A stretch of 64,000 nucleotides of DNA, taken from positions 2,143,501-2,207,500 of the forward strand of contig NZ_AP019365.1 of NCBI RefSeq assembly GCF_033095865.1, in the 5' to 3' direction. Below are positions 1-64,000 of this stretch, in pieces. The first letter of the stretch is position 1. Each line of letters starts with the position of its first letter. Source of the stretch: Pseudomonas sp. KU43P (GTDB taxonomy: Bacteria > Pseudomonadota > Gammaproteobacteria > Pseudomonadales > Pseudomonadaceae). The position numbers and the translations under genes are program-made. The notes under the pieces are model-generated. The model did no database searches, was not told where the DNA came from, and saw only the letters and a program-made list of their open reading frames with translations.

Positions 1-840
1 TCGTCTTCCTATATGCCGGTGGGCAAGGTGGAGCGGGTCGAGGGCGGTTTTCGCCTGAGCGGTCGCTGGGGCTTTTCTTCCGGCAGCCAGCACTGCCAGT
101 GGGCCTTCCTCGGGGCGCTGGTGCCGCCGGAAACACCGGGTGGCGCGCCGGACTATCGAACCTTCCTGGTGCCGTGCAGCGACTACCAGATACTCGACAA
201 CTGGAACGTCATGGGGCTGGAAGCCACCGGCTCCCACGACGTGCGGGTCGACAACGCCTTCGTGCCCGAATACCGCACCCATCGGGCAGCCGACGGCTTC
301 ATGCAGCAGAGCCCCGGCAACCAGGTGAACACCTCGGCGCTGTATCGCCTGCCGTTCGGGCAGATCTTCGTGCGCGCGGTGTCGACCTCGGCCATCGGCG
401 CCTTGCAGGGGGCGGTGGACCACTTCATCGCCCATAACCGAGCGCGAGTCGCCGTCAACGATGGCCGCAAGGTGCTCCAGGACCCGGCCGCGCAGAGCGC
501 GTTGGCCAACGCCATGGTCTGTGTCGACGAGTGCCGCACCGTGCTGCTGCGCAACTTCGAGCTGATGCTGGGCAGCGCCCGCGACGGCACCCCGCTGTAC
601 ATGCAGCTGCGGGTCAAGATGCGCTACGACTCGGCGCGGGTGGTCGACCGCTGCGCCAAGGCGGTCGCCGAGCTGATGTTCAACAGCGGCGCATCGACCA
701 TCTTCCGCGACCACCCGATCAATCGCGCCTTCCGTGACATCCACACCGGCCGCGCCCATGTGGCCAACAGCCCGGCCAAGTACGCCTGGAACCTGGGGGC
801 GGTGAGCATGGGCCAGGACAGCACCGACTTCTTCCTCTGA
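1..840 (+). CDS. hsaA: Steroid A-ring 4-hydroxylase, oxygenase component (HsaA/TesA2 type), 5' partial
   Basis: The frame is open from the first base to the stop at 838-840, so the N-terminus lies outside the window; about 279 codons are seen. The protein has the acyl-CoA dehydrogenase fold used by two-component flavin monooxygenases: a beta domain with WNVMGLEATGS and FVPEYR, then an all-helical C-terminal domain ending near MGQDSTDFFL. This architecture fits HsaA/TesA2, which hydroxylates the phenolic A ring of 3-HSA with reduced flavin from a partner reductase. The extradiol dioxygenase for the next step lies two genes downstream, which supports the role. No flavin reductase (HsaB) is visible; it may lie upstream. 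Fold assignment is firm; substrate is inferred from context. Confidence 0.8.
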   Translation, partial: SSSYMPVGKVERVEGGFRLSGRWGFSSGSQHCQWAFLGALVPPETPGGAPDYRTFLVPCSDYQILDNWNVMGLEATGSHDVRVDNAFVPEYRTHRAADGFMQQSPGNQVNTSALYRLPFGQIFVRAVSTSAIGALQGAVDHFIAHNRARVAVNDGRKVLQDPAAQSALANAMVCVDECRTVLLRNFELMLGSARDGTPLYMQLRVKMRYDSARVVDRCAKAVAELMFNSGASTIFRDHPINRAFRDIHTGRAHVANSPAKYAWNLGAVSMGQDSTDFFL

Positions 841-963
841 ACGCACCGGGCGCTCACCGCTTTCGGCTAGTCCATTTGTGGGATTCGAGCGCCCGGGCAA
901 TGCGTGAGGATGTGATCAAGGCCGGGCTCCCGGCCACGTCTGCAGAACAATAAGGAAAGGCAC

Positions 964-2088
964 ATGAAATTCTCGCTGATATACGAAGCCCAGACCATCG
1001 ATGCCAGCCGCGAGGGTGACCGCAAGATCTTCGATGACACCGTCGAGCAGGCGGTGCTGGCCGACCAGCTGGGCTTCGACACCTTCTGGTGCGTGGAGCA
1101 CACCGCGCTGACCAACTACTCGCACATGTCCGCACCCGAAACCATGCTGGCCTTCGTCGCCGGCAAGACCGAGCGCATCGGCATCGGCCATGGCGTGGTC
1201 TGCCTGCCGCCGGCGATGAACCACCCGGTGAAGGTCGCCGAGCGCATCGCCACCCTCGACCTGCTGTCCAAGGGGCGCGTGCATTTCGGCGTGGGCAAGG
1301 GCGGTACCCAGCAGGAGGCCGGCACCTTCGGCTACGACCTGGCGACCCTGCAGCCGCAGATCGACGAGGCCATGTACCTGATCCCGAAAATGTTCGTGCA
1401 GGACGAGATCGAACACCACGGTGACTTCGTCAAGATCCCGAAACGGCCGATCCACCCCAAGCCGTACCAGGACCCGCACCCGCCGATGTACCTGGCCTGC
1501 ACCAACACCGACTCGCTGAAGAACGCCGGTGGGCGTGGCATGGGCGCGCTGGTGCTGGGCTTCGGCGGGCCGGATGAAATCGCCAAGAAGGTCGCGGTGT
1601 ACCACGAGGCCTTCGACAACCGTGACGAACGCAAGCAGGTCGGTTTCCGCCCCAACCGCCACATCGCCGCGCTGTGTCCGGCAATCGTGCTGGAGGACAA
1701 CGAGCAGGCGCGCCACATCGGTATCCGTGGCCAGCGTTACTTCATGGAATCGCTGGGCTACTGGTACGGCGGTGGCGAGCGCCCGGACCCGGAAAAGTGG
1801 AAGGACGACACCTATGTCGACGGCAACGGCCAGGCAGTGATCAAGTCGCGCTTTGCCTCCGAGGAAGTGCGCGTCGACTTCTCCGACCCGACCATGGCGA
1901 TGATGAACCCCAACCACGCCTACGGCACCGTCGAAGACTGCATCGGCTATGTGCAGCGGCTGATCGACGCCGGGGCCGACGAGATCCTGTTCATCTGCCA
2001 GATGGGCACCGTGCCGCAGTGGGCGCAGCTGGAGACCCTGCGCAACATCGGCGAGAAAGTCATCCCGCACTTCCGCAAACAGCAGTAA
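964..2088 (+). CDS. LLM-class (luciferase-like) flavin-dependent monooxygenase
   Basis: A 374-residue protein with a bacterial luciferase-like TIM barrel: it opens MKFSLIYEAQ, then ADQLGFDTFWCVEHT, then LDLLSKGRVHFGVGKGG (the typical RxxxGVG strand), and closes with GTVEDCIGYVQRLIDAGADEI. Such enzymes use FMNH2 or F420H2 for oxygenation or reduction. AAGGAAAG sits 8 bases before the ATG. It is wedged between the A-ring hydroxylase gene and the extradiol dioxygenase gene, 19 bases before the latter, so it is co-transcribed with A-ring cleavage genes. It has no counterpart that I know in the textbook Hsa pathway. Substrate unknown; a side-chain or ring oxygenation, or a role beside HsaA, are both possible. 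Confidence 0.75.
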   Translation: MKFSLIYEAQTIDASREGDRKIFDDTVEQAVLADQLGFDTFWCVEHTALTNYSHMSAPETMLAFVAGKTERIGIGHGVVCLPPAMNHPVKVAERIATLDLLSKGRVHFGVGKGGTQQEAGTFGYDLATLQPQIDEAMYLIPKMFVQDEIEHHGDFVKIPKRPIHPKPYQDPHPPMYLACTNTDSLKNAGGRGMGALVLGFGGPDEIAKKVAVYHEAFDNRDERKQVGFRPNRHIAALCPAIVLEDNEQARHIGIRGQRYFMESLGYWYGGGERPDPEKWKDDTYVDGNGQAVIKSRFASEEVRVDFSDPTMAMMNPNHAYGTVEDCIGYVQRLIDAGADEILFICQMGTVPQWAQLETLRNIGEKVIPHFRKQQ

Positions 2089-2107
2089 CCAGACAAGGAG
2101 ACGGCAC

Positions 2108-3004
2108 ATGGATATCCGTGGCCTGGGGTATGTCACCGTGCAATCGCGCGACCTGCAGCAGTGGCGCCACTATGCCAGCCAGGTGCTGGGCATGATGGTG
2201 AGCGAGGACGAGTCCGGCGAGCGCCTGTTGCTGAAGATGGACGAGCGCCCTTATCGCATCCTGGTGCAGCACAGCGCCCAGGACGGCTTCGGCGCCTGCG
2301 GCTGGGAGGTGGCCAGCCAGGCCGCCTTCGACCAGGCCGTGGCCGAGCTGCGTGTCGGCGGCGTGACCGTGGAGCAGGGCGATGCCGGCCAGTGCGCCCA
2401 GCGCCGGGTGCAGGCGCTGGCGCTGTTCGCCGACCCCGACGGCAACCGTCACGAGCTGTACTGGGGCCCGCGGCAGGACTTTGCCCGCTTCGTCTCGCCG
2501 GTCGGTGTGCGCGGCTTCGTCAGCGACGACTTGGGCATGGGCCACGTGGTGCTGCCGGCGCCCACCTTCGAACGCTGCCGTGATTTTTACGAGCAGCTGA
2601 TGGGCTTCGGCCTCTCGGACCTGATGAAAGTCCGCTTCACCCCCGATCCGGCCGAGCCGGAAAAACGCATTCACTTCATGCACTGCAACAACGGCCGTCA
2701 CCACTCCCTGGCGATCTTCGAGTGCCCGGTTGCCAGCGGCTGCGTGCACATGATGGTCGAGGTCGACGGCCTCGACGAAGTCGGCCGCGGCCTGGACCGC
2801 CTGCACGCCCACGGCGTGAAACTGACCGCCACCCTCGGCCAGCACACCAACGACCAGATGATCTCCTTCTACATGCGCACGCCCTCGGGTTTCGACCTGG
2901 AGTACGGCTGCGACGGGCTGGTGGTCGACTGGAGCCGCCACACGCCGTTCGAGAGCACCGTGGTCAGCCAGTGGGGCCATGACTTCAGCGTTGGCCGCCA
3001 ATGA
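2108..3004 (+). CDS. hsaC: Extradiol ring-cleavage dioxygenase (HsaC/TesB type)
   Basis: A 298-residue type I extradiol dioxygenase with two vicinal-oxygen-chelate domains. Probable Fe(II) ligands are the His of GMGHVVLPAP (about residue 147), the His of NNGRHHSLAIF (about 200-212) and the Glu of GFDLEYGCDG (about 264). These enzymes meta-cleave the catechol made by HsaA (3,4-DHSA) between C4 and C5. The length matches two-domain enzymes such as BphC and HsaC. The SD-like AAGGAG lies 8 bases before the ATG. The product would be hydrolysed by the HsaD-like enzyme encoded near 21 kb. Family call is firm; steroid substrate follows from neighbours. Confidence 0.88.
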   Translation: MDIRGLGYVTVQSRDLQQWRHYASQVLGMMVSEDESGERLLLKMDERPYRILVQHSAQDGFGACGWEVASQAAFDQAVAELRVGGVTVEQGDAGQCAQRRVQALALFADPDGNRHELYWGPRQDFARFVSPVGVRGFVSDDLGMGHVVLPAPTFERCRDFYEQLMGFGLSDLMKVRFTPDPAEPEKRIHFMHCNNGRHHSLAIFECPVASGCVHMMVEVDGLDEVGRGLDRLHAHGVKLTATLGQHTNDQMISFYMRTPSGFDLEYGCDGLVVDWSRHTPFESTVVSQWGHDFSVGRQ

Positions 3005-3015
3005 GGACAGTACCC

Positions 3016-3897
3016 ATGGACAAACAGATGACCACCGCCGAAATGGTCGCCCAGCTGCAGGACGGCATGACCCTGGGCATCGGCGGCTGGGGCCCGCGGC
3101 GCAAACCGATGGCGCTGATCCGCGAGATCCTGCGCTCGAACCTCAAGGACCTGACCATCGTCGCCTACGGCGGGGCCGATGTCGGCATGCTGTGCGCTGC
3201 TGGCAAGGTGAAGAAGCTGGTGTTCGCCTTCGTGTCCCTCGATTTCATTCCCCTGGAGCCGCACTTTCGCAAGGCGCGCCAGGAAGGGGCCATCGAGGTG
3301 ATGGAAATCGATGAAGGCATGCTGCTGCTGGGCCTGCGGGCGGCAGCGATGAACGTGCCCTTCATCCCCACGGCCGTCGGCCTGGGCACCGACGTGCTGC
3401 GCTGCAACCCGGACATCAAGCTGGTGGCCTCGCCGTATGCCGACGGCCGTGACTGGGTCGCCATGCCGGCGCTCAAGCTCGACGCGGCGCTGGTCCACGT
3501 CGACCGCGCCGACGCCCGCGGCGTCTGCCAGATCGCTGGCCCCGACCACTACATGGACGACCTGTTCGTGCGGGCTGCGGCGCGCACCTTCGTCACCTGC
3601 GACGAACTTGTGCCCAGCGACTGGTTCCATGCCGAGCCGTCGCGTGCGCACCAGGTGTTCTGGGAGCGCAACCTGACCACCGCAGTCGCCCATGTGCCGG
3701 GGGGCGCACACCCCTCGTCCTGCGCGCCGCTGTATGGCTTCGATGTGCCGCACTTCAAGGCCTACGCCGCCTCGGCGCAAAGCGAGGCCGACTGGCAGGG
3801 GTACGTCGACCACTACGTGGGCTGTTCCCACGCCCAGTACCTGGAACGTTGCGGCGGCCTCGAAGCCATCCGCCAACTGCCCCTGCCGGTTTTCTAA
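3016..3897 (+). CDS. ipdA: Steroid ring-opening CoA-transferase family hydrolase, subunit A (IpdA)
   Basis: A 293-residue CoA-transferase-fold alpha subunit. Near the N-terminus it has GIGGWGPRRKPMALIREI, which resembles the IpdA signature, followed by YGGADVGMLCAAGKV. IpdAB is not a transferase: it hydrolytically opens the last ring of the steroid nucleus (COCHEA-CoA in actinobacteria; ScdL1L2 in Comamonas). I chose ATG 3016 because GAGG lies 8 bases upstream; an earlier ATG at 3001 overlaps the previous stop but has no SD. The B subunit follows after 12 bases. Recognition of the pair by order and motifs is strong. Confidence 0.88.
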   Translation: MDKQMTTAEMVAQLQDGMTLGIGGWGPRRKPMALIREILRSNLKDLTIVAYGGADVGMLCAAGKVKKLVFAFVSLDFIPLEPHFRKARQEGAIEVMEIDEGMLLLGLRAAAMNVPFIPTAVGLGTDVLRCNPDIKLVASPYADGRDWVAMPALKLDAALVHVDRADARGVCQIAGPDHYMDDLFVRAAARTFVTCDELVPSDWFHAEPSRAHQVFWERNLTTAVAHVPGGAHPSSCAPLYGFDVPHFKAYAASAQSEADWQGYVDHYVGCSHAQYLERCGGLEAIRQLPLPVF

Positions 3898-3909
3898 GCG
3901 AGGAACGCC

Positions 3910-4701
3910 ATGACCACCGCACACCCTTACAGCCTCGCCGAACTGATGATCTGCGCCGCCGCCCAGGCCTGGCGCGACGACGGCGAGGTGCTGGCCACCG
4001 GCATTGGCGTGATCCCGCGCCTGGCCGCTTCGCTGAGCATGCTCGACGGTAACCCCCGGCTGATGATGACCGACTCGGAGGCCTACATGGTCGCCGAACC
4101 GGTGCCGGTAGGCCCACGCAACGGCCATGAGCCCAAACGCGACAGCTGGATGGGCTTCTCGCGGATCTTCGACAACGTCTGGAGCGGCAAGCGCCACGCG
4201 ATGATCGGGCCGATCCAGGTCGACCGCTTCGGCCAGGCCAACCTGTCGTGCATCGGCGACTACGCCAAACCCAAGTCGCAGATGCTCGGCGTGCGCGGCT
4301 TGCCGGGCAACTCCATCAGCCATGCCAACTCGTTCTACGTGCCCAGCCACAACCGCCGGGTGTTCGTCGAAGGCGAGTGCGACATGGTTTCGTCGGTGGG
4401 CTACAACCCGGCTCGCCTGGCCCGTGGCTGGGCATTGGAAGACATCGATATCCGCCTGATCGTCACCGACCTGTGCGTGCTGGACTTCCTCGGCCCTCGG
4501 CACCAGGTGCGGGTGCGCTCGCTGCACCCCGGGGTGAGCCTGGACGAGGTGCGCGACAACACCGGCTTCGAACTGCATGTGCCAGAGCAGGTGCCGCTCA
4601 CCACGGCGCCCACCCAGGCGCAACTGCAGCTGATCCAGCGGCTGGACCCTCACGCGCTGCGCGCCAGCCAGCTCAAGGGCAACCCGCCCGGCCAGCGCTG
4701 A
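3910..4701 (+). CDS. ipdB: Steroid ring-opening hydrolase, subunit B (IpdB)
   Basis: A 263-residue CoA-transferase beta-subunit homologue, directly after ipdA, preceded by GAGGAAC. It starts with helical ELMICAAAQAWRDDGEVLATGIGVIPRLAASL, typical of IpdB, and continues with MTDSEAYMV and GPIQVDRFGQANLSCIGD. It should form the heteromeric IpdAB hydrolase that opens the C ring remnant after A/B ring removal. In known steroid degraders the two subunits are always adjacent. No disruption is seen. Confidence 0.88.
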   Translation: MTTAHPYSLAELMICAAAQAWRDDGEVLATGIGVIPRLAASLSMLDGNPRLMMTDSEAYMVAEPVPVGPRNGHEPKRDSWMGFSRIFDNVWSGKRHAMIGPIQVDRFGQANLSCIGDYAKPKSQMLGVRGLPGNSISHANSFYVPSHNRRVFVEGECDMVSSVGYNPARLARGWALEDIDIRLIVTDLCVLDFLGPRHQVRVRSLHPGVSLDEVRDNTGFELHVPEQVPLTTAPTQAQLQLIQRLDPHALRASQLKGNPPGQR

Positions 4702-4739
4702 GCCGCACAAGGCCAACACCTCGAATCGGAGTAGCAGCA

Positions 4740-5612
4740 ATGAGCGAGCAAGACATCACACCCGCCGATGAGGTGGTGCTGTACGAAGTACGGGGTGCGG
4801 TGGCCCTGGTGACCATGAACCGGCCCGCGTTCCACAACGCCCAGAACTCACGCATGACCTATGCCCTGGATGCAGCATTCGCCCGCGCCTGCGCCGATGA
4901 CGCGGTGAAGGTCATCGTGCTGCGCGGCGCGGGCAAGCACTTTTCTGCCGGCCACGACATCGGCACCCCGGGGCGCGATGTGGACCAGAGCTTCGACCGG
5001 GTCAGCCTGTGGTACGACCACGTCAACAAGCCGGGCGGCGAGTTTCTCTACGCCCGTGAACAGGAGGTCTACCTGGGCATGTGCCGGCGTTGGCGCGACA
5101 TGCCCAAGCCCACCATCGCCATGGTCCAGGGCGCCTGCATCGCCGGTGGCCTGATGCTGGCCTGGGTCTGCGACCTGATCGTCGCCAGCGACGACGCCTG
5201 GTTCCGCGACCCGGTGGTGCGCATGGGCATACCGGGGGTGGAATATTTCGCCCACGTGCACGAGCTGAACCCGCGTATCGCCAAGGAGTTCCTGCTCCTG
5301 GGCAACCCCATGCCGGCGGCCCGCGCCTACCAGATGGGCATGCTCAACCAGGTCGTCCCCCGCGAGCAGCTGGAGCAGGCCACGCTGGCCATGGCCGAGC
5401 AACTGGCACAGATGCCGCGCCTGGGCCTGCAACTGGCCAAGCAGGCGGTGAACAACGCCGAGGACCTGATGGGCAAGCGCGCCACCATGGACATGGTGTT
5501 CGGCCTGCACCACTTCGCCCACGCCCACAACGAGCTGGTCTGCGGCGACCGCCTGGGCGGCCACGACGCCCGCTCCATGGCCAGCGCGCAACGTGAAACG
5601 GGGAGGGCGTGA
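4740..5612 (+). CDS. Enoyl-CoA hydratase/isomerase (crotonase) of the steroid cluster
   Basis: A 290-residue crotonase. Oxyanion-hole segments are GKHFSAGHDIG (about residues 63-73) and ACIAGGLMLAW (about 132-142). An unusual 40-residue insert rich in polar residues follows the first, and the C-terminus (HHFAHAHNEL) resembles hydratases of HIP and ring C/D pathways. Likely hydrates or isomerises a CoA ester produced by one of the dehydrogenases in this operon; the Comamonas ScdN hydratase is a plausible counterpart. It starts at ATG 4740 after CGGAG and is 38 bases from ipdB. Exact step not provable from sequence. Confidence 0.75.
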   Translation: MSEQDITPADEVVLYEVRGAVALVTMNRPAFHNAQNSRMTYALDAAFARACADDAVKVIVLRGAGKHFSAGHDIGTPGRDVDQSFDRVSLWYDHVNKPGGEFLYAREQEVYLGMCRRWRDMPKPTIAMVQGACIAGGLMLAWVCDLIVASDDAWFRDPVVRMGIPGVEYFAHVHELNPRIAKEFLLLGNPMPAARAYQMGMLNQVVPREQLEQATLAMAEQLAQMPRLGLQLAKQAVNNAEDLMGKRATMDMVFGLHHFAHAHNELVCGDRLGGHDARSMASAQRETGRA

Positions 5613-5613
5613 G

Positions 5614-6681
5614 ATGGCCGTGTCACTGCAGACGCGCCTGACCGCCTTGCTCGGTTGCCGCTACCCGATCATCCAGACGGCCATGGGCTGGGTCGCCGAC
5701 CCGCGCCTGGTGGCCGCCACCTGCAACGCCGGTGGTTTCGGCTTCCTTGCCGGGGCGACCATCGAGCCGCGGCAGATGGAGGCGGCGATCGTGGAAACCC
5801 GGCGCCTCACCGACCAGCCGTTCGGGGTCAACTTCCACATGTACCAGGCCAACGCCGCCGACATCGTCGAGCTGGTGCTGCGCCACAAGGTGCGGGCGGT
5901 GAGCTACAGCCGTTCGCCCGGCAAGCAGATGATCGCCCGCCTCAAGGACGCCGGCGTGGTCTGCATGCCCACCGTCGGTGCCCTCAAGCACGCGCAGAAG
6001 GCCGTGGAGATGGGCGCCGATGTGGTCACCGTGCAGGGCGGCGAGGGCGGTGGGCACACCGGCACCGTGCCCACGGCGATGCTGCTGGGCCAGGTGCTCG
6101 ATGCGGTCCAGGTGCCGGTGGTGGCCGCGGGCGGCTTCAAGGACGGCCGTGGCCTGGTGGCGGCCCTGGCCCAGGGGGCCGACGGCATCGCCATGGGCAC
6201 GCGCTTTCTGATGAGCGCCGAGAGCCCGGTGCCAGCCGCCACGCTGGCGCGCTACCTGGCGGTGCGCGACCCGGCCCAGGTGATCGTCAGCCGGGCCATC
6301 GACGGCATGCCGCAACGCATGATCCGCAACGAGCTGCTGGATTCGCTGGAGTCCGGCAACAGCCTGCGCCGCTGGCTGCTGGCGCTGCGCAGCGGCCTGG
6401 CCTACCGCCGCCATACCGGCCTGGGCCTGGGCGAGCTGCTGGGCAGCGCGCTGAAAATGCGCCAGGGCGGCGGCCTGACTGCCGCCCAGAGCCTGATGGC
6501 CGCCAACGCACCGATGGTGATCCAGAAGGCCATGGTCGAAGGCCGCCCAGCCGAGGGCGTGCTGCCGGCCGGGCAGGTGGCTGCCGGTATCGACAGCCTG
6601 CCCGATTGCGCCGAATTGATAGAGCAGATCGTCCAGGATGCCGAGCGGCACCTGGACGCGCTGTACCGCCGACTTTCCTGA
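5614..6681 (+). CDS. ipdC: NPD-family flavin reductase/dehydrogenase (IpdC/ScdK type)
   Basis: A 355-residue nitronate-monooxygenase-like TIM barrel binding FMN. Seen are PIIQTAMGWVADPRLVAATCNAGGFGFLAGAT-like opening (residues about 13-45), VNFHMYQANA, and the phosphate-binding VVAAGGFKDGRG with GADGIAMGTRF (about 175-200). In steroid clusters this family member, next to ipdA and ipdB, is IpdC (ScdK), which removes the 5-hydroxyl function of the HIC-CoA intermediate. The start ATG 5614 is one base after the upstream stop and follows GGGAGGGCGTGAG. The neighbourhood ipdA-ipdB-crotonase-ipdC matches actinobacterial and Comamonas operons, so the specific role is likely. Confidence 0.83.
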   Translation: MAVSLQTRLTALLGCRYPIIQTAMGWVADPRLVAATCNAGGFGFLAGATIEPRQMEAAIVETRRLTDQPFGVNFHMYQANAADIVELVLRHKVRAVSYSRSPGKQMIARLKDAGVVCMPTVGALKHAQKAVEMGADVVTVQGGEGGGHTGTVPTAMLLGQVLDAVQVPVVAAGGFKDGRGLVAALAQGADGIAMGTRFLMSAESPVPAATLARYLAVRDPAQVIVSRAIDGMPQRMIRNELLDSLESGNSLRRWLLALRSGLAYRRHTGLGLGELLGSALKMRQGGGLTAAQSLMAANAPMVIQKAMVEGRPAEGVLPAGQVAAGIDSLPDCAELIEQIVQDAERHLDALYRRLS

Positions 6682-6693
6682 GGGGGAATCCCG

Positions 6694-7449
6694 ATGCAAG
6701 CATTCAACGTCACCATCGACCGCGGCATCGCCGAGCTGGTGTTCGATCACCCGCCGGTCAATGCCTTCAACAGCCAGGGCTGGGCCGATATCGCCCGCAC
6801 CCTGGACGCGCTGGGCCGCGACGACAGGGTGCGGGTGATCGTCATCCGTGCCGAGGGCCGCGGCTTCTGCGCCGGGGTCGACATCAAGGAGCTGGCCGCC
6901 GACGCCAACCTGATCGTGGCGGTCAACAAGGGCAACTACGACACCTTCAAGGCCATTCACCGCAACCCGCTGCCGGTGATCGTCGCCGTGCACGGCTTCG
7001 TGCTGGGCGGCGGGATCGGCATCTGCGGCGCCGCCGACATTCTGCTCGCCTCCGACTGCGCCCGCTTCGGCGTACCCGAGGTAGACCGTGGCGCCATGGG
7101 CGGCGGCGCGCACCTGCAGCGGCTGTTCCCGGTGCAGAAGGTGCGCCACATGTACTTCACCGGCGAAATGATCGACGCCGCCGAGGCGTACCGCCTGGGC
7201 GCCGTGGAGCGCGTGGTGCCGCGTGAACAGCTGCGCGAGGCCGCACTGCAGATCGCCGCGTCCATCGCGGGCAAGAGCGCGGCCATGATCCGCCTGGCCA
7301 AAGAGGCGCTCAACGGCATCGAGGACGGCAACCTCGAAGACAAGTACCGCCGCGAACAGGGCTTCACCCTGGAGGCGTACCGTGCCCAGGACTCCCAGGA
7401 AGCGCGCGACTCGTTCGTCGAGAAGCGCAGCGCTCACTTCAACGGCTGA
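6694..7449 (+). CDS. echA20: Crotonase, probable ring-D hydrolase (EchA20/ScdY type)
   Basis: A 251-residue crotonase with RGFCAGVDIKEL (about residues 57-68) and GFVLGGGIGICGAADI (about 98-113), then PEVDRGAMGGGAHLQRLFP. EchA20-like proteins of about 250 residues sit beside ipdABC in known clusters and open the five-membered ring by C-C hydrolysis. The GVDIKE motif and the LFP-containing loop fit that subgroup better than fatty-acid hydratases. It follows ipdC by 12 bases with GAGGGGG as SD. Family firm, specific function inferred. Confidence 0.75.
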   Translation: MQAFNVTIDRGIAELVFDHPPVNAFNSQGWADIARTLDALGRDDRVRVIVIRAEGRGFCAGVDIKELAADANLIVAVNKGNYDTFKAIHRNPLPVIVAVHGFVLGGGIGICGAADILLASDCARFGVPEVDRGAMGGGAHLQRLFPVQKVRHMYFTGEMIDAAEAYRLGAVERVVPREQLREAALQIAASIAGKSAAMIRLAKEALNGIEDGNLEDKYRREQGFTLEAYRAQDSQEARDSFVEKRSAHFNG

Positions 7450-7460
7450 GGGCAGCGACC

Positions 7461-8627
7461 ATGGACCTGACCTACACCAAGGCTCAACAGGCATTCCGAG
7501 CCCAAGTGCGCGCCTGGCTCGAAGCCAATGTGCCCAGCGAGCCGCTGCCCTCGTTCGACACCGAAGAGGGCTTTGCCGCGCACCGCGCCTGGGAAGCCAC
7601 GCTCAACGAGGGGCGCTGGGGCATGGTCACCTGGCCCACCCGGCTGGGTGGGCGGGGCTGCGACCTGATCGAGTGGCTGATCTTCGAAGAAGAGTACTAC
7701 CGTGCCGGCGCCCCGGCGCGGGTCAACCAGAACGGCATCTTCCTGCTCGGCCCCACCCTGATGGAGTACGGCACCGAGGAGCAGAAGGCGCGCTTTCTGC
7801 CGCGCATGGCCACCGGGCAGGACATCTGGGCTCAGGGCTGGTCGGAGCCGGGCGCCGGCTCCGACATGGCGGCGATCCGTGCCAAGGCCGTGCGCGACGG
7901 CGACCACTATGTGCTCAACGGCCAGAAGACCTGGTCGACCCGCGCCGTATGGGCCGACTGGGTGTTCTGCATCTTCCGCACCGACCCTGCGTCCCAGCGC
8001 CACCACGGGCTGACCTTCATCCTGGTGCCGTTGAACAGCCCCGGCATCACCGTGCGGCCGATCCCGCAGTTGAACGGCCTGCCGGGTTTCGCCGAGATCT
8101 TCTTCGACGATGTGCGGGTGCCGGTAGACAACGTGCTGGGTGGTGAGGGCATGGGCTGGCATGTGGCGATGTCCACCGCAGGCTTCGAGCGCGGGCTGAT
8201 GCTGCGCTCGCCAGCGCGCTTCCAGGAAACCGCACGGCGCCTGGTGCAGCTGTACCAGGCCAACCGCGAGCGCGCCGACCGCGACCCGGCCATCGGTGAG
8301 GCGGTGATGCGCTGCTGGCTGGATGCCGAGGCCTACACCCAGCTCACCTACATGACCGCCTCGAAGCTGGTGAAGGGCGGGCGGATCGGGCCGGAGTCCT
8401 CGACCAACAAGATCTTCTGGTCCGAGCTGGACCTGCGCCTGCACGACACCGCCATGAGCATCCTCGGCCTGCGCGGCGAGCTGCTGCCCGAGGCCCCGGC
8501 CGCCGGCGACGTCGGCCCGTGGCTGGAAGGCTTCCTGTTCGCCCAGGCCGGGCCGATCTACGCCGGCACCAACGAGATCCAGCGCAACATCATCGCCGAA
8601 CGCATGCTCGGCATGCCGCGCGCCTGA
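7461..8627 (+). CDS. Acyl-CoA dehydrogenase, subunit of a steroid-type heteromer (pair 1)
   Basis: A 388-residue acyl-CoA dehydrogenase. Features are the N-terminal helical domain, AQGWSEPGAGSDMAAIRAKA (flavin/substrate contact), NGQKTWSTRAVWADW, and the C-terminal YAGTNEIQRNIIAERMLGMPR. Steroid degraders use alpha2-beta2 dehydrogenases encoded by adjacent genes of unequal length (FadE types; ScdC1C2 in Comamonas). The next gene, 10 bases away, encodes a shorter, divergent partner, so these two probably form one enzyme that introduces a double bond in a ring-derived CoA ester. Confidence 0.83.
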   Translation: MDLTYTKAQQAFRAQVRAWLEANVPSEPLPSFDTEEGFAAHRAWEATLNEGRWGMVTWPTRLGGRGCDLIEWLIFEEEYYRAGAPARVNQNGIFLLGPTLMEYGTEEQKARFLPRMATGQDIWAQGWSEPGAGSDMAAIRAKAVRDGDHYVLNGQKTWSTRAVWADWVFCIFRTDPASQRHHGLTFILVPLNSPGITVRPIPQLNGLPGFAEIFFDDVRVPVDNVLGGEGMGWHVAMSTAGFERGLMLRSPARFQETARRLVQLYQANRERADRDPAIGEAVMRCWLDAEAYTQLTYMTASKLVKGGRIGPESSTNKIFWSELDLRLHDTAMSILGLRGELLPEAPAAGDVGPWLEGFLFAQAGPIYAGTNEIQRNIIAERMLGMPRA

Positions 8628-8637
8628 GGAGCAGACC

Positions 8638-9693
8638 ATGGACTTCAGTTTCAACAGCGACCAGCTGCTGTTCCAGGACAGCGTGCGCAGTTTCTTCATC
8701 AACGAGGTCACCCCGGAGCGCATCCGCGAGCTGTGGGACACCGACAGTGGCCGATGCGATCGACTCTGGGGCCAGCTGGTCGAGCTGGGCCTCACTGCCC
8801 TGACCGTGCCCGAGCAGTACGGCGGCCTGGGCCTGGGTGCCCTGGACTTCGTGCTGCTGGCCCAGGAATGCGGCTACGCCGGCCTGCCCGAGCCCCTGGT
8901 GGAAACCATGCTGGTGGCGGTGCCGCTGCTGGCCGAGCTTGGCCAGGCGCACGAGGCGCTCAAGCATGACTGGCTGGGCCGGGTGGCCGAAGGGCGGGCG
9001 CGGTTGGCGGTGTGCGAGCCGGGCAACCCGCTGGTCAGTGATGCCCATGTCGCCGACCTGCTGTTGCTCAGCCATGCAGACGAGCTGCATGCCGTGCCGC
9101 GTGAAGCCGTGGAACGGGTGCGCAATGTGTCGGTGGACCCGAGCCGCCACTTGTATCAGCTGAGCTGGACACCGACTGCAGCCACCTGCGTGGCCCGTGG
9201 CGATGAAGCCGCGCAGCTGCTGGCGCGTGCCTTCGAACGGGGCGCGCTGGGCTGCGCCGCGCAGCGCCTGGGGCTGGCCAAGCGCATGGTCGACCTGGCC
9301 GTGGACTACAGCTTCGAGCGCAAGCAGTTCGGCAAGCCGATCGGCTCGTTCCAGGCGGTGAAGCACCTGATGGCCAACGTCGCGGTGCGCATCGAGTTCG
9401 CCAAGGGCCCGCTGTACCGCGCCGCGTTTAGCGTGGCCCATGGCGAGGCGGCGCAGGCGGTGGCCGTGTCCCACGCCTGCCTGGCCACCTCGGAGGCGGC
9501 CATGCTGGCGGCGCGCAACGCGATGCAGGCCCACGGCGCGATGGGGTACACCTGGGAAGTCGACCTGCAGATCTTCATGAAACGCGCCTGGGCCCTGGAC
9601 AAGGCCTGGGGCGACCCGGCGCTGCACAAGGCGCGGGTGCGCCAGGCGCTGTTCGAACAGGGGCTGGCCATTGGCGCCGGCGCCACTTTCTGA
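8638..9693 (+). CDS. Acyl-CoA dehydrogenase, shorter partner subunit (pair 1)
   Basis: A 351-residue acyl-CoA dehydrogenase family protein with a degenerate middle beta domain: the usual SEPGAGSD flavin motif is replaced by AVCEPGNPLVSDA. The C-terminal domain keeps ERKQFGKPIGSFQAVKH and QAHGAMGYTWEVDLQIF. Shortened subunits of this kind pair with a longer one in heterotetrameric steroid dehydrogenases. GAGGAGCAGACC precedes the ATG. The lost motif suggests that it contributes only part of the active site. Confidence 0.8.
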   Translation: MDFSFNSDQLLFQDSVRSFFINEVTPERIRELWDTDSGRCDRLWGQLVELGLTALTVPEQYGGLGLGALDFVLLAQECGYAGLPEPLVETMLVAVPLLAELGQAHEALKHDWLGRVAEGRARLAVCEPGNPLVSDAHVADLLLLSHADELHAVPREAVERVRNVSVDPSRHLYQLSWTPTAATCVARGDEAAQLLARAFERGALGCAAQRLGLAKRMVDLAVDYSFERKQFGKPIGSFQAVKHLMANVAVRIEFAKGPLYRAAFSVAHGEAAQAVAVSHACLATSEAAMLAARNAMQAHGAMGYTWEVDLQIFMKRAWALDKAWGDPALHKARVRQALFEQGLAIGAGATF

Positions 9694-9714
9694 TTGCCGA
9701 CTTAGAGGTAGAAC

Positions 9715-10863
9715 ATGCCTGAAGCCTATATCGTCGACGCCCTGCGTACGCCCACCGGGCGGCGCAAGGGTGGCCTGGCGCAGATCCACGCCGCCGACCT
9801 GGGTGGCCATGTGCTGCGGGCCCTGGTCGAGCGCAATGCCATTCCCGATGACGACTACGACGATGTGATCTTCGGCTGCGTCGACACCATCGGCCCGCTG
9901 GCGGGCGACATCGCCCGCACGGCCTGGCTGGCCGCCGGGCTCAGCCAGGCCGTGCCAGGTACCACCATCGACCGCCAGTGCGGCTCGTCGCAGCAGGCGG
10001 TGCACTTCGCCGCCCAGGCGGTGATGAGCGGCACCCAGGACGTGGTGGTCGCAGGCGGTGTGCAGACCATGACGCAGATCCCGATTTCCTCGGCCATGAC
10101 CGCCGCCGAGCCGTTGGGTTTCACCAACCCGTTCACCGGCTCCGAGGGCTGGGTGCGCCGTTACGGCACCACGCCACCGACCCAGTTCCGCTCGGCGCAG
10201 ATGATCGCCGAACGCTGGCAGCTCAGCCGCCAGGCGCTGGAAGCCTATGCGATGGAGTCCCATCGCCGGGCATTGCGGGCCATCGAGCAGGGGTATTTCC
10301 GCCGCGAGATCGTGCCGCTGGTGGGCGTGGAGCATGACGAGACGCCGCGCCACACCAGCCTGCAGAAGATGGCCGAGCTGGAGTGCCTGTTCGGCTGCGA
10401 CCGGGTTACCGCCGCGGTGTCGAGCCAGACCTGCGACGCTGCCAGCGCGGTGCTGATCGTTTCGCAGGCGGCGCTCAAGCGCTACAACCTGACGCCGCGG
10501 GCGCGCATCCATCACATGAGCGTGCGCGCCGACGACCCGGTATGGATGCTCACCGCGCCGATCCCGGCCACCGAATACGCGCTCAAGCGCGCCGGCATGC
10601 GCCTGGAGGACATCGACCGGGTGGAGATCAACGAAGCTTTTGCCTCGGTGGCCATGGCCTGGCTGCAGGAGACGGGCTACCCCCATGCCCAGACCAACGT
10701 CAACGGCGGCGCCATTGCCTTGGGCCATCCGCTGGGCGCCACGGGCACCCGGCTGATGTGCAGCCTGCTGCATGAACTGGAGCGCAGCGGCGGCCGCTAT
10801 GGCCTGCAGACCATGTGCGAAGGCGGCGGCCAGGCCAACGTGACCATTATCGAACGCTTGTAG
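9715..10863 (+). CDS. Acetyl-CoA acetyltransferase / thiolase (steroid ring beta-oxidation)
   Basis: A 382-residue thiolase with the nucleophilic Cys89 in [13 protein letters not shown], the His motif [27 protein letters not shown], and the C-terminal CEGGGQAN that carries the second catalytic Cys. It cleaves a 3-oxoacyl-CoA with CoA. It sits between the dehydrogenase pair and an SDR, which is the usual order of ring C/D beta-oxidation genes (FadA6 or ScdF counterpart). A second, distinct thiolase lies at 15.5 kb, so the two probably serve different rounds. Confidence 0.83.
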
Positions 10864-10872
10864 GAGAACAGC

Positions 10873-11748
10873 ATGGCAAGTTGCGAAAACCGCACCGTGA
10901 TCATCACCGGTGCCGGCGGCGGACTGGGCCGGGCCTATGCCCTGGCCTTCGCCGCCGAGGGCGCGAAGGTGGTGGTCAACGACATCAACCGCGAAGCCGC
11001 CGAGGCGGTGGTGGGGCAGATCCGCGAGCACGGCGGGCAGGCCGTGGCCAACAGCAACGACATCACCGACTACGCCGATGCCGGGCGGATCCTGCAGGCG
11101 GCGCTGAACACCTTTGGCGGGCTCGATGTGGTGGTGAACAACGCCGGCATCTGCCGTGACCGGATGTTCGCCAGCCTCACCGAAAGCGACTGGGATGCGG
11201 TGGTGGCGGTTCACCTGAAGGGGCATTTCTGCCTGTCCAGCCACGCCGTGCGCCACTGGCGCGAGCAGGCCAAGCATGGCGAGAAAGTGGATGCGCGGAT
11301 CATCAATACCAGCTCCGGCGCCGGGCTGCAGGGGTCGATCGGGCAGTCCAACTACAGCGCGGCCAAGGGCGGGATCGCCGCGCTGACCCTGGTGCAGGCG
11401 GCAGAGCTTGCGCGTTACGGCATCACGGTCAATGCCCTGGCCCCGGCGGCGCGCACCGGCATGACCGAGCAGGTGTTTGCCGAGGTGATGAAGAAACCGG
11501 AGCAGGGCTTCGACTTCTTTGCGCCAGACAACGTAGCCCCGGTGGTGGTGTGGCTGGGTTCGGCGGCATCGGCCGGCGTCAGTGGGCAGCTGTTCGAGGT
11601 CGAAGGCGGGCGCCTGTCGATCGCCGACGGCTGGCGGCGTGGCCCACAGCTCGATAACCATGGGCGCTGGGCGGTGGCCGAGGTGGGCGCAGCCGTTGCG
11701 CAACTGCTGCAACAGGCCGTGCCGGCGCAGAAAGTCTACGGCACCTGA
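10873..11748 (+). CDS. Short-chain dehydrogenase/reductase (hydroxyacyl-CoA dehydrogenase-like)
   Basis: A 291-residue SDR. The cofactor site is TGAGGGLGRAYAL (about residues 12-24), with VVNDIN after strand 2 and NNAG near residue 90. The catalytic Ser-Tyr-Lys triad is in NTSSGAGLQGSIGQSNYSAAKGG. The sequence resembles the dehydrogenase part of peroxisomal-type hydroxyacyl-CoA enzymes. It is the last gene of the first run; a strong terminator follows 27 bases after the stop. Likely oxidises a hydroxyacyl-CoA or hydroxysteroid. Confidence 0.78.
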   Translation: MASCENRTVIITGAGGGLGRAYALAFAAEGAKVVVNDINREAAEAVVGQIREHGGQAVANSNDITDYADAGRILQAALNTFGGLDVVVNNAGICRDRMFASLTESDWDAVVAVHLKGHFCLSSHAVRHWREQAKHGEKVDARIINTSSGAGLQGSIGQSNYSAAKGGIAALTLVQAAELARYGITVNALAPAARTGMTEQVFAEVMKKPEQGFDFFAPDNVAPVVVWLGSAASAGVSGQLFEVEGGRLSIADGWRRGPQLDNHGRWAVAEVGAAVAQLLQQAVPAQKVYGT

Positions 11749-11775
11749 CTCCACGTTTTCCGCTGGCTCTGCGGG

Positions 11776-11808
11776 CCGCATCACTTGCCAGGGTGATGCG
11801 GTTTTTTT
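11776..11808 (+). terminator. Rho-independent terminator after the first steroid run
   Basis: CCGCATCAC (11776-11784) pairs with GTGATGCGG (11793-11801) and is followed by seven T. It ends transcription of 1-11748. Confidence 0.9.
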
Positions 11809-11920
11809 GTTGTGCCAGGGCACGGGCAAAGGCCGCCCCTAGTCCGATTGGCCGATTCCACTCGCCCCGCACCCGCCCACACTTCGCTCAACACCCGCCA
11901 GACGAGTAGAAGACCCCGCG

Positions 11921-13069
11921 ATGGACTTTGCATTCACCGACGAGCAGGAAATGATCCGTGAATCGGCCGAGGGCTTCCTCGCCGATGTCTGCGACTGCGC
12001 CGCCGTACGCACGGCCATGGCCAGCGAAACCGGCTACGACACCCACCTCTGGCAACGCCTGTGCAGCGAGATGTACTGGCCTGCCATCCACATCCCCGAA
12101 GCCTACGGCGGCCTGGGCCTGGGCTACGTCGAGCTGGCGATTCTGCTCGAACAGATGGGCCGTCGCCTGCTCTGTTCACCGTTCTTCGCCACGGCCTGCC
12201 TGGCCACGCCAGCGTTGTTGCTGGCCGGCAGCGAAACGCAGAAACAACGCTGGCTGCCCGCCATTGCCGAAGGCCGGGTGCGCGCCACCCTGGCCTGGGG
12301 CGACGGTGCCGGCTGGTCGCAGGACGGCATCAGCGTGGTCGCCAAGGCCGAAGGCGAGGGCTATGTGCTCGACGGCGAGTACGCCCAAGTCATCGACGGC
12401 CACAGTGCCGACCTGCTGGTGGTCGCGGCCTGGACGGCGCAGGGCATCAACCTGTTCCTGGTCGAAGCTGGGCAGGTGGGCCTTGTGCGCCAGTGGCAAC
12501 CGACCATGGACCAGACCCGGCGCCTCGGGCGCATCCGCCTGGACCGTGTGTACGTCGGGCCGCAGGCCGTGCTCGAGGCCTCCTGGCCGCTGTTGCAGCA
12601 GGTGTTGCGCCTGGCCTGCATCGGCCTGGCCGCCGAACAGGTCGGCGGTGCCCAGCAGTCGCTGGACCTGAGCGTTGCCTACCTGCAGGAGCGCCAGCAG
12701 TTCGGCCGCCCGCTGGCCAGCTTCCAGGCCCTCAAGCACCGCGTCGCCGACATGATGCTGCAGGTCGAGTGTGCCCGTTCGGCCAGCTACTACGCCGCCT
12801 GCGTTGCCCAGGAAGCGCTGGACCCGGCGGGCGCCGCGCAGGTCGCCGCCGAGCTGCCGCTGGCCGCATCAACGGCCAAGTCTCAGTGCTCCCAGGCGTA
12901 TTTCCACTGCGCCGCCGAGTCGATCCAGCTGCACGGCGGTGTCGGTTTTACCTGGGAGTACGACCCGCATCTGTATTTCAAGCGTGCCCGGGCCAGCGAA
13001 AGCTACCTCGGTGCACCCGCCTGGCATCTGCAGCAGATCGCCAACCTGGTGATCGGGGAGCAAGCATGA
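11921..13069 (+). CDS. Acyl-CoA dehydrogenase, subunit of heteromer (pair 2)
   Basis: A 382-residue acyl-CoA dehydrogenase homologue. The middle domain is divergent (TLAWGDGAGWSQDG replaces the usual SEPGAGSD), while the C-terminal domain has LQERQQFGRPLASFQALKH and QLHGGVGFTWEYDPHLYFKRA. It begins the second run of the cluster after a terminator and about 110 bases of intergenic DNA. Its stop overlaps the start of the next dehydrogenase gene by four bases (ATGA), which points to a 1:1 complex. It probably supplies the partner subunit of a steroid CoA-ester dehydrogenase. Confidence 0.82.
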   Translation: MDFAFTDEQEMIRESAEGFLADVCDCAAVRTAMASETGYDTHLWQRLCSEMYWPAIHIPEAYGGLGLGYVELAILLEQMGRRLLCSPFFATACLATPALLLAGSETQKQRWLPAIAEGRVRATLAWGDGAGWSQDGISVVAKAEGEGYVLDGEYAQVIDGHSADLLVVAAWTAQGINLFLVEAGQVGLVRQWQPTMDQTRRLGRIRLDRVYVGPQAVLEASWPLLQQVLRLACIGLAAEQVGGAQQSLDLSVAYLQERQQFGRPLASFQALKHRVADMMLQVECARSASYYAACVAQEALDPAGAAQVAAELPLAASTAKSQCSQAYFHCAAESIQLHGGVGFTWEYDPHLYFKRARASESYLGAPAWHLQQIANLVIGEQA

Positions 13070-14256
13070 AGATCCGTTTCAGTGAACAGGACGAACGCTT
13101 TCGCGAAGAAGTCGCCGGCTGGTTGGCCGAGCACCTGTGCGGCGAGTTCGAGGCACTGCGGTTTCGCGGCGGCCCGGGCGATGAGCACATGTTCGCCCAC
13201 GAGCGCAAAGCCTGGGAGCGCAAGCTCGCCGAAGGCGGCTGGACCTGCGTGGGCTGGGCCCCGGAGCATGGCGGGCGCGGGCTGTCGATCAGCCAGCAGG
13301 TGATCTTCCACGAAGAATATGCCCGCGCCGGCGGCCCGGGGCGCATGGGCCACATCGGCGAAGGCCTGGCCGGCCCGACCATTGCCGCTTTCGGCAGCGA
13401 GGAACAGAAGCGCCGGTTTCTGCCGGGCATCGTCGCCGGCACCACCTTCTGGTGCCAGGGCTATTCCGAACCGGGCGCCGGCTCCGACCTGGCCGCAGTG
13501 AAAACCCGCGCCGCCCAAGGCGCCGACGGCGACTGGCTGATCAACGGCCAGAAGGTCTGGACCTCGCTGGCCCACGAGTCCGACTGGTGCTTCGTGCTGG
13601 CCCGCACCGAGCCCGGCAGCGTCGGCCATCATGGCCTGTCGTTCCTGCTGGTGCCGATGGACCAGCCGGGGATCAGCGTGCGCCCCATCGAGCAGATGAC
13701 CGGCACCTCGGAATTCAACGAAGTGTTCTTCGACGATGCCCGCACAGAAGCAGCGAACATCGTCGGCCAGCCCGGCGAGGGCTGGAAGATTGCCATGGCG
13801 CTGCTCGGCTTCGAGCGTGGTGTGTCCACCCTCGGCCAGCAGATGCAGTTCAACAACGAACTGGACGAGATCATCGCCATCGCCCGCAGCAACGGCGCCG
13901 ACCGCGACCCGCATCTGCGCCTGCGCCTGGCCGAGGCCTGGTGCGGCCTGCGCATCCTTCGCTACAACTCGCTGCGCATGCTCTCCGGGCCCCAGGACGG
14001 TTCGCTGCGCCGCGAGGCGACCATCTACAAGCTGAACTGGTCGAGCTGGCACGCAAGCTTGGGCAAGCTGGCCATGGATGTGCTCGGGCCCGAGGCCGAG
14101 CTGCTCGAAGGTGCGCCATACCAGCTCAGCCGCCTGCAGTCGCTGTACCTGTTCAGCCGTGCCGACACCCTCTACGGCGGCAGCAACGAGATCCAGCGCA
14201 ACATCATCGCCGAACGCGCCCTGGGCATGCCCCGGGAGCCGCGAGTGCGTCCCTGA
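13066..14256 (+). CDS. Acyl-CoA dehydrogenase, full-motif subunit of heteromer (pair 2)
   Basis: A 396-residue acyl-CoA dehydrogenase starting at the ATG that overlaps the previous stop. It keeps QGYSEPGAGSDLAAVKTRA, NGQKVWTSLAHESDW, and YGGSNEIQRNIIAERALGMPR at the C-terminus. It is similar in layout to the protein at 7461-8627 and likely carries the FAD-contact residues for the complex. Longer upstream in-frame starts would run across the previous gene and are not credible. Confidence 0.83.
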   Translation: MKIRFSEQDERFREEVAGWLAEHLCGEFEALRFRGGPGDEHMFAHERKAWERKLAEGGWTCVGWAPEHGGRGLSISQQVIFHEEYARAGGPGRMGHIGEGLAGPTIAAFGSEEQKRRFLPGIVAGTTFWCQGYSEPGAGSDLAAVKTRAAQGADGDWLINGQKVWTSLAHESDWCFVLARTEPGSVGHHGLSFLLVPMDQPGISVRPIEQMTGTSEFNEVFFDDARTEAANIVGQPGEGWKIAMALLGFERGVSTLGQQMQFNNELDEIIAIARSNGADRDPHLRLRLAEAWCGLRILRYNSLRMLSGPQDGSLRREATIYKLNWSSWHASLGKLAMDVLGPEAELLEGAPYQLSRLQSLYLFSRADTLYGGSNEIQRNIIAERALGMPREPRVRP

Positions 14257-14273
14257 TCGAAGGAGTTTTCTGC

Positions 14274-15056
14274 ATGACTGTTCCCCACTATGTTCCGGGC
14301 CATGGCCTGCTGCGCGGCAAGGCGGTGCTGATCACCGCGGCTGCCGGCTCCGGCATCGGCTTTTCCGCCGCGCTGCGCGCTGCCGAGGAGGGCTGCCGGG
14401 CGCTGATGATCAGCGATATCCACGAGGGCCGGCTGCACGAGGCCGTGGCGCGCATCCGTGAGGCCACCCAACTGCAGGCGGTGCATGGGCACTTGTGCAA
14501 CGTGACCGACGAGACGCAGGTACGCGACCTGGTCAGCGCCGCCGAGCGCGAGCTGGGCGGTGTCGACGTGCTGATCAACAACGCAGGCCTGGGCGGCTCC
14601 CGCGCGCTGGTGGAGATGCCGGACGAGGAGTGGCAGCGGGTGATCGACGTGACCCTCACCGGCACCATGCGCATGACCCGGGCCATGTTGCCGCACATGA
14701 TGGCGCGGGGCGCCGGGGTGATCGTCAACAATGCTTCGGTGCTGGGCTGGCGGGCGCAGAAACAGCAGGCCCACTATGCCGCGGCCAAGGCTGGGGTGAT
14801 GGCGCTGACCCGCTGTTCGGCGCTGGAAGCGGCCGAGCATGGCATCCGTATCAACGCGGTGAGCCCGAGCATTGCCATGCATGACTTTCTCGCCCGCTCG
14901 GCACCCCAGGCGGTGCTGGACCAACTGGCCGCAGGCGAGGCCTTTGGCCGCGCCGCCGAGGTGTGGGAGGTGGCCAACGTGATGATGTTCCTGGCCAGCG
15001 ACTACAGCTCGTACATGACCGGCGAAGTGCTGTCGGTCTCCAGCCAGAGGGCCTGA
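14274..15056 (+). CDS. ipdF: SDR dehydrogenase of steroid C-ring pathway (IpdF type)
   Basis: A 260-residue SDR. It has ITAAAGSGIGFSAALRAAEE (cofactor site, about residues 20-39), NNAGLGG, and the stretch IVNNASVLGWRAQKQQAHYA with Tyr-Ala-Ala-Ala-Lys of the active site. The ASVLGWRAQ and ASDYSSYMTGEVLSVS segments match what I recall of mycobacterial IpdF (Rv3559c), which oxidises the 5-hydroxyl of HIC-CoA and works with IpdC. The start ATG 14274 follows AAGGAG by 8 bases. The downstream MaoC gene begins 3 bases after the stop. Confidence 0.85.
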   Translation: MTVPHYVPGHGLLRGKAVLITAAAGSGIGFSAALRAAEEGCRALMISDIHEGRLHEAVARIREATQLQAVHGHLCNVTDETQVRDLVSAAERELGGVDVLINNAGLGGSRALVEMPDEEWQRVIDVTLTGTMRMTRAMLPHMMARGAGVIVNNASVLGWRAQKQQAHYAAAKAGVMALTRCSALEAAEHGIRINAVSPSIAMHDFLARSAPQAVLDQLAAGEAFGRAAEVWEVANVMMFLASDYSSYMTGEVLSVSSQRA

Positions 15057-15058
15057 CC

Positions 15059-15517
15059 ATGCCACGTATTTTCGAGACGCCAGGTGCACTGCACGACGCC
15101 CAGGGGCAGGAGCTGGGCAAGAGCGAATGGCTGCTGGTGGACCAGGCGCGCATCGACCTGTTCGCCGAAGCGAGCGGCGACCACCAGTGGATACACGTGG
15201 ACGCCGAGCGCGCCGCCCAGGGGCCGTTCGGCGCTTGCATCGCCCACGGCTACCTGAGCCTTGCGCTGGTCAACCTGTTCCTGCCGCAGATCGTCGAGGT
15301 GCGGGGCATTGCCATGGGCGTGAACTATGGCTGCGAGCGGGTGCGCTTCCCGTCGGTGGTGCGCGTGGGGTCGCGGGTGCGCGGCAGTGCCACGCTGCTG
15401 TCCACCGAGGCGGTGGGCGAGGGCGTGCAGGCGCTGATCCGCGTCAGCGTCGAGATCGAAGGCCAGGAACGGCCCGGCTGCGTGGTCGACACGATCAGCC
15501 GCTACTACCCGAACTGA
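15059..15517 (+). CDS. MaoC-type (R)-specific enoyl-CoA hydratase
   Basis: A 152-residue hotdog-fold protein. The hydratase-2 active-site signature is present: [20 protein letters not shown] (catalytic Asp and His) and [16 protein letters not shown]. The fold hydrates trans-2-enoyl-CoA to the (R)-hydroxy ester. It starts two bases after the ipdF-like stop and is followed by a thiolase, forming a dehydrogenase-hydratase-thiolase beta-oxidation set. Substrate is inferred to be a steroid-derived enoyl-CoA. Confidence 0.82.
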
Positions 15518-15527
15518 GGAATCGAGC

Positions 15528-16730
15528 ATGAACGAAGCAGTCATCGTGTCTACGGCGCGCACGCCCATTGGCAAGGCTTTCCGGGGTGCCTTCAACGATA
15601 CTGAGGCGCCGACCCTGGGCGGCCACGTGGTGGCCGAAGCGGTACGCCGCGCCGGCATCGCGCCGGAGGAGGTGGAGGACGTGATCATCGGCGCCGCGGC
15701 CCAGCAGGGTACCCAGGCCTACAATCTTGGGCGCCTGTGCGCGACGGCGGCCGGGCTGCCGGCGCAGGTCGCCGGCATGGCGGTAGAGCGCCAGTGCGCG
15801 TCGGGCCTGATGAGCATCGCCATCGCCGCCAAGGGCATCGTCTGCAACGAACTCGACATTGCCGTGGCCGGTGGCCTGGAGTCGATCTCGCTGGTGCAGA
15901 ACAAGCACAAGAACCTCTATCGCCTGCAGTCCAGCCTGGTGCTGGAGCGTGACCCCACGGCCTATATCCCGATGATCGAGACCGCCGAGATCGTCGCCCA
16001 GCGCTACGGCATCAGCCGCGAAGAGCAGGACGCCTACAGCCTGCAGAGCCAGTTGCGCACTGCTCATGCTCAACAGGCCGGGTTGTTCGACCTGGAGCTG
16101 GCGCCGCTGACCACGCACAAGCTGCTGGTGGACAAGGCCAGCGGCGAGAGCCGGCATGAGTCGGTGACCTTGCGCCAGGACGAGTGCAACCGCGCCGATA
16201 CCAGCGCGGCCAGCCTGGCCGCACTGGAACCGGTGTGGGGGGGTGGGCAGTGGACAGGTGCCGGGCGCTTCATCACCGCAGGTAACGCCTCGCAGTTGTC
16301 GGACGGTGCCTCGGCGGCAGTGCTGATGAATGCACGCCTGGCCGAGCAGCGCGGCTTGCAGCCGCTGGGTATCTACCGCGGCCTGGCGGTGGCGGGGTGC
16401 AAGGCGGACGAGATGGGCATCGGGCCGGTGTATGCGATCCCCAAGCTGCTCAAGCGCCATGGGCTGAAGGTCCAGGACATCGGCCTTTGGGAGCTGAACG
16501 AGGCGTTTGCCTGCCAGGTGCTGTATTGCCGGGATACCTTGGGCATCGATAACGACCGGCTCAATGTGAACGGCGGCGCCATCGCCATTGGCCACCCGTT
16601 CGGCATGTCCGGGTCGCGGATGGTCGGGCATGCGTTGATCGAGGGCAGGCGCCGGGGCGTGCGCTATGTGGTGGTGAGCATGTGCATTGGTGGCGGCATG
16701 GGTGCTGCTGCGCTGTTCGAGGTGGCTTGA
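15528..16730 (+). CDS. Acetyl-CoA acetyltransferase / thiolase (second copy)
   Basis: A 400-residue thiolase with nucleophilic Cys90 in [43 protein letters not shown] and a C-terminal [10 protein letters not shown] carrying the second Cys. Length and motifs are canonical. It follows the MaoC gene by 10 bases after GAGGAATCGAGC. It may serve side-chain or later rounds of ring beta-oxidation; it differs clearly from the thiolase at 9.7 kb. Confidence 0.83.
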
Positions 16731-16731
16731 G

Positions 16732-17106
16732 ATGGGCTTGCCGACGGCGCAGGAGGTTCAGCAGCTGATGCAGCGGTATGTGCTGCTGGTGGATGGCGGG
16801 GATGTCGAAGGCATTTTGGCGATGTATGCCGAGGATGCCACGGTCGAGGACCCGGTCGGGGCGGCGCCGTTGCGCGGGATCGAGGCCATTGCCGCGTTCT
16901 ACCGGCAGGGCTTGGGGGCCATGCAGGTGTCGGCTGTGCTGACCGGGCCGGTGCGGGCGACCTGTGACGGGCAGGGGGCCGTGCCGTTTCGGGTGGTGTT
17001 TGGCGAGCGTGGGCTGGATGTGATCGATGTGATGGCGTTTGATGAGCGGGGGTTGATCCGCAGCATGAAAGCGTACTGGAGCGAGGTTAACGTCGAGGCG
17101 GTATGA
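16732..17106 (+). CDS. ksi: Steroid delta-5-3-ketosteroid isomerase (KSI)
   Basis: A 124-residue NTF2-like cone protein, essentially the length of the Comamonas enzyme. The catalytic set of ketosteroid isomerases can be placed: Tyr16 in MQRYV, the general base Asp40 in TVEDPVG, and Asp99 in DVIDVMAF. GDVEGILAMYAEDATVEDPVG closely resembles the known family. It moves the double bond of delta-5-3-ketosteroids to delta-4. Start ATG 16732 is one base after the thiolase stop, so it is translationally coupled. Finding it at the end of a steroid operon makes the call strong. Confidence 0.9.
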   Translation: MGLPTAQEVQQLMQRYVLLVDGGDVEGILAMYAEDATVEDPVGAAPLRGIEAIAAFYRQGLGAMQVSAVLTGPVRATCDGQGAVPFRVVFGERGLDVIDVMAFDERGLIRSMKAYWSEVNVEAV

Positions 17107-17130
17107 ACTCGCTCCTGGGGAGTATTTGAG

Positions 17131-17206
17131 GGCCCTATCGCTGGCAAGCCAGCTCCTACAGGGGCGGTGGGGTACCTGTAGGAGCCGGCTTGCCGGCGAT
17201 AGGGCC
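17131..17206. repeat. Pseudomonas REP/BIME inverted pair
   Basis: GGCCCTATCGCTGGCAAGCC and its near-complement ending at 17206 face each other around a short loop. The same unit recurs at 19458-19551 and 32794-32886. It lies just after ksi and can act as a 3' stabilising hairpin. Confidence 0.88.
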
Positions 17207-17298
17207 AGCAGCCGTAAGATATTTCTGAACCTGAAACCAAATGCTTCAGGATTCGCATGTTTGGGAAGTATCCTACGACCGCTACTGAAATTTCGCTA

Positions 17299-17464
17299 TT
17301 GTCGGGGAAATGCCTCACGGATAACGTTCTCCAGTCGCTTCGGCGACCGGGTGTGAGAACCCGCTTCGAACTTCATGTTAGTAGCACCGCTATGGCAGCA
17401 GTGCGCGGGCAGGCTTCGGCCTGGCCGGGCTTAATCACGGGTTCACCGGTTTCTCACCCCGCGT
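17299..17464 (+). ncRNA. Structured 5' leader upstream of the small-gene pair, interrupted by the IS
   Basis: A candidate promoter (TTGTCG, 17 bases, TAACGT) near 17300-17327 is followed by a UUCG hairpin, GTCGC/GCGAC (17334-17347). Then GGGTGTGAGAACC (17349-17361) faces GGTTTCTCACCCC (17448-17460), enclosing a second UUCG hairpin, CAGGC/GCCTG (17410-17423). No ORF with an SD is seen here. The leader would have continued at 18834 into the RBS of the DUF6124-like gene before the IS inserted. RNA status is inferred from folding only. Confidence 0.5.
17457..17464. repeat. 8-bp target-site duplication, left copy
   Basis: CCCCGCGT immediately precedes the left IS end and recurs at 18826-18833 immediately after the right end. 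IS256-family elements make 8-9 bp duplications. Confidence 0.85.
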
Positions 17465-18825
17465 GAGGGTGTCAGAAATTTTGTGTTCGGGCATAACATG
17501 AGTAAGAGGTGCATGTATGCCAACCAAAAAGAAACCCCTGCGTGACCTGCCCAAAATCCCCAAAGAGCTGCTGGAGCAGTTCGGTGAGGGCCTGATGACC
17601 GCAGAAGCTATCGAGGATGCCTCTGCGGCGTTCAAAAAGGCCTTGATCGAGCGTGCTCTGCATGCCGAGCTTGGTCACCACCTGGGTTATCCGCCGGGCG
17701 CGCAGCGCCCAGAGGATGAAACCAACCAGCGTAACGGCAAGAGTGGCAAGACGGTTTTGACCGGCGATGGCCCGCTGCGGCTGGAAATTCCTCGTGATCG
17801 AGACGGCAGTTTTGCGCCCATTCTGATCCCTAAGCACGAACGGCGGTACACCGGTTTCGATGACAAGATCATCGCCATGTACGCCCGTGGCATGACGGTC
17901 AGAGAGATCCGAGCGTTTCTGTCCGAGCAGTATGGAACCGACGTTTCGCCCGATTTCATCAGCTCTGTGACAGACGAGGTCATGGAAGAGATTGGCGCGT
18001 GGCAACAGCGGCCATTGGAGCCGATGTACCCGGTCATTTTCTTTGATGCGCTGCGGGTGAAAATTCGCGAAGAAGGCCTGGTGCGCAACAAGGCCATTTA
18101 CCTGGCTTTGGGCGTTCTACCCGACGGGACGCGCGATATCTTAGGCATCTGGATCGAGAACACCGAGGGTGCGAAGTTCTGGATGAAGGTTTTTAACGAT
18201 CTCAAGACGCGTGGTGTCGAGGATGTGCTGATTGCCGTGACCGATGGCCTCAAAGGCATGCCAGAGGCTCTCAGCGCCGTGTTTCCAGAAACGACGCTGC
18301 AGACGTGCATCGTGCACCTGATCCGCAACAGCCTCGACTACGTGGCTTGGGACAAGCGCCGGGCACTGGCCAAGGCGTTGAAACCGATTTACCAGGCCAT
18401 CAATGCAGAAGCGGCTGAGCAGGCATTGGATGAGTTTGAAAACGGACCCTGGGGCAAACAGTATCCAACGGTCGTGGCAGCCTGGAGACGCGCCTGGGAT
18501 CGAGTGATTCCCTTCTTTGTCTTCCCACCTGCCATCCGCAAAGTGATCTACACCACCAACGCTATTGAGAGCATCAACGCCCAGCTACGCAAAATCATTA
18601 AAACTCGGGGGCATTTCCCGAACGATGAAGCAGCCACCAAGCTGATCTGGCTGGGGCTGCGGAACATCACGGCAAACTGGGGCTCGGCGGCGCATGATTG
18701 GAAAAGTGCGATGAATCAATTCGCGATTCTGTACGGGGATCGGTTCATCAGGCCGACGTGGTGAAAATCGGGCCTGCCTAACGGCAGGCCATTACCGGCC
18801 CGAACACAAAAAAACTGACAGTCCC
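17465..18825 (+). mobile_element. IS256-family insertion sequence, complete
   Basis: 1361 bp bounded by imperfect terminal inverted repeats. The left end reads GTCAG-AAATTTT-GTGTTCGGGC from 17471; the right end, read inward, GTCAG-TTTTTTT-GTGTTCGGGC. An 8-bp direct duplication (CCCCGCGT) flanks it, so this is a simple, probably recent transposition. It carries one intact transposase gene. It separates a structured leader from the small genes at 18868. Confidence 0.9.
17517..18764 (+). CDS. IS256-family transposase (mutator type)
   Basis: 415 residues, a normal length for the family. The DDE triad can be placed at Asp177 (IFFDALRVK), Asp243 (AVTDGLKGM) and Glu351 (TTNAIESINAQLRKI); the last is the signature of the family. 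TCIVHLIRNSL between the second Asp and the Glu is the conserved C/H region. The frame is intact, so the enzyme is probably active. ATG 17517 follows AGAGGTGCATGT. Confidence 0.95.
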   Translation: MPTKKKPLRDLPKIPKELLEQFGEGLMTAEAIEDASAAFKKALIERALHAELGHHLGYPPGAQRPEDETNQRNGKSGKTVLTGDGPLRLEIPRDRDGSFAPILIPKHERRYTGFDDKIIAMYARGMTVREIRAFLSEQYGTDVSPDFISSVTDEVMEEIGAWQQRPLEPMYPVIFFDALRVKIREEGLVRNKAIYLALGVLPDGTRDILGIWIENTEGAKFWMKVFNDLKTRGVEDVLIAVTDGLKGMPEALSAVFPETTLQTCIVHLIRNSLDYVAWDKRRALAKALKPIYQAINAEAAEQALDEFENGPWGKQYPTVVAAWRRAWDRVIPFFVFPPAIRKVIYTTNAIESINAQLRKIIKTRGHFPNDEAATKLIWLGLRNITANWGSAAHDWKSAMNQFAILYGDRFIRPTW

Positions 18826-18833
18826 CCCCGCGT
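18826..18833. repeat. 8-bp target-site duplication, right copy
   Basis: CCCCGCGT, identical to 17457-17464. Confidence 0.85.
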
Positions 18834-18867
18834 ACTGCTGCCACCCTTATCCCGTGAGAAGGATGAG

Positions 18868-19173
18868 ATGGCAGATCCCATTAGCGAACCTGTGAGATCC
18901 GTCATGAAAAAGATTGTTCCTGACCCACCCCGCCCGAAGACCCCCAACACGCCATTCTTCACCGTCCAATCCGACATGTATCCCCCCGACGCCCTGGCCC
19001 ACGTCAGCGAGCTGCTACGCGGCGTCATCGAAACCATCGACGAACACTGCCGAACCCGTGCGGGCGAACCTGGCTTGAACATGCTGGGCAATGCCATGCA
19101 TGCCAGCGAGATCGCGTTTGCGCTGGTGGAGCATGTGCACACGCGGCTCTATGGCCAACACGCCCAGGGGTAA
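18868..19173 (+). CDS. Small conserved Pseudomonas protein (DUF6124-like)
   Basis: A 101-residue soluble protein. The core from MKKIVPDPPRPKT onward, with VSELLRGVIETIDEHCR and a C-terminal helix ASEIAFALVEHVHTRLY, resembles the DUF6124 proteins frequent in Pseudomonas; function unknown. I chose ATG 18868 because AAGGATGAG precedes it; ATG 18904 is an alternative. It is followed by the DUF3077-like gene after 4 bases. The IS just upstream cuts it from the leader and likely promoter at 17.3 kb, so expression may be lost or now driven from the IS. Confidence 0.65.
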   Translation: MADPISEPVRSVMKKIVPDPPRPKTPNTPFFTVQSDMYPPDALAHVSELLRGVIETIDEHCRTRAGEPGLNMLGNAMHASEIAFALVEHVHTRLYGQHAQG

Positions 19174-19177
19174 CGAC

Positions 19178-19450
19178 ATGGCTGACCAGCCCAAGATCGT
19201 CACAACCGTCGGCGTCGAGACGTTCCTCGATGTCGGTAACCCGCCCATCGACCTGTTACGCGTCCAGCCAGGCATTCCGATCGATGATGCCTACGAGCAA
19301 GTTCCGATACTGCTGGGCTACATCAAGCATCTGGTGGGTGAGGGTGACATGGAAGATGACCACAAGCTGCTCGGCGCAGCGGATTATCTGGGTGCCTTGG
19401 CCAAGGCATTGATGAACGATATCGAGGTGGCCAAGAACAGGTTGCATTGA
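19178..19450 (+). CDS. Small conserved Pseudomonas protein (DUF3077-like)
   Basis: A 90-residue protein. The layout IVTTVGVETFLDVGNPPIDLLRVQPGIPIDDAYEQ followed by helices ending KALMNDIEVAKNRLH resembles DUF3077 proteins: a short N-terminal strand pair, 'V..G....DA.E....', and a helical hairpin. Function unknown. The start ATG 19178 lies 4 bases after the preceding gene's stop, so the two are co-translated. A REP pair follows. Confidence 0.65.
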   Translation: MADQPKIVTTVGVETFLDVGNPPIDLLRVQPGIPIDDAYEQVPILLGYIKHLVGEGDMEDDHKLLGAADYLGALAKALMNDIEVAKNRLH

Positions 19451-19457
19451 CCTCAAG

Positions 19458-19551
19458 GGCCCTATCGCTGGCAAGCCAGCTCCCACAGATACCCCGCAAT
19501 GCTTGAAAACGATGCCGTACCTGTGGGAGCCGGCTTGCCGGCGATAGGGCC
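19458..19551. repeat. Pseudomonas REP/BIME inverted pair
   Basis: Same unit as 17131-17206, arms facing each other, located between the small-gene pair and the convergent SRPBCC gene. Confidence 0.88.
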
Positions 19552-19587
19552 AGCTCAGGCAAAAGCGATTTCATATCGCACTGCCAA

Positions 19588-20061
19588 TCAACCCTGCAGA
19601 TCCTTGTTCTGCGTGCGCCCACTCTCGTAATAGGCCTTCAGGTTTTCACCAATCTCCCGCACCACTTTGTCGAACGCCCGGCTCATTAGCCATTCGGCCA
19701 ACCGCCCGCCACGCAGTCGATAATGCAGGCTGGTGCTGATGCGGCAGCTGTCCCCCGAACCCTCCAGCCAATACCGAAAACTGGCCTGGCGAAACGGGAA
19801 GGGCGCACCGGCATTACCCTTGTGCAGCACCAGCACAAACCCTGCGCCGTCCTCCCAGTGCACCACGCTCTCATCCAGCCACTGCCCACCCTTGCGCATG
19901 ACCCGGCGGCTGGCGCCCATGCCCTCGCGGGCACCCGGGTGAAACTGGCTACCGGTCAGCCCCGGCACATAGTGCGGGGCAAGGCTGAGGTCGCGCAGCT
20001 TGCTCCAGGCCTGGTCGCGGGTCAGGTTCAGGGCCACGGTGTGGCGAGCGATGCGGTTCAT
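19588..20061 (-). CDS. SRPBCC-family (START/polyketide cyclase-like) protein
   Basis: 157 residues from ATG 20061, chosen because GGAG lies 7 bases upstream; a TTG 6 bases earlier is less likely. The helix-grip pattern is visible: an N-terminal strand ending in LTRDQAWSKLRDLSLAPHYVPG, GMGASRRV, WEDGAGF, SFRYWLEGSGDSCRISTSLHY, and a long C-terminal helix. Such proteins bind hydrophobic ligands. It forms an operon with the SDR upstream (20077-20850, same strand), so a steroid ligand is a fair inference. No catalytic residues can be named. Confidence 0.7.
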   Translation of the reverse strand: MNRIARHTVALNLTRDQAWSKLRDLSLAPHYVPGLTGSQFHPGAREGMGASRRVMRKGGQWLDESVVHWEDGAGFVLVLHKGNAGAPFPFRQASFRYWLEGSGDSCRISTSLHYRLRGGRLAEWLMSRAFDKVVREIGENLKAYYESGRTQNKDLQG

Positions 20062-20076
20062 CTGCAATCTCCAGGT

Positions 20077-20850
20077 TCAGTGGGCATTCGCTGCATCGAG
20101 AAACGCCGGGCGTTCACCGCCGCCATGCACGGCCAGGTCGGCGCCGCTGACGTAGCGGGCCAGAGGCGAGGCGAGGTAGAGGCAAGTGTCGCCGATGTCG
20201 TCAGGCTCGGCCAGGCGCCCCAATGGGATGGTCGCCGCCACCTGGGCCACGGCCTGGTCGTCACCGTAGTGCAGGCCGGCTTGTTCGGTGAGGATCAGCC
20301 CGGCGGTGACGGCATTCACCCGCACCTTCGGTGCCCATTCCACGGCCAGCGAGCGGGTGAGGTTCAGCAAACCGGCCTTGGCGGCGCCATAGGCGGCGGT
20401 GCCGGGGGAAGGGCGGGTGGCGCTGACGCTGCAGATGTTGATGATGCTGCCGCCCTCGGGCTGTGCCTGCATCACCCGGTTGGCCAGTTGGCAGAGGTTC
20501 AGCGGGGCCAGCAGGTTAAGGCGGATGATCGACTCCGAGAAGCGCGGCGAGGCACTGGCCGCATCGGCGTAGGGCGCGCCCCCTGCGTTGTTGACCAGCA
20601 CGTCGAGGCGGCCGAAGCGCTCCATGATGTGGCCCATCATCCGCTCCAGCTGCTCCACGTCGCGTACGTCGCAGGGCAGGAACAGCGCCTCCCGGCCAGC
20701 CCGGGCCGGCAGCCGCTCCGGTGCCTGGCGGCCGCAGATCACCACGTGGGCGCCGCATTCCAGGAATCGCCGGCTGATGCCTCTGCCCACACCCTTGCCA
20801 CCGCCGGTGACGAGGACGACTTTGTCGCGAAAACTCAAGGGGTCGTGCAT
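20077..20850 (-). CDS. Short-chain dehydrogenase/reductase in the steroid region
   Basis: A 257-residue classical SDR: TGGGKGVGRGISRRF (about residues 15-29), VNNAGGAPY, and the triad in NICSVSATRPSPGTAAYGAAK. The C-terminus ends in GGGERPAFLDAANAH, a tail seen in some steroid-cluster SDRs. It is divergent from hsaD with 163 bases between, and that interval holds two GTCC-N4-GGAC dyads, so it is probably co-regulated with the A-ring genes. Substrate unknown, likely a hydroxysteroid or hydroxyacyl-CoA. Confidence 0.78.
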   Translation of the reverse strand: MHDPLSFRDKVVLVTGGGKGVGRGISRRFLECGAHVVICGRQAPERLPARAGREALFLPCDVRDVEQLERMMGHIMERFGRLDVLVNNAGGAPYADAASASPRFSESIIRLNLLAPLNLCQLANRVMQAQPEGGSIINICSVSATRPSPGTAAYGAAKAGLLNLTRSLAVEWAPKVRVNAVTAGLILTEQAGLHYGDDQAVAQVAATIPLGRLAEPDDIGDTCLYLASPLARYVSGADLAVHGGGERPAFLDAANAH

Positions 20851-20912
20851 GGGGATGCCTTGTCATTCAGGGAAATGCTCCGATCCTAGGCCCCGGTGCC
20901 GATCGGGCCTAC

Positions 20913-20924
20913 GTCCAAAGGGAC
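20913..20924. promoter_or_regulatory. Dyad operator candidate A (GTCC-N4-GGAC)
   Basis: GTCC AAAG GGAC in the divergent promoter region of the SDR and hsaD. One of five such dyads in the steroid region; its centre is 27 bases from that of dyad B. Confidence 0.55.
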
Positions 20925-20939
20925 TATTGCGCCCGCGTA

Positions 20940-20951
20940 GTCCTCTCGGAC
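20940..20951. promoter_or_regulatory. Dyad operator candidate B (GTCC-N4-GGAC)
   Basis: GTCC TCTC GGAC followed by GATG, in the same divergent region. The extended right half GGACGATG equals the right arms of the dyads at 25230 and 27675. Confidence 0.6.
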
Positions 20952-21013
20952 GATGTTGCGCTTCAACCCCCTCTGAATAATTCCGGCACAACAATGAGCC
21001 GGGAGGATTCCCC

Positions 21014-21841
21014 ATGGGCGCATCAGCGCAAGGGCACAAGGCCACGCTACCCAGCGGCCTGCAGCTGCACTACCACGACACAGGCACCGGCGACCCGGTC
21101 GTCTTCATCCACGGCAGCGGTCCCGGCGCCAGCGGGCACAGCAATTTCAAACACAACTACCCGGCCTTCGCTGCCGCCGGCCACCGCGCCATCGTCCCTG
21201 ACTTGCCCGGCTACGGGGCATCGGACAAACCGCTGACCGACTACACCCTGGACTTCTTCGTCGACGCCCTGCTGGGCCTGCTCGACGTGCTGGACATCCC
21301 GCGCTGCACCCTGGTGGGCAACTCCCTGGGCGGCGCCATCGCCATTGCCATCGCCTTGCGCCACCCCGAGCGGGTCACACGCCTGGTGCTGATGGCCCCC
21401 GGCGGGTTGATGGACAAGGCCCAGTACTACCTGCAGATGGAAGGTATCCAGCGCATGGCCGCCGCGTTTGCCAGCGGTGAACTGCGCGATGCCGCAGGGA
21501 TGAAGCGCCTGCTGAGCCTGCAGCTGTTCGACCCATCGCTGATCGACGACGACACCGTGGCCGAGCGCGTGGCGGTGGTCGCCGAGCAGCCCCCTTGCGT
21601 GCTCGCCACCATGGACGTGCCGAACATGGCTGATCAGGTGGCGCAGCTGGCCTGCCCGATCCTCGGCTTCTGGGGCATGAACGACAAGTTCTGCCCGGCC
21701 TCCGGCGCGCAGACCCTGATGCAGGCCTGCCAGCGCATCCGCTTCGTGCTGCTGAGCGAGTGTGGGCACTGGGTGATGGTCGAGCACCGTGCCCTGTTCA
21801 ACCGTGAATGCCTGGCATTTCTCGCGGAGGGCCGCCCATGA
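21014..21841 (+). CDS. hsaD: Meta-cleavage product hydrolase, alpha/beta hydrolase (HsaD/TesD type)
   Basis: A 275-residue alpha/beta hydrolase of the carbon-carbon hydrolase family. FIHGSGPGASGHSNF (oxyanion hole, residues 31-45) is the family hallmark. The triad is Ser104 in VGNSLGGA, the Asp in WGMNDKF, and the His in CGHWVMVEH. It splits 4,9-DSHA, the ring-cleavage product of HsaC, into HIP and a C5 dienoate. GGGAGGATTCCCC precedes the ATG. It begins the operon hsaD-E-G-F that metabolises the C5 fragment. Confidence 0.9.
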   Translation: MGASAQGHKATLPSGLQLHYHDTGTGDPVVFIHGSGPGASGHSNFKHNYPAFAAAGHRAIVPDLPGYGASDKPLTDYTLDFFVDALLGLLDVLDIPRCTLVGNSLGGAIAIAIALRHPERVTRLVLMAPGGLMDKAQYYLQMEGIQRMAAAFASGELRDAAGMKRLLSLQLFDPSLIDDDTVAERVAVVAEQPPCVLATMDVPNMADQVAQLACPILGFWGMNDKFCPASGAQTLMQACQRIRFVLLSECGHWVMVEHRALFNRECLAFLAEGRP

Positions 21842-22629
21842 CCGCGCAGCTTCGCCAGCACTACGGCGACGAACTCTACCAGGCCCTGACCGAAGGCCAG
21901 ACCCTGGCGCCCCTGACCGAGCGCTGGCCGGACATCACCATCGAAGACGCCTACCACATCTCGCTGCACAGCATGCAGCGGCGCGTGGCCGCCGGCGACC
22001 GGGTCATCGGCAAGAAGATCGGCGTCACCTCGGCTGCCGTGCAGCGCATGCTCGATGTGCACCAGCCGGACTTCGGCTTCATCACCCGCAGCATGGCTTT
22101 CGACGACGGTGCCGAGATTTCTCTGGCCGAGCACCGCCTGATCCAGCCGCGTGCCGAAGGCGAGATCGCCTTCGTGCTCAAGCACGACCTGGCCGGCCCC
22201 GGCGTGACCGAAGCCGATGTGCTGGCGGCGACCGACTACGTGACTGCCTGCTTCGAGATCGTCGATTCACGTATTCACGACTGGCGCATCCGCATCCAGG
22301 ACACGGTGGCCGACAACGCCTCCTGCGGCGTGTTCGTACTCGGCAACGCGCGTGTCGACCCCCGCACCCTGGACCTGCCCAACCTGCACATGCGCGTGTC
22401 GAAGAACGGCCAGCCGCTGAGTGAGGGCCTGGGCTCGGCGGTGCAGGGCAACCCGTTGACCGCGGTCGCCTGGCTGGCCAACACCCTCGGCGCCTTCGGC
22501 ATCCCCTTCAAGGCCGGCGAGGTGATTCTCTCTGGTTCGCTGGTGCCGCTGGAGCCGGTGCAGGCCGGCGACCAGTTTTTCCTGACCCTCGACGGCCTGG
22601 GCAGCGCCCAGGTGTCCTTCCGTGCCTGA
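21838..22629 (+). CDS. hsaE: 2-hydroxypenta/hexa-2,4-dienoate hydratase (HsaE/TesE type)
   Basis: 263 residues from ATG 21838, which overlaps the hsaD stop (ATGA). Family motifs are GKKIGVTSAAVQRML, LAEHRLIQPRAEGEIAFVLK (metal ligands Glu-x-Glu), ACFEIVDSRIHDW and ADNASCG. The fold is that of fumarylacetoacetase-like hydratases (MhpD/TesE). It hydrates the C5-C6 dienoate from HsaD to a 4-hydroxy-2-oxo acid, which is then cleaved by the aldolase encoded two genes downstream. Confidence 0.9.
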   Translation: MTAQLRQHYGDELYQALTEGQTLAPLTERWPDITIEDAYHISLHSMQRRVAAGDRVIGKKIGVTSAAVQRMLDVHQPDFGFITRSMAFDDGAEISLAEHRLIQPRAEGEIAFVLKHDLAGPGVTEADVLAATDYVTACFEIVDSRIHDWRIRIQDTVADNASCGVFVLGNARVDPRTLDLPNLHMRVSKNGQPLSEGLGSAVQGNPLTAVAWLANTLGAFGIPFKAGEVILSGSLVPLEPVQAGDQFFLTLDGLGSAQVSFRA

Positions 22630-22644
22630 TCAAGGAGCAAGGCC

Positions 22645-23553
22645 ATGAGCCAGAAACTGAAAGCGGCCATTATCGGCCCGGGAAACATCGGCACCGACCT
22701 GCTGATGAAAATGCTGCGCTCCGAATGGATCGAACCGGTCTGGATGGTCGGCGTCGACCCTGAATCCGAAGGCCTCAAGCGCGCCCGCGAGATGGGCGTG
22801 AAGACCACCGCCGAAGGCCTGGACGGCCTGCTGCCGCACGTGCTGGACGACGATATCCGCATCGCCTTCGACGCCACCTCGGCCTACGCCCATGCTCGCA
22901 ACAGCGAGAAGCTCAATGAACTGGGCGTGGTCATGATCGACCTCACCCCGGCGGCCATCGGCCCGTTCTGCGTGCCGCCGGTCAACCTCAAGGAGCACGC
23001 CGCCAAGCTTGCGATGAACGTCAACATGGTCACCTGTGGCGGCCAGGCGACCATCCCCATGGTCGCGGCGGTGTCGCGCATCCAGTCGGTGGCCTATGGC
23101 GAGATCGTCGCCACGGTGTCCTCACGTTCGGTGGGGCCGGGCACGCGGCAGAACATCGACGAGTTCACCCGCACCACGGCAGGCGCAGTGGAGAGCATCG
23201 GCCGAGCGCGGCGCGGCAAGGCCATCATCGTCATCAACCCGGCCGAGCCGCCGTTGATGATGCGCGACACCATCCACTGCCTGACCGACGACACCCCGGA
23301 CCAGGACGCCATCCGCGCCTCGGTACTGAGCATGGTTACCGAAGTGCAGCGTTACGTGCCCGGCTACAAGCTGGTCAACGGCCCGGTGTTCGACGGCAAC
23401 AAGGTGTCGATCTTCATCGAGGTGGAAGGCCTGGGGGACTTCCTGCCCAAGTCGGCCGGCAACCTCGACATCATGACCGCCGCCGGCCTGCGCACCGCCG
23501 AGATGTTCGCCGAAGAAGCCCACAAGGGCGCCCTGCAATTGCCCGCCCGTTGA
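22645..23553 (+). CDS. hsaG: Acylating acetaldehyde/propanal dehydrogenase (HsaG/TesF type)
   Basis: A 302-residue NAD-dependent acylating aldehyde dehydrogenase of the DmpF/BphJ type. It has the cofactor motif [16 protein letters not shown], the catalytic Cys in [14 protein letters not shown], and [18 protein letters not shown]. It converts the aldehyde released by the aldolase to its CoA ester and works as a channelled complex with the aldolase encoded next door. AAGGAGCAAGGCC precedes the ATG. Confidence 0.92.
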
Positions 23554-23564
23554 GGAGAGTGACC

Positions 23565-24599
23565 ATGAACCTGCAAGGCAAGAACGTGCTGCTGCACGAC
23601 ATGAGCCTGCGTGACGGCATGCATGCCAAGCGTCACCAGATCAGCATCAAAGAGATGGTGGACGTGGCCACCGGACTGGACGCGGCCGGCGTGCCGTTGA
23701 TCGAGATCACCCACGGCGACGGCCTGGGCGGTGCATCGCTGAACTATGGCTTGCCGGCCCACAGTGACGAGGCGTATTTCAGTGCGGTGATCCCCCGGCT
23801 CAAGCAGGCGAAGGTCTCGGCCCTGCTGCTGCCGGGGATCGGCACCTTGGATCACCTGAAGATGGCCCATGAGCATGGGGTGTCGACCATCCGCGTGGCC
23901 ACCCACTGCACCGAGGCCGACGTGTCCGGCCAGCACATCGGCATGGCGGCGAAGATGGGCCTGGACACCGTAGGCTTTCTGATGATGGCGCACATGGTCA
24001 GCGCCGAAAAGCTGCTGGAGCAGGCGCGCCTGATGCAGAGCTACGGCGCCAACTGCATCTACTGCACCGACTCGGCGGGCTACATGCTGCCGGATGAAGT
24101 CAGCGAGAAGATCGCCGCGCTACGCGCAGGCCTGGAGCCGGGTGTGCAGGTGGGTTTCCATGGCCATCACAACCTGGGCATGGCCATTGCCAACTCCCTG
24201 GCGGCCATCGAGGCGGGTGCGGCGCGTATCGACGGGTCGGTCGCGGGGCTGGGTGCCGGGGCCGGCAATACGCCGCTGGAGGTGTTCGTGGCGGTGCTCG
24301 AACGCATGGGCGTGAACAGCGGTGTGGACCTGTACCGGATCATGGACGTGGCCGAGGACCGGGTGGTGCCGATGATGGACCAACCGATCCGCCTGGACCG
24401 CGATGCCCTGACCCTGGGCTACGCCGGGGTGTACAGCTCGTTCCTGCTGTTTGCCAAGCGCGCCCAGCTCAAGTACGGCGTGCCGGCCCGTGAGCTGCTG
24501 GTGGAGCTGGGCCGCCGCGGGACCGTGGGCGGGCAGGAAGACATGATCGAGGACCTGGCCTTGACCCTTTCCCGCGAGCGCGGGGTGTTGCCGACCTGA
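23565..24599 (+). CDS. hsaF: 4-hydroxy-2-oxovalerate-type aldolase (HsaF/TesG type)
   Basis: 344 residues, the usual length of DmpG/BphI aldolases. Divalent-metal ligands are in [12 protein letters not shown] (Arg-Asp) and [11 protein letters not shown] (two His). The C-terminal domain ([25 protein letters not shown]) is the DmpG communication domain that docks the dehydrogenase. It cleaves 4-hydroxy-2-oxo acids to pyruvate and an aldehyde. ATG 23565 follows GAGGAGAGTGACC. It is the last gene of the operon. Confidence 0.92.
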
Positions 24600-24617
24600 G
24601 GCGGATGTTCGCTGGCG

Positions 24618-25169
24618 TCAGCTACGCTGCGCCAGCACCCCCATGGCCATGAAGATGGCCGCGATCGCCCGCGCTTCATGAAGCTCGCCGCTGGCGACCA
24701 GGGCAGGGATCTGCGCCATGGGTACGGTCAGGCATTCCAGCGGTTCGGGCTCGTCTGCGGTCAAGCGGGTGCAAGGGCTGAGCTGTTCGGCCAGCACCAC
24801 CCGGCAACGATGGCCCAGGTGGCCAGGCGCCAAGGTCAGGTCGCCCAGCTCGGTCAACCGCGCGCCGTGCAGCCCCACTTCTTCGCCAAGCTCGCGTTGC
24901 GCGGCCTCCAGGTAGCTTTCGCCAACGTCGGCGCCGCCCTTGGGCAGGCCGAGTATGGTGCCTTCCACCCCCACCGCGTACTCGCGAACCATCAGCACAT
25001 GACGCGGATCGGGCATTGCCACCAGCAGCACCGAGCGGTAGCCGGTGCCGTTGAGGCGTTCATAGATGCGGCGCTGGCCGTTGCTGAACTGCAGGTGCAG
25101 GGCTTCGATCTGGAAATGGCTGCTTTTGGCCAGCAGCTCGGTCTTGAGAATGGTAGGGCTCTGGCGCAT
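24618..25169 (-). CDS. Nudix hydrolase, NudE-like
   Basis: 183 residues with a full Nudix box, GGADVGESYLEAAQRELGEEVGL (about residues 78-100), preceded by YERLNGTGYRSVLLVAM as in NudE. NudE cleaves ADP-ribose, NADH and similar ADP compounds. The housekeeping nudE of Pseudomonas normally sits with cysQ; this copy instead lies in the steroid region, and a perfect 9-bp dyad (25230-25251) shared with other steroid promoters lies 60 bases upstream. It is therefore probably a recruited paralogue; a CoA-ester or nucleotide clean-up role is a guess. Confidence 0.75.
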   Translation of the reverse strand: MRQSPTILKTELLAKSSHFQIEALHLQFSNGQRRIYERLNGTGYRSVLLVAMPDPRHVLMVREYAVGVEGTILGLPKGGADVGESYLEAAQRELGEEVGLHGARLTELGDLTLAPGHLGHRCRVVLAEQLSPCTRLTADEPEPLECLTVPMAQIPALVASGELHEARAIAAIFMAMGVLAQRS

Positions 25170-25229
25170 GGGGCGGGCCTCTGGCGACGGTAAGCGACAG
25201 GCTTACTATGGCGCGCCGAGGGGTACCTG

Positions 25230-25251
25230 CCATCGTCCGGGCGGACGATGG
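25230..25251. promoter_or_regulatory. Dyad operator candidate C (perfect 9-bp arms)
   Basis: CCATCGTCC (25230-25238), GGGC, GGACGATGG (25243-25251). It lies in front of the nudE-like gene and behind the LuxR-type regulator gene. Confidence 0.65.
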
Positions 25252-25272
25252 CGACACAGGCGGGAAGAGGGC

Positions 25273-26445
25273 TCAGCCCAGGGTGGCGACGCTGCGCAGG
25301 ATCAGCCGCACCAGCATGGTCTGGCGGGTGACGCCGGTCTTGGAGAAGGTGGAGCGCAGGTGGGCCCGCGAAGTGTTGCGGCTGATGCCCAGCTCTTCGG
25401 AGGCTTCGTCGAGGGTCAGGCCGTTGGCCAGGAGCATGGCCAGCTGGGTTTCTGCCGGGGTGAAGTCGAACAGGGCACGGACGATCTCCTGGGGGGCGGA
25501 GGATTGCTGCTCCGGGTCGCTGATGAAGATCACCACGGCGGGACATTGCTTGCCCTCGCTCCAGGCGGCCAGGGGTACCGAACGCACGATGATGCCCAGG
25601 TCGGCGCGGCCGGACGGGCGGGTGACGCGCATGGCCTCGACCACCGTGGCCTGGTTGCCCTTCTGCGAAAGCATGGCCTGGCGCACCAGGCGACGAAACT
25701 CCTGGGTATCGCGGGCGCTGCCGACCTGCAGGCCGTCGTTGACCTGCTTGATGCCGTCCTTCTCCTGCAGCAGCCGTTCGGCCACCTGGTTGGTCTGCAG
25801 CACCTTGCCGGTTTCGTCGAGGATGATGGTGCCCACGGCCATCTGGTCGACGGCGCCGGCGTACAGATTGCGTTCGATCTCGATGCGGTTGAGCTGCATG
25901 TGCACCTTGATCGATTGCTCCAGGTGCGGAATGAACCGTGCCAGTAGGGTCTTCTCGTCGTTGACGAAGGGCGGGTCGTCGCGGCCCCGGCTGATGCGCA
26001 GGCGGCACTGGGCACCGTCGCTGGTGTTGATGTCCACGCCCAGGATATGGAACACGTCCACAGGTTCCAGGAAGTTGCGAAAGAACTCCGATTGCCTGAG
26101 TTCGGCTTCCGGCAGGTAATCGCTCAACGCGACCACTTCGCTGTTGGGGAGCCCGATGAAGGGGTCCAGGGCGTAGAAGTGCTTGTTGTAGGAGTTGGTC
26201 GCCTCGCTGGAGGTGCCGTTGGTGCTGACCATCAGGCCATCGACCTGGCTGCTGGGCGGGCGCAGGATGAACGTAACGTACTTGCTGTCGAGGAGGCGAT
26301 TGAGCTGATTGAGGAAGGTGACCCAGGGGATGTTTTCCATCGGGCCCTGATAGAGCTGACCGACCAGCTCGCTGAAGTCTTCTAGGCTGAGACTCTGCAT
26401 GAATGCGTACCGTTTATTATTATTAGCACTGGCGTCGGCGAGCAT
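25273..26445 (-). CDS. LuxR-family transcriptional regulator, TeiR/TesR-like
   Basis: 390 residues. The C-terminal about 60 residues are a LuxR-type HTH: FDFTPAETQLAMLLANGLTL, then EASEELGISRNTSRAHLRS and TRQTMLVRLI. The N-terminal two-thirds is a PAS/GAF-like sensor (AVGTIILDETGKVLQTNQVAE). This layout matches the LuxR-type activator of testosterone degradation in Comamonas (TeiR/TesR). ATG 26445 follows AAGGACACC. Placed between the A-ring operon and kshA, it is the likely local regulator; binding to the GTCC-N4-GGAC dyads is inferred, not shown. Confidence 0.8.
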   Translation of the reverse strand: MLADASANNNKRYAFMQSLSLEDFSELVGQLYQGPMENIPWVTFLNQLNRLLDSKYVTFILRPPSSQVDGLMVSTNGTSSEATNSYNKHFYALDPFIGLPNSEVVALSDYLPEAELRQSEFFRNFLEPVDVFHILGVDINTSDGAQCRLRISRGRDDPPFVNDEKTLLARFIPHLEQSIKVHMQLNRIEIERNLYAGAVDQMAVGTIILDETGKVLQTNQVAERLLQEKDGIKQVNDGLQVGSARDTQEFRRLVRQAMLSQKGNQATVVEAMRVTRPSGRADLGIIVRSVPLAAWSEGKQCPAVVIFISDPEQQSSAPQEIVRALFDFTPAETQLAMLLANGLTLDEASEELGISRNTSRAHLRSTFSKTGVTRQTMLVRLILRSVATLG

Positions 26446-26484
26446 AAACGGTGTCCTTGTTTACGCGCAATGTCCTGTTGCGGG

Positions 26485-26518
26485 CCCGATCAGCGGTCAT
26501 GGCCGACGGCTGATCGGG
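26485..26518 (-). terminator. Hairpin downstream of kshA
   Basis: CCCGATCAGC (26485-26494) pairs perfectly with GCTGATCGGG (26509-26518) over a 14-base loop. It lies 20 bases beyond the kshA stop. No T-tract follows on the minus strand, so it may stabilise the mRNA rather than terminate it. Confidence 0.5.
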
Positions 26519-26537
26519 TGCCAGGGAGGGGTTGCTG

Positions 26538-27581
26538 TCAGGCGCGCTCGGCGCCACACACGACATAGTCCTTGCGGGTGCGGGTATCGTCGGAAATCAG
26601 CGCGACATCGGTGTAGAACTGCTCGTACCAGCGGCGCAGCTGGTACACCGGGCCGTCGCCGTCGCACAGCAGCGGGTTGTCGACACGGGTCTTGCTGTGC
26701 CAGATCGCCACATCCTCGTAGAAGGCTTCCTGGGCTTGTTTGACATAAGCCTTGGCGATGGCCTGGTTCTCTTCCTCGCTCAGCCCCGGGATCTTTTTCA
26801 CCAGCACGCCATAGCGCAGGGTGAAACTGTCGAGGTCGATCGGCACGTGGCAGTTCAGCAGCACCGAATGGATCGGCTGGTCGCCCATGGCACCGGTCAT
26901 TTCGGTGATCTGGTACGCCGGGCCGTAGTAGGTGGCGACGGTGGTCAGCACGCTGTCACCGGAGAGCCGGGCACTGCGCGCACGCATGATCTGGGCGGCG
27001 GTGTGGCCTTCGAAGACGTTGCTGAAGGCATCGATCGGTGCACCGTGCACGGTGTCGAAGTGGGCCATGTCGGCGATGTTGTCGATCAGCTCGCGGCAGT
27101 TGGTGTCGATCTTCAGCTCGGCAATTTCCCATGACGCCCATTGCGCGTCGTAGCACGCGTCGATGCGCGGGATGGCCTGCTCGGCGATCGGTGCATTGCC
27201 TTCGGGATCGTTCCACACGAACAAGAGGTGGTTCTGCTCCATGATCGGCCAGCGCTTGATCCTGGCCCGAGGCGGGATGCGCTTGGCGTACGGGATGTCG
27301 TCGCACACGCCGTCGGCGTTCCAGCGCCAGCCGTGGAACGGGCAGCGGATGGCGTTGCCTTCGACGCAGCCGGTGCTCAGGTCGGCGCCCATGTGCGGGC
27401 AGTAGCCGTCGAGGATGTTCAGTTCGCCGTCCTCGCCCTGGAACGCCACCAGGCGGGTGCCGAAGACATCCAGGCGGTGGGCTTTGCCATCGCGGTACTG
27501 GGCGGCCAGACCCAGGCAGTGCCAACCGCGCGCGTAGCGGTCTTCCAGCAGTTTGGCTTCGATACGGTGCAGTGTGCTCAT
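26538..27581 (-). CDS. kshA: 3-ketosteroid 9-alpha-hydroxylase, oxygenase (KshA)
   Basis: 347 residues from ATG 27581 (GGAG 11 bases upstream). The Rieske cluster ligands are Cys61/His63 (CPHMGADLSTG) and Cys80/His83 (CPFHGWRW). The mononuclear iron site is NIADMAHFDTVHG with His174 and His179. The sequence order and length match KshA, which hydroxylates C9 of ADD or AD and triggers B-ring opening. No reductase (KshB) gene is in the window. It is divergent from an SDR gene with dyad D between them. Confidence 0.9.
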   Translation of the reverse strand: MSTLHRIEAKLLEDRYARGWHCLGLAAQYRDGKAHRLDVFGTRLVAFQGEDGELNILDGYCPHMGADLSTGCVEGNAIRCPFHGWRWNADGVCDDIPYAKRIPPRARIKRWPIMEQNHLLFVWNDPEGNAPIAEQAIPRIDACYDAQWASWEIAELKIDTNCRELIDNIADMAHFDTVHGAPIDAFSNVFEGHTAAQIMRARSARLSGDSVLTTVATYYGPAYQITEMTGAMGDQPIHSVLLNCHVPIDLDSFTLRYGVLVKKIPGLSEEENQAIAKAYVKQAQEAFYEDVAIWHSKTRVDNPLLCDGDGPVYQLRRWYEQFYTDVALISDDTRTRKDYVVCGAERA

Positions 27582-27674
27582 GTTGTTGTTCTCCGGTTCT
27601 TCTTGGGGCCGCACGGGCAGCTCGGCCGACGGTACGGTGCACTCAAGCGATTCTGCCGGTCGTGACGTGGCGGT

Positions 27675-27694
27675 CATCGTCTGAACGGACGATG
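27675..27694. promoter_or_regulatory. Dyad operator candidate D
   Basis: CATCGTCT GAAC GGACGATG between the divergent kshA (start 27581) and SDR (start 27752). The arms differ from dyad C by a single base. Confidence 0.65.
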
Positions 27695-27751
27695 GCCTGC
27701 GACAGCAGGGCGGATTTACTGGCGGCCATCAGCCACAGGCAGGAGAACGTG

Positions 27752-28582
27752 ATGGCGGGACAGGTAGCAGTGATCACCGGCGCAGCCAGCGGCATCGGCC
27801 GCGGGCTGGCCGAGCATGCAGCGCAGCTTGGCCTGCGCCTGGTGCTGGCGGATGTCGACGCCCCACGCCTGATGGCACTGGCCGCACGGTTGCAGGCGCA
27901 GGGCGCCGAGGTGCTGGCCAGGGTGACCAACGTGGGCGACGCCGAACAGATGGCGCAACTGCGCGAGGCAGCTCTGGCGCGCTTCGCCAGGGTCGACCTG
28001 TTGTTCAACAACGCTGGGGTGATGCAGACCGGCTACAGCTGGGAAGTCGACCCCGCGCAATGGCAGCGCATCCTCGATATCAACCTGCGTGGTGTGATCA
28101 ACGGCATCCGCTGCTTCGTGCCCTGGCTGCTCGAACAGGGGCGCCCGGCCCACGTTATCAATACCGCGTCGCTGGCCGGGCTGGTGTGCAGCCCGCTGAT
28201 GGCGCCCTATACCGTGACCAAGCAGGCCGTGGTGGCGCTCAGCGAAACCCTGCATTACGAGCTGGCCCAACTGGGGGCGCCGATCTCGGTTTCGGTGCTC
28301 TGCCCGGGCGCCGTGGCCAGTGACATCATGGCCTCCGACCCGGTCGAGGCAGGCCCAGCGGCGTCATTCAGCGCCGCGCTCGATGGCAGTATTCGCGCCG
28401 GCATGAACCCCCGTGAACTGGCCGGCCTGGTGTTCCAGGCCGTGGCCGAAAAGCGTTTCTGGATTCTGCCGCACAAGGCCTTCAAGCCGGCCCTTGAGCG
28501 GCGCCTGCGCAGCGTGCTCGATGAAACCAACCCAGCTTTCGCCATGCCCGAACTCGAGGGAGACGCCCATGCCGCTCGATAA
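27752..28582 (+). CDS. Short-chain dehydrogenase, putative hydroxysteroid dehydrogenase
   Basis: 276 residues from ATG 27752 (AGGAGAACGTG upstream). Cofactor motif TGAASGIGRGLAEHA, NNAGVMQTGYSWEVD, and catalytic NTASLAGLVCSPLMAPYTVTKQ. The long C-terminal part (FWILPHKAFKPALERRL) is typical of SDRs acting on bulky hydrophobic alcohols. It overlaps the following hydrolase gene by 14 bases, so the two are coupled. A role in oxidising or reducing a steroid hydroxyl is inferred from the neighbours kshA and kstD. Confidence 0.75.
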   Translation: MAGQVAVITGAASGIGRGLAEHAAQLGLRLVLADVDAPRLMALAARLQAQGAEVLARVTNVGDAEQMAQLREAALARFARVDLLFNNAGVMQTGYSWEVDPAQWQRILDINLRGVINGIRCFVPWLLEQGRPAHVINTASLAGLVCSPLMAPYTVTKQAVVALSETLHYELAQLGAPISVSVLCPGAVASDIMASDPVEAGPAASFSAALDGSIRAGMNPRELAGLVFQAVAEKRFWILPHKAFKPALERRLRSVLDETNPAFAMPELEGDAHAAR

Positions 28583-29495
28583 CCAGCTTGCCAGCGTACT
28601 GCAGGGTTTCCGCGCCCAGGGCGAGCCCGATTACGCCACCCTCGATGCCCGCCAGTATCGGCTGTATGCCGACAACCTGATGCCGCCCTTGCCAGGCGCG
28701 GACATGGCCGACGTGCGGGATCTCGAAGTCGGCGGCGCGCAGGGGATGCTCGCGGCGCGCCTGTACCGCCCGCTGGACCGTGACGGCCTGCCGTTGCTGG
28801 TGTTCTTCCACGGCGGCGGTTTCGTGATCGGCAACCTGGACACCCATGACAACCTGTGCCGCACGCTGGCCCTGGAAACCGGCGCGGTGGTGGTGTCGGT
28901 GGCCTATCGCCTGGCACCGGAGGCGCGCTTCCCGGCGGCACCCCACGACTGTTATGCCGCGACCCGATGGCTGGTCGAGCATGCCCAGGCACTGGGCGTG
29001 GACGCTGGCCGCCTGGCGCTGGCGGGCGACAGCGCCGGTGGCAACCTGGCCATTGCCGTCAGCCGCCTGGCCCGAGAACACGGTGGGCCGGCGATTCGGC
29101 ACCAGTGCCTGTTCTATCCCGTGACCGATGCGGCGTGCGCCAGCGCGTCCTATGGGCAGTTCGCCGAGGGCTATCTGTTGTCGCGGGCCATGATGGGCTG
29201 GTTCTGGGGGCAGTATCTGGAGCACCCGCAGCAAGCTGACGACGCCCTGGCGTCGCCCCTGCGCGACGAGGCGCTTCAGGGTTTGCCGGCCACCACCTTG
29301 CTGACCGCCGAATACGACCCGCTGCGCGACGAAGGCGAGGCCTTCGCCGAGCGCTTGCAGGCGGCAGGTGTGAGCGTGCGGCTGGAGCGCTGCGACGGCA
29401 TGGTGCACGGTTTCATCAGCATGGCGCCTTTCGTCGAGGCTGCCGCACGGGCCCTGCAGGGCGCCGCTGCGGACCTGCGCCGCGCACTGGGTTGA
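28569..29495 (+). CDS. Alpha/beta hydrolase of the hormone-sensitive-lipase family
   Basis: 308 residues from ATG 28569. HSL family marks are HGGGF (oxyanion hole, residues 81-85), GDSAGGNL with nucleophile Ser155, AEYDPLRDEGE with the acid Asp, and DGMVHGF with the catalytic His. Such esterases hydrolyse short esters on lipophilic alcohols; here a steroid ester or lactone is plausible. Translation is coupled to the SDR. A GC-rich dyad (29501-29530) follows the stop. Confidence 0.82.
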   Translation: MPLDNQLASVLQGFRAQGEPDYATLDARQYRLYADNLMPPLPGADMADVRDLEVGGAQGMLAARLYRPLDRDGLPLLVFFHGGGFVIGNLDTHDNLCRTLALETGAVVVSVAYRLAPEARFPAAPHDCYAATRWLVEHAQALGVDAGRLALAGDSAGGNLAIAVSRLAREHGGPAIRHQCLFYPVTDAACASASYGQFAEGYLLSRAMMGWFWGQYLEHPQQADDALASPLRDEALQGLPATTLLTAEYDPLRDEGEAFAERLQAAGVSVRLERCDGMVHGFISMAPFVEAAARALQGAAADLRRALG

Positions 29496-29500
29496 GGCAG

Positions 29501-29530
29501 GCCGGCCTCGTCCGTTCGGACGAAGCCGGC
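29501..29530. promoter_or_regulatory. Dyad operator candidate E / GC-rich inverted repeat
   Basis: The core GTCC GTTC GGAC (29510-29521) sits in a longer inverted repeat with outer arms GCCGGC/GCCGGC. It lies after the HSL gene and before the small peptide and kstD genes, so it could serve as an operator, a transcript-end hairpin, or both. No T-tract follows. Confidence 0.5.
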
Positions 29531-29586
29531 GCAGAGCGGCAGTTCTAGGCTGGCAGCACACCCTCTCTACGTTTAGAGGCATGGCC

Positions 29587-29757
29587 ATGAAAACAACAAG
29601 ATTCTGCCTGACCCTGATCGTCTCTGCCTTCGTCGCTGCCTACGTGGCAGCGCTGACCCAGCCCTTACCGGTGTCTCAGCGCGTGGCCTATTACTGCCAG
29701 CCTGGATATCAGTCGTGCTACATGCCGGCGCTCGGGGCAATGCGACTGTTGCCTTGA
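29587..29757 (+). CDS. Small secreted or membrane-anchored peptide, unknown function
   Basis: A 56-codon ORF with AGAGG 7 bases before ATG 29587 (ATG 29581 is in the same frame but too close to the SD). The product starts MKTTRFCLTLIVSAFVAAY, a Lys/Arg N-terminus and hydrophobic helix like a signal peptide or anchor, followed by a 30-residue tail with two Cys (YYCQPG, QSCYMP). Its position between dyad E and kstD suggests that it belongs to the steroid regulon. No family recognised. Confidence 0.5.
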   Translation: MKTTRFCLTLIVSAFVAAYVAALTQPLPVSQRVAYYCQPGYQSCYMPALGAMRLLP

Positions 29758-29829
29758 GCGCGCGCCTGCCCGGCCGACCTCGAATCGTCGCAATCGCGGC
29801 CGGTGGCCGCACATGGAGAAGGGGCATTA

Positions 29830-31590
29830 ATGAACAATGACAACACGCATGGCATGCGCTGGGATGCCGTCTACGACGTGGTCGTGGTCGGTTCCGGCGC
29901 TGGCGCCATGACTGCGGCGCTGCGCGCCCATGACCATGGCCTGTCGGTACTGATGGTGGAAAAGGCCGCGCAATACGGCGGCACCACGGCGATCTCCGGC
30001 GGCGGCATCTGGATCCCCTGCAACGACCAGATCGAAGGCCTTGGCGGCAGCGATTCACCCGAGCAAGCACGCGCCTACCTGCGTGCCACGGTTGGCGAAG
30101 ACTACGAGCCCGCGCGCATCGACGCTTACCTGGAACACGGCCCGAGGATGCTCGGCTACCTGGCCGCTCGCGCCCAGACCTACTTTCGCGCCGTGGCGCG
30201 TTACCCTGACTATTACCCCGAGCGCGAAGGCGGCAAGCCCGGCTACCGCACCCTGGAGCCGGCCGTCTTCGACGCCGCCCGCCTGGGCGACGAATTCCAG
30301 CGCCTGCGCGCCTCGTCGCCGGCGACCCTGATCGCCGGCCGCATCGCCATGACTCAGGTCGAGGCCCACACCATCGTCACCAAGGAGCCCGGCTGGCTCT
30401 GGCTGACAGCGCGCCTGGGCCTGCGCTACCTCGCCGACCTGCGTTGGCGCCGGCGCACCCCTCGGGATCGCCGGCTGACGCTGGGCAACGCGCTGGTCGC
30501 CAGCTTGCGTGCGGCGATGCAGGCGAGGGGCATCGAGCTCTGGCTGCAAACGCCCATGCGCAGCTTGTGCAGCGAGGGCGGCAAGGTCACAGGGTTGTTG
30601 GCCGAGCGCCAGGGCAGGGCGGTGAATGTGCGCGCGAACGCTGGCGTGATCCTCGGTTGCGGTGGCTTCGAGGCCGACCAGCTCATGCGCGAGCAATACC
30701 TGCCCGGCCCCACCAGCGCCAAATGGACGGCCGCGCCGCCGATCAACAGTGGGGATGGCATTCGCGCCGGCCTGGCGTTGGGTGCCGACGTGGCCCTGAT
30801 GAGCCACACCTGGGGCGCACCGACCGTGCATGTGCCTGGCGAAGAGAAACAGCGGGCGCTGTTCGTCGAACGGGCGTTTCCCCGTTGCATCATGGTCAAC
30901 GGCCAAGGGCAGCGCTTCGTCAACGAGGCGGCGCCGTACCCGGACATCATCTACGCCATGTACGCCGACCAGCAGCGCAACGGCGCCAACGTGCCCGCCT
31001 GGTTGATCTTCGATGCCGAATACCGCAAGCGCTACCCGTGCGGCGTGCTGTTGCCAGGCACGGTGCAACCGGACAGCAAGATCCCCGACGGCTGGCTGGA
31101 CAAGGTGATCTACCGGGCAGACAGCCTGGCCGCCCTGGCCGCCAAGATTGGCGTGGATGCCCAGGGCCTGGCGCAGAGCGTGCAACGCCTCAACCAGCAG
31201 GCCGGCAAGGGCGTGGATACGGATTTTGGCAAAGGCGACAGCCTGTTCGACCGCTACTACGGCGACAGCAACTGCCAGCCCAACCCATGCCTGGGGCCGC
31301 TGGAGCGGGCGCCGTTCTACGCACTGCGCATTGATGCTGGCGAGTTGGGTACCAAAGGCGGTTTGCGCACCGATGCGCAGGCGCGCGTGCTGCGGGCCGA
31401 TGGTTCACTGATCGATGGGTTGTACGCCATTGGCAATACCAGTGCGGCGTTGATGGGCAAGACCTACCCAGGCCCCGGCTCGACTATCGGGCCGGCCATG
31501 ACCTTCGGCTACATCGCGGCAAACCACCTGGCGCGGGAGGTGGGGCAGGTGCAGCCTGAAGTGATGGCCGAAGCCGGGTTGCATCGATAG
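29830..31590 (+). CDS. kstD: 3-ketosteroid dehydrogenase (KstD family)
   Basis: 586 residues. FAD-binding VVVVGSGAGAMTAALRAHDHG near the N-terminus, GGTTAISGGGIWIP, GCGGFEAD, FVNEAAPYPD, and the C-terminal KTYPGPGSTIGPAMTFGYIAA. In KstD1 the equivalent Tyr-x-Gly-x-Gly holds the catalytic Tyr and Gly that act at the 3-keto end. It desaturates the steroid A ring at C1-C2; a delta-4-(5-alpha) dehydrogenase of the same family cannot be excluded. ATG 29830 is preceded by GGAGAAGGGG. With kshA it supplies the two activities that open the B ring. Confidence 0.85.
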   Translation: MNNDNTHGMRWDAVYDVVVVGSGAGAMTAALRAHDHGLSVLMVEKAAQYGGTTAISGGGIWIPCNDQIEGLGGSDSPEQARAYLRATVGEDYEPARIDAYLEHGPRMLGYLAARAQTYFRAVARYPDYYPEREGGKPGYRTLEPAVFDAARLGDEFQRLRASSPATLIAGRIAMTQVEAHTIVTKEPGWLWLTARLGLRYLADLRWRRRTPRDRRLTLGNALVASLRAAMQARGIELWLQTPMRSLCSEGGKVTGLLAERQGRAVNVRANAGVILGCGGFEADQLMREQYLPGPTSAKWTAAPPINSGDGIRAGLALGADVALMSHTWGAPTVHVPGEEKQRALFVERAFPRCIMVNGQGQRFVNEAAPYPDIIYAMYADQQRNGANVPAWLIFDAEYRKRYPCGVLLPGTVQPDSKIPDGWLDKVIYRADSLAALAAKIGVDAQGLAQSVQRLNQQAGKGVDTDFGKGDSLFDRYYGDSNCQPNPCLGPLERAPFYALRIDAGELGTKGGLRTDAQARVLRADGSLIDGLYAIGNTSAALMGKTYPGPGSTIGPAMTFGYIAANHLAREVGQVQPEVMAEAGLHR

Positions 31591-31698
31591 TTGTGCGGCT
31601 CACTCGCAGGCTTGGCCCGCGCGTGAGCCGTACACCCCGTTAGCAACGTACGTCCTGGAGATGATCCGCACTGAAAGGCTTACAAGGAATCCAGATAC

Positions 31699-31878
31699 TC
31701 AGTGCACCCCGGCATGCCGCCGCGCGCGGCGCACAGGCTGCGCCTTGGCCGGCCCCTGTGGTGGTTGGTGGTGATGTGGTGAATGACGCCGCACGATACG
31801 CAGTACGCCCCATAGCATGGCGGCTGCAACGCTAAGCCACATACCCACCAGCATGAGAATTGCCATTGTCAGGCTCAT
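31699..31878 (-). CDS. Small single-pass membrane protein
   Basis: 59 residues from ATG 31878, chosen because a perfect AAGGAGG lies 5 bases upstream. One transmembrane helix (MAILMLVGMWLSVAAAMLWG) is followed by a basic, His-rich tail (RRHSPHHHQPPQG...RRARRHAG). Function unknown. It is isolated between kstD and the lipoprotein gene. Confidence 0.65.
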   Translation of the reverse strand: MSLTMAILMLVGMWLSVAAAMLWGVLRIVRRHSPHHHQPPQGPAKAQPVRRARRHAGVH

Positions 31879-32092
31879 GTGTGCCTCCTTCTCTCGGACC
31901 AAGCCATGGCTCGCCCTACAGACACAGCATTAGTCTAGCTCGCCGGCGGTGACGTTCCATTGACCGAACGTCTGGTGCTTTGGTCCAGTGGCTTTGCGGC
32001 TTGCATTGGGCTATACCCGCGCCGCGCCGCGCCCTATGATCGTTGCCCAGAGCCGGGCGCTGCCTGCCTGGCATCGGAACAAGCGAGCGTTC

Positions 32093-32779
32093 ATGGAGCA
32101 CGATTCCTTCAAGCCGTGGGGCAATGGCCCACGGCGACTACTGTTGGCATGCCTGATGGCGGCGAGCCTGGGCGGTTGCGCCGGTACGCCGCCAGCTTCC
32201 CTCAAAAGCCTGCCGCAACGGGTCGAGATCAGCAGCGTGCCGTTCTACCGCGGCAACGCCAACCACAGCGGCGCCATGGCCTTGGCCGCCTTGCTCTCGC
32301 AGCAGGGCGCGCCGATCACGCCGGGGTTGCTCGACAAGCCCTTGAACCTGCCCCAGGGCGCCGAGTCGCTGGGCACCAGCATTCCTCGCGTGGCGCGTGA
32401 ATACGGCATGGTGGTTTATCCGCTGGATCAACGCTTCGACGCTTTACTGACCCAGGTGGCAGCCGGCAATCCGGTGCTGCTGCGGTATCAGGACGGTTCG
32501 GCCTGGTGGAGCGAGCCGCGCTATGCGTTGCTGATCGGCTATGACCGCTACAAGCAGCGTGTGCTGTTGCGCTCAGGCATGAATCGACGGCAGCTGATGG
32601 CCTTCGATGACTTCACCTCGGCGTGGGCGAAGGAGGGGAGTTGGGCTGTGCTGGTACAGCCACCGCGGCAACTGCCGGCCCAGGTGGACCGCCAGCGTTG
32701 GCTGCAGGCTGCCGACGAACTGGCCCGCGCGGGGCAGGAAGTGGCGGCGAAACAGGCTGTGAGCAGCCTGGGCAAGTAG
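32093..32779 (+). CDS. Lipoprotein with a C39-peptidase-like domain lacking catalytic residues
   Basis: 228 residues. The signal peptide ends in a lipobox LGGC with Cys29. The domain that follows (VEISSVPFYRG...ALAALL, then AAGNPVLLRYQ, YALLIGYDRYKQRVLLRSG) has the layout of C39-like papain-fold proteins of Pseudomonas. In active relatives the segment reads QCGPAALA; here it is HSGAMALA, so Cys is replaced by Ser59, and the His before YA is Arg143. It is probably a non-catalytic relative that binds a peptide. A longer upstream start (31988) has no SD. Confidence 0.65.
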   Translation: MEHDSFKPWGNGPRRLLLACLMAASLGGCAGTPPASLKSLPQRVEISSVPFYRGNANHSGAMALAALLSQQGAPITPGLLDKPLNLPQGAESLGTSIPRVAREYGMVVYPLDQRFDALLTQVAAGNPVLLRYQDGSAWWSEPRYALLIGYDRYKQRVLLRSGMNRRQLMAFDDFTSAWAKEGSWAVLVQPPRQLPAQVDRQRWLQAADELARAGQEVAAKQAVSSLGK

Positions 32780-32793
32780 CGGGGTAATTGCTG

Positions 32794-32886
32794 ACCCTAT
32801 CGCCGGCAAGCCGGCTCCCACAGGTGCGCCACTGCCCTTGAGTTCAGTGGGATACCTGAGGGAGCCGGCTTGCCGGCGATGAGGCC
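32794..32886. repeat. Pseudomonas REP/BIME inverted pair
   Basis: CCCTATCGCCGGCAAGCCGG and the facing copy GAGCCGGCTTGCCGGCGAT; located between the convergent lipoprotein and puuB genes. Confidence 0.88.
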
Positions 32887-32897
32887 ATCAGCCTGGA

Positions 32898-34181
32898 TCA
32901 GAAGCCCAGACGGTCACGCAGGCTGTAGTACCAGGCACCGATGGCGCTGAACGGTACACGCAGCATCTGGCCACCCGGGAACGGGTAGTGCGGCAGACCG
33001 GCGAAGGCGTCGAAACGTTCGGCCTGGCCACGCAGTGCCTCGGCCAGTACCTTGCCCGCCAGGTGGGTGTAGGTCACACCGTGGCCCGAGCAACCCTGCG
33101 AGTAGTAGATGTTGTCGCCGATACGGCCAACTTGCGGCAGACGCGACAGGGTGAGCAGGAAGTTGCCGGTCCAGGCGAAGTCGATCTTGACGTCCTTGAG
33201 TTGTGGGAAGGCCTTGAGCATCTTCGGACGAATGATCGCCTCGATGTTGGCCGGGTCGCGGGCACCGTATACCACACCACCGCCGAAGATCAGGCGCTTG
33301 TCGCTGGTCAGGCGGTAGTAGTCGAGCAGGTAGTTGCAGTCTTCGACGCAGTAGTCCTGCGGCAGCAGGGTACGGGCCAGTTCTTCGCCCAGCGGCTCGG
33401 TGGTGATCACCTGGGTACCGCATGGCATCGACTTGGCGGCCAGTTCCGGCACCAGGTTGCCCAGGTAGGCGTTGCCGGCGACGATGATGAACTTGGCGCG
33501 TACCTTGCCCTGCGGGGTGTGCACGACAGGGTTGGCGCCACGCTCGATGCGCACGGCCGGGGTCTGCTCATAGATGATGCCGCCCAGCGACTCGACCGCG
33601 GCTGCTTCGCCCAGGGCCAGGTTCAGTGGGTGGATGTGGCCGCCGCTCATGTCCAGCATGCCGCCGACGTAGCTGTCGCAGGCAACCACTTCGCGGATGC
33701 GTTTCTGGTCCATCAGCTCCAGCTGAGTGTGGCCGAAGCGTTCCCACAGGCGTTTCTGCGATTCCAGGTGGCCCATCTGCTTGCTGGTCAGCGCAGCGAA
33801 CACGCCGCCGTCTTTCAGGTCGCACTGGATGTTGTACTTGGCAACGCGCTCACGGATGATGCGGCCGCCTTCGAAGGCCATGTGGCCCAGCAGTTGTGCT
33901 TGCTTGGGGCCGACGGTGCGTTCGATGACGTCGATGTCACGGCTGTAGCTGTTGACGATCTGACCGCCGTTGCGGCCCGACGCGCCGAAGCCGACTTTGG
34001 CCGCTTCGACGATGCTTACCTTGAAGCCGTTTTCCAGCAGGAACAGTGCGCTGGACAGGCCGGTGTAGCCGGCGCCGATGATGCACACATCGGTTTCCAC
34101 CTCACCCTGCAGCGCCGGACGTGGCGGCACCGGGTTGGCCGAGGCGGCGTAGTAGGACTGGGGGTAGGGGGTATTGGCCAT
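32898..34181 (-). CDS. puuB: Gamma-glutamylputrescine oxidase-type FAD oxidoreductase (PuuB)
   Basis: 427 residues of the DAO/D-amino-acid oxidase fold. It has VETDVCIIGAGYTGLSSALFL, GFGASGRNGGQIVNSYS, and C-terminal YYSQGCSGHGVTYTHLAGK, typical of PuuB. PuuB oxidises gamma-glutamyl-putrescine to the aldehyde in polyamine breakdown. It stands alone here with its own upstream region; no puuA or puuC is in the window. Confidence 0.85.
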   Translation of the reverse strand: MANTPYPQSYYAASANPVPPRPALQGEVETDVCIIGAGYTGLSSALFLLENGFKVSIVEAAKVGFGASGRNGGQIVNSYSRDIDVIERTVGPKQAQLLGHMAFEGGRIIRERVAKYNIQCDLKDGGVFAALTSKQMGHLESQKRLWERFGHTQLELMDQKRIREVVACDSYVGGMLDMSGGHIHPLNLALGEAAAVESLGGIIYEQTPAVRIERGANPVVHTPQGKVRAKFIIVAGNAYLGNLVPELAAKSMPCGTQVITTEPLGEELARTLLPQDYCVEDCNYLLDYYRLTSDKRLIFGGGVVYGARDPANIEAIIRPKMLKAFPQLKDVKIDFAWTGNFLLTLSRLPQVGRIGDNIYYSQGCSGHGVTYTHLAGKVLAEALRGQAERFDAFAGLPHYPFPGGQMLRVPFSAIGAWYYSLRDRLGF

Positions 34182-34340
34182 GCTCGAGAAACCTCGTGTT
34201 TTATATTTTTAACGAATGTACCGATGCTATCAATAATAATAAACACCCGCTAGTCGTCCCGTTAAAAATCCTTTACTGGGTGTCGGTGGCCCTTCCTTAT
34301 AAAGAGGTTAAGATTCAGTAGCTTAGCGTGAAAAAAAGTG

Positions 34341-34368
34341 TTGACAGGGGTTTTGGATTGCGTAGAAT
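34341..34368 (+). promoter_or_regulatory. Sigma-70 promoter of tRNA-Val copy 1
   Basis: TTGACA (34341-34346), 16-base spacer, TAGAAT (34363-34368). The element inserted downstream leaves this promoter and the tRNA whole. Confidence 0.85.
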
Positions 34369-34383
34369 GCGCACCACACGACA

Positions 34384-34459
34384 GGCACATAGCTCAGTTG
34401 GTTAGAGCACCACCTTGACATGGTGGGGGTCGTTGGTTCGAGTCCAATTGTGCCTACCA
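34384..34459 (+). tRNA. tRNA-Val (GAC), copy 1
   Basis: 76 bases with encoded CCA. The cloverleaf is clear: acceptor GGCACAT/TTGTGCC region, D arm GCTC...GAGC, anticodon stem CCACC/GGTGG with GAC at 34417-34419, and TTCGAGT loop. Its 3' part from TTGACA on is the attachment core of the element; copy 2 at 41131 is identical. Confidence 0.97.
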
Positions 34460-34463
34460 AATC
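34415..34463 (+). repeat. attL: 49-bp direct repeat in the tRNA-Val 3' half
   Basis: From TTGACATGG to CCAAATC, identical to 40925-40973. It begins within the anticodon loop and ends 4 bases past CCA, the common core type for tyrosine integrases. Confidence 0.92.
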
Positions 34464-34514
34464 GCCCGTAGAAGATACGGGGCTTAGAGGGGAATCCGAG
34501 AGGGTTCCTCTTTT
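34464..34514 (+). terminator. Element-supplied transcript end for tRNA-Val copy 1
   Basis: Two hairpins follow attL: GCCCGTA/TACGGGGC (34464-34483) and AGAGGGGAA/TTCCTCT (34486-34510), the latter ending in TTTT. This replaces the chromosomal terminator displaced to 40976-41007. Confidence 0.65.
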
Positions 34515-34531
34515 CGTTTTCCCTGAGAAAA

Positions 34532-34663
34532 CGTTCACAATCTATAGCCTTCGTTCACATCCTGCAATGTGCACCTGCTTTCCTGCTCTGTAGGCATTCA
34601 CACCTGATTTGTGTGAATGGGAAGGCAAGGCTAACCCCTCATTCACAGCAAAAATTGTGAACG
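34532..34663. repeat. TTCACA-motif cluster with perfect hairpin near attL
   Basis: CGTTCACA occurs at 34532 and 34552, ATTCACA at 34596 and 34641, and the inverted TGTGAA at 34613 and 34656. CATTCACAC (34595-34603) pairs perfectly with GTGTGAATG (34611-34619). No ORF is evident. Possible arm-type integrase sites, excisionase sites or iterons. Confidence 0.5.
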
Positions 34664-34709
34664 AACACTCTCAAGCCATTGATCCTAAAGGGCAAACCTC
34701 TACCTAGTG

Positions 34710-34772
34710 AAGGTGGTGCTCATTGGTCGTGGCCTCCCAATGGCGTGCGTCTAACCATCTGAGCTATGTGCC
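34710..34772 (-). repeat. Inverted relic of a tRNA-Val 5' half with a 28-base insertion
   Basis: Read on the minus strand from 34772, the sequence matches tRNA-Val from its first base for 23 bases with one mismatch (GGCACATAGCTCAG-A-TGGTTAGA). After about 28 unrelated bases it resumes with GAGCACCACCTT, ending at the position where the att core would begin. It cannot fold as a functional tRNA. It is the complementary part of the gene to that in attL and attR. Confidence 0.6.
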
Positions 34773-35100
34773 AGTCAGGTGCTCTAGCTGCTCGCATACG
34801 ATGCGTATTGATGAACGCCATAGGCGAGTGCAAGGAACGCTGAAGCGAGACGCCATACCAGTCTGTGTACGCTTGCGGGGTGATCCTAGGCATGGCTGTC
34901 TGAGAATCTTGGGCTTGACGCCAGTGGGGTAGAGAGGGGGTGTAGGGGAGGCTTCCTATGTCTGCAATGCCGCTCAGGATTTTCTAGGAGAAATGGCTGG
35001 CCTTCTGGTATCAAGGGGCGGCATATCATGGGGGGCGCTGTATCTACATCGGCGCTTGTGTAGACAGTTTTGCATCTGTAGGCATAGAGATTTGGCAGAA
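34773..35100. other. Non-coding stretch upstream of the membrane-protein gene
   Basis: No convincing gene. A weak promoter, TAGACA-16-CATAGA, lies near 35060-35090. An in-frame ATG at 34993 with AGGAGA directly before it could extend the next gene by 36 codons, but the SD spacing is too short and the added residues are basic and Cys-rich. Confidence 0.4.
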
Positions 35101-35679
35101 ATGGATTCTGGACTGGTTAACGCTGTAGTTCCGGTGGTGATCACTCTCCTTGGCACTATGACCATTGGTCTTGTGGGTGGGTGGTTTAAGTTCTACTTAG
35201 AAAGAAGGAGTGTGAGATTTGCTATCTATGCTGAGATTCAGGCTCTGGTGCTCATAATTCGTAAGCGTGAATATCTAGAAGGAATGATAGAGACTATAAA
35301 AGAGTTTGAAGAGGGGAAGTATAAGAAGGGAACTTGTGTAATTTATTCGGCATCAATCGACCCTAGTTACTGTCGAGTGTATTCTGCTTTGGTTTCAACG
35401 CTTGGTAGTCTACCTGCTGATGCTGCGCAATTGGTCGTCATCTTCTATCAGCTAATAGATAGCGTGGTTAGGGATTTGAGTCCAGGTGGGCAGCTACATG
35501 AAGGGACGGATGATGTGACTGTCTTCAATGAGGCTTCTGACCTTTTGTCTAAAGCTTTGAGGGTGGCTGAGGAGCTGCAGCGAATTGAGCATGGTGGCCT
35601 TTGGTTGCAAGTTAAAAGGTTGCTGAGGCTTGAATCGAGGGATTCATTAATCCACTCTTTGAGAAATGGCAGTGCTTGA
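35101..35679 (+). CDS. Membrane-anchored protein of unknown function (element cargo)
   Basis: 192 residues from ATG 35101. The N-terminus has one transmembrane helix (VNAVVPVVITLLGTMTIGLV, about residues 5-25) followed by a cytosolic helical domain (LERRSVRFAIYAEIQALVLI, then REYLEGMIETIKEFEEGKY and LPADAAQLVVIFYQLIDSVV). No catalytic motif seen and no family recognised. It is the only + strand gene of the element and stands beyond the minus-strand operon, a typical place for accessory cargo such as exclusion or phage defence. That role is a guess. Confidence 0.65.
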   Translation: MDSGLVNAVVPVVITLLGTMTIGLVGGWFKFYLERRSVRFAIYAEIQALVLIIRKREYLEGMIETIKEFEEGKYKKGTCVIYSASIDPSYCRVYSALVSTLGSLPADAAQLVVIFYQLIDSVVRDLSPGGQLHEGTDDVTVFNEASDLLSKALRVAEELQRIEHGGLWLQVKRLLRLESRDSLIHSLRNGSA

Positions 35680-35681
35680 TC

Positions 35682-35711
35682 TTGTGTTGTTGTGTTGATT
35701 TGAGGTATATT
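35682..35711 (+). promoter_or_regulatory. Promoter candidate for the structured RNA
   Basis: TTGTGT (35682-35687), 18-base spacer, TATATT (35706-35711). It begins three bases past the stop of the membrane-protein gene and points into the hairpin-rich stretch. Confidence 0.5.
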
Positions 35712-35717
35712 ACGCGG

Positions 35718-36080
35718 TAAAGGGAAACGGCCCTGCTTATCTGAAAGGTAAGCTACTGTAAGCGCAGAGAGTGTGCTGGCTGTGGTAAGTAGGTTAGGAA
35801 GCGAAGCCTTAGATGGCGTAGTGACTGACAGAACGCTTCAGTTACATAGCGGGGATGGTTGGTAGAACCCGCCCGTTGTATGCCGACGAATAGGCATAAG
35901 CCATATCCAAGCAAGGGCTGAGTACGCTTGGACGGGAACCACTACCGAATAGTTGGGCAATGTCGGGCGACGCCCCCATTGAAGAACGGCCTAGCAGGTA
36001 ACTGTTAGTGCACCCTAAAAGGGCAGTTAGAGAAATCTAACGCATTGTGTCAGAAGTGGTTACGCCTTCTGAAAGTCAAT
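35718..36080 (+). ncRNA. Candidate structured RNA, no known family recognised
   Basis: About 360 bases with no ORF, between two convergent genes. Perfect helices: GCTTATC/GGTAAGC with a TGAAA loop (35735-35753); a three-way junction closed by GGTAG/CTACC (35861-35865, 35942-35946) and CCCG/CGGG (35872-35875, 35933-35936), with hairpins TATGCC/GGCATA (35879-35898) and CCAAGC/GCTTGG (35907-35931); CAATG-GGGC/GCCC-CATTG (35958-35981); GTTAGA-GAAA-TCTAAC (36026-36041); TCAGAAG/CTTCTGA (36050-36072). The GAAA tetraloop and the promoter favour the + strand. It lacks the marks of RNase P, tmRNA, or group I and II introns that I can recall. Confidence 0.6.
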
Positions 36081-36111
36081 CCATGCCCTTTGTCTTAATA
36101 AATAATTCCTG

Positions 36112-36474
36112 CTAATTTACCGCCTTCAATGGTTTGACTTGGTTAAGTCTGTCAATGTCTTTCTGGTAGTCAGCAGCAATCCTTGCTTCTATCGCAATGT
36201 GTCTATCGACTTCAGCTTTAGGTGGTCTACCTACTGGACGAGTAATGCCTACCGCTTTAAGAAGCTCCTTAACCGCAGAGTAGTTATGCTCCTCGGTTCC
36301 TTTCTTCAATACTTCAATGGCTACATCTTGCCAGTAAAGTTTGTGTTCAATATCCCAAGCGTTATCTTTGGCATGACTGTCTAGCGTAATAAGACTAACT
36401 CCCCACTCCTTCGCTAGAAGGCTATGGGAGTAAGCTTCAATGTATTTCTGTTTTCCATCTTCTGGTATGTTCAT
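36112..36474 (-). CDS. Small phage-type protein with HTH-like N-terminus, terminase-small-subunit-like
   Basis: 120 residues. The N-terminal part YIEAYSHSLLAKEWGVSLIT followed by LDSHAKDNAW looks like a helix-turn-helix (LAKEWGVSLITLDSHA). KELLKAVGITRPVGRPPKAE then introduces a basic GRPPK hook and a charged helix. This pattern reminds me of phage small terminase or packaging-associated proteins, which satellites use to redirect packaging, but I cannot confirm it. The long leader upstream (36475-37010) separates it from the helicase. Confidence 0.55.
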   Translation of the reverse strand: MNIPEDGKQKYIEAYSHSLLAKEWGVSLITLDSHAKDNAWDIEHKLYWQDVAIEVLKKGTEEHNYSAVKELLKAVGITRPVGRPPKAEVDRHIAIEARIAADYQKDIDRLNQVKPLKAVN

Positions 36475-37010
36475 TTTCTATTCTCTTGTTTGGTAGTAGT
36501 AAGTGGTGCCTCAAGCCGGCAGGGGCTTTGCTCCGCAAGGGTAAAGCGAGAGCACGTCAGCAAGCTGACACGCCCTACCGGGCTGACGCATGAAAAGAGA
36601 AGAGCGTTAACTACTCGCTATGGTTAGGTGTGCCGACGTATCGTCGGTTTCCTCCTAACGTTAAATCCTTCTTTTCGAGCGTTCAGAAATTAGTGCGAGT
36701 AATGATGTGTGAGTGTAACGAACGTTAAGGACGTTCACTGGCATACGCTCTTCCATCACCCTATAAGTATCACCTTGGTATTGGCTACCTATAGGGCTAA
36801 GCAATCTCCTAGCTAAGCAGTGAACTCTAGATGGTTGTCTACTGTTAAGGGCTTAGCGTATTGGTAGCAATGGTTGATCCTGGTAGATCAACAATCTCCA
36901 AGGAGCGATAGAGTATGTGTAGTTTCTTACGATACTCTATGGTGGATTTCCCAAAAATCCTTAAGGAATCCTTAAGAGAAATTGGAAAAAATGTGGTGAC
37001 GCAGGAAATT
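36475..37010. other. Hairpin-rich non-coding region 2 of the element
   Basis: 536 bases without a credible gene. Perfect pairings: GTTCACT/AGTGAAC (36733-36739, 36819-36825) enclosing CCCTATA/TATAGGG (36759-36765, 36790-36796); GTTGATC/GATCAAC (36873-36892); ATAGAGTAT/ATACTCTAT (36908-36916, 36932-36940); CTTAAGGA-A-TCCTTAAG (36960-36976). GCTAAGC occurs twice near 36796-36816 and inverted once near 36851. It is either a second structured RNA or leader (minus-strand, feeding the 120-residue gene) or a replication origin next to the helicase gene. Confidence 0.5.
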
Positions 37011-38465
37011 TTAAGCTGCTCGTTTTAGTCCAGCGGTCCAATTGAGAATTGATTTGTAAGTTACTCCGAGGTTGTCAGCAATAACCTTTCGATCAAGTCC
37101 TTTCTCAAGAAACAGTGAGACTGCCTCAGCTTGAAGCATCGCCTTAGCTTTCTTCTTCTCAGACTTCTCTTTCTCCCAAGGTGTCATGCAAAGCTCAGTA
37201 TTGATAGAGGCTAGACGACCAAGTTTAGATTGAAGATACTTAGCCATCTCGATGTTCTGTACGAATAGAACCACTGGTGCTGTATTGTCTCTATCGCGTA
37301 GTGAAGTGCGCGCTACAGCTTGTAGCGTTGATTCATAGAGTCGCTCGAACTCAATAGCTTTCCTGATTTCAGGAACTGGTACACCTAGCATCTCGCTAAG
37401 ACTATGGAAGCTTAATGCGTCGTCAGGGCTAACGTTTCCATGCTGTAGGCAAATGGCAATGCTTCTATCTTGGTAGCCATTAATGCCTCGACTATCAATA
37501 GGGAGCTTTGTTACATTGTCTGCAAAGCTATACTCAACCCAGTCGTGCATGAAAGCTAAACTCTCATCGTCTCCAATCATTGCGGTTACACCGTCAAGCC
37601 AAGAAGCCAACTGTGTGTCATTGTTCCATTTGATTACAGATTCGCCATTGCGTTGCATCAGGCTTTGAGTCTTGGAGTATTTACCTTTCAAGAAAGGGTG
37701 AAGCTCAACACGCTTACCGTAACCATCAAAGTCAGGAGTGAATATTGAGCGTTCAAAACTCCATCCTTGACTCTCAGCGTGTACGCCTAGGAGCGTATCC
37801 CTCACATTGTTAGCCAGGATGTGTACAGTGTTTGCGTAGGTGAAAGCGGGGAGGAAATCCCTGTAACGCACAATCCGTACTAGGCGTTTACCCTTAGTGC
37901 TTTGCTTCTCTACCTCAACGCTACATTTGGGGGTGATCATAGCCTTGAGCACTTCAATTGCGGAGCTACTGAGTGCGCTGCCATCTTTGGTTTTGATCAT
38001 GGATTCTACAAGGGCTACGTGCTCAGGGTTGAGCGTTGCTTTCTTGTCATCACTTACGGTTAGATAGTGGCCAATGCTACTCAGGTAGCTAATGCTATCG
38101 AACTGGTGAGACCAGCAATCAGAGACGCTAGGCACTTCATCCATAACCAAATCCCATCCCGCCAGCAACCTTGCATCCACTTGCCTTAGGGCCTCATGTG
38201 TAACCATAAGCAGGGGTGAGTTAGCCATTGCTAATGCTTTCTCAATGGTGGCAGCTACATGACTGGTCGTTTCAGAAGTAATGATGACAGGGATAATGCC
38301 GGTAGTGGTTTTAATGGTAAGTGCTAGCTCTTTGATAAGCTCCTTGGTAGGCATTGCGTAAATCAGTTTTGAGCTAGAGATTAGTGTAGGTAGTGCTTCA
38401 ATGAATTTGGTAGATTTGCCACTGCCGGGCAATGCTTCCGCTACATAAATGGTTTTAGTGGTCAT
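37011..38465 (-). CDS. Superfamily 2 (DEAD/DEAH-type) helicase of the element
   Basis: 484 residues from ATG 38465 (AAGGACGC upstream); an earlier start at 38495 has no SD. Motif I is EALPGSGKST (about residues 9-19), motif II VMDEVPS (about 105), motif III region FVQNIEMAKYL, and motif VI QAVARTSLRDRD with the arginine finger. The C-terminal 40 residues form an HTH (EKGLDRKVIADNLGVTYKSILNWTAG), so it may bind a specific site, perhaps in the adjacent hairpin region. Likely used for replication or transfer of the element. No primase domain seen. Confidence 0.75.
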   Translation of the reverse strand: MTTKTIYVAEALPGSGKSTKFIEALPTLISSSKLIYAMPTKELIKELALTIKTTTGIIPVIITSETTSHVAATIEKALAMANSPLLMVTHEALRQVDARLLAGWDLVMDEVPSVSDCWSHQFDSISYLSSIGHYLTVSDDKKATLNPEHVALVESMIKTKDGSALSSSAIEVLKAMITPKCSVEVEKQSTKGKRLVRIVRYRDFLPAFTYANTVHILANNVRDTLLGVHAESQGWSFERSIFTPDFDGYGKRVELHPFLKGKYSKTQSLMQRNGESVIKWNNDTQLASWLDGVTAMIGDDESLAFMHDWVEYSFADNVTKLPIDSRGINGYQDRSIAICLQHGNVSPDDALSFHSLSEMLGVPVPEIRKAIEFERLYESTLQAVARTSLRDRDNTAPVVLFVQNIEMAKYLQSKLGRLASINTELCMTPWEKEKSEKKKAKAMLQAEAVSLFLEKGLDRKVIADNLGVTYKSILNWTAGLKRAA

Positions 38466-38659
38466 GCGTCCTTGTTCTTTAATGAGCTTCTGCAAGCTCC
38501 TATAAGCGTGTATGAGAGGCGTAGAGCGTCACCCTGTGGGTTGCTTAGGGTTAGCCTATAACAGCTTGCAGAATGGAGATTAGAAGGGTTGCTACAGAGA
38601 TTAGAAAGGCTGTGACACTAGCAAGGCAGAGAATGGATATTGCCCAGCGACGGAGTAAA

Positions 38660-38962
38660 TTACTTATCGGTCTTCACCTTTGCTTTAACTGGTGCTCTGT
38701 CAGCTTCTAGCTTGTCAATGATGGAGTGTAGAGTCTGTGTGGATGTGAACGCACTATCAAGCTTGCTAGAGGTAGGAAGGTCAATACACACATAATTGCC
38801 ACGCTGATTCATTTGGTAACGCACACCTTTGTATTCCTTTACCTCTCCGACTAGCAGTGAGTTTTTAATAAGGATATCGGCTGCTTTCTGTTGGGTTTGC
38901 GCTTTACGCTCAGCAAGGTACTGTGCTTCAGCGTCTGAGTAGTAGGCTTCTCGAAGGCTCAT
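38660..38962 (-). CDS. Hypothetical protein of the element
   Basis: 100 residues, charged and soluble: SLREAYYSDAEAQYLAERKA, a Gln/Ala helix, a beta-rich middle (GEVKEYKGVRYQMNQRGNYV) and a Lys-rich tail. The ATG overlaps the previous gene's stop (ATGA at 38959-38962). No family recognised. Directly after its stop, another frame encodes a hydrophobic stretch of about 30 residues with no start codon (see findings). Confidence 0.65.
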   Translation of the reverse strand: MSLREAYYSDAEAQYLAERKAQTQQKAADILIKNSLLVGEVKEYKGVRYQMNQRGNYVCIDLPTSSKLDSAFTSTQTLHSIIDKLEADRAPVKAKVKTDK

Positions 38963-39405
38963 TCTGTTACCCCGTATTGCTTGTAAATGTTCTTCTTGAT
39001 TTCTTTCATGAGTGCTGTCTGATTCTTAACGGTAGCGCTGGTTCCCGACACTACAGATTGCTTGATGCCAAGGAGGTTGCCTTGCTCATCGTAACTGAAA
39101 TTGTTCTGCTCCACTTTCTTACCCTTGCTGGCTTCAATGGCAAGCTGAGCATCAATGCCTTCTCGGATTCCTGGATCAGACTTGTAGAGGCGTGCAATTG
39201 TCTCTTGTCTCAGTTGCCGCATAAGCGTAACTGCCTCAGCAGGATTACCCATTACACTAGCTCGTTGATTAGATGGCGCTTGAGTAGGTGTACCATCGGT
39301 AATCTCCCAGCCTTCTTTTGCTGCAATGTCTAGAATCTCAGCAGGAGAGCGGCCAGTGGATTTGGAGAGTTCAAAAATGTCATGGGGGTTAAGAGTCTTG
39401 GTCAT
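38959..39405 (-). CDS. Hypothetical protein of the element
   Basis: 148 residues. The N-terminus (LNPHDIFELSKSTGRSPAEILDIAAKEGW) is a compact helical motif, followed by a Gln/Arg-rich helix (AVTLMRQLRQETIARLYKSD) and a C-terminal KKNIYKQYGVTE. No known domain. It lies in the minus-strand operon wHTH-this-100 aa-helicase, so it is probably a replication or regulation accessory. Confidence 0.65.
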   Translation of the reverse strand: MTKTLNPHDIFELSKSTGRSPAEILDIAAKEGWEITDGTPTQAPSNQRASVMGNPAEAVTLMRQLRQETIARLYKSDPGIREGIDAQLAIEASKGKKVEQNNFSYDEQGNLLGIKQSVVSGTSATVKNQTALMKEIKKNIYKQYGVTE

Positions 39406-39416
39406 GATAGGGTTCC

Positions 39417-39683
39417 TTACAGTTCGATAATTCGATATTCATTAGTGGAGTTGGGGTGTTCTTTGCTTGGGTTTTGCTCGATGAGTCCAACTTTGATAAG
39501 TCGGTTGAGTGTTCGTGCTACTGAATTACTAGACATGCCTGTTGCGCTCTCGAAAGCGGCAAGGCTAATGGCTGACCATCCGTCCTCCTTTTTCTCATTT
39601 CTAATAATGAGGTAGATCAATTTGGAGGATAGGGTATTAAGTTGTTTGTGCTGAATTTTTGCAATGTCTTCAATGGTTATCAT
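39417..39683 (-). CDS. Winged-helix DNA-binding protein of the element
   Basis: 88 residues. The helix-turn-helix is WSAISLAAFESATGMSSNSVARTLNRLIKVGLI, followed by a beta wing (EQNPSKEHPNSTNEYRIIEL). It opens the minus-strand operon, 12 bases before the next gene, and is preceded by an AT-rich promoter region (39700-39830). It probably represses its own operon or helps start replication. Family placement beyond winged helix is not possible by eye. Confidence 0.7.
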   Translation of the reverse strand: MITIEDIAKIQHKQLNTLSSKLIYLIIRNEKKEDGWSAISLAAFESATGMSSNSVARTLNRLIKVGLIEQNPSKEHPNSTNEYRIIEL

Positions 39684-39840
39684 GTTCTATGCTTTCCTTT
39701 AGGGTTTGTATTTTTTAGTTGTAATTCCTGATCGTGCTTACTGCATAACTCTCTCCCTCTCAAAATTCTATGTCTATACTAAATATACTGGTAGGGGTGA
39801 GAAACGTATACAAAAGAGGGGGTGTATTTGTTGGGATTGG

Positions 39841-39876
39841 AAAAAGGCCCTAGATTGATTCTCCTAAGGCCTTGGG
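39841..39876 (-). terminator. Terminator of the integrase gene
   Basis: On the minus strand AAGGCCTTAG pairs with CTAGGGCCTT over a 10-base loop and is followed by a T run. It lies about 17 bases past the integrase stop. Confidence 0.75.
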
Positions 39877-39892
39877 GTTGCTAACGGTGTGC

Positions 39893-40849
39893 TCAGTCTA
39901 TGAGGTGTAGGACGTCTTTAGCGTTGAGGTGTGAGTACCTAGCAACGGACCTTGTATCCCTATGCCCGGATACAATCATTATTTGAGCGTTATTGAATCC
40001 CTTCTTAGCTACGTTAGTGATGCGTGTGTGTCTTAACTGATGTAGCTTCACTGACTTATCAAGGCCTGCTCTGTTTCTCGCCTTCCTGACAGCCTGTGAG
40101 ACGCTGTGAGGGCGTACAGTGAACAATCTACCCTTGGGTATACGCTCCGCATGAGCCAAGCATATGGCCTTCTTCAGAAGCTCTATGGCTCGTTTGGTGA
40201 GAGGTACAGACCTAGTGCCGTTCTTACCATCCACTACATCTGCAATGCGTTGTTCTAGGTGCAAGCAATTGACTGTTAGCTTGAGTATCTCGGAGCGTCT
40301 CATTGCCGTTTCATAGGCTAGCTCCGCTATGAGCGCCATGGTGGGTGTTAACTCTTTCAGCATCAGGTTCAGTTCATACGCACTGACTACCTTGTCGCTA
40401 GGCTTCGATGGCTTAGGAAGCGACACCTCAGTAACAGGGTTGGCAATGTTGATTAGGAGTTCACGCTTCGCATACTTGAAGAACCTAGACATGAACGCTA
40501 GCTGAGTCCTACAGGTGGCTGGCTTCACAGATTCCAGGCGCTTCAATTTGAAGTCGTTCACATCCTTAGGGGTGATTTGCTTGATGGGTTGTGGGAAGGC
40601 GTGAGCTAGCTGCTCAACGATTTGGATGGCATGGGCATAGCTACCCTTGCCCTTGAGAAGGGATTCACAGTAGGACATGCCTAGCGTGTAGATGGTGTGC
40701 TCTCGGTGTTGCTTGGTGACAGCCTCAAGCTTGCCAGCCCATGCTTGAGCTTCTTCCTGAGTCTTGAAGGTCTTGGACTGAGGGGGCTTACCCTTGAGTC
40801 TGACTTGAGCGTTCCAGTTACCAGATGGGAGGGAGCGAATGGTTGCCAT
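39893..40849 (-). CDS. Tyrosine recombinase (integrase) of the element
   Basis: 318 residues. The catalytic set can be placed: Arg184 (ETAMRRSEIL), His270-x-x-Arg273 (LHQLRHTRI), His296 (VSGHRDTRS) and Tyr305 (VARYSH). The N-terminal part has an arm-binding region (TIRSLPSGNWNAQVRLKGKPP) and a SAM-like core-binding domain. The gene starts 76 bases from attR, the expected arrangement for a tRNA-targeting integrase. The frame is intact, so the element may still excise. Confidence 0.93.
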   Translation of the reverse strand: MATIRSLPSGNWNAQVRLKGKPPQSKTFKTQEEAQAWAGKLEAVTKQHREHTIYTLGMSYCESLLKGKGSYAHAIQIVEQLAHAFPQPIKQITPKDVNDFKLKRLESVKPATCRTQLAFMSRFFKYAKRELLINIANPVTEVSLPKPSKPSDKVVSAYELNLMLKELTPTMALIAELAYETAMRRSEILKLTVNCLHLEQRIADVVDGKNGTRSVPLTKRAIELLKKAICLAHAERIPKGRLFTVRPHSVSQAVRKARNRAGLDKSVKLHQLRHTRITNVAKKGFNNAQIMIVSGHRDTRSVARYSHLNAKDVLHLID

Positions 40850-40924
40850 GATGACGCCTCAAATGTGAATGGGCGTTCTCTCAAGGGCTTGATCTAGAAG
40901 GGGCGGGCCTTCGGGTTCCTCTTG

Positions 40925-40973
40925 TTGACATGGTGGGGGTCGTTGGTTCGAGTCCAATTGTGCCTACCAAATC
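40925..40973 (+). repeat. attR: 49-bp direct repeat, tRNA-Val 3' fragment
   Basis: Identical to 34415-34463. Upstream bases (CTCTTG) do not match the tRNA, so this is a 3' fragment only. Confidence 0.92.
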
Positions 40974-40975
40974 CC

Positions 40976-41007
40976 AGAAAGGGCGATCCGAAAGGTTCGC
41001 CCTTTCT
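40976..41007 (+). terminator. Original terminator of tRNA-Val copy 1, displaced by the element
   Basis: AGAAAGGGCGA (40976-40986) pairs perfectly with TCGCCCTTTCT (40997-41007). A related hairpin follows tRNA-Val copy 2. Confidence 0.75.
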
Positions 41008-41086
41008 GCATTTCGGGGCTGTATCCGGCCGTTTGTAAAGCGGCTGCCCGGGTTCTGAAAGTTTTTGATTTTTTTGAAAAAAACGC

Positions 41087-41115
41087 TTTACAGGTGTGCA
41101 TCTGATCACTAATAT
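41087..41115 (+). promoter_or_regulatory. Sigma-70 promoter of tRNA-Val copy 2
   Basis: TTTACA (41087-41092), 17-base spacer, TAATAT (41110-41115). The following leader GCGCACCACACGACA is identical in both tRNA copies. Confidence 0.85.
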
Positions 41116-41130
41116 GCGCACCACACGACA

Positions 41131-41206
41131 GGCACATAGCTCAGTTGGTTAGAGCACCACCTTGACATGGTGGGGGTCGTTGGTTCGAGTCCAATTGTGC
41201 CTACCA
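41131..41206 (+). tRNA. tRNA-Val (GAC), copy 2
   Basis: Identical to 34384-34459, with CCA encoded; anticodon GAC at 41164-41166. It was the second of a tandem pair before insertion of the element. A GGCGA/TCGCC hairpin with six T follows at about 41219-41245. Confidence 0.97.
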
Positions 41207-41349
41207 AATCTCAGAAAGGGCGATCCGAAAGGGTCGCCTTTTTTGTTTGCCCGCACAAAAGTCTTTGTCGCAGGGTGTAACGTATGGTCGCGGTTCGGGC
41301 CATGGGGCGCCATGCTAGAATCCGCCCCTTCGAATCTGGAGGTACACGC

Positions 41350-41922
41350 GTGCGCAAACTGGCAGTGGTAATGGCAGTGCTGGCCCTGGCGGGCTGTGAA
41401 AACGAGGTGGAAGGTGTGCACAAGCAGGTGGCCGAGCACCTGAACAACCCCAAGACCGCCAAGTTCGGCAACGTACGGATCGACACCAAGGGCACCATTT
41501 GTGGCCAGGTGCGCGGCAAGGACGATGCCGGGCAGTACGAAGCCTACCGCAGCTATGTGGCCATCAAGGGTACTGATGGCCAGTACCAGATCATCGTCGA
41601 CGACACCGGCAACAACCTGCGCATCCGCGAAATGTGCGGCGGTGCCGACTTGCAGCGTCGCGCCGAGGCTCTGGCCGGCCAGCCGGCACCTGAGGGTTGG
41701 GATGTGGAAGTGATCCAGGGCGCCAACATGGGCGCACTGAGCGACATGACCGCACGCCTGATCGAGAAGGGCATCCCGTCCTCGGTCGAATACCGCGAGG
41801 GCAAGCCGGTGGTGCTGATGGGGCCATTCCCGACCCGCGAAGAAGCCGAGGCACGCAAGGCCGAGGTCATGGCCAAGCTGGGCACGGATTCGGTGGTTAT
41901 CCAGCACGGCGCCCAACGCTGA
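41350..41922 (+). CDS. SPOR-domain lipoprotein
   Basis: 190 residues starting at GTG 41350 after GGAGG. The signal peptide RKLAVVMAVLALAGC ends in a lipobox (LAGC). The C-terminal about 75 residues (GWDVEVIQGANMG, IPSSVEYREGKPVVLMGPFPTREEAEARKAEVM) are a SPOR fold, which binds denuded peptidoglycan glycans. The middle part, with two Cys, is uncharacterised. Likely an outer-membrane lipoprotein linked to cell-wall turnover. Confidence 0.75.
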   Translation: MRKLAVVMAVLALAGCENEVEGVHKQVAEHLNNPKTAKFGNVRIDTKGTICGQVRGKDDAGQYEAYRSYVAIKGTDGQYQIIVDDTGNNLRIREMCGGADLQRRAEALAGQPAPEGWDVEVIQGANMGALSDMTARLIEKGIPSSVEYREGKPVVLMGPFPTREEAEARKAEVMAKLGTDSVVIQHGAQR

Positions 41923-42009
41923 CGCCAGAAGCCCGGCGCAGGCGCCCTGTCATCTGCCTCCCAGGCCGGCTATGCTTGCCTTGGGAGATGGCTGAACGGG
42001 GAGGGCCTC

Positions 42010-42435
42010 ATGTCTACACTGGAACGGGCCATCGTAGTGGCCGCCAGAGCGCATGAAGGGCAATACGACAAGGGTGGGGCGGCGTATATTCTGCACCCCT
42101 TGCGAGTGATGATGCGGGTGTCTACGCCCGAGCAGCGGATCGTCGCTGTGCTGCACGATGTCATTGAAGACACTTCGCTTACGCTGTCCGATCTTGCGCG
42201 CGAGGGCTTCGCGCTGAAGATTCTGGCTGCCTTGCTGGCATTGAGTCGGCGTCAGGGCGAGAGCTATGAGGATTTCGTGGTGCGCCTGGGCGTCGACCCT
42301 CTGGCTCGCACCGTGAAGCTGGCCGACCTTGCGGACAACAGCGATCTTTCGCGCATTCCATGCCCTGGTCCTGCCGACCTGGCGCGGCTGGCCCGTTACC
42401 GGGAAGCCAGCGCCTACCTGCAGACGCTGCCCTGA
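42010..42435 (+). CDS. Small HD-domain hydrolase, alarmone-hydrolase-like
   Basis: 141 residues, only an HD domain of the RelA/SpoT hydrolase type. Metal and catalytic motifs are RAHEGQYDKGGAAYILHPLRV, LHDVIEDTSLT (HDxxED) and VKLADLADNSD. Stand-alone proteins like this (small alarmone hydrolases, Mesh1-like) remove pyrophosphate from ppGpp; other nucleotide substrates are possible. GGGGAGGGCCTC precedes the ATG. Confidence 0.78.
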   Translation: MSTLERAIVVAARAHEGQYDKGGAAYILHPLRVMMRVSTPEQRIVAVLHDVIEDTSLTLSDLAREGFALKILAALLALSRRQGESYEDFVVRLGVDPLARTVKLADLADNSDLSRIPCPGPADLARLARYREASAYLQTLP

Positions 42436-42438
42436 ACC

Positions 42439-43131
42439 TCAGCCGCAGGCCTTGAGGTTCACCGGCCCGACAAAGTCGTTGCCGCGCCCCATGACGCACG
42501 CCACCTGCTGGTTGCGTTGCTGCTCCCAGGCTTGTGGTGGGTAGGTCTTGTTCCAGGCTTCGAACAACTGACGGTCCTGTTTCGACAAGCGCAGGTTGTA
42601 CTGCTTGCTCATGTAGAAATAGGTGCGCGCGATCATCCCGCGGATCGACGGGCGCGGCATCACCTTCTTGGCCTTGAAATCGACCTGGGTCAGGCAGCGG
42701 CCATATTGGCCCTGCTGCTGGGGCAGCCAGCCGAAGCTGAAGTTGCTGCGATCGCCATTGACCTCACCGATGCTGGGCACCAGGTTGTGCAGGTCGGCTT
42801 CGGCGCGATTATAGATGTCGTCGTGGCGCGAGCACTGCTTGCGCCCGCCCTCTTGCCAGCATTGGCGCTGATGGCCGATCTGCCAGGCTGGCACGATGTG
42901 CTCCCATTCGATGCGCGAGGCGCGCTGGGCGTTCTTGCGCGGTGAATAGCCGCAGGAGGCCAGGTCGACCTTGTTGCCCTTGTACTTGCAGCCGCAATAG
43001 AACTCCGTCGATTGCGGCGCGTACAGCTTCCAGGCGACCTTCTTGGCCTCCTGGAAGGTGCGGGGTGCATCGGCGAGGGCTAACGGGGTGGCGAGCAGCA
43101 GGCAGGTCGCGGCAAAAAGCGAAACTCTCAT
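42439..43131 (-). CDS. endA: Secreted endonuclease I (EndA family)
   Basis: 230 residues with a cleavable signal peptide (LFAATCLLLATPLALADA). The beta-beta-alpha-metal nuclease core is RIEWEHIVPAWQIG, with DLHNLVPSIGEVNGDRSN downstream. Eight Cys residues suggest disulphides. Non-specific DNase of the periplasm. Its start lies 6 bases after the DUF1654 gene, so both probably share the promoter with the LexA box at 43400. Confidence 0.88.
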   Translation of the reverse strand: MRVSLFAATCLLLATPLALADAPRTFQEAKKVAWKLYAPQSTEFYCGCKYKGNKVDLASCGYSPRKNAQRASRIEWEHIVPAWQIGHQRQCWQEGGRKQCSRHDDIYNRAEADLHNLVPSIGEVNGDRSNFSFGWLPQQQGQYGRCLTQVDFKAKKVMPRPSIRGMIARTYFYMSKQYNLRLSKQDRQLFEAWNKTYPPQAWEQQRNQQVACVMGRGNDFVGPVNLKACG

Positions 43132-43137
43132 GCGCGA

Positions 43138-43380
43138 TCAGTCTTCCTTCGGCACCGTCCAGAAAATCTGCACGCCGCCATCGTCGCGGTGGGCGAGGGT
43201 GACGTTGTCGTTCTCGGCGATTTCTTCGAGCAGGGTTTCCCAATCGTCCGGCGACTCGTGGGCCAGGCGGAAGATCAGTGCGGCGCGGCTGCGCTGGGCG
43301 GTGGGGCTGTTGATGATCTTCTGGATGCGCACACCCAGTTGTTCATAGCTGCTCGGCGTTGCGGGGGCAGTACTGGCCAC
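43138..43380 (-). CDS. DUF1654-family protein
   Basis: 80 residues starting at GTG 43380, with AAGGA 8 bases upstream. SYEQLGVRIQKIINSPTAQ, DDWETLLEEI and the C-terminal DNVTLAHRDDGGVQIFW are the DUF1654 pattern known from Pseudomonas. Function unknown. A perfect LexA-type palindrome is centred about 28 bases before the start, and endA follows, so it likely belongs to the SOS response. Confidence 0.82.
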   Translation of the reverse strand: MASTAPATPSSYEQLGVRIQKIINSPTAQRSRAALIFRLAHESPDDWETLLEEIAENDNVTLAHRDDGGVQIFWTVPKED

Positions 43381-43399
43381 GGGGCTTTTCCTTGTTTTG

Positions 43400-43415
43400 C
43401 TGTATGCGCATACAG
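43400..43415. promoter_or_regulatory. LexA (SOS) box
   Basis: CTGTATGCGCATACAG, a perfect 16-base palindrome fitting CTGT-N8-ACAG. It overlaps the -10 region of a promoter reading leftward (TTGCGA at about 43440-43435, TACTGT 17 bases on), so LexA bound here would block DUF1654-endA transcription. Confidence 0.82.
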
Positions 43416-43488
43416 TATTTCACTGTAGTATTTTTCGCAACAGCCTGTCAGGTGAAAAGCCCCGTGACGCTGGCTGGGCCTGCCGGGA

Positions 43489-45854
<2,366 letters not shown>

Positions 45855-45866
45855 CGCCCAGGAGAG

Positions 45867-47426
45867 ATGGCCATGTCCGCTACGGCCGTTGAAGGGGTGC
45901 TGATCGCCACCGGGCTGGGCAAAAGCTACGCCCAGCCGGTGCTCGGCGACGTCAGCCTGACCCTGCGCGCCGGTGAAGTGCTGGCCCTGACTGGCGAAAA
46001 CGGCGCGGGCAAGAGCACCCTGTCCAAGCTCTTCAGCGGCCTCGAAACACCCACCACCGGCCATATGCGCTACCGCGGTCAGGCCTATGCCCCCGGCAGC
46101 CGCAGCGATGCCGAGCGGCTGGGTGTGCGCATGGTGATGCAGGAACTCAACCTGCTGCCGACCCTGACCGTGGCCGAGAACCTGTTCCTCGACAACCTGC
46201 CCAGCCGTTTCGGCTGGATCAGCCAGAAGCGTCTGCGCCAGCTGGCCACGGCCGCCATGGCCCAGGTCGGCCTCGACGCCATCGACCCGGATACCCCGGT
46301 TGGCGAACTGGGCATCGGCCACCAGCAGATGGTCGAGATCGCCCGCAACCTGATCGGCGACTGCCATGTGCTGATCTTCGACGAACCCACGGCCATGCTC
46401 ACCGCCCGCGAGGTGGAGCTGCTGTTCGTGCAGATCGAGCGCCTGCGTCAGCGCGGCGTGGCCATCGTCTACATATCCCATCGCCTCGAAGAATTGCAGC
46501 GTGTTGCCCAGCGCATCGTCGTGCTGCGCGACGGCAAGCTGGTGTGTGATGAGCCGATCCAGCGATACAGCAGCAACGAGCTGGTCAACCTGATGGTGGG
46601 CCGCGAGCTGGGTGAACACATCGACCTGGGCCGGCGCACGATCGGGGCGCCGCTGCTCAAGGTCGAGCACCTGTGCCGCGGCGACAAGGTGCGCGACGTG
46701 TCGCTGCAAGTCAGGGCAGGGGAGATCTTTGGTATCTCCGGGCTAATCGGCGCTGGGCGCACCGAACTGCTGCGGCTGATCTTCGGCGCCGACCGCGCCG
46801 ACAGCGGCAGCATTGCCCTGGGCCAGCCGCTGCGGGAGGTGACCATCGATTCGCCCAAGGCCGCAGTCAAGGCTGGCATCGCCCTGATTACCGAAGACCG
46901 CAAGGGCGAGGGCCTGCTGCTGTCGCAATCGATCAGCGCAAACATCGCCCTGGGCAATCTCGGCGCCGTGTCGCGCGCCGGGGTGCTCAATGGCGTTGCC
47001 GAGCGGGCGCTCGCCGATCGGCAGATTGCGGCCATGCGCATTCGCAGTGCCAGCGCTGCCCAGGCGGTCGGCGAGCTGTCGGGCGGCAACCAGCAAAAAG
47101 TGGTGATCGGCCGCTGGCTGGAGCGTGATTGCCAGGTGCTTTTGTTCGACGAGCCGACCCGCGGCATAGACGTGGGCGCCAAGTTCGACATCTATGGCCT
47201 GCTGGCCGAACTGGCGCGCCAGGGCAAGGCGCTGGTGGTGGTGTCCAGCGACCTGCGCGAGCTGATGCTGATCTGCGACCGCATCGCCGTGCTCAGTGCC
47301 GGCCGCCTGATCGATACCTTCGAGCGCGACCATTGGAGCCAGGACCAGCTGCTCGCTGCCGCCTTCGCTGGCTACCAGAAACGTGACGCCTTGCTGCACG
47401 ACGCAGCACCCAGGATGGATGCATGA
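45867..47426 (+). CDS. rbsA: Ribose ABC transporter, duplicated ATPase
   Basis: 519 residues with two ATP-binding cassettes. First cassette: Walker A GENGAGKST, signature-like VGELGIGHQQMVEIAR and Walker B VLIFDEPTAML. Second cassette: GLIGAGRTELLR in place of a canonical Walker A, VGELSGGNQQKVVIGRWL and VLLFDEPTRGIDVG, as in other sugar importers. The start ATG 45867 has GGAG directly before it; ATG 45873 is an alternative. The C-terminus overlaps rbsC by four bases. Confidence 0.93.
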   Translation: MAMSATAVEGVLIATGLGKSYAQPVLGDVSLTLRAGEVLALTGENGAGKSTLSKLFSGLETPTTGHMRYRGQAYAPGSRSDAERLGVRMVMQELNLLPTLTVAENLFLDNLPSRFGWISQKRLRQLATAAMAQVGLDAIDPDTPVGELGIGHQQMVEIARNLIGDCHVLIFDEPTAMLTAREVELLFVQIERLRQRGVAIVYISHRLEELQRVAQRIVVLRDGKLVCDEPIQRYSSNELVNLMVGRELGEHIDLGRRTIGAPLLKVEHLCRGDKVRDVSLQVRAGEIFGISGLIGAGRTELLRLIFGADRADSGSIALGQPLREVTIDSPKAAVKAGIALITEDRKGEGLLLSQSISANIALGNLGAVSRAGVLNGVAERALADRQIAAMRIRSASAAQAVGELSGGNQQKVVIGRWLERDCQVLLFDEPTRGIDVGAKFDIYGLLAELARQGKALVVVSSDLRELMLICDRIAVLSAGRLIDTFERDHWSQDQLLAAAFAGYQKRDALLHDAAPRMDA

Positions 47427-48418
47427 AAACCACACCCCTCGAAACCTCCGGCAGTACGACCCCGCGCCGCAGCGGCACCTACTTCGGCCTTGGCACCTAT
47501 CTGGGCCTGGCCGGCGCCTTGTTGGCGATGATCGTGCTGTTTTCGCTGCTCAGCAGCCACTTCTGGTCCTACGCCACCTTCAGCACCCTGGCCAACCAGA
47601 TCCCCGACCTGATGGTGCTGGCCGTGGGCATGACCTTCGTGCTGATCATCGGCGGCATCGACCTCTCGGTCGGCTCGGTGCTGGCCCTGGCGGCGTCCAC
47701 GGTCAGCGTGGCGATCCTCGGTTGGGGCTGGGGTGTGCTGCCGTCCGCCTTGCTCGGTATGGCGGTCGCGGCCCTGGCCGGCAGCGTCACCGGCGCGGTC
47801 ACCGTGGCCTGGCGTATTCCGACGTTCATCGTTTCCCTGGGTGTGCTGGAAATGGCCCGAGGCCTGGCCTATCAGTTCACCGACTCGCGCACCGCCTACA
47901 TCGGCGATGCCTATGCCTGGTTTTCCAACCCGATCGCCTTCGGCATCTCGCCGGCCTTCATCATTGCCTTGCTGGTGATCGTCTTCGCTCAACTGGTGCT
48001 GACCCGCACCGTGTTCGGCCGCTACCTGATCGGCATCGGCACCAACGAAGAGGCCGTGCGCCTGGCCGGTATCGACCCGCGCCCGTACAAGGTGCTGGTG
48101 TTCGCCCTGATGGGCCTGCTGGCGGGCCTGGCGGCGCTGTTCCAGATTTCCCGGCTGGAAGCCGCCGACCCCAACGCCGGCGCTGGCCTTGAATTGCAGG
48201 TGATCGCCGCGGTGGTCATCGGCGGCACCAGCCTGATGGGCGGGCGCGGATCGGTCATCAGTACCTTCTTCGGTGTGCTGATCATTTCCGTGCTGGCCGC
48301 AGGCCTGGCGCAGATCGGCGCATCGGAACCCACCAAACGCATCATCACCGGGGCGGTCATCGTGATCGCCGTGGTGCTCGACACTTATCGCAGCCGGCGC
48401 TCGAACCGGCGGAACTGA
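47423..48418 (+). CDS. rbsC: Ribose ABC transporter, permease
   Basis: 331 residues with about eight to ten hydrophobic helices. Signature stretches are VLIIGGIDLSVGSVLALAA, IGIGTNEEAVRLAGIDPRPYKVLVFALMG and GGTSLMGGRGSVISTFFGVL, typical of RbsC/XylH permeases. Start overlaps the rbsA stop (ATGA). The N-terminal 25 residues are cytosolic. Confidence 0.93.
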   Translation: MKTTPLETSGSTTPRRSGTYFGLGTYLGLAGALLAMIVLFSLLSSHFWSYATFSTLANQIPDLMVLAVGMTFVLIIGGIDLSVGSVLALAASTVSVAILGWGWGVLPSALLGMAVAALAGSVTGAVTVAWRIPTFIVSLGVLEMARGLAYQFTDSRTAYIGDAYAWFSNPIAFGISPAFIIALLVIVFAQLVLTRTVFGRYLIGIGTNEEAVRLAGIDPRPYKVLVFALMGLLAGLAALFQISRLEAADPNAGAGLELQVIAAVVIGGTSLMGGRGSVISTFFGVLIISVLAAGLAQIGASEPTKRIITGAVIVIAVVLDTYRSRRSNRRN

Positions 48419-48422
48419 AAAC

Positions 48423-49445
48423 ATGGCAACCATCAAAGACGTCGCTGCACTTGCGGGTATTTCCTACACCACCGTTTCACATGTCCTGAACAAGACCCGC
48501 CCCGTCAGTGAGCAGGTGAGGCTCAAGGTCGAAGCGGCCATCGCCGAGCTTGACTACGTGCCCAGCGCCGTGGCGCGTTCACTCAAGGCGCGCAGCACGG
48601 CCACCATCGGTTTGCTGGTGCCCAATAGCGTCAACCCCTATTTCGCCGAGCTGGCGCGCGGCATTGAGGATGCCTGCGAGCGCAACGGCTATTGCGTGAT
48701 CCTGTGCAACTCCGACGACAACCCGCAAAAGCAGCGCAGCTACCTGCGCGTGCTGTTGGAAAAACGTATCGATGGCCTGGTGGTCGCGTCGGTAGGTGAA
48801 GACAGCGACCTGCTGCAGAGCCTGGCCTGCGTGCGCACGCCCATGGTCATCGTCGACCGCGAGTTGGAGGGCGTGGAGGCCGACCTGGTGCGCATCGACC
48901 ATGAGCATGGCGCGTACCTGGCGACCTGCCATCTGCTCGAACTGGGACATCGCGACATCGCCTACATCGGCGGCCCGGCTGAAACCGGTGTCAGCCAACT
49001 GCGCCTGGCCGGTTTCCGGCGTGCGCTGGCCGAGGCGCAGGTCGAAGTGCAGAGCGGCAATGTGCTGCATTGCGACTTCACCAGCCCGGGCGGCCATGCG
49101 GCTGCTGCGCAGTTGCTCGATGGCCGGCGACCCACGGCGATCTTCGCCGGCAACGACATGATCGGCTTCGGCGTGCTGCGTGCGGCGGCCGAGCGCAACA
49201 TCAGCGTACCGGGCGAGCTGTCGGTGATCGGTTTCGACGACATCGAGCTGAGCCGTTACGTGTACCCGCCGTTGACCACGGTCGGCCAGTCGATTCGCGA
49301 GCTGGGCGAAAACGCTGCGGCGCTGCTGCTGTCGCGTATCGCCACGCCGCGCCGGGAGGCGGCCGAGCAGCGCATCGTCGCCCCGCGCATCGTCTTGCGT
49401 GAATCCACCGGGCCGCGCCCAGACTTGTTCAATGATTACCGCTAA
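48423..49445 (+). CDS. rbsR: LacI-family repressor of the ribose operon
   Basis: 340 residues. The N-terminal HTH is MATIKDVAALAGISYTTVSHVLNKTRPVSE, with the hinge helix PSAVARSLKARSTATIGLLV. The periplasmic-binding-like effector domain follows (FAGNDMIGFGVLRAAAE, DDIELSRYVYPPLTTV). It should bind CGCAAACGTTTGCG in front of rbsB and release it with ribose. Four bases separate it from rbsC. Confidence 0.92.
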   Translation: MATIKDVAALAGISYTTVSHVLNKTRPVSEQVRLKVEAAIAELDYVPSAVARSLKARSTATIGLLVPNSVNPYFAELARGIEDACERNGYCVILCNSDDNPQKQRSYLRVLLEKRIDGLVVASVGEDSDLLQSLACVRTPMVIVDRELEGVEADLVRIDHEHGAYLATCHLLELGHRDIAYIGGPAETGVSQLRLAGFRRALAEAQVEVQSGNVLHCDFTSPGGHAAAAQLLDGRRPTAIFAGNDMIGFGVLRAAAERNISVPGELSVIGFDDIELSRYVYPPLTTVGQSIRELGENAAALLLSRIATPRREAAEQRIVAPRIVLRESTGPRPDLFNDYR

Positions 49446-49454
49446 GGAATCGTC

Positions 49455-50363
49455 ATGAGTGCCAAGGTGCTGGTGGTCGGTAGCCTCAACATGGACCTGG
49501 TGGCCCGCGCCGAGCGGCTGCCGCGGCCGGGGGAGACATTGGCGGGAGAAAGCTTCTTCACAGTGCCCGGTGGCAAAGGGGCCAACCAGGCGGTGGCGGT
49601 GGCGCGCCTGGGCGCCAGCGTGGCCATGGTCGGCAACGTGGGCGATGATGCTTATGGCCTTCAATTGCGCCAGGCCCTGGAGGTGGAGGGCATCGATTGC
49701 CAGGCGGTTGGTGTGTGCCCGGGTGTGTCCAGTGGCGTGGCGCTGATTACCGTGGATGCGGCCAGCCAGAACTGCATCGTCATCATTCCCGGCGGCAATG
49801 GCCTGCTGACGCCTGAGGCGGTGCAGCGGTTCGATGGGTTGCTGCAGGTCGCCGAGGTGGTCGTCTGCCAGCTCGAAGTGCCTGCCGCCACCGTGGCCTG
49901 GGTGCTGTCCAGGGGGCGTGAGCTGGGCAAGCGTGTGATTCTCAACCCGGCGCCGGTCACCGGCCCGCTGCCGGCCGAGTGGTTCGCCAACATCGACTAC
50001 CTGATCCCCAATGAGCACGAGGCCGAGGCGCTGACGGGCGAGCCGGTGCGCGACCTGGACAGTGCCCGTCGCGCCGCTGAGCGCCTGCTGCAGTTGGGTG
50101 CAGGCAAGGTCATCGTCACCCTGGGCGCGCAGGGCGCGCTGTTCGTCACCCCTGATGGCAGCCGGCACTTCCCGGCGCCGCAGGTCAAGCCGCTGGATAC
50201 CACGGCAGCGGGCGATACCTTCGTCGGCGGCTTTGCCGCAGCGCTGGTGCAGGGCAAGGAGGAGGGCGAGGCGATCGCGTTCGGCCAGCGCGCCGCCGCG
50301 TTGTCCGTTACCCGTGCCGGTGCTCAACCCTCGATCCCTTTCCTGGCGGAGCTGACCCCATGA
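49455..50363 (+). CDS. rbsK: Ribokinase
   Basis: 302 residues of the PfkB family. Substrate side: [21 protein letters not shown] and [20 protein letters not shown]. Catalytic and anion-hole side: [19 protein letters not shown] with the base Asp. It phosphorylates ribose at O5. AAGGAATCGTC precedes the ATG. The stop overlaps rbsD. Confidence 0.93.
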
Positions 50364-50758
50364 AAAAGACCGCGCTGCTCAATGTGGCCTTGTCGCGCAC
50401 CATTGCCGGCATGGGCCATGGCGACATCCTGGTGATCGGCGATGCCGGGCTTCCGGTGCCGCCGGGTGTCGAGCTGATCGACCTGGCGTTGACGCCAGGT
50501 ATCCCGGACTTTGCCAGCGTGTTGCGGGCGGTGCTCAGTGAGCTGCAGGTAGAGCGCCATGTGCTGGCTGAAGAAATGCAAAAGGTCGTGCCGCCGGCGC
50601 TGGTAGAGATCGAGCGCTTGAAGGCCAAGCTCGGCAAGCGCGAATGGCTGAGCCATGAAGCATTCAAGGTGTTGTCGCGCAATGCCCGTGCCGTGGTGCG
50701 CACCGGCGAGTGTCAGCCCTATAGCAACATCGCCCTGATCTCCGGCGTCACCTTCTAG
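50360..50758 (+). CDS. rbsD: D-ribose pyranase
   Basis: 132 residues. It opens [34 protein letters not shown], which holds the catalytic His20 region, and ends [19 protein letters not shown], both RbsD signatures. It interconverts pyranose and furanose forms so ribokinase can act. Coupled to rbsK by a four-base overlap. Confidence 0.93.
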
Positions 50759-50764
50759 GCTCCC

Positions 50765-50806
50765 GTAGGAGCGGATTCATCCGCGATTGGGCCGCAAAGC
50801 GGCCCC
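50765..50806. repeat. REP-like element, second type
   Basis: GTAGGAGCGGATTCATCCGC, then GGGCCGCAAAGCGGCCC, a hairpin (GGGCCGC/GCGGCCC). Sits between rbsD and the nucleoside hydrolase gene. Confidence 0.7.
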
Positions 50807-50835
50807 GCCCGATCCAAAGGCAACAGGAGTGCCCC

Positions 50836-51843
50836 ATGCTCAAGCCCCTGCTACAAGGACTCACCCTCATGGCCGCAGCCGCCACCACCACCCTCCAGGC
50901 CGCCCCCCGCGAGCTGATCATCGACACCGACCCCGGCGCCGACGACGTGGTCGCACTGTTCCTCGCCATGGCCTCCCCGGACGAGCTCAACATCCGCGCC
51001 ATCACCACCGTGGCCGGCAACGTGCGCCTCGACAAGACCTCGCGCAACGCCCGCCTGGCCCGCGAGTGGGCAGGCCGTGAAGACATCCCGGTGTACGCCG
51101 GGGCAGGGCGCCCGCTGGTGCGCACGCCTATCTACGCCGCCGAAGTGCATGGCGAAGAAGGCCTGACCGGTGTGCAGGTGCATGAGCCCAAGCAGCCCCT
51201 GGCCCAAGGCAATGCGGTGCAGTACCTGGTCGATACCCTGGGCACCGCCAAACCGCAGAGCATCACCCTGGCCATGCTCGGCCCGCAGACCAACCTGGCC
51301 CTGGCACTCACCCAGAAGCCGGAAATCGCCAAAGGCATCAAGGAAGTGATCGTGATGGGTGGCGCCCACTTCAATGGTGGCAACATCACCCCGGTAGCCG
51401 AATTCAACCTGTTCGCCGACCCGCACGCCGCCGAGGTGGTGCTGGCCAGTGGCGTGCCACTGACCTACCTGCCCCTGGATGTCACCCACAAGATGCTGAC
51501 CAGCGACGCACGCCTCAAGCAACTCGCCGCGGTCAACAACCACGCCAGCCAGTTGGTGGTGGACATTCTCAACGCCTACATCAAGCACGATATGGACCAG
51601 TACGGCCTACCCGGCGGCCCGGTGCATGACGCCAGCGTTATCGCCTACCTACTCAAACCCGAGCTGTTCAGCGGCCGGCGCATCCACGTGAGCGTCGACA
51701 GCCGCGAAGGCCCGACCTTCGGCCAGACCGTCGCCGACTGGTACGGCGTGCTCAAGCGGCCGGCCAACGTGATGTGGGTGGCGGAGGGTGACGCTCAGGG
51801 CTTCTTCGACCTGCTCAGCGCGCGCCTGGCTCGATTGCAATAG
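50836..51843 (+). CDS. Secreted inosine/uridine-preferring nucleoside hydrolase
   Basis: 335 residues. A signal peptide (LKPLLQGLTLMAAAATTTLQAA) precedes IIDTDPGADDVVALFLA, the Ca-binding DTDPGxDD motif of the IUNH family. Further family residues are in VMGGAHFNGGNITPVAEFNLFADPHAA and GGPVHDASVIAYLL (active-site His). It frees ribose from nucleosides. As the last gene next to rbsBACRKD it would supply ribose in the periplasm directly to RbsB. A REP-like element separates it from rbsD. Confidence 0.87.
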   Translation: MLKPLLQGLTLMAAAATTTLQAAPRELIIDTDPGADDVVALFLAMASPDELNIRAITTVAGNVRLDKTSRNARLAREWAGREDIPVYAGAGRPLVRTPIYAAEVHGEEGLTGVQVHEPKQPLAQGNAVQYLVDTLGTAKPQSITLAMLGPQTNLALALTQKPEIAKGIKEVIVMGGAHFNGGNITPVAEFNLFADPHAAEVVLASGVPLTYLPLDVTHKMLTSDARLKQLAAVNNHASQLVVDILNAYIKHDMDQYGLPGGPVHDASVIAYLLKPELFSGRRIHVSVDSREGPTFGQTVADWYGVLKRPANVMWVAEGDAQGFFDLLSARLARLQ

Positions 51844-52027
51844 CCGTGTGCGGCGCGTAGCGCTCGAACACCTGATCGATGAAGCTGCGCGCCGCTTCGC
51901 CGCCGCGGTCGCGCACCAGCAGGTCGATGGCGATCAGCAGCAATTCTTCGGGCGTGCCGGGGCTGTAGGCGCTCTGGCCTTCGGCCCACTTGACCTTGAT
52001 ATCGGCGTCGATGCTATGGCTGCTCAT
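51815..52027 (-). CDS. Small conserved hypothetical protein
   Basis: 70 residues: SSHSIDADIKVKWAEGQSAYSPG, then a helical part (EELLLIAIDLLVRDRGGEAARSFIDQVFER). Its 3' end overlaps the nucleoside hydrolase gene by 29 bases on the opposite strand. No family can be named. CDS status rests on composition and an SD-like GAGAGCC upstream. Confidence 0.5.
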   Translation of the reverse strand: MSSHSIDADIKVKWAEGQSAYSPGTPEELLLIAIDLLVRDRGGEAARSFIDQVFERYAPHTAIAIEPGAR

Positions 52028-52322
52028 GAAAGGCTCTCACTGGGGGCCCGGTGCGGAAGGGCGAACACCTGACCCTGGTGTTCGAAGAAGGCATTGTGCC
52101 TTCACTTCTTAAAGTAAATCATGACATTGCGTCAATGGCTTTCGCCTCCAAGCATAAAAAGCTTCACGCCTTAAACCAAGCGGCTTGTGACAAACGCTGC
52201 AAAATTCGGTGACGATTGCCTTTCGTCTGACGTGCCGAGTTCAGGCAGACTTGGGCGTTTTGCAACGAATGGCTGGTGGAGCTGTCCGATCAGGCAGTTC
52301 CCAGATCGATTTAGGAGGATTC
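52028..52322. other. Intergenic region with one perfect hairpin
   Basis: CGAACACC (52062-52069) pairs with GGTGTTCG (52077-52084). The rest, AT-richer near 52100-52200, probably holds promoters for the divergent small protein and the lipoprotein. No gene seen. Confidence 0.5.
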
Positions 52323-52643
52323 ATGTTCCAAACTCGCGCTTCCCTGGCAACCTTGCTGGTGGCTGTTGTGCTCGCTGGTTGCAGCACGGGTGGTAACTCG
52401 GGTGGTAGCAAGGAGCCATCTGTTCCTGCCAGCAACGATGGCCGTTGCGAGGCCAGTGGTGCCGACTTCGCTATCGGCAAGCCGGCCAGTGCCGACCTGC
52501 TCGAGCAGGCGCGCAAGGGCAGTGGCTCGCAGATGGCGCGTATCCTCAAGCCGCATGATGTGGTGACCCTGGAATACCGCTCCGAGCGTTTGAACCTGAA
52601 CGTGGACGAGCGTGGTGTGGTGACTCGGGTCAACTGCGGTTGA
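52323..52643 (+). CDS. Lipoprotein with I78-type peptidase inhibitor domain
   Basis: 106 residues from ATG 52323, with AGGAGG 5 bases upstream. Signal peptide with lipobox LAGC (ATLLVAVVLAGCSTGG), a Gly/Ser linker, then CEASGADFAIGKPASADLLEQAR and RILKPHDVVTLEYRSERLNLNVDERGVV, the pattern of I78 inhibitors (FxIG....D....... G.....R...P........R.N...D..G.I). It may protect the envelope from proteases. Family call is by pattern only. Confidence 0.78.
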   Translation: MFQTRASLATLLVAVVLAGCSTGGNSGGSKEPSVPASNDGRCEASGADFAIGKPASADLLEQARKGSGSQMARILKPHDVVTLEYRSERLNLNVDERGVVTRVNCG

Positions 52644-52684
52644 TCGCACTGGCCTCATCGCCGGCAATGACAAAGCTCAAGCCA

Positions 52685-52719
52685 TAAAAAAACCCGCCAC
52701 GAAGGCGGGTTTTTTTTAC
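52685..52719. terminator. Bidirectional terminator
   Basis: AACCCGCC (52691-52698) pairs with GGCGGGTT (52704-52711), with A runs before and T runs after, serving the lipoprotein gene on + and the cold-shock gene on -. Confidence 0.92.
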
Positions 52720-52729
52720 AGCTTCCGAA

Positions 52730-52942
52730 TTACTCCGGACGAACCTGTGCAGCCTGCATGCCCTTCTGGCCGCGCTCGGCGACGAAGGAAACAACCTGGC
52801 CTTCTTTCAGGCTCTTGAAGCCGTCGGATTCGATGGCCTTGAAGTGTACGAACAGGTCGTCGCCGCCGCCTGCTGGGGTGATGAAGCCGTAGCCTTTCTC
52901 ATCATTGAACCATTTGACGGTGCCTTGTTGGCGATTGGACAT
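52730..52942 (-). CDS. Cold-shock-family protein
   Basis: 70 residues, a single cold-shock domain. RNP1 is KGYGFITP and RNP2 is DLFVHF, with the opening [15 protein letters not shown]. Nucleic-acid chaperone acting in the cytosol. ATG 52942 has GGAGATTCACCCC upstream. An upstream in-frame start adds residues without an SD. Confidence 0.93.
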
Positions 52943-53102
52943 GGGGTGAATCTCCAGTACATTTTGATTTTTTCGGTGGTGCAATGTGGCCGAGGCTACG
53001 GAGCACGGGGAACATCATAGTCTAATTCTGCGGATGTGGCGCCTTTTACCTTCGCAGGATATTGATCCAGGCCAAATGATGCGTGGTGAACGGCTGCCAG
53101 CC

Positions 53103-53408
53103 TCAGGATTTAGGTGTGCAGGCCTGGCGCACGGCGGTCTGGGCGCGCTGCATCAGTTTGGCATCAACGCCATCCTTGCTGTCCAGGTCCGCGATCTCTG
53201 CGGTGGTAAAATTCTTTTCGATAGCTTCTGCTCCGCACTTGCAGTGCTTGTCTGCCGATTTGGCGTCCAGGCCCTGGCCGGTGGCTGCTTGAGTGCATTG
53301 GCTCATGTAGTTGGCTTTTGCCCCGGAAGGGAATTCGCCCGCGTGTGCACCGAGCGGTAGCAGCAGGGCGCCGGCGGCGGCAAGGGCCAGAAGAGACTGA
53401 ACTCGCAT
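53103..53408 (-). CDS. Small secreted Cys-containing protein
   Basis: 101 residues. Signal peptide (LLALAAAGALLLPLGAHA) then a helical domain with four Cys: NYMSQCTQAA, KHCKCGAEAI, and RQACTPKS at the end. Two disulphides are likely. GAGTAACTGGTT precedes the ATG. No family recognised. Confidence 0.68.
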   Translation of the reverse strand: MRVQSLLALAAAGALLLPLGAHAGEFPSGAKANYMSQCTQAATGQGLDAKSADKHCKCGAEAIEKNFTTAEIADLDSKDGVDAKLMQRAQTAVRQACTPKS

Positions 53409-53735
53409 AACCAGTTACTCCTTGGGTTAAGGTCTCATCAAGAGTAGGTTGCTTCCCAAAATCTGATAGGGATTTTTCTGCGTTAGTTCACCGTAAAAGC
53501 GCAATTTCCAAATATTTCTGCCTGCTGCGCAACCCGCGTGCTAGCATGCTCGGCTTGCAGCTATATACCTGCAGCTATCTTTTTACCTTCCAGTCACTCA
53601 GGTCCCCCTGGCAAGCCGAAAGGCTTCTGCCACTGTGAGGCAGGCTTCCCCAAGGGAAGGCAGGTCGGATCTTGTACTGGCTCATCCCAACCCACGTGAC
53701 CTTTGGTAGGGGTCACCACTAGGAGAGGAGGCGCC
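53409..53735 (+). promoter_or_regulatory. Leader region of thrS
   Basis: 327 bases without a gene. Hairpins include CTTCCC/GGGAAG (53646-53659) and GTGACC/GGTCAC (53696-53701, 53711-53716), the latter 4 bases before the SD AGGAGAGGAGG. Autogenous control of thrS through leader structure, as in E. coli, is possible but not demonstrable here. Confidence 0.45.
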
Positions 53736-55658
53736 ATGCCCGTTATTACTCTTCCCGATGGCAGCCAACGCGCGTTCGATCACGCCGTTTCCGTAGCCGA
53801 TGTTGCCGCGTCGATCGGTGCAGGTCTGGCAAAAGCCACCCTGGCCGGCAAGGTCGATGGCAAACTGGTCGATGCCTGCGACCTGATCACCCACGACGCC
53901 AAGCTGCAGATCATCACCCCTAAAGATGAAGAGGGACTGGAGATCATCCGTCACTCGTGCGCCCACCTGATCGGCCACGCGGTGAAGCAGCTGTACCCGA
54001 CCGCCAAGATGGTCATCGGCCCGGTCATCGACGAAGGCTTCTACTACGACATCGCCTACGAGCGCCCCTTCACCCCTGAAGACCTGGCCGCCATCGAAAA
54101 GCGCATGCAGCAGCTGATCGAGAAGGACTACGACGTCGTCAAGAAGATGACCCCGCGCGCCGAAGTCATCGATGTGTTCAAGACCCGTGGCGAAGACTAC
54201 AAGCTGCGCCTGGTCGAAGACATGCCGGACGAACAGGCCATGGGCCTGTACTACCACGAAGAATACGTCGACATGTGCCGTGGCCCGCACGTGCCGAACA
54301 CCCGCTTCCTCAAGGCATTCAAGCTGACCAAGCTGTCCGGCGCCTACTGGCGCGGCGATGCCAAGAACGAGCAGCTGCAACGCGTGTATGGCACCGCCTG
54401 GGCCGACAAGAAGCAGCTGGCCGCCTACATCCAGCGCATCGAAGAAGCCGAAAAGCGCGACCACCGCAAGATCGGCAAGCAGCTCGACCTCTTCCATTTG
54501 CAGGAAGAAGCCCCGGGCATGGTGTTCTGGCACGCCAACGGCTGGACGGTCTATCAGGTACTCGAGCAGTACATGCGCAAGATCCAGCGCGAGAACGGCT
54601 ACCAGGAAATCAAGACGCCGCAGGTTGTCGACCGCATTCTCTGGGAGCGTTCCGGCCACTGGTCCAACTATGCCGAGAACATGTTCACCACTTCATCGGA
54701 AAGCCGCGACTTCGCGGTAAAGCCGATGAACTGCCCATGCCACGTGCAGGTGTTCAACCAGGGCCTGAAGAGCTACCGCGACCTGCCTCTGCGCCTGGCC
54801 GAGTTCGGTGCCTGCCACCGTAACGAGCCGTCCGGCGCCCTGCACGGCATCATGCGCGTGCGTGGCTTCGTGCAGGACGACGCGCATATCTTCTGCACCG
54901 AAGATCAGGTGAAGAAGGAAGCGGCCGACTTCATCAAACTGACCCTGGACGTGTACAAGGACTTCGGTTTCACCGACGTGGCCATGAAGTTGTCCACCCG
55001 TCCGGCCAAGCGTGTCGGTTCCGAAGAGCTGTGGGACCGTGCCGAAGGCGCACTGGCCGACGCTCTGAACGAATCGGGCCTGGAGTGGGAGTACCAGCCG
55101 GGCGAGGGCGCGTTCTACGGCCCGAAGATCGAGTTCACCCTGCGCGACTGCCTGGGCCGTAACTGGCAGTGCGGCACCCTGCAGTACGACCCGAACCTGC
55201 CCGAGCGGCTGGACGCCAGCTACATTGCCGAAGACAACGCGCGCAAGCGCCCGGTGATGCTGCACCGCGCCATCCTCGGTTCGTTCGAGCGCTTCATCGG
55301 CATGCTCATCGAGCATTACGCAGGCGTGTTCCCAGCGTGGCTGGCACCGACCCAGGCGGTGATCATGAACATCACCGACAAACAGGCCGATTTCGCCCTC
55401 GAGGTTGAGAAATCTCTGAACGGTAGCGGTTTCCGTGCCAAGTCGGACTTGAGAAATGAGAAGATCGGCTTTAAAATCCGCGAGCATACTTTGCTCAAGG
55501 TCCCGTACCTTTTGGTTATAGGGGATCGCGAAGTCGAAACGCAAACCGTCGCTGTGCGTACTCGCGAAGGCGCAGACTTGGGCTCCATGCCCGTCGCCCA
55601 GTTCGCTGAGCTCCTGACACAAGCGGTTTCCCGGCGTGGTCGCCAAGAATCGGAGTAA
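53736..55658 (+). CDS. thrS: Threonyl-tRNA synthetase
   Basis: 640 residues from ATG 53736 (AGGAGAGGAGG upstream). Domains in order: TGS ([11 protein letters not shown]), editing domain with [14 protein letters not shown] and the CRGPHVPN Cys, class II catalytic core with motif 2 [15 protein letters not shown] and the Zn ligands near [10 protein letters not shown], and the anticodon-binding domain at the C-terminus. Its stop lies 5 bases before the AUU start of infC. First gene of the translation operon. Confidence 0.97.
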
Positions 55659-55663
55659 TGACT

Positions 55664-56209
55664 ATTAAGCGTGAAATGAGAAACGATAAGCGTGCTGCAC
55701 CGAAGGCCCCGATCAACGAGAATATCTCGGCCCGCGAGGTTCGGTTAATTGGCGCAGACGGCGAGCAGGTTGGCATCGTCTCGATTGATGAAGCGCTGCG
55801 TATCGCTGATGAAGCGAAGCTGGACCTGGTAGAAATCTCTGCAGACGCGGTACCACCGGTCTGCAAGGTCATGGACTACGGCAAGCACCTCTTCGAGAAG
55901 AAGAAGCAGGCTAACGAAGCCAAGAAGAACCAGAAGCAGATCCAGATTAAAGAAATCAAGTTTCGTCCAGGGACGGAGGAAGGGGATTACCAGGTAAAAC
56001 TACGCAACCTGGTACGTTTCCTTACTGATGGGGACAAGGCCAAGATCTCTCTGAGATTCCGTGGCCGTGAGATGGCTCACCAGGAGCTGGGCATGGAGCT
56101 GTTGAAGCGGGTCGAAGCTGACCTCGCCGAATACGGCGCCGTTGAGCAGCATCCGAAGATGGAAGGACGCCAGCTTATGATGGTCATCGCCCCCAAGAAA
56201 AAGAAGTAA
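55664..56209 (+). CDS. infC: Translation initiation factor IF-3, AUU start
   Basis: 181 residues. The start chosen is ATT at 55664: GGAG (55652-55655) lies 8 bases upstream, the normal spacing, while the in-frame ATG 55658 is only 2 bases from it. Non-AUG starts are the rule for infC and allow IF-3 to limit its own translation. Domains: N-terminal [21 protein letters not shown], linker rich in Lys ([14 protein letters not shown]), C-terminal [20 protein letters not shown]. It binds the 30S subunit. Confidence 0.93.
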
Positions 56210-56269
56210 TCTCCCGGGCACGGCAGGCCTGATGATTATGTGTAATTTTATCGAATGCGGAGTTCCAAC

Positions 56270-56464
56270 ATGCCAAAAATGAAAACCAAGAGCGGTGCTG
56301 CGAAGCGCTTCCTGAAGACCGCTTCCGGCTTCAAGCACAAGCACGCTTTCAAGAGCCACATCCTGACCAAAATGTCGACCAAGCGTAAGCGTCAACTGCG
56401 TGGTAGCAGCCTGCTGCACCCGTCCGACGTTGCAAAAGTCGAGCGCATGCTGCGCGTACGTTAA
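56270..56464 (+). CDS. rpmI: Ribosomal protein L35
   Basis: 64 residues, highly basic: [20 protein letters not shown], then [20 protein letters not shown], ending [10 protein letters not shown]. Full-length and typical. CGGAGTTCCAAC precedes the ATG; follows infC by 60 bases. Confidence 0.96.
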
Positions 56465-56492
56465 TTCTGGTCAAAGATAGAGGAAGTTACTC

Positions 56493-57976
<1,484 letters not shown>

Positions 57977-58007
57977 GCCCAATCGACGCAATTTCTAGGA
58001 GAACAGC

Positions 58008-60389
58008 ATGAAATTCAGTGAACAGTGGCTGCGCGGTTGGGTAAACCCGCAAGTCTCCCGTGACGAACTGGTCGCCCGCCTGTCCATGGCCGGCCTGGAA
58101 GTCGACAGCGTGACCCCCGCTGCCGGCCAGTTCAGCGGCATCGTCGTGGGTGAGATTCTCGCCACCGAACAACACCCGGACGCCGACAAGCTGCGCGTGT
58201 GCCAGGTCAGTAGCGGCCAGGAAACCTTCCAGGTCGTGTGCGGCGCGCCCAATGCACGCCCAGGCATCAAGATCCCGTTCGCCATGATCGGCGCCGAACT
58301 GCCAGGCGACTTCAAGATCAAGAAGGCCAAGCTGCGCGGCGTCGAGTCCTTCGGCATGCTGTGCTCGGCCGCCGAGCTGCAGATCAGCGAAGAGAACGAC
58401 GGCCTGCTGGAATTGGCCGCCGACGCCCCGGTGGGCCAGGACATTCGCCAGTACCTGAACCTGGACGACGCCAGCATCGAGATCGGCCTCACCCCTAACC
58501 GCGGTGATTGCCTGTCCCTGGCCGGCCTGGCCCGCGATGTCAGCGCCCTGTACAACGTTTCGGTTACCCGCCCGGTCGTGCCTGCTGTAGCGGCCGCCCA
58601 CGACGAAGTGCGCCCGGTCGAAGTCTGCGCCCCGGCCGCCTGCCCACGCTACCTGGGCCGCGTGATCCGCAACGTCGACCTGTCCAAGCCGACCCCGCTG
58701 TGGATGGTTGAGCGCCTGCGCCGCAGCGACGTGCGCAGCATCGACGCCGCCGTCGACATCACCAACTACGTGATGCTTGAGCTCGGCCAGCCGATGCACG
58801 CCTTCGACCTCGCCGAAATCAACGGCGGCATCCGCGTACGCATGGCCGAAGAGGGCGAGAAGCTCGTCCTGCTCGACGGCCAGGAAGTCGCCCTGCGCGC
58901 CGACACCCTGGTCATCGCCGACCACACCCGCGCCCTGGCCATTGCCGGCGTGATGGGTGGCGAGCACAGCGGCGTCAACACCGAGAAGACCCGCGACCTG
59001 TTCCTGGAAAGCGCCTTCTTCGAGCCGATTTCCGTCGCCGGCAAGGCCCGTTCCTACGGCCTGCACACCGATGCCTCGCACCGCTACGAGCGCGGCGTCG
59101 ACTCGCAGCTGGCCCGCGAAGCCATGGAGCGCGCCACCGCCCTGGTGCTGGAAGTCGTCGGCGGTGAAGCCGGCCCGATCGTCGAAGCCGTCAGCCAGCA
59201 ACACCTGCCGCAAGTCGCCCCGGTGACCCTGCGCGCCGAACGCATCACCCAGATGCTCGGCATGGAGCTGGACGCCACCCAGGTCGAGCAGATGCTCAAC
59301 GCCCTGGAGCTGACCACCACGGCCGACGGGGCAGGGCAGTGGACTGTCAACGTCCCGAGCCACCGCTTCGACATCAGCCTGGAAGTCGACCTGATCGAAG
59401 AGCTGGCACGCCTGTACGGCTACAACAACCTGCCGGTTCGCTACCCGCAAGCCCGCCTGGCCCCGCAAGCCCGCCCGGAAACCCGCGGCGAGCTGCCGAA
59501 CCTGCGCCGCCTGCTGGTGGCCCGTGGTTACCAGGAAGCCATCACCTACAGCTTCATCGACCCGAAACTGTTCGAGCTGTTCGCCCTAGGCGTAGAGCCG
59601 CTGCTGCTGGCCAACCCGATCTCCAGCGACATGGCCGCCATGCGTGCGTCCCTGTGGCCGGGCCTGGTCAAGGCGCTGCAGCACAACCTCAACCGCCAGC
59701 AAGACCGCGTGCGCCTGTTCGAAAGCGGCCTGCGCTTCGTCGGCCAGCTGGGCGACCTCAAGCAGCAACCGATGATCGCCGGCGTCGTCACCGGCAGCCG
59801 CCTGCCCGAAGGCTGGGCCAACGGTCGCGACAGCATCGACTTCTTCGACGTCAAGGCTGACGTGGAAGCCCTGCTGGGTTATTCCGGCGCCCTGAGCGAC
59901 TTCACCTTCGTCGCCGGTAAGCACCACGCCCTGCATCCAGGCCAGACCGCCCGCATCGAGCGCGACGGCAAGGAAGTCGGCTACCTCGGCGCCCTGCACC
60001 CAGAACTTGCAAAAGCCCTGGATCTGGACCGCCCGGTGTTCGTCTTCGAGCTGGTATTGGGTGACGTGGTCGAAGGCCGCCTGCCGAAATTCAGCGAACT
60101 CTCCAAGTTCCCGGAAACCCGTCGCGACCTGGCTTTGATCGCAGGACGTGATGTAGCTTCTAGTTCCGTGCTTGAAGTAATTCGTGACAATGCAGGCGAA
60201 TGGCTTACAGACCTCAGGCTGTTTGACGTCTACCAGGGTAAAGGCATTGATCCTGATAGAAAAAGCCTGGCCGTCGGCTTGACCTGGCAGCATCCATCGC
60301 GCACTCTTAACGACGATGAGGTGAACACTACCCTGCAAAACATCCTCACCTCGCTTGAACAAAGGTTGAACACCACGTTAAGGAAATAA
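58008..60389 (+). CDS. pheT: Phenylalanyl-tRNA synthetase, beta subunit
   Basis: 793 residues, full length. N-terminal tRNA-binding OB domain ([29 protein letters not shown]), B3/B4 editing domain ([22 protein letters not shown]), B5, core-like region, and a C-terminal ferredoxin-fold anticodon-binding domain ([20 protein letters not shown]). AGGAGAACAGC precedes the ATG. Confidence 0.97.
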
Positions 60390-60393
60390 CGGC

Positions 60394-60696
60394 ATGGGTG
60401 CTCTGACGAAAGCTGAGATGGCCGAAAGGCTGTACGAGGAGCTGGGGCTTAACAAGCGTGAGGCCAAGGAGCTGGTCGAGCTGTTTTTTGAAGAAATTCG
60501 GCACGCACTTGAAGAGAACGAGCAGGTCAAGTTGTCCGGTTTCGGCAACTTCGACCTTCGCGACAAACGCCAGCGGCCGGGCCGCAACCCCAAGACAGGG
60601 GAAGAGATCCCGATCACTGCACGGCGCGTCGTCACCTTTCGTCCAGGGCAGAAGTTGAAGGCCCGGGTTGAGGCCTATGCTGGAACCAAGCCATAA
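60394..60696 (+). CDS. ihfA: Integration host factor, alpha subunit
   Basis: 100 residues. The HU/IHF fold with DNA-intercalating Pro in the arm [21 protein letters not shown] and [12 protein letters not shown]. Follows pheT by four bases; the SD AAGGAAATAACGGC lies in the pheT 3' end. Forms a heterodimer with IhfB that bends DNA. Confidence 0.97.
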
Positions 60697-61033
60697 CGAC
60701 GAACTGCCTCCCATACCGGGCAAACGCTACTTCACCATTGGTGAAGTGAGCGAGTTGTGTGCCGTAAAGCCACACGTGCTGCGGTATTGGGAGCAGGAGT
60801 TCCCTCAGCTCAACCCCGTGAAGCGGCGGGGCAATCGGCGGTATTACCAGCGCCAGGACGTGCTGATGATCCGCCAGATTCGCGCGCTGCTTTATGATCA
60901 GGGGTTCACCATTGGTGGGGCGCGGTTGCGGCTCTCCAGTGATGAGGTGAAGGATGAGTCCAGCCAGTACAAGCAGCTGATTCGGCAGATGATTGTTGAG
61001 TTGGAGGATGTGCTGGTGGTGTTGAAGAAGTGA
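60677..61033 (+). CDS. MerR-family regulator of the pheST-ihfA operon
   Basis: 118 residues from ATG 60677, which overlaps ihfA by 20 bases. The MerR HTH is [29 protein letters not shown] and the wing [13 protein letters not shown], with [18 protein letters not shown] helix. No ligand domain beyond a 30-residue coiled coil ([22 protein letters not shown]). Conserved at this site in Pseudomonas; target unknown. Confidence 0.9.
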
Positions 61034-61145
61034 CCTGGTTGGCGATGAGTGGAAATTTTTGAAAAAAAAGCTTTCACTTATCAGGAGGTTAGGGTACATT
61101 CTTCAACGTTCTCGGCAATATTGAGAACGTGCTTCAAAGCCCAGT

Positions 61146-61222
61146 CGGGGCGTAGCGCAGCCCGGTAGCGCACTTGCATGGGGTGCAAGGGGTCGAGTGT
61201 TCGAATCACTCCGTCCCGACCA
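61146..61222 (+). tRNA. tRNA-Pro (GGG)
   Basis: 77 bases with CCA encoded. Acceptor CGGGGCG/CGTCCCG, D arm GCGC...GCGC, anticodon stem CTTGC/GCAAG with GGG at 61180-61182, TTCGAATC loop. Common integration site of elements in Pseudomonas. Confidence 0.97.
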
Positions 61223-61228
61223 ACATAT

Positions 61229-61570
61229 TCAGTGACTTAGGCCATTTCCGAAAGGGGTGGCCTTTTTCATGTGCGTGACTTTTGCGTGAGTTCTCTGTAT
61301 CCGGCCTTTTCTGTGGAACTCCCCGAATAGCCTTTCGGCCGCCTCTTCGTAAGCAGCTGACGCGTCCTCAACCCTGGCGAATAGACCCAGATTTATCTGT
61401 TTCCGGTTTTCCACGATGTAGGCGCGGAATTTACTTAATCGAGCAATAAAGCTGACGCCTTTGAACCGGCTTGTGTTGTTCCTCCTCATTCCGGTGTTTC
61501 TGGAAGGGTCCAGCCTACTGGCGTGCCGGAGATTCGCGCCACGTACCAGTTGCGGGGGCGGCGCGACCAT
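61229..61570 (-). pseudogene. Truncated HNH-AP2 endonuclease remnant
   Basis: A 113-codon frame whose residues 28-90 form an AP2/ERF DNA-binding domain (GMRRNNTSRFKGVSFIARLS, FRAYIVENRKQINLGLFAR, AAYEEAAERLFGEF). The preceding residues (GANLRHASRLDPSRNTG) match the junction found in phage HNH-AP2 homing endonucleases, after the HNH half. That half is missing: a stop lies 5 codons upstream of the first ATG. It sits against the tRNA-Pro 3' end and overlaps its terminator, as would be expected of a decayed insertion. Confidence 0.6.
61238..61266 (+). terminator. Terminator of tRNA-Pro
   Basis: AGGCCA (61238-61243) pairs with TGGCCT (61257-61262), followed by five T. Confidence 0.8.
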
Positions 61571-61902
61571 CCAGAGTGTCAGCTACAAGAGTATGTTCTA
61601 AGCCGGATTGACCGTGAGGTATACCCAGTCTGAGCCGCATGACGCTCTGCTTTTCAACTTAGGTAAGTGATGAGGCGTGCTGGTGTACGTCACGACATTT
61701 GCTGTCTCTATCAGATCGAGAGTCGTCCGCGCGGCGCTCGATCTGACAGTCCCACAGGCGCAGACGATGCCTGAATCGGGAGGTTCTATTACATTGCTCG
61801 TTTTGGACTGGACTAGTCCATACCTGTTAAGCGCGTCACGCCGTTGTCATTCATCCTTGTTAAGCTGCGACGCCCATCTCGCGGCACAAGGAGATCCACG
61901 TC
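61571..61902. other. Intergenic region upstream of the AraC gene, with inverted repeats
   Basis: About 330 bases with no convincing gene. TCAGATCGAG (61711-61720) pairs perfectly with CTCGATCTGA (61737-61746). A 12-base palindrome, TGGACTAGTCCA, is at 61809-61820, in the range of an operator for the AraC gene at 61903. Confidence 0.5.
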
Positions 61903-62877
61903 GTGATCCCAGCCAAAACCCGCAAACATTTCATGCTCCGCTCCGCCAACATGCGCAGCGATGACTTCGCTTCGCTGTTCACCCAGCTCCATGGCAACCT
62001 TTACGCCGACATGCCGCGCCTGGCGGAGGACGTTGTCATTAGCGGTGTCTACGGCCGTTACGAGGGCATGAGCGTGCGGCGCATGCACTACCAGGGCGAT
62101 TTCACGTTCGTGCTGCCCACCCCGCAGGATGAGATCACCTTCGTACTCCCCACGGCCGGCAAGATCATTTTCGATCACCGTGGCGAGTCGATTGGCGGGG
62201 CCCAGGTGGGGCTGGCCGTCGACAAGAAAGACCTGCGTTCCATGCGTTTCACCGAGGGCCATGCCCAATGCGGCATGTCGCTTTGCCGTGGGCTGTTTGC
62301 CAAGCGGTTGTCGACGCTGCTGGAACGGCCGTTGGCCGAGCCGATTCGTTTTGCCCCGGTGGTAGACCTCAATGTGCCGGCGTTCCAGGGTATCCGGGCG
62401 TTGCTGGAAATGGCCACGGGCACGGAGTTCGATCACTTGCTCAACAGCGGTTTGCTGATGCCGCAGCGTTTGCAGGACATGCTGGTCGATGCCCTGCTGG
62501 AGGCCTGGCCGCACAATTACAGCGAGGCGTTGCGCAGGCCCACGCCATCGCTTGCGCCGCGTCATGTGAAGTTGGCGATGGCGCATATCCGTGAACATCC
62601 CGCCAGCCAGGTCAGTGGCAGTGAACTGGCGGCGTTGGCCAATGTGAGTTTGCGGGCGCTGCAGGAGGGGTTTCGGCGCTTTACCGGTACTTCGATTGTC
62701 GGCTATCAGCGCCAGGTGCGGCTGGAGCAGGCGCGGCAGGTGCTGGCGAGCGAGGAGGGTGGGTCGGTGGCGGAGGTGGCCTTGCAACTGGGGTTCAGTA
62801 ATGCGGGGCGGTTTACCCAGTATTTTCAGCAGGCATTTGGGGTGAGCCCGGCGCAGGTCAGGCGGGGGCAGCTGTAG
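61903..62877 (+). CDS. AraC-family transcriptional regulator
   Basis: 324 residues starting at GTG 61903 (AAGGAGATCC upstream). The C-terminal two HTH units are SGSELAALANVSLRALQEGFRRFTGTSI and SVAEVALQLGFSNAGRFTQYFQQAFGVSPAQVRR, the AraC signature. The N-terminal half, 200 residues, is the cupin-like sensor of the type in benzoate or alkylphenol regulators. No catabolic operon lies beside it; the adjacent gene is an autotransporter on the other strand. Confidence 0.85.
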   Translation: MIPAKTRKHFMLRSANMRSDDFASLFTQLHGNLYADMPRLAEDVVISGVYGRYEGMSVRRMHYQGDFTFVLPTPQDEITFVLPTAGKIIFDHRGESIGGAQVGLAVDKKDLRSMRFTEGHAQCGMSLCRGLFAKRLSTLLERPLAEPIRFAPVVDLNVPAFQGIRALLEMATGTEFDHLLNSGLLMPQRLQDMLVDALLEAWPHNYSEALRRPTPSLAPRHVKLAMAHIREHPASQVSGSELAALANVSLRALQEGFRRFTGTSIVGYQRQVRLEQARQVLASEEGGSVAEVALQLGFSNAGRFTQYFQQAFGVSPAQVRRGQL

Positions 62878-62899
62878 GCGTGGATGAATCCGCGCCTAC
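62874..62899. terminator. REP-like hairpin between convergent genes
   Basis: GTAGGCGTGGAT and ATCCGCGCCTAC form an 11-of-12 stem between the AraC gene and the autotransporter gene, so it may end both transcripts. Confidence 0.6.
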
Positions 62900-62919
62900 A
62901 GGAGGGTTTCGGGAAAGCT

Positions 62920-64000
62920 TCAGAAGGCGTAGCTGGCCTTGAGGCTGCCGCTTACGCCGTGGCTGTCTCCGCCGCCCAGGGCTGCCACCTCGGCGCCGAC
63001 GCTCAGCGGGCCGAGGTTGGCCATCAGGTTCACGCCGGCGTTGAACTGGTCGCGGTTGTCGAAGGCTGCGCGTTGCTCGATATCCAGCCCCAGCAGGTGG
63101 CCTTCGCTGTCGACCTCCTGGTCGCCGAGGGCGTGGTCGTAACCCACCTCGACCCCCGGAACCAGTTGCCAGCTACCCATGGCAATGGGGGTGAACGATG
63201 CCTTGACGTTGGCGAACGCACTGCGGCGGGTCTCTTTCAGGTCGTCTACCTGCAATGCCAGTTCGCTACCCTTTTCGGTGAAGCCGGAAAGGTCTACACG
63301 GCTTACCCGCATGCCCAGGCTCGGCTCCAGCACCAGGCCACTGGTGTTCATGCGATAACCCAGCGCCAGGCTGCCGCCGGCCAGGGTGCCGTGGCTGTCA
63401 CCTTTGGCAGTGCCCAGGCCACCGCCCAGTTCGCGCTTGCTGCTGTAGTCGAGGTAGCCGGCGCTGGCGTTGGCGTCGATGAACAGGCCTTGCTCCAGGC
63501 TGCCGGGGGCGAAGCGGGTGCCGAGGCGCAGGAAGGTCAGATCGGTGTCGGCCTCGCCGCCGGCGCCGCCGACGTTGCCCTTGCTGTAACCGAAGCCGGC
63601 ATGGGCGCTGAGCTGTTCGGAAAAGCGCTGGGTCATGCCAATCATCAGGCCTTGGCTGTGCTCGTTGCTGCTGGCGGCATGGGCCGAGCCGTCGGTGCCC
63701 AGGTAGCCGGCCAGCGCCGTGCTCCACAGGCGTGACTGGCCGACCTTGAGGTCGCTGCCATCGGCAAACGGGGCGGCTGCACGGTCGATCATGCTCGCCT
63801 GGCGCAGCAGGTAGCTGGCGGCGTCGGCGTGCACCTGGCCGCCGACGGTGGACTCGACGCCGCCCAGGGTGCCGGCGTCGATGGCCGATTGCAGGTAGTA
63901 GTTGTAGGCGCTGTAGGTACCGGAGAGCGCGGTGTCCTGCAACTGCCCGAGCAGGCGCGCACCGGCTGCGGCGTTGCCTTGCAGGCCGGCTTCGCCGGGC
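62920..64000 (-). CDS. Autotransporter, C-terminal part with beta-barrel (5' partial)
   Basis: The frame is open to the window edge, so the passenger and start lie outside; 360 codons are seen. The C-terminal about 270 residues are an autotransporter barrel: alternating strands such as QLSAHAGFGYSKGNV, TFLRLGTRFAPGSL, LALGYRMNTSGLVLEPSLGMR, ending in SLKASYAF with the terminal Phe recognised by the Bam complex. The preceding helix segment (SSTVGGQVHADAASYLLRQ-like, SMIDRAAA) spans the barrel pore. Outer-membrane secretion of a passenger of unknown type. Confidence 0.9.
   Translation of the reverse strand, partial: PGEAGLQGNAAAGARLLGQLQDTALSGTYSAYNYYLQSAIDAGTLGGVESTVGGQVHADAASYLLRQASMIDRAAAPFADGSDLKVGQSRLWSTALAGYLGTDGSAHAASSNEHSQGLMIGMTQRFSEQLSAHAGFGYSKGNVGGAGGEADTDLTFLRLGTRFAPGSLEQGLFIDANASAGYLDYSSKRELGGGLGTAKGDSHGTLAGGSLALGYRMNTSGLVLEPSLGMRVSRVDLSGFTEKGSELALQVDDLKETRRSAFANVKASFTPIAMGSWQLVPGVEVGYDHALGDQEVDSEGHLLGLDIEQRAAFDNRDQFNAGVNLMANLGPLSVGAEVAALGGGDSHGVSGSLKASYAF

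Follow-up and report, generated by a model that had tools for sequence, protein, structure and literature searches.

The 64,000-nucleotide stretch of Pseudomonas sp. KU43P DNA analysed here (the window, 2.14-2.21 Mb of a 5.87 Mb single-contig chromosome) contains a compact integrated element, bounded on the left by an intact tRNA-Val(GAC) gene and on the right by a 45-base copy of the 3' half of that tRNA (Table 1). The right-hand fragment at 40925-40969, of which a comparable version is found in 9 of 9 relatives examined, puts the length of the element at about 6.5 kb. A 97-bp stretch around the second tRNA-Val(GAC), further to the right, repeats positions 34367-34463; the same fragment, like those of the nine relatives, rules out this longer repeat with its two intact tRNAs as the attachment repeat. 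The G+C content of 34460-41129 is 46.9%, compared to 65.3 and 64.1% in 10 kb on either side. The tRNA-Val(GAC) gene, the 45-base repeat and a tyrosine integrase fit the original description of a mobile element at tRNA-Val.

Table 1. Features of the tRNA-Val element in the window; P1 to P13 are predicted helices of the RNA
Feature	Positions	Strand	Basis or remark
tRNA-Val(GAC), intact; left end of element	34383..34459	+	tRNA search
Left attachment repeat	34415-34459	+	last 45 bases of left tRNA-Val(GAC)
Cargo ORF, 228 aa, variable	34993..35679	+	no family match in family searches
Candidate sigma70-like promoter, TTGTGT-18-TATATT	35682..35711	+	TTGTGT 35682, TATATT 35706; 8 of 12 consensus bases
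Probable structured RNA gene	35718..36092	+	aligned conserved core 35720-36041; both ends predicted, 3' end uncertain
P1, AGGG/CCCT, loop AAACGG	35721..35734	+	AGGC/GCCT in most relatives
P2, hairpin GCTT/AAGC	35735..35753	+	
P3, hairpin AGCGCA/TGTGCT	35761..35777	+	
P5, GTTAG/CTGAC, with inner hairpin P5i GCC/GGC	35793..35829	+	
P6, hairpin GCGGG/CCCGC	35849..35872	+	
P7, hairpin TATGCC/GGCATA	35879..35898	+	contains the sole pair significant in the all-pairs test
P8, hairpin CCAAGC/GCTTGG	35907..35931	+	
P9, hairpin CCACTA/TAGTTGG	35939..35956	+	one bulge
P10, hairpin CAATG/CATTG, with inner P10i	35958..35981	+	
P11, hairpin with GNRA tetraloop	35991..36008	+	GTAA in window; preceded by invariant GAAGAACGGC
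P12, hairpin CCC/GGG	36013..36023	+	
P13, hairpin GTTAGA-GAAA-TCTAAC	36026..36041	+	
Small-terminase-like protein, 120 aa	36112..36474	-	predicted helix-turn-helix and long helices
DEAD-type helicase, 494 aa	37011..38495	-	phrog_2467; Pfam DEAD below its curated cut-off
100-aa protein	38660..38962	-	no assigned function
148-aa protein	38959..39405	-	no assigned function
Winged-helix protein, 88 aa	39417..39683	-	resembles phage O-like replication initiators
Tyrosine integrase, 318 aa	39893..40849	-	
Right attachment repeat	40925..40969	+	45-base copy of tRNA 3' half
Second tRNA-Val(GAC), intact, beyond right end	41130..41206	+	

The make-up of the element looks like that of a phage satellite: it has an integrase and an attachment repeat, and no virion structural families are found among the 7 element ORFs scanned. 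Dependence on a helper phage is hypothetical. None of the element proteins matches a polymerase or a primase; an O-like protein and a helicase are present. Distant relatives of the helicase occur in 122 phage records, for the most part from phages of Aeromonas and enterobacteria, with about 24-25% identity in the matches listed. PADLOC, run on 9 proteins, gives a single weak hit, RT_UG32 (E 0.0067), to the terminase-like protein, which we judge to be due to chance.

The 120-aa protein is similar to an ORF in 14 Pseudomonas phage records (35-38% identity over 62% of the length, E 2e-4 to 3e-3). The matching ORF of phage TC6 immediately precedes the gene of the terminase large subunit, and in another Zobellviridae record a weaker match stands upstream of that gene; in vB_PaeM_Ty the gene that follows is annotated just as hypothetical. 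One homologue is itself annotated as a terminase small subunit. The predicted model of the protein (mean pLDDT 88, pTM 0.57) consists of helices and begins with a helix-turn-helix-like part; a fold search with it finds nothing at E<=0.001, and the weak matches include a phBC6A51-type homeodomain and terminase small subunit entries. Outside Pseudomonas, relatives of the protein with 67-69% identity are seen in Frateuria, Rhodanobacter and Luteibacter (P0051, P0056 and P0063). Protein relatives of the window's own branch are found in metagenome contigs, P. aeruginosa, Rhodanobacter and Luteibacter.

The cargo ORF and the terminase-like gene are convergent, and it is the roughly 360 bases between them that were originally proposed to lack an ORF and to encode a new structured RNA. 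There is indeed no ORF of at least 60 aa in 35718-36080; five of the 12 relatives do have ORFs that overlap the core, and these measure 60-102 aa, are unshared and lie on either strand. The plus strand of the same interval folds at -129.2 kcal/mol (z -3.5), with none of 100 dinucleotide shuffles as good, in agreement with the claim that helices are denser here than in random DNA; the z-score of the minus strand is -2.3, also with 0 of 100 shuffles as good. The GAAA-capped hairpin that had been noticed is present at 36026-36041 and is the same as conserved hairpin P13. The proposed three-way junction fared less well. Its segments exist (GGTAG at 35861, CTACC at 35942, CCCG at 35872 and CGGG at 35933), but the junction is not kept in relatives and was rejected; in the conserved fold, GGTAG belongs to the loop of P6, and CTACC shares bases with the 5' arm of P9.

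The predicted promoter likewise stands in part: the motif and its 18-nt spacer are there, but with just 8 of 12 consensus bases it is below the scan threshold, and a threshold scan of 35600-36300 finds no promoter on either strand and no intrinsic terminator. Across the copies described below, the best sigma70-like match in the 60 nt upstream has at least 9 of 12 consensus bases in 10 of 13 cases; the window, L041 and L053 reach 8. The sites in relatives, with 8-11 of 12 bases, end 7-13 nt before the P1 arm. Among shuffled upstream regions 14% reach a score of 9 and 2% reach 10, the latter being reached by 7 of the 13 copies. The aligned core measures 305-331 nt in different copies; the region spans roughly 330 to 375 bases, and the whole transcript in the window would perhaps be 375 nt long.

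With blastn, 398 genomes of the genus yield, besides the window's own copy, one weak relative (G331, 73% identity over 94 bases), which is located near tRNA-Val and near relatives of the helicase and of the 120-aa protein. A profile built from these two sequences recovers 10 copies, the window's included, from the element and the 31 loci searched. A covariance model of a 113-nt core (R1) finds the RNA in 11 of the 398 genomes, one copy in each, own genome included, and adds G101 to the set. All 11 genome copies adjoin tRNA-Val(GAC), and in the 10 further genomes the RNA occupies the same place in the element. Two IMG/VR contigs with the RNA were found by a DNA pattern search; ARAGORN detects no tRNA within the stretch available from them. 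The comparison set thus consists of 13 sequences (11 genome copies, including the window's, and two from IMG/VR), 47-98% identical. Locus L032 (G351) is the same contig as L004, from Pseudomonas sp. NFIX28; the integrase is split there into two ORFs of 144 and 174 aa (L032 11495-12453).

The helicase is found in 24 of the 398 genomes, 10 of which carry the RNA. In the other 14 the core model gives nothing at E<0.02; there are four weak hits with E 0.03-0.64, three of them on the helicase's contig, more than 15 kb away. One of the 14, G186, has an element at tRNA-Val(GAC) in which a promoter and the 5' hairpins are followed by a small ORF, a truncated version of the RNA. Overall, 11 of 12 tRNA-Val elements in genomes contain the core and one contains this remnant. 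Searches further afield give little. No relative is found in phage and plasmid records with the RNA as DNA query (E<=1e-5), and searches for viral contigs with the helicase and the terminase-like protein return none, or just the two IMG/VR contigs already known. The core model finds nothing in 25 genomes of a sister genus, and in 115 relatives just two copies that were already known; the search for the helicase in 293 genomes of the order, like that for the terminase-like protein in 185 of the class, returns just the own genome. Three intergenic gaps near distant relatives of the helicase (L040 6517-6757, L045 9530-10151 and L046 4058-4320) fold with z of -6 to -8 in a rough test with 20 mononucleotide shuffles, and these are possibly other structured RNAs.

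Rfam 15 (4227 models), which includes models of RNase P, tmRNA, group I and II introns, GOLLD and ROOL, matches nothing in the window at the gathering score except two tRNAs. When the threshold is relaxed to E<=10, the element has just two matches, located at 40931-41080 close to the tRNA fragment on the right, and none in the RNA region. Two relatives give nothing but tRNA at the gathering score, and chance-level fragments of SNORD29, SNORD57 and mir-248 (E 0.99-3.3) at the relaxed one. A known Rfam RNA is therefore rejected, since no family matches the region, and the earlier statement that it matches no known large RNA holds against Rfam for the window and for both relatives. A literature search by title and the start of the abstract, outside which subscription papers mostly fell, found no paper on this element or RNA.

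Comparison of the 13 copies shows a predicted fold of 14 helices (P1 to P13 without P4, and with inner helices P5i and P10i), kept on the plus strand by compensating changes. Two alignments were used. The unadjusted MAFFT alignment of the 13 copies (A6, with helices named from L035) has 85.1% of the cells paired, compared with 79.2 +- 0.6 after shuffling of the 3' letters and 34-47% with partners slid; 28 of its 70 pairs are double-changed, against 13.0 +- 2.3 in shuffles. Its covariation score is higher than in 500 of 500 shuffles, and its count of further pair types is reached by 5 of 500. In the hand-made structural alignment, which was built with complementarity in view, 94.9% of the cells are paired and 44 of 71 pairs are double-changed.

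To allow for the relatedness of the copies, a tree-aware null was simulated 60 times per setting by redistributing the substitutions that fall on each branch of the tree. Under this null 14.5-15.1 double-change pairs (maximum 23) are expected for the hand alignment, with RNAalifold z of -16.0 and -15.2, and 11.8-12.4 (maximum 21) for the MAFFT alignment, with z of -7.7 and -8.9. With the window row removed there are 27 such pairs against 10.3 expected (z -10.6), and with the window, L053 and L068 all removed, 27 against 8.9 (z -9.3). An R-scape-like test of all pairs (200 simulations), which has little power on 13 sequences, leaves one pair, in P7, at E<=0.05 on the hand alignment, where 3 of the 14 pairs at E<=5 are in helices; on the MAFFT alignment all pairs stay above E 1, and of the five at E<=5 none falls in a helix. 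Covariation in homologous elements, which had been suggested as a check, is thus seen as an excess of double changes over shuffled and tree-aware controls, with single-pair significance for one pair.

Individual helices change while keeping complementarity: P6 is GCGGG/CCCGC in the window, as opposed to GGGAG/CTCCC and GCGAC/GTCGC elsewhere, and P5 is GTTAG/CTGAC as opposed to GGTAG/CTATC and GTTAT/GTAAC. The window copy satisfies 98.6% of the pairs despite being 47-55% identical to the other copies. Its minimum-energy fold contains P3, P7, P8, P10, P11, P12 and P13 and is without the other seven of the 14 helices (P1, P2, P5, P5i, P6, P9 and P10i); the free fold has -136.8 kcal/mol, versus -118.7 when forced to the consensus helices, a gap of 18 kcal/mol. 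By eye, a candidate long-range pairing, which would compete with P1, could join the 5' end to an AUGCCCU further downstream (in the window, AAAGGG to CCCUUU).

Invariant in all 13 sequences are 42 of 142 paired columns and 38 of 163 unpaired ones, among them GAAGAACGGC before P11. The GNRA loop of P11 is present in 13 of 13 copies and the AAACGG loop of P1 in 11 of 13. The invariant unpaired motifs look like parts of a tertiary fold or a protein site. The string AACGG occurs at two conserved unpaired places, in the P1 loop (35725-35730) and in GAAGAACGGC (35982-35991).

The protein genes around the RNA are conserved to a different extent. The terminase-like protein is found in 13 of 13 RNA-bearing elements, L037, L042 and L043 having an extra small ORF between the RNA and the retained gene, and a match to the integrase is seen in all relatives but the shorter contig L037 (11 of 12). 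The helicase has 68-73% identity in seven relatives, about 30% in four (L041-L044) and is unmatched in L068, and a sequence similar to the 228-aa cargo is seen in 2 of 12 RNA-bearing relatives. The helicase and the cargo thus vary, and the RNA, the terminase-like protein and the integrase are the constant parts of the element. We also considered the helicase and the RNA as an obligate pair; this was rejected, as the RNA stays in L041-L044 and L068, where the helicase is exchanged or unmatched.

Very probably, the region encodes an RNA that is elaborately folded and has not been described before, and the lack of an Rfam match, the homologous elements and the double changes all support the original candidate. 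On balance, we believe that it represents a new family of large structured RNA, stand-alone and trans-acting, in satellite-like elements of about 6.5 kb at Pseudomonas tRNA-Val(GAC), although we hold this with moderate confidence. The RNA would have its own promoter and would be made as a non-coding, stand-alone molecule. Less securely, it might act in trans in folded form, by binding a protein of the helper or host or by self-assembling during the satellite cycle, and the most likely outcome may be that some step of the helper phage is taken over or blocked, rather than plain antisense pairing. A long antisense RNA to the own element was rejected, as there is no exact antisense match of at least 12 nt in the 6 elements examined; an RsmA/CsrA sponge was rejected on account of 0-1 ANGGA motifs per copy. 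A bolder version is conceivable, if doubtful: a phage satellite that has a large ornate RNA as a constant part and parasitises its helper, for example at packaging, by means of an RNA machine which this RNA forms by self-assembly or together with a phage protein.

Several other explanations compete with a stand-alone RNA that acts in trans. Control or priming of satellite replication, by an RNA II-like primer or a copy-control RNA transcribed towards the conserved A+T-rich stretch downstream, seems unlikely. The RNA sits between two transcription units, all 13 copies have AAATAATT or TAATAAAT within 54-330 nt downstream of the core, and the element combines an O-like protein and a helicase with no polymerase or primase match, all of which would suit such a role; but RNA II-like systems require an antisense RNA and the 6 elements have no 12-nt antisense match, the threshold scan sees no promoter-like site on either strand of 35600-36300, and the G186 element persists without most of the RNA. 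In the window the RNA is directly followed by A+T-rich TTAATAAATAATT (36095-36107).

Next in order, and likewise improbable, is that the region forms a long 5' leader controlling a small same-strand ORF downstream of it, in the manner of a riboswitch or a leader peptide. Such plus-strand ORFs (about 75-126 aa, hydrophobic by eye) follow the RNA or its remnant in L042, L043, L037 and G186, and likewise at L034, and in several other copies an ATG with an ORF of 8-17 codons is seen by eye at the same place. The window, however, has no plus-strand ORF of 60 aa before the convergent gene, and the RNA core is constant where the downstream ORF is not; to our knowledge, known leaders are all smaller than this RNA.

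Still less probable is that the conserved stretch works as DNA, as a packaging site, a cruciform or an origin. Packaging sites often adjoin small terminase genes, and a small-terminase-like gene does adjoin the stretch. The pairing itself argues for RNA: among the 921 pair cells over 71 pairs, 793 are Watson-Crick, 81 G-U, 7 A-C and 40 other, and the ratio of 81 G-U to 7 A-C cells indicates that pairing is kept as plus-strand RNA, not on the minus strand. A DNA cruciform or packaging site as the main reading was rejected on this asymmetry; besides, no inverted repeat of at least 12 bp is found in the three copies examined, and promoter-like sites lie upstream. Chance folding, with covariation as an artefact of alignment and relatedness, is hardly credible, for although the strictest test leaves one pair on the hand alignment and none on MAFFT, the signal stands out from tree-aware nulls both in the unadjusted MAFFT alignment and after removal of the window, and the strand asymmetry speaks against chance as well.

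A stand-alone, trans-acting RNA invites comparison with what is known of phage satellites and of large RNAs. PICIs, which carry small terminases, cfPICIs and PICMIs are, like this element, small integrated elements that exploit phage machinery; the gene set here differs, with its phrog_2467 helicase, O-like protein, tRNA-Val site and structured RNA. PICMIs are described in PMC10803314 as small and without capsid-remodelling genes, and the main text of that article is without the words helicase, terminase, noncoding and Pseudomonas. Satellites, which have been studied mainly through their proteins, would seem able to depend on a structured RNA. The CI RNA of P4 is likewise an RNA of a satellite, with a regulatory role, but it is much shorter and acts by antisense pairing, as opposed to the absence here of an antisense match of at least 12 nt in 6 elements. 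P4 RNA is mentioned as a satellite RNA in a passage of PMC7567579, which also treats the IIR of Vibrio cholerae PLE satellites, an abundant predicted non-coding RNA flanked by inverted repeats and with antisense homology to the leaders of PLE genes. The IIR is thus another predicted non-coding RNA of a phage satellite; it differs in both respects from the RNA described here, which has no inverted repeats of at least 12 bp (3 copies) and no such antisense match.

A further likeness is to GOLLD and ROOL, which are grouped with OLE as 'ornate' large RNAs. PMC12286853 introduces them as large RNAs with an elaborate fold that occur in phages and prophages, frequently close to tRNA genes, and whose function is unknown. 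One ROOL has 659 nt, and many GOLLD exceed 800 nt. The RNA at tRNA-Val(GAC) resembles both in its large elaborate fold and in its place near a tRNA gene. It differs in that both are larger, in that it has no Rfam match even at E<=10, and in its carrier, a satellite-like element of 6.5 kb. Few RNAs are as poorly understood as the large structured ones of phages, and a new one in an element of about seven protein genes has fewer possible partners and a function that can be tested by deletion. If the RNA machine reading is true, this would be the first satellite-borne counterpart of GOLLD and ROOL.
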